Of a stretch of 64,000 nucleotides of DNA, positions 1-64,000 are shown piece by piece. The notes beneath the pieces are model-generated. The model was not told the origin of the DNA, made no database searches, and saw only the letters and a program-made list of their open reading frames with translations. Source of the DNA: Cladophialophora immunda (lineage: Eukaryota; Ascomycota; Eurotiomycetes; Chaetothyriales; Herpotrichiellaceae); the NCBI RefSeq assembly GCF_000835495.1, contig NW_015622544.1, positions 4,926,855-4,990,854 on the forward strand, in the 5' to 3' direction. Positions within the stretch are counted from its first letter, which is position 1, and each line of letters opens with the position of its first letter. The translations under genes and the position numbers were made by a program.

Positions 1-17
1 GACACAGGGAATTCAAG

Positions 18-193
18 TTAGCCCATTATCACTGCAGGGGTCTCGATACCAGGAGTCCCGGAACCAGGAAAGATAACATACCCTTTGTAGCTGTTTGTGA
101 CGGTGTAGGGATAGACGACAGGCGACATTGTCGCGTCGCAAAAAGGTGTGTTCAAGAAAGTCCCAACTGGTCCACGAGTACACCGAGGTGTAG
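18..193 (-). CDS. possible 3' exon of an unrecognised gene at the left edge
   Basis: The minus strand stays open to a stop at 18-20. It is preceded by a good 3' splice context at 194-196: a CTAAC-type branch site and a pyrimidine-rich run ending in CAG. The predicted tail is about 58 residues, rich in Pro, Thr and Gly, and ends in VIMG. I recognise no family. An upstream open stretch at 217-489 (Pro/Ser-rich) could be the preceding exon, but no start or donor is convincing. It may be chance. Confidence 0.2.
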
Positions 194-2985
194 CTGAAGG
201 AATATTGAGGTATAAGTTAGTTGTGATGAGGAGTTGCAAATGTTTGGATCAAGTGCAGGTGGGAAATGGGGACGCGTTCGCTTTGGGGGGGGCGATGGTT
301 TTGGGATAGCTCTGGATTAGCGGGCGACGGGGGAACGGTCTCGGGTTGACGATGCGAGCCGGGGGTGTCTTTGACAATAATAATCGACTTGGTGGTTTCG
401 GAAGATTGAGGACTAGGTCTTTGGGTTTTGAGCTTGTCTTGTGCTTTTCGGCAATAATTGCGAGGGGCTCGATGGGGGGGGCTTGACAAGTCTAGAGCTG
501 ATGCAGGTTTGGCTGCGGCCTTTTAGTTGGGTGGGTGAGAGTGCGCTGGGCCACCGACAGCCACTGGCAGCCCGTCCAGTTAAAGGCCCAGGGGGGTGGT
601 GGGGGGACGAGGGGGGGCAAATAACTTTGGAATCTCGCCGATTCCTTCCTTCGCTGCACTGCCTGGCCCTTGGACAATGAGGTCCCGAAGGCTCAGCCAA
701 GCGAGTGAACTTGTGCACACCCTGGGCGTCCTCGAGCTTCGGCAGAGCGGGCTCCCTGTGCTGACTGATCTGCTGCTTTGCTGCTCACGGCAGCGATCCT
801 CAAACAGTCAGAGTCTCCCTCGTCTTCCCACTTCTTTTTTAGGCTGAACAGGGGGTGGCTCGAATAGGAGGTGTGCCCAGCGACAGACCGGCCGCTGGAA
901 TTTCTGGGGGTTTGAAGCTTGCTGACAGGTACGAGGTAAGTACTCGGTACGTACCCCTGCTGAGGGATGGCAGTCGAACGGCGAGTATGACAATGGATGG
1001 TTGTGGTCCAAGATGGTGGTCAAGGAGCAGTGATGAAGGCGGCAAAGTATTAAGTAGCCAGGAATCGATCTTGATCTCGCCAGGTGATCAGGTGCCCAAG
1101 CTCGTGATAACTCGCCCAAGCTGGTGACGGCGAAGAATACAAGAACAATACGCCGCACAAGTCCACCACGGCAGTCCGTACGCGGAGTATGCGTGAGTGT
1201 GTGTCTCCGTGTGAGCTGAAGGAAGGGAGTGGTAATGACTGTTAAATGGTAAGGACCCTTCCGTTGGGTGGGGGAGGAATCGAGGTGACGAGGTTGGGAC
1301 AAGGACAAGGACAAAGAAGAATAAGAACAAGAAATACCAATGTGATTTGACCCCACGGCTGATCTGATGATGATGAGTCCTTCTTGTTGCGCTCGAGGTT
1401 CTAAAAGCCATCACTCACTACTCGACCCGGACCACCGTCACTTTGTTGTTCAACAACAGACAAGTCCATTGTTCTCGCCCTCGTTAGCCCGCCCCCCGTC
1501 TCCCTCCTCGTGCTGCTTGCTTTTTTGCCTTCGTCTCCTGCACAAGCTGCGGCTAAACATGAGCGAGGCCACTCTTTCTGCCCTACGAGATCTAGAGGAC
1601 TGGGGACGATTGCGCCCTGCAAGCCCGTCTCCTCAGTCGCCGTGGTTGTCCTGCCCACAACCCGCCATCCGCCATCCTCCTGCAGCCTGTCCCTCGTGTC
1701 AACCACCCTCGCTGTTTTCGTTGGTCAAATCACAAGTCGAGGCATTCAAATAGAATGGCCCAGTCCTGCCGCCTAAAGGTGGCTCACAGCCAATACCCTT
1801 GCACCGCCCCAGCTCCCTCGGAGGGGATCCATTGCAGCAACCACGAATCACGGGAGGCTGTAGTCGACAGGTCGACAGGGATCTTTGCCCGGGCTAGGAG
1901 AGACATCGCCACCTTTGGGGTCTGCCGGGGTTGCGGCTTCGTTTGGTTCCCTTTTGCCTCGACAAGTCCTCGAAGGGATTGTCAATCGAGATCGTAATCG
2001 CCAACGAAAATTCCTAACCGCGCGAAGCCGACTAATCCTGTCCATCCTTGGCCTTCCGCCCAATGGCCTCCACCTTGACGAATACCTAGCTGTGCCCAGT
2101 GCTGTGAAATGCTCGTGTCTTGCATATGCCTGAGAACGGTCTGGAAAGTGAGCCTTGGTTGGGTGGGGACTCTTTACAATGGAATCACGGCGAAGGAGAG
2201 ACGAACACACTGTGGTACCCATCGCGAGCACTCTGATTACCACACATCTGTCCCATGACTCTCGTTCTTGTGATTCGTTGGACCATACTGGGGAAGATCC
2301 TCTCTTCTGTGTTGGCTCAATGTCTGGGTGCCAGATATCAGGCAGATCCCCAGCTGGCAAACCAGGCCAACAGGCAAGCACAAAGTAGCTTGGGCGCCTG
2401 TGACCCAACAAATCATGCTTTGTGTGCAAACACTGTAACCAGTGGACTGTGTTGCTCAGTTGGCGGAAGCAGCCAATGGTGCCTAGCCATTCATCACAAC
2501 CTCGATGGGTTTTGTGACACGTCAGTCGGCCAATACAGCCGACTGCAAAACCGGGTCACCGCTGCGTGCTTCTCAAAGCGATTCCGATGGTGATTGAGAT
2601 TGCCTTCCATGGCAATCATATCGATTGATTATTGCCTAACAACCCGCCGCTCAGCATATGCGAACGACTTCATGGACAGAAATAGTAGCGGCACTTTGAC
2701 AGGGGTGCCGGCATTCGCAGGACGGAAAACCGGCTTGAACCGGCTCGACATCACCATTACACGCAGACACAGAGAGAGGGCAACCACTTGAATTCGAAGT
2801 TGTCGAGATCACTTCATTCGAAGCACTGTTTTCAGGGCGGTCGACACCACAGTTCCTCGAGGACCAGAGTGACGGTGGACTTTACAAGCGGTCATCAGAG
2901 CCAGCTGCAAGCCTTTCGACCTCAATCGCGTGTCAGTGGGCCATAAGGTATTCAGCGCAGACCGTCGGCCACCCGGGCCTAGCCT
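194..2985. other. intergenic region without a supported gene
   Basis: Open frames here are short, overlap on both strands and show no domain. There are G-rich runs near 285-305 and 590-620. The only item set apart is a Cys-rich small frame at 2255-2593, listed separately. The DNA just before 2985 should contain the 3' UTR of the MFS gene that ends there. Confidence 0.6.
2255..2593 (+). CDS. possible small cysteine-rich secreted protein, 112 aa
   Basis: The ATG at 2255 opens a 112-residue frame. Its first 25 or so residues are hydrophobic and end in SVLAQ, weakly like a signal peptide, although Arg and Lys interrupt the core. The rest carries eight cysteines including one CC pair (LCCSVGG), the pattern of small secreted fungal proteins. 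No homologue comes to mind and there is no intron or neighbour to support it. A chance frame is at least as likely. Confidence 0.2.
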   Translation: MTLVLVIRWTILGKILSSVLAQCLGARYQADPQLANQANRQAQSSLGACDPTNHALCANTVTSGLCCSVGGSSQWCLAIHHNLDGFCDTSVGQYSRLQNRVTAACFSKRFRW

Positions 2986-4945
2986 TCAGTACGTAAACAT
3001 GTACCGTGGGTTTTCGTCGCCCATTTCCGCAATCTCTTCCTCCGTCTTCCCAGCCATCTTCGAATCTTCCTGCCCGGCCAAGCGACGCTTGTTTCGAGCA
3101 AAGAAATAGGCTCCCATCAGAACATATATCACACCGGCCATAGCAACCATCGAGAGCGACACGGCTTGACCGCGGACATACCGAGGGGCCTCGTTGGTTT
3201 TGTAGAGCTGGAAATGTGTCAGAGGTCGAGTGTGCAGGAGAGAATCCAATGTGCAAAACTTACGAAGGGCGCCATGATACCGGCTGCATTTCCAATCTAG
3301 AGGTTTCGAGTTAGCCTTGTTGACAACACCACATTCCCGAGACAGTGAATCTCCCGGGGCGGCAGTCCTTTCGAGGCAGGAAGTTACTCACGGTAAGTTG
3401 AATGCCACTCGCAGTTGTGCGTTTACCATACCGAGGTTGATCTATCAGAGAGAATCAGCTACTCTGTGGTTCGAGCGGAAGAAGAACATGACTTACTTGA
3501 TGGCACCCACGCAAGCGGAATACCGACTGAGACGTAGAGCCCTACTGCGACCATAAAACAGGCGAAATAATGGGCTCCTGGACTGACGTCTGCGATCAGA
3601 ATGGCATACCCAATAATGCTCACCACGCAGAAAGGAACAACAGCGAGCGCTCGGTGCTGGAATCTGTCCGATGCCCAGGCGACAACCAAATAAGTGATTG
3701 CCCCTAACGCGTAGCACGGTACCGTGAGTGCCTGTGTTTCAGCTGTCGACCATTTCCCCAGTCCTTTGATGATGGTGGGCAGAAAGGTCGAATACCCGTA
3801 GAGCATGGTATCGACGCCGAATTGACCACAGGCAAACATCCACACCTTCCAGTCCTTGAGTGCTTTCAGCACGTCTTCTTTGTGGAGTAAGTCGCCTGAC
3901 ATCGTATGCCCGATATGGCGCCGCTTTCGCAGAACCATCAGCTCTCTCTCTTTCTCAGAAAGATAATATGCCGTTTCTGGTTCGTCGGCGAGCCAGAAAT
4001 AAACCACGACACCCAGTACAACGCTAGGTAGGCCCTCTATGATCATGATCCATCTCCATCCCGACTGACCCGCCACGCCGTCCATGAAGCCGATTCCGTA
4101 AGCCAGAAGGCCGCCCACGCTTCCAGCCAAGGCGGCCGAGACAAACAGATAGCCGACCCTGAGCGCGATCTCCCTTTTGGTGTAGAACATGGTAAGATAT
4201 ATTGTCATGCCTTTTAGAGGTCAGTTCACTTGTTCCTATAGTCAACGTGGTCCAGCCACTCGTTACCTGGGAAGAGTCCTGCCTCAAGAGCGCCCATGAT
4301 CAAGCGGCAAGCGATCAACCCTCCATAATTCTGGACAATGCCTGTCAAGGTGGCGACAACTCCCCACCTACCATTGAAATTGAAAGTGTCAGTGTAGCTT
4401 CTCTTTGGCAAGCGCAAAATAAGAAACTATCTCAATCGAGACACTTTTCGCGCTTCGTTGGATTTTGTCCATTCTGGCTCAATCTCCACAACATCCCTGC
4501 GTAAATAAACTTGAAAGGAGAGGACCTACGCAAAAGTAATGAAGGCAATCCACCGACTTGGCCTCAGTCTCTTAATGACGAGATTGCTCGGCGTCTCACA
4601 GAGTATGTATGTCACAAACAACAGGCTAACCGCTGTTTGATACTGCGACCCGTGAAGTCCCAAATCTTCTTCCATATTGTACAGCCGCGCATTGCCAATG
4701 TTGACTCGGTCCAGAAAGGAGACGAGGTAGAGTAGCATGGTTGGAGGGACGATGTAGAAGTCGAGTTTGCGGACTAGGTGTCGTTCGGCGGCGTGATCGA
4801 TGGGTGGCATTGAGTTCAGGTCTTTTTCTGAGGCAGTGATGATATTGGCCCCGTTGTCGCGTTCCATCGCGGTCTGCTTCTCGGGGTCAAGAATCGCGAT
4901 GGAACCGCCGTTGCGGGTTGGGCTTGAGTCATTGCTTGTGCCCAT
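2986..4945 (-). CDS. MFS permease of the allantoate (Dal5-like) anion:cation symporter family
   Basis: A 511-residue membrane transporter predicted to take up a small organic anion such as allantoate, ureidosuccinate, nicotinate or a related vitamin or nitrogen source. Exons are 4530-4945, 4267-4367, 3497-4210, 3392-3441, 3264-3296 and 2986-3207, and all phases agree. Family signatures include LLYLVSFLDRVNIGNARL in TM1, the FETPSNL-like CETPSNLV, ACRLIMGALEAGLFPG, and RYVRGQAV before TM11-12. About 60 polar N-terminal residues precede TM1. I start at 4945 (MGTSNDSS); an in-frame codon upstream at 5014 gives an unlikely 23-residue extension. It stands alone, facing a long gap upstream. The substrate cannot be read from sequence. 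Confidence 0.9.
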
Positions 4946-7834
4946 CGTGTCAGAGGATCCAACAAGATAGGGTATTTGGTCGACTAAATAGATGAGAAAA
5001 GGACTGCGAGACAACTGATCTCAAATATATGGTTGCTCGAAGTTGTCCAGGACCTTAGCCTAGCCAACAGTGATTTCTTTGGTAACAACCAAAGCGAATT
5101 TTGATTTCAGATCGTTACACTTGCATTCCACGCGAGTGGTTTTCGATTTCAAGGCAAGCAGAAGGCAGGGCCAGGGAGTGTACGTCCAGAGCAGAGCGGC
5201 GGATATCCATGGTGTCCGCAGAGAAGATGAGCAGCGCACTCCCAGGCCCTTATCTCCCTCTTCCTTCCTTGGTATCTGCACCTGCCCGTCCTAGCGCACA
5301 TTTCCAGCAATGACGCCTGCCAGGCGCTGAATGCCACCACTACTACTGCTCGGCATATCGATCAGCGGGCAGTTGGTGCAACGAGAAACGTGGAGATTAT
5401 CAGGGACCCTTGCGAGTCTGGCTCCCAAGTGACGCTGGCCCAGGAGCTTGGCATGGAGTGGCTTGATCGTGATTGGCTGACACGAGGGGAAGCGGGGACC
5501 TGTTTTGGTGGAGGATCTGCAGGGTGGAGTTCTTAGTGCGACGTCATACGGAGCATCACGGAGAATTCCCGACCTCAGGACAGGTCGTCTTTCTCAGAGC
5601 TTGCACCAGCAATGTAATCTGTCGAGACTTGAGAGGTACGGAGTACCGGGATACACACGACAAGAACACGTGGAAAGAGGTCGCTCTCGGCAATTAAGAA
5701 GTCGTTATTACCACGGGACAGTCATTCGACAGCCGAGCTCAGTAGAATCCATCCACTGATGCAACGGTCAGTCTAAATATCTTGCAAGATAAGCAAGGAC
5801 CAATATACCTCCTATCGGTACGCGCCTCTGGAAACGCACAAGGCTGAAAGGGGAAGGTCAAGCTGGATGGACACCCACTACGTCCCTGGGTTTGTTACTG
5901 AAGGTGAGCCGCCAAGTACCTCATTCGCAAAGAGCGCACACAATCACTGCCGAATGCGCAGAAACAACTACTTGTCAACACACCTCGATCGAACAAAAAG
6001 GAAAAGGCCCCCCTGTATTGCACACTGACTAAGTAGATTGAACCCCCAAATACCTCTCTACCATACAAGCGCTACTTGCTTCCTGTTGAAAAGCAAAAAA
6101 ACTCACTTTTTTGGCTTGTTGTGAGAAAACCCCGCGAAGGAATTTTTTTTGGTGGTTCACATTCGGTTGGATCCAAGGGCGTTGTTGCTCCCACCTATAG
6201 CTTCATATCATGTTTCAGAGCTCCTGCGCACCCACTATGAACATATTCGAAGTCATCATATCATCCGAATTAGGGAGTTACAGAGTAGAGCTCCTACGTT
6301 TCAATGACCCTCAGCTATGCAAATACTGGCTGCGAGTTAGGGAGATGAATGCTGATTCAAGAAGACTGTGGACGAGACTTATTGCTTGCACCATGGCACC
6401 GGTCGAATGTTGACAGAATTCTGAGCAAGTAAATATATATGGTCGTTGTTTCCGAGGGTGGTGCTGGTGAGTATTGCTTGGCGGATCAAAGAGCGGTACG
6501 GTAGGGCCCCGGTAAAGTGAATATGGATGGGTCACGAATATCACATGGGGTAGTCGGATTGAAAAGACCGGCATTGTCCTGAAACTATCGCTCGTCTGCT
6601 TTCGAGAACCATGCTACAATGCAAGCCTATCTCAGGTGCTGGATTGACCGCTGACGAGAACAGGTGGAATGATGCCTCAACTCCCGGGATGTTACTTTGA
6701 CACACGCACTTCAGACCTGCGCCCAAAGCTCGACGCAGGTCTCGCTCGGCTGATCCTCGAGATCGAGCCCATTCTTGCACAAAGAACCAATGAACCGAGC
6801 CACTTTCTCTGCCCTTGGGGGAGGACGTCCATGTTGGCTTGACGGTGCGTCACAGCAGGGTACGCTCCAGGCTCATTCGGTTACTTTTGACCTCTCGCTT
6901 GGTTTGCACACCAAACAGCCTGTTTCGAGACGGAGAGATTGCTTTGACGGGGACTGTGGGCCCCTGTCATCTAGAGAAGAGACTGTTCGCAGCAGACACA
7001 AGGGGTCTATTTCACAGATGGAGGCATCTATCTCTACCAGCGACCCAGAATGGAATGCAAACTGGTGGCCCTATCCCATTGAAGCCGTGCCAACAGTCCG
7101 TCCCCAGGGGGTTGGACTAATTGCATACTGGAGTTTAGCATGGTCGAAGTCGACACCAAGGGCACAAAAGGCTCGGATAGAGACACGTTAGGATCGGGGC
7201 CTGAGAGTACTCATACGAAGGGGGCTAGACGGCGTTTCGGAGAACAATTGCTCCCCATGCCTTTGACGAACCCACGCCCAACACTTGACAATGTTGGGCA
7301 GCAGAGGGGCCCATTCTGCCATGTAAGTCTCCTTATAGTAATGGGTGCCAAGCACACAAAGGAATAAATAGAAGAGAGAAAATACACACCGCGAAGTCCA
7401 TCTTGTTGGTTCTTGTCCAGACTAGGGAGCACTGGGAGTGTGGTCTTAGGCTGCGTAAGCAAGGCTGTGGCTGATGAGGCTGAGCACCAAAGCGGGTCCC
7501 AGAACCCCCGTCGTTTCTCCGGCAGCCCTGGCGTCATCAGCAAAACATTGCGCAGGCTTGGGTTTATTTTGGCACACGAAGCGTCCCAGGCTGCAAGGCT
7601 TCAAGGCTCGTATTTGTCTGTTATCAGTCTATCCCAATCACCGCAGCGGCACGCAGTCTGTTATGCAGGCATCAGCCATAATGCTAAAGCCATCCTCTCG
7701 GTGAGTTGAAGTGCCCTTTTCCATTCATGGGAGGTTGAGAGCTGACAATCAAGGCACCATAATACACCTTTCCCTTCGACGCTTCCCGCATTCATCGACG
7801 CAGTTTTATTGCCGCGATCCCAAGATCACCACAC
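4946..7834. other. long intergenic region, no gene supported
   Basis: About 2.9 kb between the start of the MFS gene and the next gene. Frames are short, mutually overlapping and without recognisable motifs. It should contain the MFS promoter (about 4946-5500) and the promoter of the gene starting at 7835. I saw no tRNA, transposon frame or tandem array in it. Confidence 0.55.
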
Positions 7835-9495
7835 ATGAATACGCCCATCGAAGCTCAATCTATATCCTCCCTCAATAACTTGCTAGCAAACCCACCACGC
7901 TACCCGAGGAACCCCACTCATGAAGTCCATGAATCGCTTGTGCTCTACATTGTTCGGGTGCCAGGTAGCAAAGGTGAGAAGAGGATGGAATTGTACAAGG
8001 GAGGGACATGCATTGAATTCTTGTAGATGTGTTCCTCACGCCCCTGAAACCGGCGACTAAAGCCTCGATAAGTATCGAGGCTGTCCAGTCCAGTCTATAT
8101 TTCCTCCATGTTGAGAGACCTGAAGACGAGGCGCTGAGAAAATCACTGGAAGCCGCACAGACTACAGAGACTCGCGGCCAAGAAATCCCTCCCATACAGA
8201 GGAAACCTCTTCCCCCTACCCCCTACGCGAACTATCCTGCTTCTCAGAGACCGCCAACTCCACCCAAGAGCTATCCTCATTATCAACCTCCCTTGCCAGA
8301 GTCAAAAACTGCGACTCAAGCAGAGCGCTATGTAGCGCGTGGCACTCATCTCCGGCTGGCCACTACGGACAACCGGAATGTTCCGTCTGGCAAGCCTGTC
8401 GGCGCCCGATTAATGCCTTCAAAGACGCAGGATTGTGAAGAGAGCCCATCTCCGAGCCCCATTGAAAATGCACAAATTCAACTTAGATTGGCCAGGAAGC
8501 CAGTTCAACCAGTGCTTCATACTGATGCTCATGGATACAATCAGTCAGATACTGATCAGGAATTGCCGATCAGTGGCGACCTTGACCACTATTGGCAACA
8601 TCCTAGTTCACCGTCCGCAGGGTCTATACCCGTCAATGCGCGAACTGGAACGTTGCGCATTACAGTGATTCGGCGAGATCCCGCTTCTGGTAGTCAATGG
8701 AACGTTGGGAGCATAGTCCAGCAGACCACAGAAGCACCGTTGCGGAAGGTTGACATTGAGCTCACCTCACCGGGTTATACCAAGTTCGTGCAGTTAGAAG
8801 CTGGTGGAGGTGCTGGGTTCCGCAGAAAGGTCGCCTATATGCAAACATCTAGTGATGATGGATCATTATTGACAAGGAGGAGAGGCAGTTCCATGGAGTC
8901 CTATTCAAACGCTCCCCAATCAACTGGCCGAAGATTGAAGCAGGCCTACGCTTTCCTCTCGCCGTGGCAAGGGATGTGCGCTTTCGGCAATGGCCTGGAT
9001 GGGAAAAGCCTACGATGTCGGCATTTACTACCAGGGGCAAATACATCCATGCCAGGTGTAAGTGCAGATGTTGCAGAACTACGCTTCAATCTACCGTGGG
9101 CATCACTTCGGTTGAAGGACCCGAACAAGAAACAGGCCAATCATATGTCGGACTTGTCTCACGACACGTCTATATCACGTCCGGAAACTTCCTCCAATAG
9201 AGAACAGTGGAGGCGAAGCTTCCAAACCTTGACGCACAGAGCGCGAAAACAGCTCTCGATCAGCGACAACACCGGCTCCATGGAGGACCCAGCACAGCTC
9301 GACAAGCCGGGTGACCAGATTCGGATGAGCCTTGATCTTGGACGGGAGAAGGCTGGAGGTGGATTCAAAGGCCACAGTGCCAAGCTAGGCAAGCTCATCA
9401 TCAATGACGAGGGTTTGAAGATGTGTGACCTGGTAGTGGCAGCTTGTATGGGTGTCTGGTGGCAGCACTATGCGGGAGACATGTCGTCTTATTGA
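7835..9495 (+). CDS. conserved-looking fungal protein of unknown function, 535 aa
   Basis: Two exons, 7835-7973 and 8027-9495, join in frame through a 53-base intron (GTGAGA..TTGTAG). The junction reads VPGSKDVFLTPLKP, which turns an apparently GTG-started frame into a proper protein with an ATG. The first 90 residues or so look folded (LVLYIVRVPGSKDVFLTP, then an Ala/Glu-rich helix). Next comes a Pro-rich stretch (PPIQRKPLPPTPYANYP), a region with ITVIRRDPASGSQWNVGSI, and a C-terminal segment LGKLIINDEGLKMCDLVVAA followed by two tryptophans. I recall similar N-termini among hypothetical proteins of Eurotiomycetes but know no function. There is no signal peptide. PxxP motifs may bind SH3 or WW domains; that is inference. 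Confidence 0.85.
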
Positions 9496-10168
9496 GCGTC
9501 TGTCCAATTCGTATCCATTGGATAGATGGGATAGGTCTCCGTGTTGGCTAGCAATGATCATACTCGGTGACCTTCTTCCCCTGAGCTGTGACTAGTTTCA
9601 ATTGAGTATATACTTCTAGGTTCCGGAATGCATGAAGCCTCCCCTATGCACGTTACAGCCTCGCCATGCGCAGCAATCCACCGTAATGGCAATTTTAATA
9701 TTTTCGATGCGGGGAGAAATGGAAAGGAGTCCCGCCTTGGCGGTTTCCTGATGTTGACGTTCTCCACAAGTGGCCGTTCCAACTGCGCATGGCCAACGGG
9801 CTGCTTAGAAGGTGATCACTCACTATATTCCAGAAGCAGCGCCGATAACTTGCACGTTTTACCTGCAGCGCCCGTGGGTGCACATGAGAAGCATCAACAC
9901 TGGTTCAGTTTTGGCAGCAGCTCACCGTTACCCATTCGAGTTTACCCGCCGTATCCTTCATCCAATACGAGACCGCGATATTGGCACGACTGCGATCAAC
10001 TGCCTGTCCTCCAGTCCTCGTGATTCAAATCGTCAGATTTAAAGAGATGCATATACAAGAATGATGACGAACTGTGTCTGAGATCAGCCTCTGGCGGCGG
10101 AAGAGGAGGACCTGTGGTGATTCAGCTACCACGCTGTCTGCTCGCCTCCGTCATCCGCTCCTATTGCC
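9496..10168. other. intergenic: 3' region of the unknown gene and promoter/5' UTR of the phospholipase D gene
   Basis: No coding frame is supported. The stretch before 10169 is pyrimidine-rich (about 10135-10168), as is common just upstream of fungal start codons. Confidence 0.5.
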
Positions 10169-13100
10169 ATGGCAGAGGCAGCTGAGATGAAGCAAAACCC
10201 CATGGGTGTAGGGGCAGCAACTGATCGAGAAAAACTGCAAGTAAAGAGTGCGCAGCTGCAACCAGCATTTCAGCCCGCCTTCAAAGTCAACGGGGAACCG
10301 GGTCCTGCAATCCTGTCTAATAGCCGCTCAAGCAACACACCGGGCGCTGGTCCGACTCCTTCGGGCTCGACTCCACGAGACGCTTCGCCTGACAAGCTCA
10401 CCCCCTTTTCCACAGCATCCAGGACGTCAAGTGCCCTGAAAAAGACGTACGGTTCCGGATCAAACCTCGCCCGGAGTGTGACGAACGAACAGTCGGTTGG
10501 CGGAAGAGAACCCGCTGATTCGGACAATGCGTTGCAGAGCAATGGGACTCCCACAGCGGGCAGAAAGAGTGTGCAGTTTTCTCGAGACACCCAAGAGATC
10601 AGCCCGCATAGCAATGGCCACACCACGCCTCCAGTTGGCCGAGCCGATGGTTCAGAGCAGGATAAACACCACTCCCTGTATGCCAGGTTGAGGGCACTGG
10701 CTATACCTCAAGGATATTCGTTCAGTCATACTCGGTCTCCCAGCGGTCTGTCGGCCAGTGGGCGTTCTGTGGACGGCAAGGATGTCGACAACCAACTTTC
10801 TACTCCATCGGGCCGCAACGAGGCTGGGCTCGCTGCTACCTTGGAGGAAGATAGCGGTGCTGATGCCGATGCCGATGCGGAGGAGAGTAGCGCTGCAGAG
10901 AACAGCGTGTCGCAGTGGGCAACTCGAAAACGGCGGCGGAAAATACAACGTTTTGACGACATTGAAACCGCACCGTCATCTCCCCACAGCTTGATGCGTC
11001 CAGGCTTTGCAAGTGCTCCTATCAACTCTGATACGGACATAGAAAGACCTCGTGCACTCATCAGAAGAGCCACGGATACCGATATGATTAACAGCCCTCA
11101 GGGTGTCTCTGAGGATGAAGGGCGCAAGCAACTCACTAACAGCAGTGGTTGGACACCTCGTCATCCTCTCCGGGGTTTAAGCTATGGCGGTCAGAGAAAG
11201 CCAGGCGATACTACACCAGATGGTCTGAGAAGACCGCTGACCCTGCTCAATTTTGCTAGCATTACTTCCTCTCGAGAAGCTGGCTCCAATGAGGCACAAA
11301 CTCCCAAGACACCTTCACGCCGAAAGCTGCTGGCCGAGCGAAGTTCAACCCTGAGCGCCGCCAAATGGAGGCAACTCAAGAACAGTATTAAAACCCTCGG
11401 TCAGGGTAGGAAGAAACCGCCCACTCCCGAGGTCCAAAGATCTGCCGCCCTTCTCGCTGAATTGGCCGCCGCAGCTCCTGCAGCTCTGATGCTCGCCAGT
11501 ATGTTCCAGCGCGACGAGCATGATCACAGAAGGGTACCAGTGCTTCTGGAACAGCTCAAGGTGCAAGTCACCGACAGCGAAGTTGACCAGCACAAGAGTA
11601 AGGATGAAAAATCGATCAAGGAGTCCGACGAGGACAAGGTCCTGCGACATCTGATCTTCAAGATTGAATGTGAATACGGTAATGGTGCCAACCGGATGAA
11701 ATGGGTGATCAAACGATCGCTTGGAGATTTCTCTAAAATGCATTTGAGATACAAAGCCGCCTATAACGCTGGGAGACTTAGATTAAGAAGCGACGGGCGA
11801 AAGAAAATGCCAAAGTTTCCTTTGGAGGTGTTCCCATACCTGAAGTCTCTACGCTTGTTCGCCGATGAAGGCGATGACGAAGAGGCTGACGCTGGGGACG
11901 ATACCGAACCAGGCACAGCAACAGACACCGAAAGACCAACTCCTCGAAGCCAGACTCGACCTGGGATGAATTCAGGACGGCGGAAATCAAGCGTGGCAGG
12001 GCTTCACGATCCTATAACCCCTGGGAGTACGCGCCGAGAGATGTTTGCCGAGCGCCAGCGTAAGACTCTGGAAAAATATCTGCAACAGATGATTCAGTTT
12101 ATGCTGTTTCGTCCGGAGAGCAACCGTTTGTGCAGATTCCTGGAAATATCAGCTCTTGGTGTTCGTCTTGCTGCCGAGGGAAGTGAGCATGGTAAAGAAG
12201 GGCTTTTGCTCATCCGATCGGCCAAAGGCCTCGATTTCAGAGCCTTGAATGCCCTCGAGTTTAAGAAGCGGCATACTCCAAAGTGGTTCCTGGTCAGACA
12301 CAGTTATGTTGTCTGTGTGGACTCCGCAGAGCAGATGCACATTTATGATGTATTTTTGTTCGATTCAGACTTCAAAATACAATCCCGAAGGTTACGGTCG
12401 AGCGACCAGAGAAGTGCGAAGGAGTTGGCAGAGGCAGCAAAGGAATCTGCCAAACATCCACAGCACCATCGTCTCAAATTGGTCAACTCGGAAAGAAAGT
12501 TGAAACTCATCTCTAACAACGAACGCCAGTTGCAACAATTCGAGGAGTCCATCAGAGAAATGGTTGCAGGATCGCCCTGGGCAAAAATTAACAGGTTCGA
12601 CAGCTTCGCTCCAGTGAGGCCGAATTGCTTTGCCCAGTGGCTTGTCGACGGCAGAGACCACATGTGGGTGGTATCTCGCGCCTTGAACCAAGCCAAAGAT
12701 GTCATTTATATCCACGACTGGTGGTTGAGCCCCGAGCTGTATATGAGGCGGCCTCCTGCCATCAGTCAGAAATGGCGTCTTGACCGACTCCTGAAGAAGA
12801 AAGCCGAAGAAGGGGTCAAGATCTTCGTCATCGTTTATCGCAATATCGACGCGGCTATTCCAATAGACTCTCAGTACACCAAATTCTCTCTCCTGGACCT
12901 GCACCCCAACGTATTTGTCCAGAGATCACCGAATCAATTTCGGCAAAACACCTTCTTCTGGGCGCATCATGAAAAGATATGCATCGTTGACCACACCGTG
13001 GCTTTTGTCGGAGGCATTGACTTGTGCTTTGGCAGATGGGATACTCCTCAACACACGCTCGTCGATGACAAGCCCACTGGCTTTGAGCCAAGTGAGGAGC

Positions 13101-15842
13101 CTAAGGATGCGGATCATTGCCAACTGTGGCCGGGAAAGGACTACTCGAATCCAAGGATACAAGACTTCTATGCGCTTAATAAGCCATACGAAGAGATGTA
13201 CGACCGTTCAAGAGTAGCCCGAATGCCGTGGCATGATATTTCAATGCAGGTTGTCGGGCAACCAGCTCGTGACCTGACCAGGCATTTTGTCCAGAGGTGG
13301 AACTACATCCTGCGGCAACGCAAACCAACACGCCCCACGCCTTTTTTGCTCCCCCCTCCAGACTTTGACCCAGCCGATCTGGAAGCGCTTGGTCTCGATG
13401 GAACATGTGAAGTCCAGATTTGTCGCTCCGCCGGGCCTTGGTCATTAGGTACTCCGGACAAGACAGAGCACAGCATCATGAACGCCTACATCAAGCTGAT
13501 TGAGGAATCCGAGCATTTCGTCTACATTGAAAACCAATTTTTCATCTCTAGCTGTGAGACCGAAGGTGCCACGGTACACAACAAAATCGGCGACGCTCTT
13601 GTGGAACGAATCACCCGTGCCAGCAAGAACGAGGAGGCTTGGAAAGCGGTGATCATTATTCCGTTGATTCCTGGTTTCCAGAACACGGTTGAGGAAGAAG
13701 GTGGAACCAGCGTGCGGCTGATCATGCAGTATCAATATCGCAGTATCTGCCGAGGAGAATCGTCCATATTCGGTCGGTTGAAGGCTGTTGGCGTGGATCC
13801 TGAAGAATATATCCAGTTCTACAGTCTTCGTCAGTGGGGCAGAATCGGCCCACGCAAGACGCTTGTGACCGAACAACTCTACATCCACGCGAAATGTATG
13901 GTGGTCGATGACAGAATTGCATTGATTGGATCCGCAAACATCAATGAACGATCATTGCTGGGAAATCGTGATTCGGAATGTGCTGCTATTGTGCGTGATA
14001 CAGATATGGTCTGGTCGTGGATGAACGGCAAACCCTATCAGGTTGGTCGCTTCCCGCACACGCTCCGCATGCGTTTGATGCGCGAACACCTCGGCCTGGA
14101 TGTTGACAAGATCATGGAAGATGCACAAGTGATGGAAGCAGAACACAACAAAATGCATTCCTCTGGAAAGTCAGTCCGATCAGAATCCCCAGAAGACGCT
14201 TTTGGGAGCCCTCTCTCAGAAGTGGACGATGTGCTAAGTCCACTGCATGGGCAAGATACGGAACTGCACGAGGAATTGCTTCAACGCACTGAGGAGTTCA
14301 GGAGCTTCAACCATGATGTAGATTGGGAGCAACAGGGCAACCCTAACCTCAAATCGAAGAGGGCCGGTGTGACTCAAGACCCGCGCGTTACTGGCGATCC
14401 CCACCACCGGCAAGATGTAGAAGGGCACGGATATGACAGGATGGCGGAGATTGCCGCCAAAGGACTGGGAGACGGACGAGACAGCACGCTTGTCAAGGTG
14501 AACAAGGAGGTTTTGTTCTCGAGCATTGATCCAGAGGGCAAAGCCGCCTTGGAAGATCCGCGAAAACATGGTGAACAGCTTCGGCTGCCATCGTATGTGG
14601 TCAAGATGGAGACACCAAACCCTCCACTGCCTCCCAAGCCCGGTTTGAGCCGCATGGACACGATACAGCTGGGCTTACCCATGTTGTCGCAGTTGCCCCC
14701 TCTACCCTCGGGGGACGACTCGGACATAGGAGGTCCTGGACTTGCCAAGGTCAGTTCCAAGGACTCGATTCGCCCTCACCATCCACTGATGGATGAGCTG
14801 CGACGGCCGCTGGTCGATCGGGATTCGATGACGGACCCGATCCACGACGCCTTCCTCTACGACACCTGGCACGCGGTGGCAGAAAATAACACCAAGATAT
14901 ACCGCACTGTGTTTCGGTGTATGCCAGATAACCAAGTGCGGAACTGGGACGAATATCATCAGTACGTGGCATATGAACAACGCTTTAACCAATTGCAAGG
15001 CAATGACCTTCCTAAGGAAGACAAGGTGTCCGATCCTTCGCGAGCTGGATCCGTCGCCAAAAGCGGTCCACCCGGAGCCGGGTCTCGACATCCGGCCGCA
15101 CAAATTAAGGCGGTAACTCACGTTCCCACCGATATTGAGAAGGCAACTGGCGATGTGAAGGCGAAAATCAAGAACGTGCTTGGGGAAAAGACGAACCACG
15201 CTCATGAGACCGCTGAAAAGGAGAAACTTCGGCGCTGGGCTGCCGAGACCAATCACGCGCAGGCTGAAAGACAAGGGATGCCCACCTTGCATCGGCAGGA
15301 AACGTTGACGGAGGAAAAAGCGGGACTACAGACTGTCCACGAAGGACAGGCCATCGTCGACGAAGGCAGCGGAACCGGCGAAGACGATGACTTCAGCACC
15401 GAGCGACCCATCAGCAGCCTGAGCTCGACGGCGGTGGAAAAGGAGAAACCGGCATCAAACGGTACTCCATCAACCACCAACGGTCCCTTTGTTGGGTATT
15501 CGGATGCGGTGAACCAGAATGCCGCTCATTCCACGGCCAACCTTGGTGGAAGTGGTCGTCGACGCAGAAGGGCTACTACTAGGTCCAGTAGACGTGACTT
15601 CAGCGCGAGCGATGACATACTGGCCATTGAAGAGGCGGAAGAGCTGTTGGGCTGTGTCCAGGGACATCTCGTGGTCTGGCCCTATGATTGGTAAGTGATT
15701 TGTCGCGGCGAACGTGTCTTTTCTCGTACTTCGTATATCGTCGTCCAAGTGCTGACGGTTGTTTGTGTCTAGGTTGGAGAAAGTCGAGGCCGGAAGTAAC
15801 TGGTTGTTTCCGTTTGACCAGATCAGTCCGATCGAAATCTAG
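10169..15842 (+). CDS. SPO14: phospholipase D (Spo14/Pld1 type), 1863 aa
   Basis: Hydrolyses phosphatidylcholine to phosphatidic acid and choline; in yeast Spo14 acts in secretion and prospore-membrane formation. Exon 1 is 10169-15690 and exon 2 is 15773-15842. The 82-base intron splits a Trp codon and exon 2 supplies the typical hydrophobic C-terminus. A long polar N-terminus (about 1-480) is followed by a PX-like region (about 490-565), a PH-like region (about 655-765), then the catalytic part with two HKD motifs: H934-x-K936-x4-D941 and H1240-x-K1242-x4-D1247, the second followed by IGSANINERS. The tail (about 1300-1800) is low complexity. Length suits fungal Spo14. All catalytic residues are intact. 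An acidic Asp/Ala run lies near residue 230. Confidence in family is very high. Confidence 0.97.
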
Positions 15843-17440
15843 TGAGTGGCCCTCTGACCGTCGCCCTACACACAGGACGACAATGGAAGACTTCGAATGA
15901 AGGCACTGACAGTTGGCTTTAGTATCTGATCATGCCAACCTCACGAGGGGATGCAAACAGCTCCCACATCTACACTTCATTATTGCTTCCTTACATTCAG
16001 GCTGGTTCAATCATAGGGCTGTCGAGTCAAAGAGGTTCCGCAGAGAGGGAGAGAGGCACATGGAGAGGAAAACGTACAGATCCAGACACCGGCATGAGAG
16101 CACAGGGTCATGTTCCAGTGGAAAAGAAAGCGATTGATGTCATACACTTTGTCTTAACATTCATGCTACGGCCGACGAAAAAAAAAGGGCATATTTGTAT
16201 TTCCCCATGGTTCCATACTGGCATTCGAGCATTCTACGGGAGGAACGGCGCATGGACTTTGGCGAGCGAGCATTGCCCCGCAGCACTTTCGCAATATATT
16301 TATTCTGTTGGTCTATCTTTCCTTCGGCAGGGTCTGCCTGTGTATGAGGCGCAGAATGGATCACGCGCCTGCAGATCGAATCTGTACATGTCCCCTGTAC
16401 CACCCTTGTCAAGGAGCACACATACCTCTCCCGATGGTCCCGGCGTACGAGATGGGAAAACTGATGACGGACTCGCTCCCCGGACATACTCGACGCTGCC
16501 ATACTCCGCATCGTCGAGCGACATCGACATCGGAGGACCGTCCGTGATGGGTGATACATTACTTGTCGTAGATAGTTCAGCATCTTCTAGAACAATATAT
16601 CTGAGAAATATCTATGTACATCAGTGGTTCGCTGTCCCGCAGCCGGATTCGACTTTCAGCGGACTTCGCTGTGGAAGATTCTATAATGGCAGTAGATCAA
16701 AGCATTGTAGCGCTTGTCTTGGTCAAATCCGATCTCGTCTTCTTTCCCTCACAAGGTCTTTCAAAAAATATCGACAGTTCTGACTATACAGCACAAATTG
16801 AAAACAGCATGATACATAGCAAAAAGGTACATCGCTGGACATCTTCAAAACTCACTTTTCCGGCCTCGCGGCCACCCACCCGTCTTGCCTGCAAAACTCT
16901 ATGTCTTCTCCCCAAAGAATACATCAGGCATTGATATAACACTGACTGTCGACGTCTGCTCGCCGGTCTGATGGATACAGTCCTGTCGACCTCCTTTTCC
17001 CACTGTCGGCTGATCTGTTCACCTTCAATCAGGCTTGAAGAGCACTGACAATTTGCTTCATGTTTGGAGCCAAGATCATAGAGATCCTGCAGCAGTCTCT
17101 GAAAGCCAGTGCCTGCCGACAAATACTATGCCTTCATGATAGGTGAAGAGAACGCCCATGCGGCTCAGTCTGGTAGTAGTGATTGCCGGTGTCCCGGCTC
17201 GGAAAGCTGAGCGCACAAGACAAAGAATCCTGATGATAAGCGGTGGTGTCTTCGCTCATACCCGTTGCTGAGTTGATACACGTGGTAGACTCTCTTCTCA
17301 TCGAAGGAGTTGAGCCACAAAAAGCGTGGTGAGGTGTACCCCTGTAACATAATATTACAACACCAAGATAAAGCCATGTAGATGAGACGGCCGCCGTGTT
17401 GTACAAGCCCGAAGTATTTCATGGACTATCAACGAAATCG
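15843..17440. other. convergent intergenic region between phospholipase D and Ras genes
   Basis: About 1.6 kb where two genes end toward each other, so it should hold both 3' UTRs. A 283-codon plus-strand frame (15932-16783) and minus-strand frames over the same DNA have no recognisable domain, so I do not call them. Confidence 0.5.
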
Positions 17441-18435
17441 TCAACCTCGGCAGCAGAATACTTTCTTCCACCAAGGGACATTAGCGTTGTCGTCATCGAA
17501 GCCTGATTTCTCCGTAGGAGGCAAGGGATTAGGGGTGGATAATTGTCGGTTTGGTTGCATGGACGCAGGCATCTGGTAAGATGCCGCTCCAGCACCGCTA
17601 ACGTTAGGAGTATGGCCCTTGGAGGCAAACGGTGCTTGATGGGGTAGCGAGCCAGCGCCGGCACCGTGCTGCCTTCTTGCCTCAACCACTCTGCGCACGA
17701 TCACTGTCGACTCTCATTAGCCAGGGACATTGACGGACGGAAGAGCAGCGTCGACTTACGAGCAAAGGTCTCCTCGATGTTGACCATTTCTCGCGCACTT
17801 GTCTCCATAAAACCACAGTTTCTGCTCTTGGCCCATTCCCAGCCCACCTTGCTGCTGACCACTCTGGCATCTTTAAGATCACATTTGTTACCGGCGACGA
17901 TCTTGATTGGAGGAAACTTCCATCCATCTTCCCTTCTGCCGCGGACCTTGGCTCCCTTTTCGCGGAGCAACCGGGAGTTCTCTTCGACTCTGTTCTCGGC
18001 TTCAATGTCAATCATGTCAAGAAACCACGAAAGCCCGTCGAGAGAGGCAGCATTGGTGATGTCATAAACCAGGAGAAAAGCGTCAGACTGGAGGTTGGAG
18101 GCAGCCCACAAACTTCGATACTCTTCTTGGCCGGCTGTGTCGGTGAGTGAGAGATAGTAGTTTAAGCCGTCCACTGTTCGGGTTACCGAGTACGAGTCCT
18201 CGATAGTAGGATCATATCTGCGCAGAGTTAGCAGGATCCTTTTGGTCAAGGGGACAAGGAGAATAACGTACTCGGAAGTCCATTGCGATCTGACGAGGCG
18301 CAATGTAATGGACGACTTGCCTGCAGAGGGAAAACGTCAGCGGAACGTGCCACATGCGCCGGCGACACGGAAAAGGCAAGAAAACATACCGCAACCTCCA
18401 TCACCGCATATAGTGATGGAAATTTTGTCCGCCAT
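17441..18435 (-). CDS. Ras-superfamily GTPase of the filamentous-fungal RasB/Ras2 type, 271 aa
   Basis: A GTP-dependent switch, probably in growth and polarity signalling. Exons are 18390-18435, 18272-18320, 17760-18217 and 17441-17703. Two small 5' exons carry the P-loop GDGGCGKS, split by the first intron. Switch I reads YDPTIEDSYS, G3 is DTAGQEEY, G4 NKCD and G5 ETSARE. An insert of about 25 residues (VEENSRLLREKGAKVRGRRE) before G4 is a feature I associate with fungal RasB rather than RasA. The C-terminal tail is about 80 residues and ends KKVFCCRG, with no CaaX box; see findings. GTPase residues (Gly of the P-loop, Gln of DTAGQ) are intact. Confidence 0.92.
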
Positions 18436-20639
18436 GGTGGAATGGTGGAATGAGAGGTTTTAAGAGAAGGGTCCCCCTCTTGGAGCGCAAAATAACTGTG
18501 AAGCTGGTGTGGAAGGCTCTGAGACTCTAGTGGAGGAAACTGCGATCCTGCAAGAGAGACAAAGTCCCGGAGAAGGTAGGAGCAACTTTTATTATGGCGA
18601 AGGACGATCCGAACGACGGGGGACTGCGCACGGAGGCGCTCTGAGGATTCCGAGGACTATTTGCGTCTCGATCCCTGAGATTTGGATCTGTACTGGAGGC
18701 TTTCTTTATTCGCGACAAAAAGGGGAGAGCGACGCTGCAGACACGGGGGGCAGATGGTCAGGAGGTCGAGAGAGGATTCGTAGGAATATCGCAAGAAATC
18801 GGGACGAGAAAGTCGAGAGACTGCAATAGTCGGGACAGAAGTGGGATGCAATTTAATGCTGGGCCGGGGAAGTCGAGGGATACGGGCAGGTGCTGCTGGC
18901 AGTGGGATGAGTGGGCGCAAAGGTGCAGGTGGCAGATGCGCGGGTGGACGGTGGGATGTTGATATTGACGAATTTGGCGACAATGGTGGTGGGCAAGGTC
19001 GCACTGGATGATATAGGAGGCGTCGGGTGTTGTGTCTATCGGAAGTGACAAAGGTCTTGGGTCGTGTGATTGAGGAGAGGGGGAACTGTGAAGATAGAAA
19101 TGTATGGTTGGAAATGTTGAAGCAGGAAGTGTGAGAGACGAGGTTCGGGAAGGCTGGCTTTGCGACCAGGGGGGGGGGGTTGAAGAACTAGCACCCACGC
19201 ACCCACATGCCCACACACACTGGTCTTTTCCGTACGTACTCCGTCCGTTTGTACCCTGCCTTCGACTCCGAGCATTGGATGATGGCGTCCAATTGTGGGA
19301 CAGGACTAGAGCCTCCCAGGCTCAAGACTCGGCGGATTGGGTACCAGGAGGACGGTGATCAGGCATCGAGTCAGTCGGCATGATGAAATGATGGTCGGCT
19401 CGTCGTGATCTCCCGCATCGTCCGCATCACCAGGGCGTCTTGAACCGGACAGAAGTGATGCTTCAAGCGAGATGGTAGAGTTACATGGGAAGAAAAAGGG
19501 ACCAAAAGTTCGAGAGAGACGAAAGCTTGCCGGGGATGCAGGTGGGAAGAAGCAGAGCAGGAGACAAAGGGCCATGATTGAAACACCGACTGGGCGGAAC
19601 AGCCGTTAGGAAAGAGGCCAAAGGGATGGGGGGACTAGGGGGAGTGGCCAATGGGCCGGGGAATAGGGAAGCCACCAAGCCTAGCCCTTAGCCTAGTGAA
19701 GACCCCCTCGGGTGCCCCCCCCCCCCCACCACCACCAGCAGGCACCGCAAGCACCAGAAGCACCAGAAGCTAGCTAAGAAGTCCACTAAGGCTCCCTGAA
19801 GGTCCCCTACAGGTCCCCTACAGGTCCCCTACAGGTCCCCTACAGGTCCCCTACAGGTGCAAGGCAGCCAGTTGGGCAGCAAAGGTGCTAAGAACCACCG
19901 TCGATCATTCTTGTTCCTCTTCTGCTGCTCGTGCCTCTTTTGCCGATCCCTCTCGCCCTCTCGCCTTACCACTTCTCCAGCCATCACACGCCACCCATCG
20001 CCACAGACAATCCCTCATGTCCCTCCAATTCCCTCGTCGGCGCATGCCGTTCCCTCACCTGCCTCCCTCCCTCCCTCCCTCCCGAGGTCCCTGTACAGCC
20101 CCCTCAGCCTTGTGCGTTATGTAAGCCCAGACACGTCGATCAGGGCATCAGGCCCTCTCCTGCGCTGAGGCCTCCACAGCGGCCGCACGGGCGCGACAAA
20201 TATAGCCTCCCCCAGACTCTTTCCATCGCCGCCTGTCCAGCGCTTATCAAGTTTCATCCTCAGTCTGTCTTCTGGGCCATTCTTGCACGTTATGGAACAA
20301 AGGATTTGGAATGCACGCTCTGTTAAGGCCCTTCTTGCCTGGACATACGCCGATACGCGCCATTGGATTTGCTCGGACTCCAAACCCTCCGTCCGACCAA
20401 ATCGCCCCCAACTTTGCCAAAATGCCCCTACATGAGAGACTCGCCAAATTGTGGCTGATGTTGTTGATGGGCGTGCTCTGCGTATTTGCCTCCCATGTCT
20501 GGACGCTGCAGATAGTACTATTTGCAGACTTTAGGGCTTCTGCCTGTCAATATATAGCGTCAGTTGTGGCATTCTCACATTCTTTGCTCTCGCCAAAAGG
20601 AGCGGAGAACAACTTTGCGACTGTCCCAACGACGTGGAA
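18436..20639. other. divergent intergenic region, repeat- and pyrimidine-rich
   Basis: About 2.2 kb between the divergent starts of the Ras and DUF3176 genes. It holds a poly-C run with CCA repeats (about 19717-19740), an 11-base tandem array (19801-19858), and a C/T-rich tract with CTCC repeats (about 19900-20085) typical of a fungal 5' leader. No gene is supported. Confidence 0.55.
19801..19858. repeat. perfect 11-base tandem repeat, five copies
   Basis: The unit GGTCCCCTACA is repeated five times without a mismatch, followed by GGT. It sits in the divergent intergenic region upstream of the DUF3176 gene. Confidence 0.95.
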
Positions 20640-22693
20640 ATGGAAGAAATCTCCAGCGGCCACTCCAGCACGCGAAGTAGACTGACATCTCACTCAACAT
20701 CTTCAGAGAATTCCCCCAACAGCCTGTCATGGTGGACCCGGATGAGCTTGGACAACTGGTTATGGGAGCTGTCAGCAGCCCTGCTATGTATCTGCATCCT
20801 CGCAGCCATTGCAGCCATTCTATTTGTATACGACAATCGTCCTGTTCCAGATCTACCAGATGGATTGACAGTGAGTTCTGCGTGTTGAGCGTCCGTCATA
20901 TGTGCGACCCTTCTAATGCCACTTCTCAGATTAACGCAATCGTTTCCCTTCTTGCAGGCTTCGCAAAGGCCGCCCTGCTAGCAGTATTGGCATCTGCCAT
21001 ACGTCAGGAGAAGTGGCTGTGGTTTATTGGAAAACCCCGACCGCTCAATACTGTCGACGCCTTCGAAGAGGCCAGCCGCGGCCCTTACGGTTCAATCCTC
21101 CTCATCCTGAGTCGCCGCGGTAGTCTTCGAGCACTAGTCGCCGCCTTGGTCACCGTCCTGGCTCTCGGGTTCGAGCCTTTTCTTCAGCAGGTTTTGAACA
21201 CCGTAGTCCGCGACAGCGCTGTCCCCTCGCAACCTGCGTCGATTCGTACTCCAACTTCATACAATGAATCAGTCAGTGGAAACCTGGGTGGTTCAGGCCT
21301 GTCACTTAACGCTTTGATCGGAGCATTTGGGGGGGCAGCAGGTGCAATCCCGAATCCCATTTGCCCAAGTGGAAATTGCACATGGCCGGCGTACAACACC
21401 CTTGCAATGTGCACCATGTGCACCGACATGACCGACAAGGTCAAACTCGGAGGAGACGTCTACAACATCAACTTGACCTCCCACTTTGAGAAGCTCTCTC
21501 AAAGCAATCAGACGTCGTCCTCCACCACCTGGACACCAACCTATTCTTTCCCACACGGCAATCCGGTCAACGTCTCCGTGAATCTTGATTTGTCATTGCC
21601 GAGTGCCGTAGAGTGGTTTGTAACCTACCCTCGCCGGGTGGTATGGCCCTTGAATATCGACCCTGCCCCGGACAGCCACTGGGGTAAAAGCTGGGACAAC
21701 AAATCATATGCTGGTATCTCCTCTCCTCTGTTCGCGATGGGTTATCTCGATATCAACACCACCTCCTCTTTCGACCAACTGGTAGTGCAAGCCGCCACGG
21801 AATGCGCCTTTACACCCTGTGTGCGGACCATGGACACCGTCGTTCGCTCCGGCTCGACCATCTCCCACCCGACAGCCACAGACTACGGCACCATCATCAT
21901 TAGCCAGAATCAACCCGATGGTCGCATTCTGACAGGTTGGAATGCAGATGTGAATGGCACGACTTATTTTGCCTATGATGCAGGCAATGACGATTCTCAA
22001 GGTCGAGCGTACTTGCTCATCCAAGCCCTCCGGATGGCGCTCGAAGGAAATACCACTTACAGTTACGGCGGATACTGGTACTCAGACCCTGCCGAGCAAG
22101 GAGACATCTTCAATTTCTCCTCGACTAGCTTCGACCAAGTCTCCGGGCCATGGAGCTCCGCAGGTCAGCAGGCAATCGACGGCAACGGAAATTTCAGCGA
22201 CGTCGTGAACAGTGTCGGGCGGGCACTGACGGGTCGTTTCCAGCAGCTGCAAGACACCGTGGCCACCGGCACAACTCTTCACAGCGAGGCGGTGATTGTA
22301 GTGCGCTGGGAATGGATCAGCTATCCCTTGGCCCTCGTCGTGCTCGGGCTGGCGGGGCTGTTCCTGACCATGTTCTCCACGCACCGCAACCACATGGCGG
22401 TCTGGAAGGAGTCGACCCTTCCTCTGCTCTTTCGCTACACAGCACCAGTCGAGCTACAACAAGCCCACAGTACTCCGGGAGGACTGGCCCGGCCTGATAC
22501 GACATTCTCGTTTTCAAACGCCATCCCCAGTCCCGATTCGAACAAGGTCAGCTCGATCGTCACCCAGGCCTCGGAGGAACAAGTGCAGCTGCGCCGCCGG
22601 GATTCCTTCTGGGTTTTGGACTCGGATCCCAAACCACCGGGGCCAAGCAGCAAGGACAATCTGTCGCACCAGCCGATCTGGCATCGAGTATAG
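20640..22693 (+). CDS. DUF3176 multi-pass membrane protein, 664 aa
   Basis: Exons 20640-20870 and 20930-22693 join in phase 0 at ..DGLT/INAI... Residues about 35-60 (WLWELSAALLCICILAAIAA) form TM1. They are followed by NAIVSLLAGFAKAALLAVLA (TM2) and a KWLWF motif typical of DUF3176, then a third membrane segment near ALVTVLALGFEPFL. A large loop of about 400 residues with many N-x-S/T sites and paired cysteines (CPSGNCTWP, CTMC) is probably extracellular. A last membrane helix (PLALVVLGLAGLFLTMF) leads to a polar cytoplasmic tail. The family is common in Pezizomycotina and has no known function. The frame opens only at ATG 20640; a GTG at 20634 is not a credible start. Confidence 0.9.
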
Positions 22694-24198
22694 GAGATGG
22701 TAAGAATCGCCAGGGCGAACAAGCCCAGTGTTTTTTTTTCTCCTCCATATTTCATCTCGTCATTCATTATGTCGGCATTGCAGTTTTATCTTTTCTGTGA
22801 CACTTTATTTCTTACCTCTAACTTCCTCTCCTTTGTTCTCCCCTCGTCGTACCTGTCCTTGGCCTATCATCTCGCCCTCGACGCCGAAAACCACGTTTGA
22901 ACCAAATTAAGCGTGCCTGAGTTCTGCTCTTCTGTATCATGCTGGATCTCGTATCCAGCCTCCCCTTCTGAACCCTGGGCCTGTACATGGTCGTGGGATT
23001 ATGAGCTTCATACTCCCTACATACGGACATGCATCACCCTCCCTACACGTGCGCAGCCAGGGGCAGGCAGAGACGACTCGCCAACAACGGAAGTAGTGAT
23101 CATTCCTCGCCTCTATGTAATGATAAGACGTGACATGGCACGGCATTGAACATAGATTAGGAATTGGGTTTGCTGTTTTTGAAATGTGGCCTTTTCTATG
23201 TCTATCGCTCAGGTCAACAATTAAAAATTCGTCCCTAGCTGGCCCTTTCGCCTCGACGACAAGGGATGGCGGGGTGATATATGATTCATACATAGGTAAC
23301 ATGGCAGCATGGCAGCATAGCAGCATATCAGCATAGCGTACGTCGTGTATCGTATCATGCATTACAAGAAGAAACAATGAAAGAGTTTGTCGTGCCTCGT
23401 TGCTCTCGATGAACCGCTTGCCAGGTCGATTTAGGGCCGCCGCATTGCAATCCGGATCGCCCGTCACATTAACGTCGGTCCTCTTTTTGTTTTCTTGCTC
23501 AACGGACTCCGATGTGATACACCTGGCAATGCGTTTTGAGTTCGCTGTAAAGGTCAAACCCGCCGCTGTCGATCCCTGCCAGAGCCTGGCCTTGTGCCCG
23601 TTCCGGGAAGCCATGCTTTCTCGAATCCAAAAGTAAGGCGAGCGAAGCCATACCATATTACAACGCCCAGCGCCCAACACCCAAGTCTTAGCATCATGAA
23701 CTTCGTAGCTGTCCGAGCCCAACTCATGGTCGTAACATCTCATTCAGTGCAAGTGTTCCTCCTTCATGTGAAGGGGGCGTGATAGTGACGAGATTTCCCC
23801 ACCGACGGTGACATAGACGTGTTTTGGTATCCTTCGTAGCATTTAGATGGTGGCATCTCAGAAGGCGTTAAGTCTTGGCTGCCCAGCTTGGTGAACATAG
23901 TCGAGACCGTGTACCAGACGGACCAGATCGTAGCCTTTCCTATGAGCGCTCTCTGGTCCACGGGAATTGCGTTCTCCGAGGAGCGAAATTCCGTGGGTGA
24001 ATAACAGATTGGGGACCTTGATGTGGCCACAACTCGGCGAAAGGCCCGGGTTGCGATGGCGCAGGGGTCAACGTCGCTTTTCCGTAATTGCGCCGGGATA
24101 CGAATCTCAGCCGTAGATTCGACTATTCCGGCGGCCTCCCTTCAGGGATGGAGATAGGGGCAGGTCCAAATGGATCTCCGGTTCCTAGGAATTCACCA
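22694..24198. other. convergent intergenic region between DUF3176 and WC-1 genes
   Basis: About 1.5 kb with the two 3' ends facing each other. A 268-codon minus-strand frame (22937-23743) has no domain and spans a simple repeat, so it is not called. Confidence 0.5.
23301..23336. repeat. imperfect 8-base tandem repeat
   Basis: About four and a half copies of ATGGCAGC with drift (ATAGCAGC, ATATCAGC) in the convergent intergenic DNA. Confidence 0.8.
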
Positions 24199-27100
24199 TC
24201 ATGTCGGTAGAATACTTGGATATGGAGGTTCTTCGCCTTCCTCGATCTTTGATGGCATCTGACCTCTCCAATCATCCGTATTCTCTTTCTGGCTGATTGT
24301 TCCCGATACTGTCCCTACCAACTGGGCCGAGCCACTATTAATTGTCTCAGACATTTCGCCATTCTTGGTCTCGGTCTTGTTGGCTGCTCTGATTTGGGCC
24401 GGGGATTTTGAGCTTTTGTCACTCTGATTTGAAGGCTTGCGCGGCGTTACTCGTCCGTTCTGCATTCACAGAGTATGTTAGCTGCATCCGCCTGTCTGAC
24501 TACGCCATTACGCAGTGGGGTTAGAAGTCACGTACCTGTTTGGCCCACCGCAGACCACAGCTGTTACACAGATCACGGTTGCCACTTGGGCCTCGCCTCC
24601 ATTCCGGTGTGTTTCGAGTGTGGCAGTTGGCACAATCTTTTTCAACCTGGCCAAGTCCCTTTCTCCTCTTGCGTTTCTTTTTGCGACTGATTAATGCTTG
24701 TAGCTCCTCATTCAACAGCCGATTTTGACGCTCCATCTGTCTAAGTTCAAACTGCCAACTGGAGCTTCGAGTTGTTTTCAGCTCGTCGAAGATGTTGTCT
24801 TCCGAGGCCAGCGCCTCATCTTGGTTGCCTAAACTCAGGGCGAGATTACCCCCTGGCTGCAGAGAGCCGGGATGTTCTGTAAGGTTCCTGGTAGACCCGT
24901 CCGGGGCATTGCTCGACAATCGGCCTGGCGGACGTGATGTCGTGGTTCCAGACCCTGCAGATGCTCGGTCAGTTCTCGCTGATGATGTTGCCGACGCCGT
25001 CTTCTGCTGATTTAAGAGTGCAGCACGCGTCATCTTGAGTAGGCGGGTCTGTGCAAGCAGGAAGGTAGGCTTGGAGCCAAGCCGAGCGTCACCGGGATGG
25101 ATTGTCGTTTGTGCGTGAAGGACCTGGCCTCTCCGATTCTGAAGGTCATGCCTGAACGTCACTTTCTCGCCTGTTCGTGCGACTTCAAGCAAACGGCGGA
25201 ATTCCCTTTTGGAGTCGGGTCTCATCAAAGCCTGCAAACTTGTCCCGACAAGATCCTCGGGGAGTCGGTCGAGCATGGCTCGAGAGGCAGAAGACACATG
25301 CAAGAACATTCCGGACGTCGAGATCTTGGACCACAGCTCACTCTCGCCAAAAGTGCCATCCGTCGCGAGCTCGGTCCGATCCAGGGCATAGACTGGTCGT
25401 TCTCGTCCCGCAAGGATGATGAATTTCCTGCCCTTGCCCTGCTCAATGTAAAGAGTGCCGTGCGCCTCGAACCAGGTGTATCCGCTGAATTTCCTGCGAA
25501 TCCGGTAGACCACGCTCACTGGCTCTCCAGCCGGCGTGTCCTTCAACTCTCTGGTAACGGGCACAATGTCACTGGGGTGGCAGATCGAGGATAAGCCTAC
25601 GCCAACAAGTTCACTGGGGTCGTACTCTAGGACTCTTCGGCTTGCGGGAGATACGTAGAGGAATAGTCCCTTTAGGGAGAGGACATGCACAACATCGTCG
25701 TTGTTTTCCAGTAGGACCTTGTCCCAGACACGTTTTGACACTTCGAAGTCGCCACGCTCGAGAGTGGTCAAGAGCCTGGACACCTCGTCCGGAGAGACAG
25801 TCTGGCCTATGTCTTGCAGTGCTTGAGTGGGATCGGGGGGAGTAGGAAGATGGTAAGCCGGCAGCGAGCTTCGGTTGTAGTTGATCTCATAAGTACCATC
25901 TGTTGGCGTAGTTAGTAATGCTTTGCCTTGATTGTTTGCTAGCCTTGGGGCACAGTGCCGTACCTGGATTCTTCCCGGAAACAGAGCTTGGCTGCTCGAC
26001 AAGGTCGACCTGGAAGCCAACATAAAACTTGTAGTCTTCGGAGTCAAACTGGATCGGGATCATGGTGAGGAGGTTCATGAACGGTTGACCGCCTTTTCGA
26101 TAATTAATCAGACTCAATTGTGCTTCCTGCCTTTTGGTGATTTGGTTCTTGAGATAGAGGACCGAGTTGTCGTCGACGTACTTTCGCTTCATTCCTGACT
26201 GCACTCTTCCGTCGGGCGCCTGGAGGAAGCGGCAATTTCGACCGAGGACTTCATGTCTCGTATATCCTGTCAGCCGCTCAAACATCTCCGAACAATAAAC
26301 GATCGGCAGGTCAAACTTCTCGATGTCGCAAACTACAAAGGCGCAGGATAAGTCAACGGGACCAATGTTGATCTCGGGTCGTGGTCTTGTCGCAACTCGC
26401 ATCTGTGGGAAGCATTAACGAAATTTGGGAGCACAGTTGGAGCAATTGCTCACCAGAACCCCTAGCATATCGAACCCGCTGGAAGAATATGCATTGGCGT
26501 ACTTGGGATGTTGCATTGGCCCACCTTGTACAGGCGGCATATGGGGCAGAGAAGGAGGGTTCATAGCCCTCAGGGTGGCATTAACATCTATTGGATCACG
26601 TCAGTGTGCGGCTGTAAGATGCCCCTAATATTGTTACGGTACCTTTCACGGAAAATGCTGAATGAAAATCTACAGAGCGTCTTCTGTTTGGAGAATCCTG
26701 TATATGTATTGGAGAGGTCATTGTGGATAGAGAGCCTGGTGCAAGGGGGGCAACGGGGGTCTGCCTTCGGAGTTGCTGAGAAGGTCCCGGGAAAGGCTCG
26801 TGTATGGAGGACATGCCCTGGGCCATTGCTGCCATTGGATTGGGACCAGGCGGACTCATCGAGCCGCCGCCTGGGTCATGGTTGACGGGTTGATAAGGGA
26901 TTGAGAAAGCTTGTTCGATTGGCGAGGCCGAGAAGATAGCCTCTTGCATTGGTCCCGATTGCATGTTTGGAGCGCTTGCGCTGGCCGCTAGGGTCTCAAA
27001 ATCCATTGCCATATCCATGCTCGGGGGGAGGTAAGCGGTAGATGGCTCGACTGGGACGGACGTGCTCGGCACGACTCCCGGAGAGAAGTTGTTGACGGGC

Positions 27101-27552
27101 TGCATATTTTCAAAGCTGGCATTCATTTGAGAGAAACGGGTGTTGAGGGACAAGTCCTCCCTTGAACGGACTCTTCGTGGATCAAGGGATTTCGGTATTG
27201 ACATGATATTGGACGGGCCCATAGCCAGACTGGGTTCGTTAGGATTCGGATCGAATTGGAAATTGGCCAAGTCACTGTCGATGGCGGAAGAAAACTCGAG
27301 CATCGAGGCTCTGCGACCATGATCGTGCGAGCCTTCTCGGTACTGGGACTGGAACGTGTTTCTTCTGCGCATCAATTCATCGTTGTTTTGAATGATGATC
27401 TGCTGAAGAGTCTGCGCCTGGCCCATGGCTGAAGCTTCCATGCCAGTGGGATCGATGCCGCTCATCCTTTCATCCTGCGTGTAGCCGTCCAAGGTCTCTT
27501 GTGGATCCGACCCCGGATAAGGCTGGCCGAAGAAGCTCGAGAACCCTTCCAT
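24199..27552 (-). CDS. wc-1: white collar 1-type blue-light receptor and GATA transcription factor, 1035 aa
   Basis: Flavin-binding photoreceptor that works with WC-2 in the nucleus to switch on light-induced genes. Exons are 26643-27552, 26454-26587, 25964-26402, 24536-25899 and 24199-24459; every phase fits. Residues 1-300 are Gln/Ser/Met-rich activation-type sequence. The conserved lead [15 protein letters not shown] is followed by the LOV domain (about 360-480) with GRNCRFLQ, Cys405 being the flavin-adduct cysteine. Two more PAS domains follow (about 540-640 and 665-760). A GATA finger of the WC-1 spacing C-x2-C-x18-C-x2-C lies at about 917-941, preceded by a basic KKKRKRRK nuclear signal. 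The C-terminal 86 residues are polar. No long polyglutamine is seen. Identification is very secure. Confidence 0.97.
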
Positions 27553-29261
27553 GATGAAATCTCTCCTCCTCTTTTACGCCCTGCTCCAATGGGCCTGGAA
27601 TTACCACAGTGAGTGCGTTTGGATGGAGGGGAAACGGTAGGTTGTCGATATGTCCGGTGGAGAGGCGAAGCACGGTTAGCCTAGGAAGGCAAGGTAAAAC
27701 GGCAGCAGTGTGGGTGGCGGCTTGCACAACATGCTTGCCGCGAAGCTGTCGGATCCAGACTGCGATGACAAGAGGGGAGAGGAGGTGGGTTGAGGAGCCA
27801 GATAGTGAAGAGATGGAAGATGAGAAAGTGTCGACGTTCTCTAATGCTCACAGCAAGGTCGTGGGTTGTTGGGTCTTGGGACAATTACTTAGATGGGATA
27901 GACGGAGCGCGGGCAGCAGCAGCAGCAGCAGCAGCACGCACGCACGCACGCCTCAGCAAAGACCAGTCGGGAGGAGGTGCTGTAGGGCGGGTGGCCAGTC
28001 GCCAGTCACTAGTCACCAGTCACCAGTCACCAGCCGCAGACGCAAGCGAGGGATCAGGTGCGAGGAAGGACTTGAGCCTTGGAAGAGGAAAGGAAAGAGG
28101 AGTTGGCCACTGCATTATTCGGCGGATTGCGGTAGTAGCTCGTAGGTAGAGAGCCACTACTACTGAAAGAATCCACCCCCGACGAACCATCCACCACGGC
28201 GGACACGGGCCTCATGGGCGCAACCAGAAATTTGACGGGAATCCATGCACGGGTGGGGACCCAGAAGCCACACCTGGCGATGGTGAAATCTGCATCGCAG
28301 CTCTTAACCGCTGTCGCCGCGCCCGTCTGATTAGTGGACGAGGCGAGCTTTGGGAGATTGCCGGGATGGATGTTTAGTGCAGAGAGCAACTTGGGGGGGG
28401 GATTTGGCTGGGTCGCCCGTTAATTGGGGGGCGTTGAATGGGCGGTGACTGGGTCGCCCTTTCGCTGGCCGTGGCCGCCCCCTACTTGTAGGGAGTCCGT
28501 TGGAGGGCTGCATCGTGCCCATTTCAGGCCTGGCACCATGAGGATCGGCAAGGTCGGCATGGGAAACCAAAACAGCAAGCCCTTTCGGCAGGTGTGTTGG
28601 CTTCTGGGATTGGGGATCGCTGGGCGCCACCTGGCTGGTGCTGGACTATCAATGCTGTTGATCATATCACTCTTTGGGAACAGGTTGATCAAAATCTTGT
28701 TCTTGACCGGCGCTGCTGTTCGGGATGGTCAGTCTCACTTTAGCGTTTCGGCCATGGGAATTTGCGCTTTTCCATGGCCTCCCCTGTGTGCCCTGCTGAC
28801 CCTCGAGTGACCCTGGCCGTCAGAGATGCGCTATGACGCCTTTGTGCCACACGGTCCAGCACTAAGTTCACACCACCACGCTGCAAGCCATCGCAGGGTG
28901 GTGGCAGGATTCCGAGTATAATGTTCGAAAAGGAAAAGAAACAAACCCAAAGCAAAAGGTAAGCCCCTTTTTCGGGAGCCATGGTCTTTGTATTCGGACA
29001 TGGTGTGGTTCGTTGTGCGTGAACATCCTTCACCGCGCATGGGGAGAATACTAAAATACACAACTCGGGATTACAAGAGCAGAACATCTCGGCACTTTTC
29101 CGACCCGTGAACTGGTGAGGCCCATCCTTTGGACCTCTTCCCGCCCCTTGCACAGTCGATATCTATTTCATGACACGTCCAATCGCTGAATGTCGAATCC
29201 CCAGCACCTCCGCCCTTGAATAGCGGCCGTAACCGATATGACAGTGCTGTAGTCCAGCTGG
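27553..29261. other. intergenic region upstream of WC-1 and downstream of Hpc2
   Basis: About 1.7 kb. The half near 27553 should be the WC-1 promoter and 5' leader. It contains GCA trinucleotide and CGCA repeats (27912-27951) and a 7-base repeat (27994-28033). No gene is supported. Confidence 0.5.
27912..28033. repeat. simple repeats in the WC-1 upstream region
   Basis: About eight GCA units run into CGCA units (27912-27951). Further on, CCAGTCA-type 7-base units repeat about five times (27994-28033). Confidence 0.85.
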
Positions 29262-31212
29262 TTAACCAGGATATGCCGTTGGCTTGGCCACCAGCGGCGC
29301 CATCTTCTCTCGCTGAAGCTTCTCCCTCTCCATCTGCGCTCGGTCGTCCTTTGTAATTCGAGGTTTTCGTGTGATGCCTCCTCCCCGGGACCCAGGCCCT
29401 CCACCCCTCCCAGAGCCTCTTTCAGAAGCGCCAGCAGCTGTTCTTCCGCCGCGAGAACCAGGACCACCGCCGCGGCCTCGGCCACGACCCCGCTTGATCG
29501 TGCCATCCGCCCTACATCAACGTCAGTAAGTGTACCAGGGCTCAGATTTGGCACAGGAATACATACCTCTCGACAGCTGGTTTTTCTCCCTCGGGTACAA
29601 GCGGCCCACAATAGACAAAGAATCCATCCTTGCTAGCCGCTGCTTGCGCTTCCCAGAGTAATTCGCTGTCGTCTACGAAGGGATCGTCTTGATCGTACTC
29701 CTCTACCTTTCTTCGCCGTCGACGTTTCGGCCCTGGCCCGTCGGTCCCGCTGTTCGCTGGTTCTTGTCCGCCGTTGACTCCAGACATTGCGACGTCTCCG
29801 TCGTTGTCAGAATCACGCTCAATGTCAACGCTGAGATCTTCATCACCACTGTCTCCGGCTGACGTGCCTCCAAACTTGCTGCCCGATGCTGACCGTTCGA
29901 GCGCAGCCCCAGCAGCGGCAATCTTGGCCAGTCGTTCTTTTTGGGCGGCTTGACGAGGGTACAAGGCTGCGAACCCGTACTTTTCCTCGGCCATACGAGC
30001 AAAGTTGATGACTCGATTACCGGGATCTTTCAAGTCGACATGCAGGACAATGTTGGGACCCTTTTCCGAGTCCTTTGGCATATCGTTACTCGAATCACCG
30101 CCAAACAGACTGGCCGACAAAAGTCCAGAACCCATTGGTGGCGGAGGCGGCTGCTCCTTTGACCGCGCAGGCTTCGGGGAGGTGGGACGAGTGGATGCTT
30201 CCGAGGGCACTTTGCGTGAAGAGGCGGGCTTTTTGGACTGCACTTGGTCTGGAACGACGTGGTCAACATCCATTGCTGACGAATTGCCATTGACTCCTGG
30301 TGAATCGACCACCCTGCCATCGGCCTGGCCGTGAGGAGGTTCCGTCTTCACCTGATGCGTCACCACGGTTGTAGCAGTTGAGATGTCGGGTCGCGGAGGG
30401 TGGTCGATGATGCTGGAGATGGTGGGAGATGTACTTGGGTTGTCGGCCCTTCTTGGAGGCGTGACGGTGGGTCGGATGGACGGTGGAGCAGGCGGATTTG
30501 TGTCAACCGGTCGCTGGACAGATCTGATGGGATCATACATGCTAGTTGAGCGAGCAGGGGAGGATTGAGGAGGAAGAGGAGGGGTCGGCGGCGGCGGCGG
30601 CGGGGCGCGTGGTTTGCTGTCATATTCACGTGGTTTGTATTCGTAGATCCGCTGGGGGGGTGTTCGGGCGGGCATCGGTGGGTTGTGCATCGTGAGGCCA
30701 GATCCGGTAAACTTGGCGGCTTCATCTCGGCGGCTCTCGGTGGCTCCTGGAGGGGAGAACAAAACTGGCTGAACCAGAGTGGATGACTGCAAATCTGCGC
30801 TTTGAAGCCGAGGCATCAGGATCGTGCTGCCTGGGTCTGGCGGCTCTATTTTGGTCTTTTTGCGAACACCTGTGGTAGTGAGGGCTGTGCCTCGCGGCTT
30901 ACGAGGAACTCGTGGTTTCTTCTCTTCGGGCGTGTTGGGATCGCGCTTCTTTCGGGGTCTCCTGACAGGCGGCGCAGCTGCGCCGTTGTCTTGGCGCACG
31001 CCTGCAGCTGTGGCTGGTGATGCACTGACACCTGCACCGGGACTCGCTTGGGTTTGTCGCGCGCCGAAACTGTTTGCAACACCAAGATTGCCTGCTAGGC
31101 CAAAGTCGCGATGCACAGGGTGATGATTGGGAGGTCCGGGAGTGCTCTCAGCATCACTCGGCGGCGCGCTGGACAAGTCGTTGGACGAACTTCTGGTATC
31201 ATGCATTTCCAT
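29262..31212 (-). CDS. HPC2: Hpc2/ubinuclein-type subunit of the HIR histone chaperone complex, 631 aa
   Basis: Replication-independent H3-H4 chaperone subunit in the nucleus. Exons 29567-31212 and 29262-29511 are joined by a 55-base intron. The N-terminal 330 residues are disordered, Pro/Ser/Lys-rich (RRPRKKRDPNTPEEKKPRVP). A middle segment reads GPNIVLHVDLKDPGNRVINF. The Hpc2-related (HUN) motif lies at about 510-548, with DDPFVDDSELLWEAQAAASK followed by DGFFVYCGPLVPEGEKP. The second exon codes an Arg/Gly-rich stretch (RGRGRGRGGG) and a basic helix ending MAPLVAKPTAYPG. I start at 31212 because the frame upstream has no ATG. Identification rests on the HUN motif. Confidence 0.93.
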
Positions 31213-33313
31213 CTTAAGCTCTTTCCGCGGCCACAACTGAGTGCACGGTCGAAAACGTAGGCTTACACCGCAGCCATCAAGAGAAGATTGAGGTGTTGGA
31301 AGTCCGTGTGCAGGTAGAGTGCGATCGGAAGACGCGACGGTGTCGATGACGCGAAGTCACAATTGATGGATTGATGGATTGATGGAACTGCTGATGGTGA
31401 TCGGCAAAAGGGTGAATAATTGGGGTTGACGACTAGGATGCTATACAAAGCGACGTTGGAAGTACGGAGTTGTGGGAATGGTGACGGATATGTGAAATTG
31501 GCTGCACGACCTCAAAGGTTGTTGAAAACACCGACTGGAATGGGAAATGTGTGGTGAAGGGCGCCTAGCGGCGAGGATTTACAGCGGTGAAGGGGCGGAT
31601 GGAGTAGACTGGGGAACATCAAAATTAGAGAAATCGTAATGGAGCATGCCCTGCGCCAAAAACCACTCGGGAGTAACGTGCAGGAAGGTAAAGAAGGAGA
31701 GGAAAAGGTCGAGGAGGGAGAAGGCTCAGAAGTGGGAAGATCGGGAGATATATGTATGAGCCCCCAAGAACAATAGCTTACAGGGCTTCTTGACACAGGG
31801 TAGAACGATGGGAGGGAGAGGGGGGATGATGATGGGTCGCAAGATGAATGGAAGGCAACAAAAACCCAGGCCACAGCTGCGACAGGATGGGATGGGAAGA
31901 GTGGATAGCAAAAACGTAAAATCACCCAGGTGCATCAGGAAGACAAAACCGGGGGGGGCGACTAGACGGGAGGGACTAGACTGTGCTAACACGAGGCGGA
32001 AGGGAAGACAGAGGGATGCAGGGAGGGAGAAAGGGAGGGGAGTAGCAGAGAGGCAGAAGCAACAAAGCGAGAAGCAGCACATGCGGAAAGCGAGGGAAAC
32101 GGGAAACGGGGTGAGTGAATTGGTCTGGTGAGGCGCGCAAGAGGACGACCAGACCAGACCAGACCAGACCTGCGCAAAGACCAGAAGAGGGACGCCAGAG
32201 CCAGACAGCAAAAGGGCAATAATGGGGGAAAATAGCAGTCGTGACAAGTCAAGGGCGATGGAAGATCTTCGACTAGGTAGGTTCGGTCACAGATGGTGGA
32301 GAGAGGTTGGGTCCCGGTTCCTGGATAACGCAAGCAAGCAACCAAGTAGCAAGCAAGCAAAAGCGACAAGCTTCAGCAAAATAGTGAGTGATTGGGGTCC
32401 AAATGACAGGCGAAAGACAACCAAGGTCAAGGCAAGGCGCAAGGGCGGGAGGAGGAGGCAAGGGAGAATTGCAGCCGGTCAGGCAGCGTGTCATGACGGC
32501 CGGTTTATTGGGCTGTTCCAGGGCTGTTCAGGGCTGTCGGCGCTGTCAGCGCTGGTGGTGTCGCTGTTAGTGCCAAAACCGGAGTCCGCCTCAGTTGCTC
32601 TCCTTTTCGGTTTCATGGATTGATTGCATGTTTCCTCCCCCCAAAACACTCGGTCGTGCCGGAGACGAGGACGATGACGATGACGATGACGATAACGAGT
32701 GCTTCCCCAGTGCCATAATTACAGAAAGTATGACCACCTCGCCCTCTTGGATCATCACCTCATCCATCACTCGTGCTCCCCACTGCATGGCCTTCGTGTT
32801 CATAGATAGAAATTAGGGACCGAGAATCCCCCCAAGATCGGATACCACCAGTTAGACCCACCGGGTGGCTGCCAGATCCTAGACCCCCTGCGACAGAGTT
32901 TGTAGCTAGTGGCTTGCGCCAAGTTCGGCTATTTCACTCCGCACGCATGATCTGATATATCGTTGTTCCCCTCCTCCCATGGAGACTTCTGCCCAATGAT
33001 ACGAAGGTGGACTGCAGCTGGTCGGTGAACCTTGCATCATATCACGAGTCACCGCCAGAAAGTGCGCAGGGGCTCTGCGCCTTGAAAACACGAGGGTAGC
33101 ACACCGCATACCGCACACTCCACAGGACTGCATCACATATTCAGCACACTGGAAAGGATCCCCATTGGTCTGACCGTCAAGTTCACCGCAAAGCCTCGAC
33201 TAGTCCGCATCTGGCGTGATCGGCTTTTCTGGCACTAACTAACACCCAGCACGCCCGAGACAACTGCACAGCTGCGGCTGCGACAACTTTCTCTGAGCAC
33301 TAGCGGCAGCAAC
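31213..33313. other. divergent intergenic region between Hpc2 and RPAP1-like genes
   Basis: About 2.1 kb, strongly A/G-biased on the plus strand at 31780-32110. It contains an 8-base TGATGGAT repeat (about 31362-31385), an AGACC repeat (about 32147-32170) and a GAY repeat (about 32664-32699). A frame through the GAY repeat codes an Asp run and is not credible. No gene is supported. Confidence 0.5.
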
Positions 33314-34576
33314 ATGGCCATACCGGGTCAACGGTTCGAATTAGATCTCGACGCCGATGACTTCGCAATCAGGCCGATCGACGAAGCGACATCCCAACCC
33401 CCGTCTGCGGGCTTCAGCATCAAGGAGATCCAAGAACATGACTCGGACGCTGTTCCTTCTGCCCCCTCGCTGAAACCCTCCAAGGCGGGCTTCCCAGAGC
33501 ACAAACCACGCCGCAACGTGTCTGCTTTCAAACAAAGACATCAGACTGGGAAACCGCCCTCCCGTCCCTCGATCCCTCCCACAGTCGAGCCTTCAGACCA
33601 AGCAATTAGACACCATGTGGGCAAGAAGTATGGGCTGGACATGGACCAGCAGCAGAAGGCTGACATCAGTGAGGAAAACAAGAGGCGGATAGCCGAAATG
33701 TCAATAGAGGACATCGAGGAGGCTCGAGCCGAGCTAACACGGAATCTCAATCCTGCTTTCCTAGAACGCTTGCTCAAACGTGCTAATATCGAGGAAGATC
33801 AGGCTGGCCAAAAGGTTTGGCCTGAGGCCGACATGCAAGAGATGGATAACAGTCCCGGGCTCGAGAAGGGCGCAGTGGCTGGAAGGGCGATAGACGAAGA
33901 TACTGCAGAGCCTGAGAAATCAGCCGATGACGCCCCGCCACCTCCCTCGACGCATTTTCCCGTTCCTCCTCGCTCAGCAGATGACTACATACCCCTGAAC
34001 TCTGACGGCGCCTCCTTCCTTGCCGACCTCAAGACACATTACTTCCCAGATACTCCCCACGACCCTTCCTCATTGAGCTGGCTACAAGATCCGACCGAAG
34101 AGGAGGACCAAGCATCGTTGTATAACCCTGAAAACGAATCATTTCTGGCTTCTGCCCTCCGATTCGGATTCAATGGCCGTCTAATACCGCCAAAGGAAAG
34201 CTTGGAGGTCGACGTGAAAGAAGGGCTACACCATCACGGTGATGCACCTAGTAGCGCCGGGTATACGATACCAGAACTTGCGATGCTTGCCCGGTCTACC
34301 TTGCCTAATCAGCGATGCATGGCTTATCAAACGCTAGGTAGGATTTTGTACAGGCTGGGAAGAGGGGATTTTGGCGCCAGAGGCAGCGAACTCCAGGAAG
34401 CACTATGGTCCGTTATTGAAAAAGAGAGGCCGGTAGAGGCCATGATGAATGAGGCCAACCGTCAATCGGGACATGCCAGTGCCAAAGCGCTTGCAGTCGA
34501 GGCGCTCTGGCTGTGGCGAAAAGGAGGCGGTGGTGATCGGGGAGTGTTGAAACCGAGTCAACGGCTGGCAAAGTGA
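33314..34576 (+). CDS. RBA50: RPAP1/Rba50-type RNA polymerase II assembly factor, 420 aa
   Basis: Cytoplasmic factor for RNA polymerase II assembly and nuclear import. Single exon from ATG 33314, in a good context (AACATGGC). The RPAP1 N-terminal motif lies near residues 65-140 and includes RRNVSAFKQRH and IAEMSIEDIEEARAEL followed by NPAFLERLLKR. A low-complexity acidic linker follows. The RPAP1 C-terminal motif lies at about 285-350 with FGFNGRLIP, YTIPELAMLARSTLPNQRC and QTLGRILYRL. Length agrees with yeast Rba50 (about 440 residues) rather than the 1,400-residue animal RPAP1. No anomaly was seen. Confidence 0.92.
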   Translation: MAIPGQRFELDLDADDFAIRPIDEATSQPPSAGFSIKEIQEHDSDAVPSAPSLKPSKAGFPEHKPRRNVSAFKQRHQTGKPPSRPSIPPTVEPSDQAIRHHVGKKYGLDMDQQQKADISEENKRRIAEMSIEDIEEARAELTRNLNPAFLERLLKRANIEEDQAGQKVWPEADMQEMDNSPGLEKGAVAGRAIDEDTAEPEKSADDAPPPPSTHFPVPPRSADDYIPLNSDGASFLADLKTHYFPDTPHDPSSLSWLQDPTEEEDQASLYNPENESFLASALRFGFNGRLIPPKESLEVDVKEGLHHHGDAPSSAGYTIPELAMLARSTLPNQRCMAYQTLGRILYRLGRGDFGARGSELQEALWSVIEKERPVEAMMNEANRQSGHASAKALAVEALWLWRKGGGGDRGVLKPSQRLAK

Positions 34577-35604
34577 GAGTCTCCCTGGGGGGCAACATAT
34601 GCTCAATGATCTACGATGTTGCACCGAGATCGATAGGGACGGTGGTCGGAAGACGATGCAATGGGCCGGTGGAGCATGGTAGGTGCAAAGATATGAGGTC
34701 TGAATGAATATCTGACCTAGCAGAGAGCTTTTAACATGCTTTCGTCGATGCCTCCTCCTTTCGCAAATCCGAGTTGAGCTTCGCTCAAGCAACAGGCCTT
34801 GGAGATTGCAGTCGCAACTTTCGCAATACAACAGGCGAGGGATCTCCGACACGGATAGCCAGCCGACAGCAGTCTGCCGTGGCGGCTGAAATCGAGCTTG
34901 GTGCCTCGTGGAATCAGCCGTACGGAAGAAGTTCTCCCGCGCCCTGTTGGTTTGGACATCGCATGTCATGAGTCTCTAGGGGGGCTACGATGCTATGTAA
35001 CGTGAAATCCTGTGGTCACCTTTAGGGCTGCTTGGTCATGGGAGTGGCAAGACCGCCGTGCCATTGCGACGCGCAGTGGATGCTCTCACACATCAGGCGA
35101 ATAGGACCAATCGACATAACCACTTGACTACCTACCTACTTAGATCGCAATTGCGAGTAAGAATACAAACAGTTGGTTCCACAGATTCCGTCATACTACC
35201 AGCATGGAAATATGCGGGTTGCCACTCCAGTGACAGTGCCGGTGACAGTGCCGGTGACAGTGGCAGTGGCAGTGGCAGAGACACAGACGGTGACAGTGAC
35301 AGGGACGGGAGAAAAGTGGTACAAGGTCCCCGGCAAGTGTGGGTGCGAGTGTGAATGTTGGCTGGAGGACCGTACAAGATTCCTCGACCGTCGAAATTCA
35401 CTCACCGAGACACGCGCATCGTGTAGTGGATGTTAGAATCCAATGCTAGAGGTAGGACGTGATCTACTATAATGTTGGAGAGCAAGTAGAGCAGACCAGA
35501 GCAAGTATAGAAGAGGAGGTATAGCATAGTATTGTAGTGTATATATATAGATTGTATATGTGTCAAAGCCAACGCTACGCGACCCGCCCACGCTGGGAGC
35601 GACG
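34577..35604. other. convergent intergenic region after the RPAP1-like gene
   Basis: About 1 kb with no supported gene. It contains a minisatellite-like stretch at 35229-35311 and an AT-rich run before 35560, which may hold the 3' end of the flavin monooxygenase transcript. Confidence 0.5.
35229..35311. repeat. degenerate GTGACAGTGCC/GTGGCA minisatellite
   Basis: A 12-base unit GGTGACAGTGCC repeats about two and a half times, then drifts into 6-base GTGGCA and GTGACA units. Confidence 0.85.
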
Positions 35605-37745
35605 CTACTTCTCCACGTACCAGGACAGATCGGCGCCGTCCTCGAGCTCGTAGCGGGTGAAGCCGTTGCCCATGAAGCGGAACCTGTTGGGCGCGCGGTA
35701 GCGGATGTCGAAGTCCTCGGGCCGGATGCGCTCGACCATGTCGTGGAAGAGCATCGCGCTGCCGGCGAACGTGGCCGTCACGCGCCCGTCGATCCGGTTG
35801 TTCTTGTACCACGAGCGACCTGTCGGTGGCGTGTTAGAACGTGGGTACATAGCCACGCGGTGCGGATCAGGTAGGCGAAGTCAAAGGGATCAGAAGGAGG
35901 AGGGAATGAGGAGAAGAAAGGGGGGGGGGGGGAGAATCAACAGGAGACAAGAGGCAGAGCGCGGGAGAAGGACACAAAGGAGAGAAAAGAAACAACAGGG
36001 GGGAGGCGGGGGACGGGCAACAAGCCACACTCACAGTTCCCCGTCCAGGTCAGCGTCTTCATGATCTCGTCCCCGTAGCGGACCAGCTCGTCCACGACCT
36101 GCTGCTGGGGCGCGATCGACCCAATGTCCTCCCGGGCCATCTTGCGCAGCCACTGGATCATCCACTCGGCCGTCCAGTCCAGGCTGTAGATGAGCGACCC
36201 GTGGCCGATCGTGGCGTTGGGGCCCATGAACATGAAATAGTTGGGCATTTCGGGACAGGCCATCGACTATGTTATCAACAAACAGTTAGAGGACCAGACG
36301 TTCCGTCCATATTGATACGGGAGAAGGAAAGGGTTTGGAGGGTGGTTTCCCTGTTTCGAGCTCTCTTGTAGAAAACGCCACCCCCCCCTTTCCAGGCTTA
36401 CCAGATATGATTCAGGCTCGTCTTTCCACTTCTCTCCCAGCTCGATTCCGTTGCGCCCAACGATGGGGAACGGCGGGCGGTTGGACACGTCGAAACCCGT
36501 CGCGCAGATGACCACGTCCAGCTCGTAGTATTGGCCGTCCTTGGTCTTGATCCCGCCTTCATCGATGTAGTCGATGTGGCTCTGTGTCAGGTATACGTTG
36601 TCCCTCGTGAAGGACTCGAGATAGCCGGCGCCCGGGGTGATCCTGCGGCACCCGACCTCAAAGTCCGGGATGAGCATCTTGCACAGCCGAGGGTCGTTGT
36701 TGAGCTTGTCGGCCATCTGCTTGGTGGCAAAGGCCTTGATCTCCTCCTGCTGCTTCGAGCCCTTCCCGAAGATGCGGAACCCGCGGTTGACGTTCCCGAT
36801 GATGAGCTTGCGGTATTTCTTGAGCTCGTCCGGGTCGCGGAACCGCTCCTTGTCCACCTCGCGGTAGACCGGGTTGTAGCTGGGGTCGTCGCTGCCGACG
36901 AGCTTCGCGGGAGTGTGTCGAGAGACCACCCAGGTGGGAGATCGCTGGAAGCACGTCACTTTGGTGCCCTCCAGCTTGGCCATTTCGGGCAGAATCTGGA
37001 TGGCACTGCTTCCGTTGCCGATCAGGCCAATTCTTTTGTTGCGGTAATCATATTCATGGTTCCAGCCGGCGCTATGGACCTTGAGGCCCTTGAAGGTGTG
37101 CAGCCCTGCGATGTTCGGCCACTTCCAATGACTGAGAATACCTCTGGCGGAGATCAATACGTCGGCCCATTCGGTCCGGTGACCCGTGTCCTTGTGCCTC
37201 ACCTCGAGCTTCCATTGCGCCTTGTCCTCGTTCCATTCGGCGTGCTCGACGGTGGTGTTGAACTGGACGTCCCGGTCTAGCTTCCACTCCTCGACGGTCT
37301 TCTGGAAGTACTCCTTGATCTCGGGGCCCGTCGAGTAGAAATGCGACCACTCGGGATTCGGGGCGAAGGGGAAGACGTAGATATGGCTCGGCACGTCACA
37401 CTGCACGCCCGGGTAGCTGTTTGCGATCCAGGTGCCGCCGGCGTTGGACTTGCTCTCGAAGATGGTGTGCTCAACGAGCGTGGCAAACTCTTTGGCGTAG
37501 GTATACTGTAGCTTGTGCGCAAAGATCATGCCCGAGTAGCCCGCACCAATGGTCACGACGCGAAGTTTCTTGCTGGGCGTGAAGGCCGGCACATTATGCA
37601 TCGGGATCGTGATTGATTCGCGACCATGAGAGTGCCCATTCGCAACTTCCGCGGTCCACGAGGCGGTATCGTCGTGGCTTTCATCTTGCTTCCCCGTGAC
37701 GGGGACCGGCGGGGGGCTCGTGGTGGTTTCGCCAATAGATCCCAT
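35605..37745 (-). CDS. Baeyer-Villiger-type flavin-containing monooxygenase, 596 aa
   Basis: NADPH/FAD enzyme predicted to insert oxygen next to a carbonyl; substrate unknown. Exons are 36402-37745, 36035-36266 and 35605-35819. FAD motif G67-A-G-Y-S-G72 is followed by GGTW and a YPGVQCD segment. A BVMO fingerprint of the F-x-G-x3-H-x3-W form is seen as FKGLKVHSAGW, next to the second Rossmann motif GLIGNGSSAIQ. VICATGFDVS is the third conserved site. The C-terminal exon ends DLSWYVEK. I start at 37745 (MGSIGETT); the frame upstream has only a TTG. It is very GC-rich compared with its flanks, which produces long antisense frames. No cluster partners are evident, so detoxification or secondary metabolism are both possible. 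Confidence 0.93.
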
Positions 37746-38433
37746 GATGTTCCTCGTGTCGATTCCTGCACTGAAAGCCAAGCAATCTCAAGGATAGACC
37801 CGAGGACTGTCGAAGGCGAAGGATCACAGATAAAAGGCCCATGTTCACCTCGTGTAGCTCTGCCGAATTGCCGACTTACCGGTGATGGTGGTGGTGGTGT
37901 TGGAGAAGTTGCGGAGGTTCTGCCGTTCTTCATTTGTTGGTGGGAGGAACGTCGCGGTTGGAGAACGAAGGAGACTCGGTTCGGTTCTGTGTCTTGCGGC
38001 GGCAATGCTATGCCGTGGCTGTTTGTTAGAGGAGACGATGTGCCAATCCTCACGTGCAGCAACTCTAATCACTCCTCACCGTCGCTCTTGTCGATATATT
38101 CGCCGCGCTCATGGAGAGTCCGAGCATCGGCTGACGACAATCTCCCACAAGCTGCCGAGACGGTGATCCCGGTGGTGTCTGAGAAAGTGGAAGCCCTGGA
38201 TGACTCCTCTGTAGTAAGGGAACCTTTACAGTAGCCGGACATCTTCTCGATGGATACTTCATTCAACCCCCATTCAGGACTGATCCGCCGTGTGAGCGAC
38301 CAGTCTGCCAAGTGGGAAATCTGCATGTAGAAGAGGAAGCATATAGGTGCATCTTGACTCTTCCCTTATTTCTACGGCGACCTCGTGCGCTACTCCCCTG
38401 CAATTTGTACCCACAGACTCCCCGTGATCGAGA
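37746..38433. other. intergenic region upstream of the monooxygenase
   Basis: About 690 bases: monooxygenase promoter side and the 3' side of the kinase-like/vWA gene. A 202-codon plus-strand frame (37626-38234) partly antisense to the monooxygenase has no domain. Confidence 0.5.
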
Positions 38434-41310
38434 CTAGGCCTCTTCCTCCTTGTCGCAAGCTTGGTCCCACTCATTGAGAAATTTTCCCAACAGCATCTTG
38501 TAGATGTTGCCATTCTCTGGCTCGGTGTCGACGATGCCCCTGTATTTCGGCTCCGAGTCGAGCCGGAGGAGTCGCTCCCATCCGCGACGATCGTACCCAA
38601 ACAGGATGAATTCCACATGAACGGGTCGTCTGAGCAGGCCGTTGTTGGGTACCTTATCTAGAGCAGCTATAAGGTCGTCCAACAGTTCGTCGACAGCTTG
38701 CTCCCCTGTCATATCCGCCCAAACGCCATCGGTCAGCACAATCCACGTGACTCCATCTAGTACACTCGGCGTAGACTCCAGTCCGGTGTCCATCCGTTGC
38801 ATGCATCTGGAGAATGCACGGCGCAGTGACTGACTCGTGTCGATGCGCAAGTCTCGGACGGGTTTTGCATACGATTTGCGCATCAAGTCTTGGAGTTGGC
38901 GCGCTGTCCAATTGCGATGAACTGTACCGGCATCTGAAGTGAGCAGCAACTCTGTTTTCCGAGGATCCTGCATCTGGGCTACCTTCATGCCCAGCGTTGT
39001 TACAACTGTAATGGCTCTATTTAAAAACGGCTTCATCGACATTGAGTCATCCATAAGGAACGTCTACGTCCTCAGTCAGTGATTTATTCGACGCAAAGAT
39101 TGCTTCTTCTCTCGTAAACTGGCATGTAGGGAAAGTACGCTCGGACCTGGGGAGTTGAAAACAATACACCAGCAAGCTTGCAGAAATTTATGAACAATCC
39201 ACTTACAATATTGCGGCCGTAGATATACCTCTTCAAGGTCTTATCTACCCGAGTCATAACGCGTGACCCTGATCGCGGAATCTGTATCGCCTCATTGATG
39301 GTCTGAAATCGCGGAGGTCGGGTCTTTGCAACCTTGGAAGCAGCAGATCCAGGCTCCTTGAGCATCCCAGGTTTGTTGGTTAGACTGCTTTCCAACCACG
39401 GATGTAGTCGAAACGTTGGGGGCCGTATATTCCACCATGTTTCTGGAAAGAATATCCCCGTTGGAGGCGGTAAACTTGCTAGAAGCGATGGACGCATCAT
39501 CGACCACGGACTAGACTGAAAAAACTCATCCGCAAAATAGATTTGGTCGGTTGTTGTATTTGACTTGGCGGATACAGAAGGCCCCGGTGGCGGTACCGTT
39601 GGGATCGCCAAGGGCTCGATTTCCCATGCTGTTTTCAGGTTGCTCGAGAATGTTGAATCGTTACCATGCAGGACTTCTTGCAGTACATCGCTTAGCCAAG
39701 GCTGTTGGTCAACAGCTTTCTCGGCTGTCTGCCGAATCTTGTAGAGCGCTGAGCATAGAGATCTGATTTGAAGCCGCTTCCCAGGGTCGCCGAGGAGAAC
39801 CGATGTGTCCAGAAGGTCGAGAGTGGTGGCTGTGATTGTATCACTACTTCTTGCCGACCTTCGTAAGAATGCATGCCACTCGAGGACCTCAGGAAGGACG
39901 TCTTTGCCATCATGGAAGCTATCTCTCAACCACCCGTCCCCAGCTTGGACACCTTCGCCGGATATAGCTCGACGAGTTGCTGCTTTCTCCCACTCAAGTT
40001 GACGCAATTTGTCGAAGCGCCGCACTCCCGACGCTCCCAGGACTACCCAAGTAGCAGCAACTGAGAACACACAGCCCAAAGACCATATGTTTACGGCTCG
40101 GCTAACTGCAGGCCGATATCGCTCATCGGGTTTCGTTTCAGGGGCGCCTGCGAAGACAAAATGAGCTTGTGGGCATTAGAAAATACGGTCTGACCTACCG
40201 TATGTGACTGTTCCCCCGACTAGCGTTGTGGTGTGCTTGTTCTCTGCCTCGAATCGAGAAAAGACTAAATCTCTCAACTTGAACTTTCCTCGGACCGCCA
40301 ATATATTATCAGGTTTGATATCGGCGTGCCACCTGAGCGTTGTTAGATCCATACAATTGGGTGTGGTGGCCTCACGCATCCTGTGAACCGGTGCCTAACC
40401 CCAGCTCTCTGTCCTTCAAATCCATGAATCCTCGATAAGGCGTCTGCAATACGAAAAAGATGTTTCCAAAACGCTACAACGTCGACTGATGTGACTGGTG
40501 GTTCGGTACTGAGCAGATATTCTTCAAGATCGCAATCTGCATATTCGAGGAGAATGTTCGTCGTGCACTCGCCGCTTTCAGTCTCCTGGAGGTAGTCACA
40601 CAGCCATTCAATTGTACCATCGGCGTCTCTTAGAGCCTGGAGGGCAGCGAGCTCGACATCAAAAAATTCGCGTCTGTTCGAGGGAAAGCATTGTAACGCG
40701 AACTGGTAGCGCTATGTATTCATTAGAGAAAGCGTATCGAGCTTGCGAGGTATTATACATTGGGAAGAAAACAGGAGGGGGCCATGAAAACCGGACTTAG
40801 ATATCCAAGGTTGTCCGAAGCATTCATGAATCTTGCACTGGATGCTCTTTCCCGAAGGCGTGGGTCTACAAAATCTTCGAGAACGACAATCTCCCATACC
40901 GATGATATGCCACCTTTGGAGTTGACTCGCTGTCTCTGATGGATCGGAATGACTCTCTCGCGCTCGCGATAGAGATTTTTTTGGAACTTCAGTCTTAGCA
41001 GGATATATGCCCATTGAGCCTCATAGAAGCGACGGGCCTCCATGACGGGGCGGGACGGTCCAAGATTCATGAAAGTGTTTGTTAGCTCGGCAAGCGAGCA
41101 CGGTAGCCGCGAACCAATTAGCCCATACCGATGGAAAATGTGAATCAGGTGGCCGAGTCTCAGTTCAAGGAGGATGCTGAACACGAGAGAGGATCCCCTC
41201 GACTCATTTGATATTGTGTCAGATTCGATCGGAACCAGGAGTCTGTCAGAATAGAGAAGGTCAAGTAAGAGATCGAGGTTTGAGGCATTGGACAATGCTT
41301 CAGACTGCAT
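38434..41310 (-). CDS. pseudokinase-vWA fusion protein, about 859 aa (N-terminus uncertain)
   Basis: Modelled exons are 40759-41310, 40389-40711, 40199-40332, 39207-40147 and 38434-39063. An N-terminal helical region (1-130) precedes a degenerate kinase fold: glycine loop GGISSVWE (133-140), F-A-L-Q191 where a lysine is expected, catalytic loop HADIKPDN (294-301), then D313-L-V instead of DFG, and IWSLGCVFS of the C-lobe. The last exon is a von Willebrand A domain with MIDAS residues D655-x-S-x-S659 and a second site VLTDG. Kinase activity is therefore doubtful while metal binding by vWA looks intact. The frame stays open about 85 bases above 41310 without an ATG, so a further 5' exon is likely. 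The junction at 40333-40388 needs a weak donor. It lies 175 bases downstream of a trypsin-like gene on the same strand. Confidence 0.75.
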
Positions 41311-41485
41311 CCACTTCAATAAGGGTTTGCTCCTTCTGTATCTTTTGCCCTCCACATTATGTGGGGTGCAAGACTCAAGGGTTTTGTTGAATTCGATGAG
41401 GATAGATTCATTGCCTCTGACGCTGCCAGAAAGCCCTCATGTTGTCCCACGATTACTGGCTTTGGCATCTGCATCACTGAAATTT

Positions 41486-43036
41486 TCAAACGTCGACTGT
41501 TTGAGGTTTCACGTTGAATACATCTTGTAAAGAGAGACCTGGTGCTCCGCAGTACCGCAAAATGCTTTCGAACATCGCTTTTGCTGGGATCAAGTAGCTT
41601 ATCATCGTCTCAGAGTCGTGCGCTACGATGAATCCGTACGTCTCTCCAGTTTGAGGGTTCAAGACTACGGATCCACGGTCTCCCACAGCTTATCATAGTG
41701 AAGTCAGCGATCCTATCAAAAGGAACCGTGGAGAGCATTCCTTACCGACGTCGGTCTCAATGGGCCATGCTCTCACCTCGCTGTGAAACCACGGCAGCAT
41801 GATTCCTCCTACAATTCCTAAGCCAATGCCGTTAACATGGCCTGAGACTCCGGCTGTAACGAGAACTTTGCCAGTCGGAGGATCCTGAAGCAAGGCGGGT
41901 GCGGCCAAATCCAGCTTGAGGTCGGGACCAAGATCTATAACATTGGGACCCCACATCAAGGGATCCTTCAGTTCGATGAGAGCCCAGTCCATCTCAAAGT
42001 CCCACAGAAGATCAGAGGCACTTGTCGGTTGGAGGGCTTTTCGGAGCCGCGTGACTTGTGGCGCAAACAATCCAAGGGAAGTGCCAATGGACTGTCCTTC
42101 GTTGCAACTCTTTGTGCTGGAAGGCCAAATACTCTCCACGAAAATCTCGTACAAGTCCGACACCTGCGGGAGCGAACGCTCTTGTATCGCACTGGCACTA
42201 CTGTCAGTGGTCACGAATAACCCACTATCGGCCCATGAGCTTGAGCTTGTAACATTGTCGAAGAATATGTGAGCAGCTGTGAGGGCAAAGTACCTCTCAC
42301 GAATTCGAAATACACCACCGATCGTGGCAACATTTCTGCTCTTGTCGCGGACAGATCCCCAGCGCTTGTAGACTCCAATGCGTGCACCACACAGACCTCT
42401 TAGAGAACCATCCGCTTTGGTGAATAGGCTGGATAATGTGGACTGATATGCTGCTGCGAGGGCGAGCCCCGTCGATGGAGGCCCACCCTGGGCAGGCACA
42501 ACATCGTTAGCAGCTGGAACAGGGGATGAATTCCCCGATCTATCTGTATCTGTATCTTCGCCGGACGTGATTTTCAAGTCCCCTTGTCGCGCCATATAAC
42601 TGAATCTGAACTTGGAAAGCCGCGGGTGTTTCTGGAGGCGACCGACCATCTCTTGTGCCTTCTTAATATTCTTCGAGGTGATGATGACGTACGGAGAGGC
42701 GCTCTCACGCGACTCGGTTTCGCACAGCAGGCGCAGCTCATGTGATGATATCTTTTCTCGATAAAGACCAATTCGCCCTAGATGCAATTTGTTGTATTCA
42801 ATTATGGCTGAATATTCCTGGTACCCACTGTCGAGCCGTTGCCTAGCCAGCTCCCCAATGGCTGCCCATGCGTAGTATCCTTCGATCTGGCATTTGAGGC
42901 GTGTGGCTGATATGCAAGAGTCCCTTTGAGCGGAGGTGAGGCTTTCCCAGACTGTAGGGCAGGTCCCAAAGAAGGAGATCGTAGGGTCAAGCGTCAGGGT
43001 CTGAGTCGGTTGTGCTACAGACGTTGCAGTGGCCAT
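41486..43036 (-). CDS. trypsin-fold protein with catalytic Ser replaced by Arg, 497 aa
   Basis: Exons 41746-43036 and 41486-41688, with a 57-base intron (GTAAGG..AAG). The C-terminal half matches the chymotrypsin-like fold seen in many large fungal accessory proteins: His256 in TAAHIF, Asp350 in DWALIEL, and a final segment NPQTGETYGFIVAHDSE. At the nucleophile site the family motif GDSGS reads G433-D-R435-G-S, so the serine is gone and proteolysis is not expected unless Ser437 substitutes. The N-terminal half (CPTVWESLTSAQRDSCISA, then a helical region to about 150) is unassigned. No signal peptide; intracellular. It is in tandem with the pseudokinase-vWA gene. Confidence 0.82.
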
Positions 43037-43242
43037 CGCATGCAGGCAGGTATGACCGGAGTTGGAGTGTCGTCAAGCGCACGCCAACAGCACGAGGCTA
43101 TCAGTCTAAAGGATAAGGCTCTCTTAATAGATTTGGCCTAATACTTATTTCACGTAATGGCAAACGCCGGGAAGCTATAAGAATCTCTCCCCTACAGAAT
43201 CGCCTAGGGACAGCTTCTCTTCGCTTCCTAAGCGTTGAGTCG

Positions 43243-44054
43243 TTATATATAGGAACTACAGATAGTCAATTGCATGTATTTCTCCAATCGAACAGTACCC
43301 ACCGTATGGCGTAGGTCCTGATAAACATATACCAAATGCCATTTCTTCACCTCGAATGGAAGTAACCAGACCCAAAGACACAGAGATGCGCAGAAATGCT
43401 AACCTTAGTCGACACCAACGCTTTCCCGTCTCCGCGTAATTCTGAGTGCCTTCCCCGACGTCTGTTGCCATTGGACAGATACATGAAGACGTTGAGACGA
43501 GCGCAGTAGAGAGCCTGCCGTCCATCTTTCTCGCAATTCGTCCATTGCAGATCTGCCACGAAGATAGACTTACCCCCGTACTCGACGCACCATCCCAACT
43601 TATCTTTATTCCGCATGCGCTCTGGAGTAACTTCATCCATGGGACGTGTTTGGCGACCTCGTCCCGAGCCCTGCACGCTTTGAGATTGCCTAGAGAGGTC
43701 TAAAGGTCTCTCCATTGAAGATCCGTCCGTTCCATTCCGTGTGTGGGTAGTTGAATCCGATATGCTTCCCTCCGCAGAAGGACGTCCGCTGCATCTGGAC
43801 TTGAAATGGTATTCTGTGGAGGTGCCAATGGTGCTCTGCTAATAGCCGTGGGGGGCTCTGGAGGCAGCGCGACCATCTCCTCCAGTTGCAGGACCGTAGC
43901 TCACGGATGATACTGCACTTGGTCTCAGGCGCTTGACCGGGGTCACTTCGTCACGAGCCAGCTCGTCTTCAGAGGTGTCCGACGCGGTCATAATGACCAT
44001 CGACTGGGATGTGCGGCTGGTCGTCAAGCTTGTGCTGGGGCAGGGCGCAGGCAT
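43243..44054 (-). CDS. unrecognised protein, 219 aa
   Basis: A three-exon model (43905-44054, 43404-43838, 43243-43317) has phase-0 joins with introns GTGAGC..TTAG and GTTAGC..TCAG. The N-terminal half is Ser/Thr/Arg-rich with a basic VKRLRPS patch. The second half looks structured: KLGWCVEYGGKSIFVADLQW, then ALYCARLNVFMYLSNG. I recognise no family. It is transcribed divergently from the Zn2Cys6 gene with about 230 bases between starts, so it may share control with the catabolic cluster or belong to the accessory block on its left. Splice choices are by eye. Confidence 0.55.
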
Positions 44055-44285
44055 CAAGTGAGCCGATGGAGCTGTCCCGTTGTCTTTGACTGGCCCAATC
44101 TACAATGATGTGAGGCTGCTTTTATGAGGGTCGACTTGGCACGACTCGGGCATTCATTTTTCCATGCCGCTTTAGATGACCGACGCTTGGGCGTCCCCTG
44201 GAAATGACCGCTCCCGACGATCGCGGGACGGACGTCTTCTCTCAGCTCTTCACCATCGACAGAGAGACATATCACCCCTCCGTTC

Positions 44286-46551
44286 ATGGAAGACTCAACA
44301 GTCAGGCGACCGCGCTCTCGGCGCATCCGGCCGTGTGACTTTTGCCGGGCGAGAAAGGTTGCCTGTCGTATCACAAATAGTCCGCCATGCGACTTTTGCG
44401 TTCTGAAGCAGAGGCCATGCACGTTCAACGACGCTCCAGGCCCAAGGCAGCGAAGACAATTGGCCGCTGAGGCCCAGTTCTCGACCGAAAACGCTGGATA
44501 CATGCGTAACGGATATCATCAAAGCGAGTCCACCCATGGCGCGTTCAGTAACAATGCCACGTTCGACTTCGAGAACCTGGATTTCGACTTGATGGAAGTT
44601 CTAGAACTCGAAAGTCTGCCCAACAACCTGCCCGACAACTCTGATGCAATGGATGCTAGCAACAGCCATGCAGATGAAAACGATCTTCCCTTTGAAACCG
44701 TATCACCTAGCGGACGGAGAAACGAGGAAGAGCCGATCGGAGCTCGGACTCGCAGAATCGAGTTGGCCAGCGAGAAAACAGCTCTTGACCATGATCCGCC
44801 TCCTTCTGTGGTCAGTAGACAGCTTGCGCGATTCGTTGGACCAACGGGAGACCTCGATCTCTATCTTCTTGCGTATCGACAATACGACCAACGAGACCAA
44901 TCCGAGTCACAGCACACCAATGTCATCTACCAACGGATGAAGCCAGATCGAAACCTCCCGGAACCCAACACTGGAGAATTGCCATTGCCTCCACCAGTTT
45001 TTACGCTGCATAAGGATCCCTACTCATCGAGACTCGCACGCATTGTTGAGGACAGCCCAGTCGAGCGCTTCAGAACAGAACTTAAAACCCTCATCAGTGA
45101 CAATCTCGTATCTGACCTTGTACGACTCTGGTTTCGCTTCGTCTACCCTTATTTTCCTATCCTGACTCGACAGCAAATCTTCACCCAAGAAAAGCTGCAA
45201 CCCTCTGTGTCACCTTCGTTGCTGGCGGCCCTGTCTGCTACGGCAATTCCCTTTAGCATTTATGATGACAAGCTATGCGTGGAAGGTTCCCGTTTACCCT
45301 CTTCTACTGACCTGCTCAAGATCTCTCTGCGAGCATTGGCAGCAGAAGTCCAGTCTCCGAGACTGGAAACGGTCCAGACTCTCCTGTTACTATTACAACG
45401 CCACCCTACAGGAGATCCTTTGGCCGAAGAGCCTCTAAACTGGAATCTCTGCGCACAAATGACATCCACGGCTCAAACCATTGGATTGAATCATGACCCA
45501 ATGTCCTGGACCTCGCTACCTTTGTGGGAGAGAAGGCTCCGTAAGCTCATCTGGTGGGCTGTCTGGGTATGTGAAAAATGGACGGCTTTCGGCCAAGGCA
45601 TGCCCAGTCACCTGCATGACCGCGACTGTACTTGTCAGCCATTGACCGAGGCCGATCTGGCCGACCTAGGAACGGATGCCGCGACTACACCCAATTATTT
45701 TCTACACTTTGTTCAGCTGACGACCATTCTCGACCGACTTATGAATTCCTTCTTTACCGCTCAGGCAACTTTGAGGTTGGCAAACGACGTGCAGGGAGCG
45801 ATCGACGCAGCAAAGGTAATAAGAGCGCAGCTCAAGGAGTGGCACGATGCGTTGCCCGCAGCGCTCCAGACGCATGCTCAGAGCGACAAACGTGATCCTG
45901 CCACGGTCCCACGTCAGGACCTCGATGGGCAGAGCTCCCTACGTCTGGCCTACGTCGTTGCCCAGCTCGCAGTGTTCCGAGCTCTCCTTAGACCAGTTTC
46001 AATGGTTGCAATTCACCGAGGAAGCGGTCAAGGCCTTCCAGATAAGCCAGTCCTGGAGCCGGACGCTGCCCGTGCAATTGTGAGAGGAGCAATCACATGC
46101 TTGGAAGAATTGGTGGAGTTCGTCGAGGGCCTGACCACAATCCAGTGGGATGCGTTTTGGCACGGTTGTAAGAGTTTGCCCGCGCCACACCTGTTCCCTC
46201 GGGTACTGACACGTCTGCGCAGGGTCGCGACACAACTTCTCCATCGCTTCGACGCTCCTCATGCATTTACTTCTCATCACTGCTCAGTCACACACCTCGC
46301 CGATCGAACCGCATGAGCAGTGGCCTAGCCCGCAAGATCACCAACCTCGACTGGATCCAGTCCATGCTGAATCAACTAGCCAAATGAATCTGCAAACCGA
46401 ACATGAAGAGCTTCGGAAGCTCACCCAGAGATGGAGATGGGCGTTGAGACTCGCAGCACAGGGAGCGGGCGGACGGAAGGGGTTGATGACTCTCAGTCTA
46501 CTACGCATCGACGCACTATTCATAGAATGGCAGGATTCAAACATTCTATAG
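44286..46551 (+). CDS. Zn2Cys6 transcription factor with fungal-specific domain, 736 aa
   Basis: Likely pathway regulator of the neighbouring catabolic genes. Exons 44286-46167 and 46223-46551 join at a Trp codon to give FWHGWSRHNFSIAS, a typical fungal_trans ending. The binuclear zinc cluster is right at the N-terminus: Cys17, 20, 27, 35, 38 and 45 in the pattern C-x2-C-x6-C-x7-C-x2-C-x6-C, flanked by basic residues (RRPRSRRIRP). The middle-homology domain runs from about residue 280 (VRLWFRFVYPYFPIL) to about 640, with LNHDP and RRLRKLIWWAVWVCEKW as landmarks. The gene opens the cluster and its 3' end lies 65 bases from the convergent carbamoylase gene. Such factors bind CGG/CCG pairs; see the palindromes at 47944-48033. 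Confidence 0.93.
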
Positions 46552-46616
46552 ACGAAGCCGGTTTTGCATTACTTGGAAGCAGTCCATGCGTATATTGTCA
46601 ATTCCACCGATTCTGG

Positions 46617-47744
46617 TCAGCCAAGCACTTTCTTCGCCGGTAGCAGTTCCGGCTCTACCACGCCGGTTTGCTCGGCCAGGCGATCATAGTGATCTATACA
46701 TCGATGTCTATCGAAGTCAAACGTCTTTTCCTTTCCCCGGCGGCATTCGGCGAGATCGATGGTCGTCGCCACTAGTTCGTCACCTTTAGTTTTGGCTTCC
46801 GCAATGATTTTGCCGTTGGGGCCCACGATCATCGTCCCAGAAATGAGATCGTGACCGTCTTCCCGTCCGCACTTGGCCACGTTGACGCTGAAACACGAGT
46901 TGAGATAGCTGTTGGCCTGGCATGACAGCGCGTGATGGAAAAGTACATCCGACTCGGCAGACTCGCGGCTCTGATTCGGGTCGGAGCCCAACAGCTGCGG
47001 CGCAAACGCCGTGGTGTTGTAGCCACAGAACATCAACTCCACCCCCTGGAGGCCGTAACATCTCCATGCTTCCGGCCAGCGGCGGTCGTTGCAGATGATC
47101 ATGCCCAGAATCGGATCTCCCTTGCCCGCTGCGGTGTCCTGCTTAGCGACCAGATCTCCTACCTTCAAGGTATTGCCAACAAGACCTGGTCCCCGGAAAG
47201 CCCGGAATCCCAAGTTCCCACGACGGAAGTATCGCTTCTCGAGCTGCTGCGTGGCACCAGGCTCGAGAAATGGTTCTGTCACACCCGGAAGGTGCACCTT
47301 TCGGTATTTCGCAAGCACTCGCTGCTCCCGCGCCGAATAGTATGCAGACGAATTGTAGTCTACATGGCCACCTCCTGCAGTCGGTGACCTCTCCGCGTAT
47401 CCCACATATATATCGATGCCGAGGTTCTTGGCATGGTCGAACAAAGGCTTGACATTGGGAGACTGCTCAATGCCTCCCGCTGCAGGATCCTCGAATTCGA
47501 AGTATCCCGCCAGCTCCTCTTCATCGGAGATGAAGTGCCGCGGGAAGAAGGTGGTAAAAGCGAGTTCAGGGAAAACGACAATCTGGGTTTGGTCCTGGGC
47601 AGCAGCATCGAGAAGCGCGCACATTCGTTTGATGACGCTTTCGCGCGAATCGGCAAGTTGGATTGGACCCATCTGGGCCGCAGCGACTCTGACGAGTCGA
47701 GGAGCCCTTTGCGGGCTATTGCGCCCATCTGGAAGAAGCGGCAT
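46617..47744 (-). CDS. nitrilase-superfamily N-carbamoyl-D-amino-acid amidohydrolase-like enzyme, 375 aa
   Basis: Predicted to hydrolyse the carbamoyl group of an N-carbamoyl amino acid to free amino acid, CO2 and ammonia. Single exon. The catalytic triad is Glu60 (VVFPELAFTTFFPR), Lys149 (KYRKVHLPG) and Cys218 (ICNDRRWPEAWR). These blocks, with LEKRYFRRGNLGF and GYNT, are nearly those I remember from the Agrobacterium D-carbamoylase and closer to it than to beta-ureidopropionase. It is about 70 residues longer than the 304-residue bacterial enzyme, owing to a 15-residue N-terminal extension, short insertions and a longer C-terminus. No signal or membrane segment. It faces the amidohydrolase gene across a 460-base divergent promoter. 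Substrate chirality is inferred from similarity and from the D-amino-acid oxidase nearby. Confidence 0.9.
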   Translation of the reverse strand: MPLLPDGRNSPQRAPRLVRVAAAQMGPIQLADSRESVIKRMCALLDAAAQDQTQIVVFPELAFTTFFPRHFISDEEELAGYFEFEDPAAGGIEQSPNVKPLFDHAKNLGIDIYVGYAERSPTAGGGHVDYNSSAYYSAREQRVLAKYRKVHLPGVTEPFLEPGATQQLEKRYFRRGNLGFRAFRGPGLVGNTLKVGDLVAKQDTAAGKGDPILGMIICNDRRWPEAWRCYGLQGVELMFCGYNTTAFAPQLLGSDPNQSRESAESDVLFHHALSCQANSYLNSCFSVNVAKCGREDGHDLISGTMIVGPNGKIIAEAKTKGDELVATTIDLAECRRGKEKTFDFDRHRCIDHYDRLAEQTGVVEPELLPAKKVLG

Positions 47745-47943
47745 TGGATGTTGAAAAAGGGGAGCGCCTCAAGACAGATCTGTAACAATACTGAAATCAA
47801 ATCGGAATGGTTTATATCGAGGAGATCATGTTCGATCAGACCGATCCCCGAAAGCAAATACCACTCAAATATTGTGCAGCCACTGCCATTGAGATTCGAA
47901 GCGATTGGGACGCACGACCAACGCCGAAGGTTGCAAGACGCAA

Positions 47944-47961
47944 GCTCGCCGTACGGCGAGC
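47944..47961. promoter_or_regulatory. 18-base perfect palindrome with CCG-TA-CGG core
   Basis: GCTCGCCGTACGGCGAGC equals its own reverse complement. The core CCG-N2-CGG is an everted pair of the triplets that Zn2Cys6 dimers recognise. Binding by the regulator at 44286-46551 is inference. Confidence 0.5.
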
Positions 47962-48025
47962 GGCCGATTAACCATTACTACATCTAGTAGGGTGTTATCT
48001 TAGCATGCGGCGCGTTTATCGTGCG

Positions 48026-48033
48026 CCGTACGG
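48026..48033. promoter_or_regulatory. second CCGTACGG element
   Basis: Same 8-base core as the 18-base palindrome, 77 bases away, set in GCGCCGTACGGGCG. Possible second binding site for the cluster regulator. Confidence 0.4.
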
Positions 48034-48204
48034 GCGGACGACGACGCGAACATCGCCAGCAATTTAGGGCCTCCGGTGTTCAAGTCCGCGTCCTGCCACT
48101 TTCTTGGCCGTGCTCCTCGTTCGAAATGCGTATAACTTAAATGTATGTTAAGCCGGGCATATCAGCTTCTGGCAACGCACGTGAGGGTGTGAGAGAAGCG
48201 AACT

Positions 48205-49696
48205 ATGGACACACTGTACGTCCATGCAACCATCATCACCATTGATGCCGACAGACGTGTATTTCGAGATGGCGCGATCCTCGTATCCGGGAGCCGGCTT
48301 GCCGCCATCGACACCACTGCTACCCTCGATGCGGCGACACACCCAGCGGTTCCGCGGGTGGATCTGGAGCAGAAAATCGTTATACCAGGCCTGATCAACA
48401 GCCACATTCACTTGATCCAGTCGTTGATGAGAGGCCTGGGCGAGGACTTAAACCTTCATGAATGGGCGTCCTGTACCATTTGGCCGTTGGAAGTCAACTA
48501 CGTAGGGGACGATGGCTACGTGGCTGCGAAGCTAGCGATGGCGGAGATGATTAAGAGTGGTACTACCTGCTTCCTCGAACCAATGCTGCCTGCCTCGGCC
48601 GGCTTTTCAGGGATTGTAAGGGCAGTTGATGAGACCGGCATCCGAGGCTGCCTGGTATGTAGGACTTTCGCCCATCGTGTACGGAGATAGCTGCTAATTG
48701 AGACGCTCGGGAAAGGGAAAACTTGTCAAAGGCCCTAAATCTAATATCTCGGCCGGTATCTCTGACGCTCGAGACGAGCAGTCACACTTGATGACTATCG
48801 ACGCAGCTATCGAAGCACACAAAAGCTTCCACGGTGCCTGTGACGGCCGATTACACGTCTGGATGGCCACCGAAACGCCCCGTGGTCAAGATGAGGCAGG
48901 ATTCGCTGCAATCGGAAAGGCCTGCCTTGACCACGACATCCATTTAACGGTGCATTGCTCAGAGGCTCCTCGAGATTTTGAAATGTTGAGCGAGGCGTAC
49001 GGTACTACGCCCGGACAATTCTGTCAACGGATACACGCGACCGGCCCTCATGTGGTTCTCGGCCATATGACTCATGTGGATGCTCAGGTTGACCTTGAGA
49101 TCCTCCGCATCACCGGCACTTCAGTGGCGCATAACCCTACTAGCAACGCAAAACTCGCCGACGGAATTTGCCCTGTGCCTCAGATGCTAGACGCAGGTAT
49201 CAATGTCTGTCTAGGCAGCGACGGGGCCCCTTGTAACAACAGTCACGATCTCTTTCGCGATATGCATCTAGCCGGCATTATCCACAAGGCTACGACAAAT
49301 AACGCCAACGTTCTCCCCGCGGAACAGATCCTCGAAATGGCAACTATAAATGCGGCAAAAGCTTTAGGAGTGGATAAAGAGATAGGAAGCTTAGAGGTTG
49401 GCAAGAAGGCTGACTTCGTCGTGGTCGACCCTAGCGGCCTCCATGCCGCGCCATACGATCCGGCCCAAGTCGATACAATGGGGGGCGTTCATCCGTCAAC
49501 AGTGGTGGTGCATTCCTGCTCAGGGCGCGATGTAACGATGGTCGTGATCAACGGCGTCGTCGTCGTCGAGGATGGACGGTTTACCAGGTTGGACGAGGAG
49601 CAGGTCAAGTCTGCGGCACGGAATGCGATCGCCGAGATTCGCACGCGTTCACAGGTGAAGGCCCAACCACTGAAGCGCAATTGGCACTATGTATAA
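48205..49696 (+). CDS. ATZ/TRZ-type metal-dependent amidohydrolase, 476 aa
   Basis: Predicted deaminase or hydrolase of a ring C-N bond (relatives act on triazines, 8-oxoguanine, guanine and similar rings). Exons 48205-48654 and 48716-49696; the 61-base intron ends in AAAG and the join reads RGCLGKLVKGPKSN. Metal-binding residues are visible: His67 and His69 in NSHIHL, His in LTVHCSEAP, His in LGHMTHVD, and Asp in LGSDGAPCNN. The C-terminal part returns to the beta-sandwich (GSLEVGKKADFVVVD). No targeting signal. In this cluster it could convert an amino- or imino-substituted ring into a hydantoin or pyrimidinedione for the hydantoinase next to it; that is a guess. Substrate is undefined. Confidence 0.88.
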
Positions 49697-50122
49697 AGAA
49701 ACCATTCCCAGCTTCATAGTCCGAGCTTCCTACCCTTGACCAAGATTCTTGGTCGCTACAAGTGTTTCAAGCCGAGGATGCGTCTTGCACAGAGAACATT
49801 GGCACTGTGTGAAATTGTCTAGGAATTCTCGTGGGACACGAGACGGGAGCTAGAACCACGCTCGCCGGGCTCTGAGCCTCAAGCAAGCAGAGTCCATGAA
49901 GGCGCCGTTCTCCGCGCGACGGCGAACTCTACGCCGGGCAGATGACAACCCACCATGGCCAATTGACAAGAGGCTACTAGATCGTGGGGAGTGAGTAAGT
50001 AGGTTTGTTTGGCAACGATGGGAAATCCTGCCGCCACGAGCTCGCGAACCTTTCATAGAAGACGCTCTCCTTTGATCGGTCTATGTGCAGGGTGTAAAAA
50101 TTGGTGCAGCAGACTCGCAACC
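49697..50122. other. intergenic promoter region of the hydantoinase gene
   Basis: About 430 bases between two genes on the same strand. No CCGTACGG element here; scattered CGG and CCG triplets only. Confidence 0.5.
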
Positions 50123-51720
50123 ATGGAGTTTGATATGATCATTCACAATGGGCTGATTGTAAGTATTGCTCTGCGTATCTCACCCGGTGCAGATGAAGCC
50201 TGCATGCTTATTCATCTCTCGGGTAGGTCTCAGACACCACCGTGCTGCCGCTGGGCAACGAGATCGGGGTGAAAAATGGCAAAATCTCCTGTATAGGAAT
50301 GTCTTTGCCGTCTGGGCCGAAGACCGAAAGAGTCGATGCCGAAGGTGCATATATCACCCCCGGGGGCGTAGACGCGCATGTCCATCTTGCGCAAACAAAT
50401 GCTCCTACGGGAGACACCTGGGAAACTGGATCTCGAAGCGCCATTGCTGGTGGTACAACCACAATCCTGGCTTTCGCGTCTCAGAAGAGAACAGACACCT
50501 CATTAATACCGGTCTTGGACGACTATTACCAGAAGGCTCGAGGCCAGAGCTATGCCGACTACGGATTTCACTTCATCCTTACAAACCCTACACGCGACAT
50601 CCTGCAAAAGGAATTTCCGATAATGGCAAACGAAAAAGGCGTTACCAGTGTTAAGCTGTATATGACGTACGAACCGATGAAGCTCACGGATCGCGACCTC
50701 CTGGACATCATGATATCCTGCCGCGCCCTGGGCCTGACGACCATGATTCACGCCGAAAATTCCGACATGATTGCGCTCATCATTGAAGGACTAGAGAGGA
50801 ACGGCAATACCGATCCTTTTTACCATGCCATTGCGCGACCCAGGATTGCGGAGGATGAAGCGTCCTATCGAGCCATCTCGTTGGCGGAATTGGTTGGCGC
50901 ACCTATTCTTATTGTGCATATGTCGTCCAAAGTTGCAGTGGAGCATGTACGACACGCACAGGCGCGGCTTCTGCCCATCCACGCTGAGACATGTCCACAT
51001 TACCTATTCCTCTTGTCGGAAAATCTCAAAAGTAAGCCATCTGACCACTTCTGCGGGGCGATGCACGTCTGCTCACCACCGCTACGGCACCGCGTGGAGG
51101 ATCTCGAAGACCTGTGGCAGGGCATCGCCAATGGCACGTTCACTGTTTTCTCCTCCGACCACGCCCCTTCCAAGTACGATCATCCTGGCGGAAAGAAACT
51201 TGGCCTCGTGAACGGGATCCCGATGTTCTCCAAGATCCCCAATGGGCTGCCTGGAGTCGAGACCCGGCTGGCCCTGCTCTTCAGCGAGTCAGAAGCATGC
51301 TTACCACCCGCCGAGGCTCGACTGAGTCTTCCACGTTTTGTCCAGCTGACTTCAACGAACCCTGCCAAGATGTATGGCCTAGGAGGCTGCAAAGGTTCAA
51401 TACTGCCAGGCTATGATGCAGACTTTGTAATCTGGTACCCGACATCCAGTGATCAAGCACCAACGGAAATTACACAAAAAATGCTACACCACGGGGTGGA
51501 CTATACGCCTTTCGAAGGGGTCAAAATCCGGAACTGGCCAAGATACACCATTCTTCGTGGAAAGGTCGTCTGGAACAGAGATTCCGGCAAGGTCTTGGGA
51601 GAGATGACTTACGGCCAGTACCTCAAGCGCGGCAAGGGTGAGGTTCTAGTTGGGAAATCCTCGCTTACTCCTCGGGGAATGCTTGACAACGAACGCGATA
51701 TGTGGATGCCAAAACGGTGA
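50123..51720 (+). CDS. dihydropyrimidinase / D-hydantoinase, 509 aa
   Basis: Zn-dependent cyclic amidohydrolase opening a dihydropyrimidine or 5-substituted hydantoin ring to the N-carbamoyl amino acid. A 36-base first exon (50123-50158, MEFDMIIHNGLI) joins exon 50227-51720, restoring the usual N-terminal strand. The binuclear site is complete: His63-x-His65 in GGVDAHVH, Lys155 (carbamylated lysine) in VKLYMTY, His187 in HAEN, His243 in IVHMSS and Asp323 in SSDHAP. Length matches dihydropyrimidinases (about 500). The neighbouring carbamoylase would take its product directly. Allantoinase is less likely because the VKLYMTY and ETCPHYL segments are dihydropyrimidinase-like. Confidence 0.94.
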
Positions 51721-51866
51721 ATCGGTCTTGTGAGAGTTGATTAGAGACACAATCCTCAACTTTAGATTGAGACTATACAAAAATTTACGAAATTAGATCA
51801 ATTTCTGAATATGATTCGCTCTATGTTGAATTGGCTGATATACCAGGCTTGGTTTCGCGTCTTGTG
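51721..51866. other. short convergent spacer between hydantoinase and D-amino-acid oxidase genes
   Basis: 146 bases, AT-rich around 51750-51820, shared 3' ends. Confidence 0.6.
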
Positions 51867-53195
51867 TCAGAGTCGTTCTTCACCACCGAGCAAGTCCACC
51901 GCCGCCTTGGCCATTCCCCTACGTAGAGCGTCAGCGATCCTAAAGTATCGAGGCGACTTTACACTTGTATGTGACTTACCACGAGGCTTGATATCCGGCG
52001 CCGCCAGCACCGTAGTTGTGGATCACCACAACATTTTGCATCACCTCTCTCTCGATCCGGGCTCCTCCTTTCCGGCTTGCTGCGTGAGGTGACGATCATC
52101 AGCACCACTTTCCAACAGGGGTTTCAAACAGATCGCCACAATGGGAGATACTTACGCCGGAGCCCGACGGCGTGGTACAAAATCTTGAGATCTTCTGGAC
52201 TGCCTAATTCGGGAGCCAAATTGCAGCATCGTCTCTTGATGTCTTCTGCCAAATCGGCATCAATCTCTCCTGACCAGTCATTGTCCAAGCGGCAGCCTCC
52301 CAGCACGACACCATTGTGCATGCCCCGAGGGAAAACATAGGTCGTGTCATTGTCGACTCGTCGTGGAGATCGGAAATACATCCGCGTCAATGGGGTTGTT
52401 GGATTCTCGACGAGCATCACTTGTCCCTAAGTACAAATTCGCCGTCAGAACTGTAAAAAGTCCGGGTAGGGGGTGCGGCAAGGAAACGAAAAGGAACCGA
52501 CTTTGGTGGGATAAACATTCTTGTCCTCAACTCCCTTGAGCGAGTGCGAGCCCAATGCAGAGCAGTTGAAGTATGCCTTAGCGCCGGGAAAGCTGTGGAA
52601 GAGCTCTGCGATGTCCGAGTACATGGCCCGGTGGAACTCGATTCCCATTTTCCGGGCCTTATGCTCGAGCCTGTCCAACCGTTAATGTGTCAGCAAATGC
52701 AAGCTCCCGGCCAATTTTGCGGGATCCTTCGTACCAGAAAAGATACACCCTGGTATCGATGACAAAGGTATCCAAGTCGAACCCAAATTGGCTTCCTTCT
52801 GGCAATTTGTCTGACGAGAGAGGCCGCAGTCCTCCAACCAGTCTGTCGTACCAGATTTGGCCAGTTCCAACACTCAAGATGTCAGCGTGATCGGCGGGCT
52901 GGTCGAAAATCGCCCGAAGCTCCATGCTTTGGACACCTGTTGTCGCACTCTGTTCAGCCAGCAGGCGAAAGCTTTTGTACGTCACCGCATCCCATTCTTC
53001 CTGACGTCCATTGTCTGTGGCAACCGATAACCAATTAGCCCCCGCCCAGGGCGAAGCGTACTCTGCGACTCTGTCTCCCGGCAGGTGTTTCGCGACAACG
53101 ATGACGAGAGACTTTGGGTGGCGCTCGCGAAGCTCGAGCGCAGTTGACAGTCCTACCACGCCAGCACCTAGCAAAACGTACAGAGGTTGTTTCAT
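51867..53195 (-). CDS. D-amino-acid oxidase family flavoenzyme, 350 aa
   Basis: FAD oxidase expected to turn a D-amino acid into 2-oxo acid, ammonia and hydrogen peroxide. Five exons: 52735-53195, 52502-52670, 52156-52426, 51980-52079 and 51867-51918. Dinucleotide-binding motif G10-A-G-V-V-G15, then the family block EYASPWAGANW. YVFPRGMHNGVVLGG and VGLRPSRKGGARIE carry the substrate-binding arginine region, and HNYGAGGAGYQASWGMA is the C-terminal FAD signature. All exon phases agree. The intron after NVYPTK uses GTCGGT as donor. The protein ends GGEERL, not a standard peroxisomal SKL-type signal. Its place beside the hydantoinase and carbamoylase suggests it consumes the D-amino acid they make. 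Confidence 0.92.
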
Positions 53196-53598
53196 CGTGT
53201 GTGGTTTGGAAGAATCAAGAAAGACATCAGTTACCAAGGAAGGGATAGAGTAAGCTCTGACTTTGGGTTGTCGTACGCTTGTTTGCCTCAGGAGTTGACC
53301 TCAACGTCTGTCTAGTGGAGCCAACTTCTGCCAGCGCTGCCGGCGGCCAACTTGGCCGGCCCGCCGTCAGTCACCACTTTATCACCGCCGAATAAAGGCT
53401 CCCCGGGTAATTGAATCCGCCTCCAGTCTAGGACAGCATGCCTGATATCTGTCTGATCAAGGGTCAGTGGTCTGACATCTGGTGTATGTATGGGACATTT
53501 AGCTATTTCCAAATTACTATATAGCACTTTTAAAATCGCAGTGCACGATACCACGGCCAGAGACGTTATGGTACGGAACAATCAATCAGATTTCTAGG
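53196..53598. other. intergenic region between D-amino-acid oxidase and the first 2OG oxygenase
   Basis: About 400 bases. A GC-rich stretch with GCCGGCGGCC and GGCCGGCCC (about 53338-53362) offers several CGG/CCG triplets. It should be the promoter of the oxidase gene. No coding frame supported. Confidence 0.5.
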
Positions 53599-54549
53599 CT
53601 ATGCGGCAGCTGTGAAGGCTGCACCGTAGATGTTACTCATGATCTTGTGTCTGAGCTCTCCCACTGTGACACCAGGCTCAAGCTCCAGTCCATTTGAATA
53701 ATATTTTTCCACCTGCCTTCCGGGCACGATAGGTTGGAGCACGGTCTCTGGGTTAGCGCTCCCGAAGTAGGCCATGGTTTGGCGCTCTTGATCGTGTGGA
53801 AGGCCGTCAAACGTCACCCGATGAAGTGTGGCCTTGAGCTGAGCCCCAGACCAGAACGATAGTGCATCGCCGATGTTGACAAGAATGCAATTTTCGATGT
53901 GTGGTGCCTTAACCCACTCATCGCCAGCCGGCGACAGAACTTCCAGGCCAGCAGCGCGTTGGAATAGGAGTGTTACCGAGCCAGAGTCGGTATGTGGGGC
54001 CATTCGAGATCCGACGTCTTTGGCCGGAGTTGGTTCTGATCGGGCTGGGTACATGAGCATCCTGAGGCTATTGCCATCTCCGACATTCTCGCGGTGCGCG
54101 TTGGCAAAGAATTTGCGATCTGGTAATCCTAGAGAGAGTGCAAAGCATTCGAGCAACCGGATAATCAAGCCGTGGCACTGATGCTTGAAATCCTCGACCG
54201 CCTGTATGTGCTGGTGCCAGAACGGGGGTAGCATACTAAGGTTCTCATCGAGGGTCCCCGGTGTGCCACCGAACCACATGGACATTTTGTCGTCCTTTGC
54301 TCGATCCTGAAAGCTGCCGACATACCCAATTGACTTGTTGGTGATAGGGTAGCCATCTTTTTGGCTTTCAGGCAGGCAAAAGAAGTCTCTGGCTAAGGAG
54401 AACATGTTCTCGATGCTCGAGGCTGGAATGGAATGTCCCTTGATCAGGAGAAAGCCCCATTTCTTGCAGGCATCGGTGACCTCCTGTGCAATGCGCAGTT
54501 GGGATTCAGGATTGTCGATATCCGACACGTCAATGATAGGGAACGACAT
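53599..54549 (-). CDS. 2-oxoglutarate/Fe(II) dioxygenase, isopenicillin N synthase-like family, 316 aa
   Basis: Single-exon non-haem iron oxygenase. The N-terminal domain starts SFPIIDVSDIDNPESQ. The iron triad is H186-x-D188 in APHTDSGSVTLL and His243 in LHRVTF; the 2-oxoglutarate arginine is R256 in ERQT, where the usual R-x-S reads R-Q-T. I start at 54549, immediately before the domain, as is usual for the family; an in-frame ATG at 54666 would add 39 polar residues. Substrate unknown. Fungal relatives hydroxylate small heterocycles or amino acids, which would suit a ring-degrading cluster. The second family member at 58282-59604 is clearly distinct in sequence. Confidence 0.9.
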   Translation of the reverse strand: MSFPIIDVSDIDNPESQLRIAQEVTDACKKWGFLLIKGHSIPASSIENMFSLARDFFCLPESQKDGYPITNKSIGYVGSFQDRAKDDKMSMWFGGTPGTLDENLSMLPPFWHQHIQAVEDFKHQCHGLIIRLLECFALSLGLPDRKFFANAHRENVGDGNSLRMLMYPARSEPTPAKDVGSRMAPHTDSGSVTLLFQRAAGLEVLSPAGDEWVKAPHIENCILVNIGDALSFWSGAQLKATLHRVTFDGLPHDQERQTMAYFGSANPETVLQPIVPGRQVEKYYSNGLELEPGVTVGELRHKIMSNIYGAAFTAAA

Positions 54550-54998
54550 GCTTTTTCCTTCTGGTTGGTTCCGGACTAGTTCGTTGTGAAACAATTTGTT
54601 TTCTGATTTTCTCGTCGCTGTGCACTTGGAAGGTAATGTAGTTAGAGGCCCAAAGGTGGAGGGCATTTACAGATGAATGAAAGGCCTGTCGATGGACGGC
54701 ATTGGGTGGTTGGACGTAGATTATGCGCCCTTTGACCCCACCGCTATCGTAGGTGCCACGGCGTTATCCACCGCCGTCTCCAACATTGAACGTGCATGAG
54801 GAGTTACGCCACGCCCATAGTGAGACTAATTCCTTTGGGGGCACTGCATCGATGCGCTCAATCACTGGATTGCACAAGAGAGATGCAAGAACATCCAGTG
54901 GTTGATCAGAAATGGGGACACATGCAATTTCAAGAACTAGGCCATATGACTTGAGACTAGACTTTGTTTTCCACACCCTATCGGCTGCTCTGCATTCG
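54550..54998. other. intergenic region between the first 2OG oxygenase and the MFS transporter
   Basis: About 450 bases: oxygenase promoter and the 3' end of the MFS transcript. Contains the optional N-terminal extension of the oxygenase (54550-54666). Confidence 0.5.
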
Positions 54999-57040
54999 TT
55001 ACACACGATTGCGTTTTGGTTGGGTTTTTGCATAGGCAGCGTATCTTTTCGCACACATGATCCTCATTTTCTTGCCCCAAAATATCATGACGAAGGAGAG
55101 CAGCGAAAAGAACAGAGCCAGACAGCCCAAGGAGACAAATGTGTTGTACAACCCCAGGCTGTCAATCCACGGTCCTGTGGCAAAGACGAAGCCGGCTGCG
55201 ATTGCGTTCCGGACGAAAGTCACTCCGATCAAAGCATCGCCCAGAATCTGTGTCATCGGTCAAAATTGAGGATTTCAATAATTGAGAGGCGCAAATACCT
55301 GTTCGTAGGAGTCCATAAGGTAGGACAGGCTCAACGCCTGAATCGAAGCCTGGGAGAACCCGTACAGCCCTACACCAACACATGGGATAATCCAGTGGGC
55401 CTCCTGTGATACATCAACTGTGTGCCTGGTGTGGTAGTGCATCCATGGGTGACTTACGTGTGCTAAGCTGAATCCATAAAGGAAAATGCCGGCAGGACCT
55501 AGCAGAGCAGGAATGATGGTGGGATATAAGCGCATCTCTGGTTCATAGATGCCTCCGTTTCGCTTGGCCAATTTAATGATGGACCAATCACTCAGCGGTC
55601 CAGAGTAAAGAATGGAGATAAGGGCGCCAATGAAGGGCGGCAAGTTCAGAAGGCCAATTCCAATCGTACTGAAGTTGTATGGCGACTCTGAAAAATAGTC
55701 AGACTCGGTGACTGCTACAACAGATACCCAGGACAGAAACGCCCCGAATTGAAGAGCCACATAAAGGACTCCCGGTATGGTCAACATCAATAGTGGTTGA
55801 TAGAAATGGCGGGTAAAATCAGCAAAAGTCCCAGGAGTCTTCGTGACCAGAGCAAGGCGCTGTCGATACGACTTGAGAGGTATGGGAGCAGCGACAACAG
55901 GCTCCGTGGTCGATGCTGCAGCTGAAGTCTCTGCATTCTTGAGGTCTTCCAGAGGTCCTTCCTCCGGGTCTGCTTGTCGAGAAGTCGTTGGCGTTGGGCC
56001 CGATGTCACCACCCCAGCGAGTGTTATAACATACTTAGTCTCCTCATAGAAAAATACAAAAAGGAGAAAGTTCACCCCCAATAGGATGGCACACCACCAA
56101 TAGATCCATGGCCATCCTTGCGCAACAGCCGAGTAGCCGGCAACAACGGGGGCAAGATATACCTGATAAAGTCAGCTTGAAATGGTACACATAGGTGTTC
56201 GGCATCCTTTACCCCAATGTTCATACAGGCCAGATATGAAGCATTCATTCTGCCCCTCTGGTGCAGGAAAAAAAGATCATTAATCTATAAGTAGCTGTCA
56301 GCAAGCGGCTCCAGTCCAGCATCGCAACCGGACAGTACAGTACCGTCATTTGGACGATGGTATCAGCCACCGAGCCAGCGAGTCCATCCACGACTTGCAC
56401 AGCGACCATGTTTGGGTAGTCTCGCAGGACTGCCTGCCAAATGCCACAAATGAAAAGAACAAATGTCGTGACAAGGTAAACAGGTCGACGCCCATACTTG
56501 ATCGCAAAGGGCACGAAAAGTAGACAGCCAAAAGCCAATCCAACACAATTGGCGGCAAACGTGTTGTTCAGGTCAGAATAAGAGATGTGAAGGAGAGTGT
56601 TGTAGTCTTGAAACACTACGACCCCGATATCAAGCCTTGAAAGTGTTAAATCTATTGAGTAAGCTTGTGGACTGTGGGCCATACATTGCGAAGACCATGA
56701 GAACATAGAAGGATGCGATTGAAAAGTTGACAATTTTACGCTTCATGGTCCAATTCTGTTTCTGAATTAGAACAGTACAACTGGAAAGCGGGAATAGGTA
56801 GGAAAGATACCAACGGATCATTTGGGTCTGACGATGGCTGAGGGTACAGTATCAATTCTCGATCTGTCTTGCTATGCTTAAGTGCCGAAGAGGCTGCAGT
56901 TGGGAGGAATATCAGCACCAAACCCAACAAATTGGGTCGTAGTTCTTACCACTCTCTAGCATGACTGTCCCAGGAGCATGGTCCAGGAAATTGGTGCTCG
57001 CAACATCATTATGCTGGGTATCACAATCAACAGCAGCCAT
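54999..57040 (-). CDS. MFS transporter, DHA1-like, 555 aa
   Basis: Eight exons: 56950-57040, 56811-56893, 56685-56755, 56344-56635, 56213-56284, 55458-56162, 55299-55403 and 54999-55247; all phases close. The N-terminal cytoplasmic segment has the family layout PGTVMLES, then ELILYPQPSSDPNDPLNW just before TM1. Other signatures are KYGRRPVY in loop 2-3, TINDLFFLHQRGRMN after TM4 and WIYWWCAILLGVNFLLFVFF with YEETKY before the central loop. The long central loop has a Pro/Thr run. A basic tail ends QPKRNRV. In the cluster it may import the ring substrate or export an intermediate. Related fungal transporters include drug exporters, so direction is open. Confidence 0.9.
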
Positions 57041-58281
57041 CTTGTCTTCTCAATTTCAGGGGAAACTGTATTGAGAATCAAAAGCCTCCAAGCTTGATTG
57101 TCAAAGGCTTGGTCCAAATCCGCGGTTGAAGAGGTGTAAAGGTCTGCCAACGCGCGGCCAACGCAAGGACCGTATACCCCATGTTTCTGTTGAGAAGGGT
57201 TCCAGACCGGGCTACTTTAGGTAGGGCTAGCCTATCTCCCCCATCAAAGACGGGGCAGAATGCTTATCTCGGAAGCCATGATATTTGTACTAGGCTCACG
57301 GGCCGCGAAGACAACGGCGGCGGTGAGTGAGATTCGTGTCTTTCGATATTCGCATCCACGGATAAGAAGAAGATAGTTGTCTCGCTTCTAGATCCTGGGT
57401 CTGTGTTTAGCATGCCCGCTGTTCTTTGCCACTATGGGCACCTCTACCTGGTTTGTTCCGCATCCTTCACGCTACTTGCAAATATAGCTGCTTCAGATCA
57501 ATGTCTTCTAGGAGTATCAAGATCGGTTGTAGCGTTAGGCTAAAGGACAATCACACGATCGATCACGTCTCGCGCCCCTCCAAGACGGCCGAGTCGGTCT
57601 GAATGTATATAGAAGACATTCGTCCAAATTTTGGTAGATCGAAGCAGCCATATCTTTGCTTTGTGTCCACGTACACAGAGTAAGGACAGCATCCATCAAG
57701 GTTTTTTTGTCAAACGATAGTCTATTCAACGGAGATCTCCACGTCACAGAGTGACTACTCAATACCAGTCTCGAGACCTTCGCTCGCTGCCCTGCGCAGC
57801 GCTGCGGTATTCACCTCCCTTCGCAGTGCCTGGGTTTTCGTGGATGAGAGCGGTCTCGACTGAATATACGAACAAATCACTTCCATGTGTGGTACATATA
57901 TAAAGCTGGTAGAAACGAATGATATATATTACCGGTCTGTTTGATTCGTAGAACAGCGGCCCGCCGTATGGGGCTCGGCAAAGCTCCGGTTTTTAAACAT
58001 ATGGGGAATGATTGTAGTACTTTCATTGACACGTAGATCTGAGATATATTAGACATTGTATAAGGCTAAATTTGATGCTTTTGTCTGATTCGTGATAATA
58101 TTCCAGGCTACTTGTATTTGTGACCTGGGGTGAGGGAGTGTTTCACGGTGATTTTCACGGTGATTTTCACGGTGATTTTCACCACCGAATGTACGAGCGA
58201 CGATTCGAGAAGAATCAAGCCGACAAGTAGTGATGAGGATGAGCTGTATTGGTGACGTGACATCTTTCGATCCTCATTTGC
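57041..58281. other. intergenic region between MFS transporter and second 2OG oxygenase
   Basis: About 1.2 kb, relatively AT-rich from 57850 on. It holds the MFS promoter and a 12-base tandem repeat near the oxygenase 3' end. No coding frame supported. Confidence 0.5.
58141..58182. repeat. 12-base tandem repeat, three and a half copies
   Basis: The unit TTTCACGGTGAT is repeated three times exactly, followed by TTTCAC. It lies 100 bases downstream of the stop codon of the second 2OG oxygenase. Confidence 0.95.
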
Positions 58282-59604
58282 CTACATTCCAGGAACTAAT
58301 TCTCCGTCGATCTTCGTCATACCATAAGGCAGGGCAGCGGATGATTTGCCTTCAGCTGTCGGGTGTTCATGATGCGCGATTCGCATCCTGTTGTTGTAAT
58401 GCTCATAGCCTGTAATGGGATTCTTGTACAACGGATTTAATGGGGCTTCTTCTGTGATGAATTGCGGCCGAGTTGAGACCAGCTCGTCGTTGCTCAGTCC
58501 AAAGAAGAAGGGTAGCGAGTAGCGACCGACGGCATCTGTCCCATTGTTGCACACACGATGCACGGTACTGACAAAGGTGTCGTTCGTCAGTCGGGCGACC
58601 ATATCACCCAGGTTCACTACGAACGTCTGTGGTTCAAGCTCCGGATGGATCCATTCGCCGTTTGCATTGAGCACTTGGAGTGACCGCGCATTGTATGGCT
58701 TTTGGGCGATCATCGTCATCACTGGACGGGAATGTAAGCAAAGACACCCGCAACCACCGATGGTGACTTACGTTGAACATCGGTGTGAGCCCCCAAGCCG
58801 GTCTCCTCGTCCTCAGGAGTGGTTTGAGGGGGATAATAAAGGGCCCGAATGCCAGCAATCGGATAGGTGGTTTTGCGGTCGAAATATGTCGCTTCCTCGC
58901 CCATTGCCAGAGCAAGAATCTTTATTAACTTCCTCATCAAGGAGAGACAAACGTTGCGATATTTCTCCATGGCGGGTCGGAACTTGGGCGCATCTTCCTC
59001 ACTGGGCCATAAGTTCTTGCGGATGAGAAGCTCAGGCACACCATCGCCAATTCCCAGTTCGTCGGTCCAAGGATCGTATGCGGTTGTCATCGACTCCTTG
59101 AGATCTAAAAAGGTAAAAGGGATTAACCGAAGCTCGAGGACGTCAATCACCTTGAGACTCATCGCCTTAAGACTTACCACCTCTTTTTAGTCGGTCAACA
59201 TTGGTGTAGTAAGGTTCCTCATATCCCATAAAGCTCGGGCTTTTGCTCTGGTGCACAGCCATCTTCTTCTCCAGAGGCAGTCCAAAGAACTCCTCCACGG
59301 CCGCAAAGGCATCCTCAACGATTTTCCAGTCAATGCCATGATTCCTGATCACAAAGAACCCAACTCGCGTGCATGCGTCTTTGATGTCGGCCACCAGTTT
59401 CTCGAGAGCTCGTTGCTCGGGATCCGGCGATACCATAGCAGCCAGATCAATGATCGGGATTGTATCGAATTGCCCCCCCGAGCCATGTGCTGGGGCCAAA
59501 TCTCTCACGATGCCTTGAGACAGGTAGAGTTTGCCATTGACAACGCCGGCTCGGCCTTGCGGCTTGCGCTTGGAGGCCCTTTCGACGGTTGTTTGTGTAG
59601 ACAT
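58282..59604 (-). CDS. 2-oxoglutarate/Fe(II) dioxygenase, second copy type, 399 aa
   Basis: Exons 59178-59604, 58772-59104 and 58282-58721, with joins at RGDLKES and HTDVQLMTM. The DIOX_N domain begins at about residue 48 ([12 protein letters not shown]) and includes [10 protein letters not shown]. The iron triad is H249-x-D251 in GAHTDVQ and His308 in STVHRV, and the 2-oxoglutarate site is R320-x-S322 in RYSLPFF, all intact. About 45 extra N-terminal residues are basic and have no clear targeting signal. Closest in layout to plant/fungal oxidoreductases of the flavonoid/IPNS group; substrate unknown. It points away from the divergent permease gene across about 500 bases. Confidence 0.92.
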
Positions 59605-60103
59605 TGATGGCGGAGTGGCGGTCAGGCAAATCGAATCGTCTGGCCTGTCGGTAGGTCGCTATCACGTAGAGAAGTCACCTCGAGGGTCAATAGTCAGAGC
59701 AACATTAGTCTAGTCAACATTGTTATCTAAAAGTGAGACTCCAGTCCATCGCGTTATGCACACGCCTTACGATGATCAGGTGTCTCGCCGTTGGCAGATA
59801 AGGAAGGGAAGTGGAGACCGAAAACGCCGCTGATGTTCGCCTTTGCCGTCAGCGCCGTTTATCTTCGCCGTCCAAGAGGCGGGAAAGCCCACGAATAGCC
59901 TACGACACTATCTCCATGTCTCCACCCGCTACCCGAATCGGGCATCTTGATAAGAGGGGTCTGTTTATCTGTATATCAGATGTGAGTATCCTCGAGCCAT
60001 GGCCTAAAGATTTTACAGACCAATATTCCCTGTGGCGCGTCTTGTTGAGCGTTACCTAGTCGGTACAGACCATCACGGTTTCGACGACCCCTAAACCGCA
60101 GCG
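59605..60103. promoter_or_regulatory. divergent promoter between second 2OG oxygenase and APC permease
   Basis: About 500 bases between divergent starts. Repeated GCCG/CGCCG motifs at 59820-59870 (for example TCAGCGCCG and TTCGCCGTC) give many CCG triplets but no CCGTACGG palindrome. Confidence 0.5.
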
Positions 60104-61921
60104 ATGGAAAGCACAAGTCACACGGCGTCGAGGGAGGGTCCTGGTGTTCAGCACGGTCTGCGCAAGACTTTCGGAGTATGGCAGCTCTGTGCGATGGCTG
60201 TTGTGCTGCCTGGGTAGGATTGCTCCCTATCGAGTCGGCTTCGTGACTCGAGGCTAAGTTATTCGTCCAGGGCGTGGTGTTTTGCTGCAAGCTCCATGGT
60301 GATCGGTATCTACGGTGGTGGGCCGGCTGTTGAAATTTGGGGCACTCTAGCCGTTGGGGCCGCGCTGTCTGTGTTCTGTCTGAACCTGGCCGAATACGCT
60401 TCTGCATTCCCAAGTGCTGCAGGGGTGACTTATGCCGCGGCACGTCTTGGTGGACCGAAATATGGACGCATGATGGTGAGTCAAATCCCATCTTTGTTTG
60501 TCAGTGTCTGATCGATTAGTCCTACTATACTGGATCTTTCCTCTCGACTACGATCGCATTCATACCCCCGGTACTCATCTTAGTCCTCTCTGAGCTCACA
60601 TTTACTTGTGCATGCGTTTTTCACCCAGATTTTGTCCCCAAAAGGTGGCAAATCTGGCTCCTGTTTCAACTCTTCAACATAGTCTACTTGGTTGCCCTCA
60701 AGTATGGCTCTCGTTTCATTGGTGAACTGAATGGAGTTGGCAGTAAGTTTACACCCGGGCCCCAAAGCACTGAGCGAGAGACTTATTCATTGCGCCAGTT
60801 GTTGTCCTGACAACTGGCATAATCGTGACTATAGGAGTCATGGTAGGGATGTCAAAGGGAGACAGACCTTCAAACTCGTAAGTATTCGTCTCTGACCATG
60901 GCAGCGTTGTGGCTCACATTTGCCATAGCTTTTTGTGGATCAGCTTCGAAAACGGTAGCGGATACAGCTCCCCGGTCATGGGCGCCCTCTTGGGTCTACT
61001 TGGTCCTCTTTACGCCTATGGCCCCCCTCATTGGATGTTGAATCTGGCGGACGAAGTTCGAGACCCCAGAAGAAGTATTCCGATCGCCCTCCTAGTGCAG
61101 CAGATTGGCAACATCATCACGTAAGATCCTGATACAACGAGTGTGCGAGCCTAGCTGACTTGCGCAGATTATTTGCCTTCTATGTTGCGACCTACTACTG
61201 CATTAATGACTATGACAGCCTCCTGGATACCACGTTTCCCTCATTGGTAGGACAACTCTACCTCCAGGGCACGAAGTCATCAGTTGCTACTCTCTTTTTG
61301 CTGTTATTCGTGATTGCACCCTCCCTGTTCGGCACGTATGGCTACATTTCTGCCAACATCCGCCTTCTCTGGGGGTTCGCCTCAAAGGGTTCACTACCAT
61401 TTCAAAAGTTCTGGACCAAAATCGACAACGAGCACAACATTCCCATCAACAACCTATACTTCAGCATTGTCGTCAACTTTTTGATGAGCTTCATCTATCT
61501 GGGCTCAGATGTCGGCTTCAACATCATCATTGACTCTGCGAACTTCTTCTATAGCATGGGTTTCCTTCCCTTGCTTGCGGCCTCAATCTTGACCAAGCGA
61601 AAGTATCTGCATGCCGCGCCAAAGTCGTATTTCCGCATGTCGTATACTGTTGGAACGTGTTGCGAAGTGTTCAGTTTTCTGTTCAATTTAGGCTGCTGTG
61701 TTTGCGAAGCATTTCCAAGCTCGTACCCTGTCACTGTCGAGAATATGAACTACACAGTCGTGTTTGGTGCTGCTGGTATCCTATTCACAACACTCGGATG
61801 GTTACTGCATGGCAGAAAGCATTATTTGATAGAAGTTTTGGACAGCATCGAAGAGGAAGAAGCTGTTGAAGAGAAGGGAAAGATGGCCTGGAAGTCGCGT
61901 GAATTGGTAGTGGATCTATAG
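60104..61921 (+). CDS. APC-superfamily amino-acid/GABA/choline permease, 520 aa
   Basis: Proton-coupled importer in the plasma membrane. Six exons: 60104-60213, 60271-60475, 60520-60742, 60799-60877, 60929-61120 and 61168-61921; frames close throughout. The N-terminus is short (GLRKTFGVWQLCAMAVVLPG leading into TM1). TM2-3 carry GIYGGGPAVEIWG and LAEYASAFPSAAGVTYAAA, the amino-acid permease signature region. The sixth-helix block is YAYGPPHWMLNLADEVRDP with RRSIPIAL, as in Uga4/Hnm1-type carriers. About 12 membrane segments; the C-terminus is acidic (EEEEAVEEKGK). In the cluster it is the likely importer for an amino-acid-like or ureide substrate. No upstream ATG gave a better N-terminus. Confidence 0.92.
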
Positions 61922-62972
61922 ACGAATGCGGACAACATTGCAGTTTAGCGAGGTCAACAACCATTGCAATGACTAGAATCGTGATAGGTAACAGCACGAC
62001 TGCAAGGACAAACGTATTATGTAGAGACAGCTGCAATCTCAAGCTGGGTCCCTGAGCATAGTACCCCGGCCTTCTCTGATGAATGCGTGCGGTGTAGCTG
62101 AATGGCACAGGGTTTGAAATGCCCCCGAAGTCTTTTCTCGACTCTGATTCAAAAACGTACTGCCACAAGAGACGACATCTGGTAGTTGTGTTCGGCGAGT
62201 TCACGAGGACAGGATGCAGCAAGGAGCCGAGAGCAGAAACCCGTCACAGGGAGTCATAAGATGGGGTCTAGCCACTAATAAAGGGAACTGGTCTTAGGAT
62301 ACCGTGGATGGGGCAGACGAAGTACGGTTACTAGGGAGACAATAGCACAAATGATAAGAGGATGCGTCGTGAGCAGGTGGTTTTAAAGCGGCACTATTGG
62401 ACAGTGTTAAACCACTGCTTGGGCGGCCAAGGGGCGGATCGGACAAGTTTTCGAACGCGAGACTATACAGTCCGTTCTTGGTCACCTAGTCCGGGAGTTC
62501 TGACGTGGTGGGAAGACCGAGAAGGGAATTTATCTCATGTGCTTGGCTGGCCAGGCATTGCGACGATTGAAATAGGATGGGAGAAGAAAATCTGGATGGT
62601 GGGCAGTGTGGGAGGATGTCGAAGACAGAATCGATCCCTGTACATCGTAGGTACAGTTAAGTCTGTTTTCATCGAACCAATCAACACATAGGGTGCATAT
62701 CAAGACAGAGCAAGGGAGGGTAGACGTCCGGATTCACAAGTCAAGTTTTAGTGGAGAGTATAAGTCATTCGATCAGAATTCATGAACCGTGTATCGTAAA
62801 CATCTTGATATGAACTATTGCCTCAGATGATTACAATAACACACCTCCTCTGAGATCTCTGGAGATGGGCCTCCGTCGCGCGGAATTTCCAACCCGAGAT
62901 TCGATCCCCGAGTGGTCCGACCGTTAAGCTGCTGCTTCATATAGCTCACCCAGCGCTCGGGCGCTCTCCCCC
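61922..62972. other. intergenic region after the permease
   Basis: About 1 kb with short unsupported frames on both strands. I saw a tRNA-like fragment near 62890-62930 but no foldable full gene. Confidence 0.45.
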
Positions 62973-63255
62973 GTACTCTGCCGTGGCTCCCGCGATGCTC
63001 TCCGGTACTCAGCCAGGCCTCCTCGATACTCCGTCACGTGTCTGATTAAAGCGGCCTCGCTCCCTTTCCTAAACTAAAATGGTAATAGGTAAAATACAAT
63101 TTGGGGTAGTTAACTATATATATATATATACCCCGAACTATGCTTCATCCCTTACCGTTTTCGATAAGGGAGGCCGCTTTAATCGGGCAGGTGACGGAGC
63201 ATCGAGGAGCCCCGGCCGAGCATGGGAGAGCGTCGAGAGAGCTACGGTAGAGTAC
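62973..63255. mobile_element. imperfect inverted repeat, probable decayed foldback/MITE-like element
   Basis: The left arm (62973-63064) starts GTACTCTGCCGTGGCTC and ends near GATTAAAGCGGCCTC. The right arm (63168-63255) read in reverse complement starts GTACTCTACCGTAGCTC and ends GATTAAAGCGGCCTC. The arms, about 90 bases each, align over their whole length with scattered, mostly C/T and G/A, differences. The spacer is AT-rich and itself contains a smaller palindrome (63103-63134). No transposase frame lies inside. Beyond the right arm the GTACTCT..GTGGCTCCCGC motif occurs again, a subterminal-repeat pattern. Target-site duplication was not identified. Confidence 0.65.
63103..63134. repeat. 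AT-rich inner hairpin of the inverted-repeat element
   Basis: GGGGTA at the left pairs with TACCCC at the right around GTTAAC and a TA dinucleotide run. Confidence 0.7.
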
Positions 63256-64000
63256 GCGGGAGCCACATTAGAGTACCTGACGGCCCATTCGCAGAAGCCA
63301 GTTCGAGCTCATGGAGGGCCAGATCAGGCCCCCAAGCAATCGGATATACCTGCCTCTCAACTAGGCCATCTATTTTGTAAATGCTCTGCATTGAGTCGGC
63401 TCGGAGTAAGGTCACGATAGCGCTAGGTCATCCTCTATCGAGAACGCACTCGTCAAAATCTGTATAAATCATATAGATCTCCATATCTACAGTACGCGCC
63501 AGCAACACTATGTTCGCCACACCCTTCTCTTAGTCCTTTAACTCTTGGCGGGTCAGGACATCTGTCCTTGCTCCTGGTCACAAGGAGGATCAACCCGTTA
63601 CGCAACTATGTAACACGTCTTGTGGATATTCCAAAGCAGGCAACGTCTCTTCATGCTAGCTAGTAGCTGTCACTCGGCGAGAAGCATCAAGGAGTCCCAA
63701 TTCTCTCTTCAAGGTTTCCATCCAACTACAGCTCGTACAGCTGTAGTCATATTTTGAAGCTGCTCGCCAGTCTTGATCTTTTGCCCTTTCGTATATCCCT
63801 CCGCATATGCAATTCGATCCTCCGCTGCCACATGTTAGTCCATATTCCTCTGTGAGATCTCTTCGGGCCAAAAGAGGCCAAGTTAGGTACCTAGCAGTGC
63901 TTTGACCCATGGCTTGGGCGCAGCGTTCTGACCCTCATCCCATACAGTCAGAAGATAGAGCGCTGTAGTCCCGTATTCGGTATCATGCTGGTGCATAGAA
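63256..64000. other. right-edge region, no gene supported
   Basis: A minus-strand frame at 63656-63910 (84 codons, six Cys) has no recognised motif. A short palindrome CTACAGCT..AGCTGTAG lies at about 63726-63746. A gene reaching in from beyond the window cannot be excluded. Confidence 0.4.

Follow-up and report, generated by a model that had tools for sequence, protein, structure and literature searches.

A putative hydantoin-utilization gene cluster combining a hydantoinase, a D-carbamoylase, and a D-amino-acid oxidase in Cladophialophora immunda

The region described here (the window) is a 64,000-nucleotide stretch of contig NW_015622544.1 of Cladophialophora immunda. Nine genes, all intact, lie between positions 44286 and 61921, and these outer bounds are exact; i.e., the regulator begins at the first position and the amino-acid permease stops at the last. 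The gene models have GT-AG introns and no internal stops, and introns are present in every gene except those of the carbamoylase and oxygenase 1. The Pfam domains comprise Fungal_trans, CN_hydrolase, two Amidohydro_1, DAO, two pairs of DIOX_N and 2OG-FeII_Oxy, MFS_1, and AA_permease_2 (Table 1). Gene models and domains match the initial annotation, which had placed nine genes at these positions and had listed an amidohydrolase, two 2OG oxygenases, and two transporters among them; the Zn2Cys6 regulator that it named carries both Fungal_trans and a six-cysteine pattern. The roles assigned below to catalytic residues are mostly presumed from general knowledge.

Table 1. Genes and putative promoter elements of the cluster (window positions)
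Feature	Position	Strand	Description
Zn2Cys6 regulator	44286..46551	+	exons 44286-46164, 46223-46551; 735 aa; Fungal_trans 5.7e-18
N-carbamoyl-D-amino-acid amidohydrolase (D-carbamoylase), predicted	46617..47744	-	375 aa, intronless; CN_hydrolase
Putative shared promoter element	48016..48028	-	CGGCGCACGATAA; between carbamoylase and amidohydrolase
Amidohydrolase, MTA/SAH-deaminase - TrzA/AtzA - 8-oxoguanine-deaminase group	48205..49696	+	exons 48205-48654, 48716-49696; 476 aa
Dihydropyrimidinase / D-hydantoinase, predicted	50123..51720	+	exons 50123-50158, 50227-51720; 509 aa; Amidohydro_1
D-amino-acid oxidase / D-aspartate oxidase-type flavoenzyme	51867..53195	-	5 exons; 350 aa; DAO 1.2e-30
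Putative shared promoter element	53379..53390	-	CGGCGGTGATAA; upstream of oxidase
2OG-Fe(II) oxygenase 1	53599..54549	-	start 54549 or 54666; 316 or 355 aa; DIOX_N + 2OG-FeII_Oxy
Putative shared promoter element	54764..54776	-	CGGCGGTGGATAA; upstream of oxygenase 1
MFS transporter	54999..57040	-	8 exons; 555 aa; MFS_1 1e-30
2OG-Fe(II) oxygenase 2	58282..59604	-	3 exons; 399 aa; DIOX_N + 2OG-FeII_Oxy
Putative shared promoter element	59859..59870	-	CGGCGAAGATAA; between oxygenase 2 and amino-acid permease
APC-type amino-acid permease	60104..61921	+	6 exons; 513 aa; AA_permease_2 6.5e-31

By sequence and predicted fold, the carbamoylase is assigned as a D-carbamoylase. The D-carbamoylases of the PDB match it at 6.8e-67, and the best fold matches of its AlphaFold model (mean pLDDT 71.6) are also D-carbamoylases (36-39% identity). 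The putative triad (E60/K149/C218) and the CNDRRW substrate block are intact. Assignment as a β-ureidopropionase was rejected, since the next PDB entry, 3ivz (nitrilase/β-ureidopropionase), reaches only 2.9e-8, and 8pt4, which is named β-ureidopropionase alone, only 2.1e-4. In a phylogenetic tree, 54 sequences (36 fungal and 18 bacterial, the latter being 43-50% relatives rather than assayed enzymes) separate with a support of 100/99 from two of four distant CN-hydrolases of the same genome, which serve as the outgroup on very long branches. The carbamoylase thus sits with bacterial relatives and away from these two paralogues, in a tree that does not include the solved D-carbamoylases and β-ureidopropionases. 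The fungal sequences lie on one side of a branch with a support of 91/100.

The hydantoinase scores 407.2 bits against TIGR02033, above the curated cut-off of 393.25, and retains the complete binuclear metal site (H63, H65, the carboxylatable lysine K155, H187, H243, and D323), as had been proposed from the first reading; on this basis it is classed as a dihydropyrimidinase/D-hydantoinase. Its score against the subfamily model NF009941 (526) is higher than that against TIGR02033 but below that model's own cut-off of 647. The best solved relative is the dihydropyrimidinase 2fty (382.6 bits), which we take to be the enzyme of the yeast Lachancea kluyveri and which has the same metal site, and the best D-hydantoinase is 1nfg (309.7 bits). 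The enzyme 2fty acts in uracil degradation, whereas the C. immunda hydantoinase is paired with a predicted D-carbamoylase. Identity with the hydantoin-5-propionate amidohydrolase ErtD was considered and rejected (NF058538, 159.8 against a cut-off of 600; NF058539, 201.4 against 650).

The amidohydrolase (Amidohydro_1, 1.5e-61; best PDB match 4f0r, 1.7e-55) shares its family, metal ligands, and catalytic glutamate with the MTA/SAH deaminases, atrazine chlorohydrolase, and 8-oxoguanine deaminase, and H67, H69, H230, E233, H267, and D319 are intact. It differs from these enzymes in that it falls below every NCBIfam cut-off among the best 25 of 61 families matched. An MTA/SAH or deoxyadenosine deaminase was rejected, the best NCBIfam score being 334.9 bits against an equivalog cut-off of 522.

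The D-amino-acid oxidase of the initial annotation is confirmed by its DAO domain and by its match to 7ct4 (4.3e-66), presumably the D-amino-acid oxidase of Rasamsonia emersonii. The oxidase is nearer to this enzyme (226.5 bits) than to the D-aspartate oxidases (124 and 101.4 bits), namely 9vpf (6.1e-35) and 6rkf (4.6e-28), the latter being, as we take it, the human enzyme. It retains the GxGxxG motif, Y240, and R300, and shares with these FAD enzymes the Tyr/Arg pair for the α-carboxylate. In the alignment, R256 stands opposite Arg237 of 6rkf (whose chain numbering is shifted by 9), a column occupied by Tyr in 7ct4, by Met in 9vpf, and by Tyr (L022) or Lys (L021 and L024) in the oxidase relatives of the same genome. 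The lid has four arginines within residues 225-233, among which R229 is aligned to human Arg216, though flanked by gaps of three and four residues. The combination of Arg in the Arg237 column with a four-Arg lid sets the oxidase apart from 7ct4 and 9vpf. Since human D-aspartate oxidase has the former residue as well, acidic D-amino acids are plausible substrates, and the basic residues point to a product whose side chain is acidic (D-Glu/D-Asp type). The role of Arg237 in human D-aspartate oxidase is described in PMC8260693, and the acceptance of D-Glu by the R. emersonii enzyme in PMC6697736.

The cysteine pattern of the regulator, CX2CX6CX7CX2CX6C, spans residues 17-45, and the zinc-cluster domain was not called by Pfam at E ≤ 0.001. 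Both oxygenases keep the H..D..H and Arg residues. The best PDB relatives are thymine dioxygenase (5e-24) and tropC (1.7e-23) for oxygenase 1 and the 2OG-dependent ethylene/succinate-forming enzyme (7.7e-37) for oxygenase 2. The transporters are one MFS protein and one amino-acid permease, and thus neither is of the NCS1 (nucleobase/hydantoin) type.

A putative shared element, CGGCG-N2/3-GATAA, is found in four of the seven promoter regions, i.e., ahead of six of the nine genes, and occurs 142 times in the 42.2-Mb genome. When the same motif forms were searched in 150 random sets, only one set had as many as four regions, and a looser control was less favorable (5/60 sets); these statistics are partly post hoc because the motif was first spotted by eye. 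Co-regulation of the genes, which the initial annotation had named as a test of the pathway, is suggested by this element. The element precedes six genes and is absent, with one mismatch allowed, from the promoters of the hydantoinase, the MFS transporter, and the regulator; its absence ahead of the hydantoinase counts against the single pathway proposed below.

Protein searches in other species covered the carbamoylase, the hydantoinase, and the amidohydrolase. In all 11 species present in both match lists, the first two are on a contig of one length and are taken to share it; where both genes have locus tags (4 species), the tags differ by one or two. The hydantoinase-carbamoylase core is, judged by this linkage, common to other fungi, and the synteny predicted for a joint pathway holds for the core pair. 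For the amidohydrolase it holds in part: of 14 species, 4 have it linked to the carbamoylase, as shown by locus tags in C. immunda, T. atroroseus, and P. fici and by the contig in Thozetella, and all 4 fall within a single 15-row clade with a support of 100. Apart from C. immunda itself, the hydantoinase has its nearest homologues mostly among Dothideomycete proteins (at most 77%), whereas the nearest relatives of the carbamoylase and amidohydrolase are from other taxa, so the cluster genes may have different histories. Five further hydantoinase loci are present in the C. immunda genome, one of which has a D-carbamoylase. This locus, on contig C2, comprises a hydantoinase, a D-carbamoylase, a racemase, and a 2OG oxygenase, the last being a paralogue of oxygenase 2 (segments of 37-46% identity). 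The C3 locus has a racemase, a hydantoinase, and an NCS1 permease. The C8 locus has a hydantoinase, an NCS1 permease, and, 2.8 kb from the hydantoinase gene, the closest paralogue of the window's regulator (261.6 bits; next, 153.2 bits). The oxidase, amidohydrolase, MFS transporter, and permease of the window had no match in the fetched DNA of the five loci (E ≤ 1e-5).

With moderate confidence, we read the cluster as serving nitrogen-scavenging catabolism of a 5-substituted hydantoin or a similar cyclic ureide, i.e., as a variant of the known hydantoinase pathway, which the evidence supports in part. In an order of reactions that we infer, the transporters would import the substrate or a precursor, and the amidohydrolase, perhaps with the 2OG oxygenases, may trim the precursor to a hydantoin, e.g., by replacing an amino or imino group with oxygen. 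The hydantoinase would open the ring to give an N-carbamoyl-D-amino acid, presumably with D stereochemistry in vivo, and the D-carbamoylase would free the D-amino acid from this with loss of CO2 and ammonia. The FAD oxidase may then use the carbamoylase product, oxidizing it to a 2-oxo acid with formation of ammonia and H2O2. Expression would be turned on by the Zn2Cys6 regulator, if it binds at the cluster, together with a nitrogen regulator of the GATA type. What the sequences themselves show is the enzyme families, the intact catalytic residues, the fact that other fungi also keep hydantoinase and D-carbamoylase together, and the shared promoter element. A PTS1 tripeptide, by the consensus that we assume, is absent from the C terminus of all four enzymes, which counts against the pathway. 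No hydantoin racemase is found by Pfam among the nine genes, and none of the six genomic PF01177 matches falls in the window.

The functional module may instead be the hydantoinase-carbamoylase(-amidohydrolase) core only, with the oxidase, oxygenases, and transporters as unrelated neighbors. Linkage in other species is demonstrated for the three core genes only, which are those that the searches covered, and the window's oxidase and transporters have no counterpart at the five further hydantoinase loci. However, the shared element stands between the carbamoylase and amidohydrolase genes, ahead of the oxidase and of oxygenase 1, and between oxygenase 2 and the permease, and the second locus to combine a hydantoinase with a D-carbamoylase likewise has a 2OG oxygenase paralogue close by; we consider the restricted module possible but rather unlikely. 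That the hydantoinase has a dihydropyrimidinase as its nearest solved structure would suit reductive pyrimidine catabolism, from dihydrouracil or dihydrothymine through a β-ureido acid to a β-amino acid. This route is improbable: the carbamoylase is far from the β-ureidopropionases, the genome has no match above the cut-off of what we take to be the dihydropyrimidine dehydrogenase model (32.2 of 335 bits), and the D-amino-acid oxidase would be left without a role.

A creatinine-type route, in which deimination leads to N-methylhydantoin and then through N-carbamoylsarcosine to sarcosine and its oxidation, had been offered in the initial annotation. The amidohydrolase falls in a deaminase group and the order of the steps would fit, but the oxidase is of the D-amino-acid/D-aspartate oxidase type, with the Tyr/Arg pair that binds D-amino acids and a basic residue in the Arg237 column, which makes this variant less likely. 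The carbamoylase, moreover, is of the D-carbamoylase family, and known N-carbamoylsarcosine amidohydrolases have a different fold. We therefore regard the creatinine route as very improbable indeed.

Within the preferred reading of hydantoin catabolism, a more specific and speculative version, which we consider doubtful, is that hydantoins with acidic side chains (hydantoin-5-propionate or -acetate type, which the breakdown of histidine, ergothioneine, or orotate could yield) are recovered for carbon and nitrogen. The unusual amidohydrolase would make the hydantoin from an imino- or amino-imidazolone, the D-carbamoylase and the D-aspartate-oxidase-like enzyme would yield 2-oxoglutarate or oxaloacetate, and horizontal transfer would have carried the cluster between distantly related Pezizomycotina. 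In the one literature library searched, no fungal hydantoinase cluster was among the matches listed, and no matching work was found on ergothioneine, hydantoin-5-propionic acid, and carbamoyl compounds. The word hydantoin is absent from the main text of the C. immunda genome paper in its partially available form (PMC5595782).

Industry makes important use of D-hydantoinase and D-carbamoylase, whereas the natural role of these enzymes is, to our knowledge, poorly known. If the proposed pathway is correct, they would gain a clear physiological purpose in a conserved and apparently co-regulated set of genes ending in D-amino-acid oxidation, fungi would have an unrecognized nitrogen source, and a large set of putative eukaryotic D-carbamoylases would become available. 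The cluster resembles the bacterial D-hydantoinase/D-carbamoylase loci in that the same two enzyme families are adjacent. On the other hand, it is eukaryotic, has introns in seven of its nine genes and no racemase, and is extended by a D-amino-acid oxidase, two 2OG oxygenases, and an amidohydrolase from a different subgroup, all under regulation of a fungal kind. In 80 bacterial carbamoylase loci, no match to the oxidase over at least half its length was found (E ≤ 1e-10). Amidohydrolase-like relatives occur in 35 of these loci at 22-29% identity and give no clue to the substrate, and, within the DNA fetched, a racemase relative occurs in 30 and a hydantoinase-family relative in 27 (17 at 24-27% and 10 at 38-43% identity).

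The nine gene models of the cluster contain no internal stops, and both the genes and the domains named for them in the initial annotation were confirmed by these models and a domain search. The catalytic residues expected for the enzyme families are present in the cluster proteins. The carbamoylase, amidohydrolase, and hydantoinase correspond to CLAIMM_01224, CLAIMM_01225, and CLAIMM_01226 (a 491-residue model) of Cladophialophora immunda, with identities of 99%, 99%, and 95%, respectively, which places the host in this species or very near to it; an excerpt of PMC5595782 gives the sequenced strain as CBS110551. We consider it somewhat probable that the cluster is a nitrogen-scavenging catabolic route for a 5-substituted hydantoin or a similar cyclic ureide. 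The cluster observed initially stands, and its interpretation is partly supported. The route would work like the bacterial hydantoinase pathway, from which it would differ in its oxidative last step. The listings of one literature collection showed no account of such a cluster in a fungus.

The carbamoylase matched 22 distinct sequences of solved structures. Every one of the best 11 is a D-carbamoylase, with E-values of at most 1.6e-60; the next match is 3ivz, named as nitrilase and beta-ureidopropionase (2.9e-8); 8pt4, named as beta-ureidopropionase only, gave 2.1e-4. Among the best 50 structure matches of the predicted fold (19 input sequences; pLDDT averaging 71.6, with low values for residues 152-179 and the C-terminus), the first 19 are D-carbamoylases (identity 36-39%; TM-score normalized to query length, 0.66-0.68), and the remaining 31 are other CN-hydrolases (19-24% identity). 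A 56-row tree comprised the window's carbamoylase, 33 of the 120 listed homologues, two more genes from the same genome, 18 of 80 bacterial loci (43-50% identity to the query; one further bacterial row was empty and left out), and two CN-hydrolases of the same genome as outgroups. The 36 fungal rows lie together on one side of a branch with support of 91/100, and the fungal and bacterial rows are separated from the outgroups, whose branches are very long, with support of 100/99. The proposed D-carbamoylase identity, as opposed to a beta-ureidopropionase or an unrelated nitrilase, is thus mostly upheld by structure matches, fold model, and tree. Bradyrhizobium loci, including the stretches L067, L075, and L080-L083, carry related D-carbamoylases in a recurring neighbourhood, where a racemase relative (~31%) is joined by a more remote relative of the amidohydrolase (23-25%).

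The hydantoinase passes the hydantoinase-type profile TIGR02033 (407.2 bits, cut-off 393.25), and its nearest solved relative is the dihydropyrimidinase 2fty, followed by D-hydantoinases. The genome (42.2 Mb in 39 contigs) contains six dihydropyrimidinase-type genes, the five others being 54-60% identical to the window's in their best segments, and one further relative at 29%. The amidohydrolase, which is below all cut-offs among the best 25 of 61 matched families, falls in the deaminase/chlorohydrolase group; it has no close paralogue in this genome, where the next relative is at 28%.

The oxidase matches 7ct4 (226.5 bits; presumably the Rasamsonia enzyme) and 1c0i (150.5 bits; presumably that of Rhodotorula), both named D-amino acid oxidase, and the D-aspartate oxidases 9vpf (124 bits) and 6rkf (101.4 bits; which we take to be the human enzyme). 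In the column of 6rkf Arg237, the oxidase has Arg256, which is replaced by Tyr in both 7ct4 and 1c0i and by Met in 9vpf; one relative in the same genome has Tyr there (stretch L022, 7ct4-like by eye), and two have Lys (L021 and L024). The lid of the oxidase contains four Arg residues (225, 229, 232, and 233). According to excerpts of the literature, D-Asp is bound or attracted by Arg216 and Arg237 (PMC8260693), R. emersonii DAAO accepts D-Glu, and Arg at Met213 of RgDAAO brings D-Asp activity (PMC6697736). That the oxidase prefers acidic D-amino acids is put forward here as a hypothesis, since it keeps Met226 in the Met213 column and the match of R229 to 6rkf Arg216 hinges on gap placement.

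Linkage in other fungi was compared using at least 120 listed proteins for each of three enzymes, with 53 (all), 50, and 45 organism-named rows compared for the carbamoylase, amidohydrolase, and hydantoinase, respectively; the rows left out come from species that the carbamoylase list does not contain, apart from P0250, for which the organism name is cut off. The carbamoylase and hydantoinase lists have 11 species in common, and the two genes share a contig, as inferred from longest contigs of equal size, in all 11. Their locus tags are one or two apart in the four species with tags for both, and in the remaining seven linkage means the same contig only, several of these contigs exceeding 1 megabase. 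Synteny was seen for this pair, and the carbamoylase and amidohydrolase share a contig in 4 of 14 common species. These four are exactly those with an amidohydrolase 62% or more identical to that of the window; in the other ten it is 49-60% identical and on a different contig (some perhaps from different assemblies). The amidohydrolase and hydantoinase share a contig in two of nine species. Beyond the species comparison, the carbamoylase list shares one further contig with the amidohydrolase list and two with the hydantoinase list. In an amidohydrolase tree of 50 rows (the window's and 49 of the 120 listed, with three Chaetothyriales rows chosen as root), the five carbamoylase-linked rows are inside one 15-row clade with support of 100 and are the rows of that clade for which linkage was examined. 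The patchy mixture of Eurotiales, Sordariomycetes, and C. immunda in this clade suggests that the gene may have moved sideways between fungi.

Coordinates and locus tags of the features discussed
Feature	Position or tags	Remark
Nine-gene cluster	window:44286-61921	
Three open frames	window:39087-43072	minus strand, left of cluster
Inverted repeat	window:62966-63262	just right of cluster
C2 hydantoinase/D-carbamoylase/racemase locus	C2:5321558-5326100 (L026:977-3101 + L025:7559-10000)	more bacterial-looking than window's
C8 hydantoinase locus	L031:2361-4544 + L032:2623-4814	hydantoinase, regulator paralogue, NCS1 permease
Third D-carbamoylase, C3:1478571	C3:1476341-1479632 (L029:5342-8633)	
Carbamoylase/hydantoinase, C. 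immunda	01224/01226	
Carbamoylase/hydantoinase, Claussenomyces	003943/003942	
Carbamoylase/hydantoinase, P. chermesinum	009707/009705	
Carbamoylase/hydantoinase, P. macrosclerotiorum	010329/010327	
Carbamoylase/amidohydrolase, C. immunda	01224/01225	
Carbamoylase/amidohydrolase, T. atroroseus	01330/01331	
Carbamoylase/amidohydrolase, P. fici	03890/03891	
Carbamoylase/amidohydrolase, Thozetella		same contig

Four copies of CGGCG-N2/3-GATAA occur in the window, all in cluster promoter regions, against 0.17 expected in a shuffled window; none of 100 shuffles reached four. Fungal GATA factors recognize sites with a GATAA core, and zinc-cluster regulators recognize sites with a CGG core. Genome-wide, the element is just mildly enriched (142 copies, against 95 for the reversed-letter control), and its halves in the opposite order occur 122 times (control, 109). 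It was first spotted by eye; in a subsequent scan of every 5+5 spaced dyad with gaps of 0-11, it and its complement formed the sole dyad in four of seven promoter regions. Random sets of genic and intergenic DNA from the same genome gave a dyad in four regions in 5 of 60 cases with no low-complexity filter and, when this filter was applied and the draws did not overlap, in 1 of 150. The copies lie 98-272 bases from the start codon (98 or 215 for oxygenase 1, depending on the start) and face the carbamoylase/amidohydrolase, the oxidase, oxygenase 1, and oxygenase 2/permease, so that the co-regulation foreseen in the initial annotation is likely for these six genes. It is unsupported for the regulator, hydantoinase, and MFS transporter, whose promoters lack the element even allowing one mismatch. 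No copy was found at the paralogous hydantoinase loci examined in the genome.

DNA was examined around each of the five other hydantoinase loci of the genome, and a D-carbamoylase is present at just one (C2:5321558). There, the hydantoinase is divergent from the D-carbamoylase (48% to the window's), an Asp/Glu/hydantoin racemase (8.7e-52) adjoins, and an oxygenase 2 relative lies ~4 kb further. On contig C3, a hydantoinase adjoins an NCS1 permease (1.6e-87), with another racemase-family gene ~7.5 kb away; racemase-family matches occur at six sites across the genome, and two of these sites are close to hydantoinases. At C3:1296498, a weak oxygenase relative (28%) is close to the hydantoinase. 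On C8, NCS1 permease exons flank the hydantoinase on one side, and 2.8 kb off on the other is the paralogue most similar to the window's regulator among the 53 matches listed (261.6 bits, against 153.2 for the runner-up); a PhyH-type oxygenase is found further along. The third D-carbamoylase lies ~34 kb from a hydantoinase and adjoins a cytochrome P450, with a multicopper oxidase ~2 kb further.

Hydantoinase, D-carbamoylase, racemase, NCS1 permease, and the regulator type thus recur together in this genome, and the oxidase does not; the window's oxidase, amidohydrolase, MFS transporter, and permease have no match at E<=1e-5 at the five loci. The absence of the oxidase slightly raises our estimate for a narrower, still rather improbable arrangement, in which the hydantoinase and carbamoylase, perhaps with the amidohydrolase, form one module and the oxidase, oxygenases, and transporters are unrelated neighbours; it slightly lowers that for the nitrogen-scavenging route, which we continue to favour. 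Reductive pyrimidine breakdown is unlikely because PRK08318, which we take to be the dihydropyrimidine dehydrogenase model, reaches just 32.2 of 335 bits in the genome, although this prokaryotic model was over its cut-off in 2 of 14 controls and a divergent enzyme could escape it.

As for the flanks, one of the three open frames to the left of the cluster has a trypsin-like stretch (ALTAAH, by eye), and none of the three gave a Pfam match at E<=0.001. The inverted repeat to the right is imperfect (96 nt, 82% complementary, with a 105-nt loop); its 57 genome matches, many of which are the same place on both strands, indicate a dispersed MITE-like repeat.
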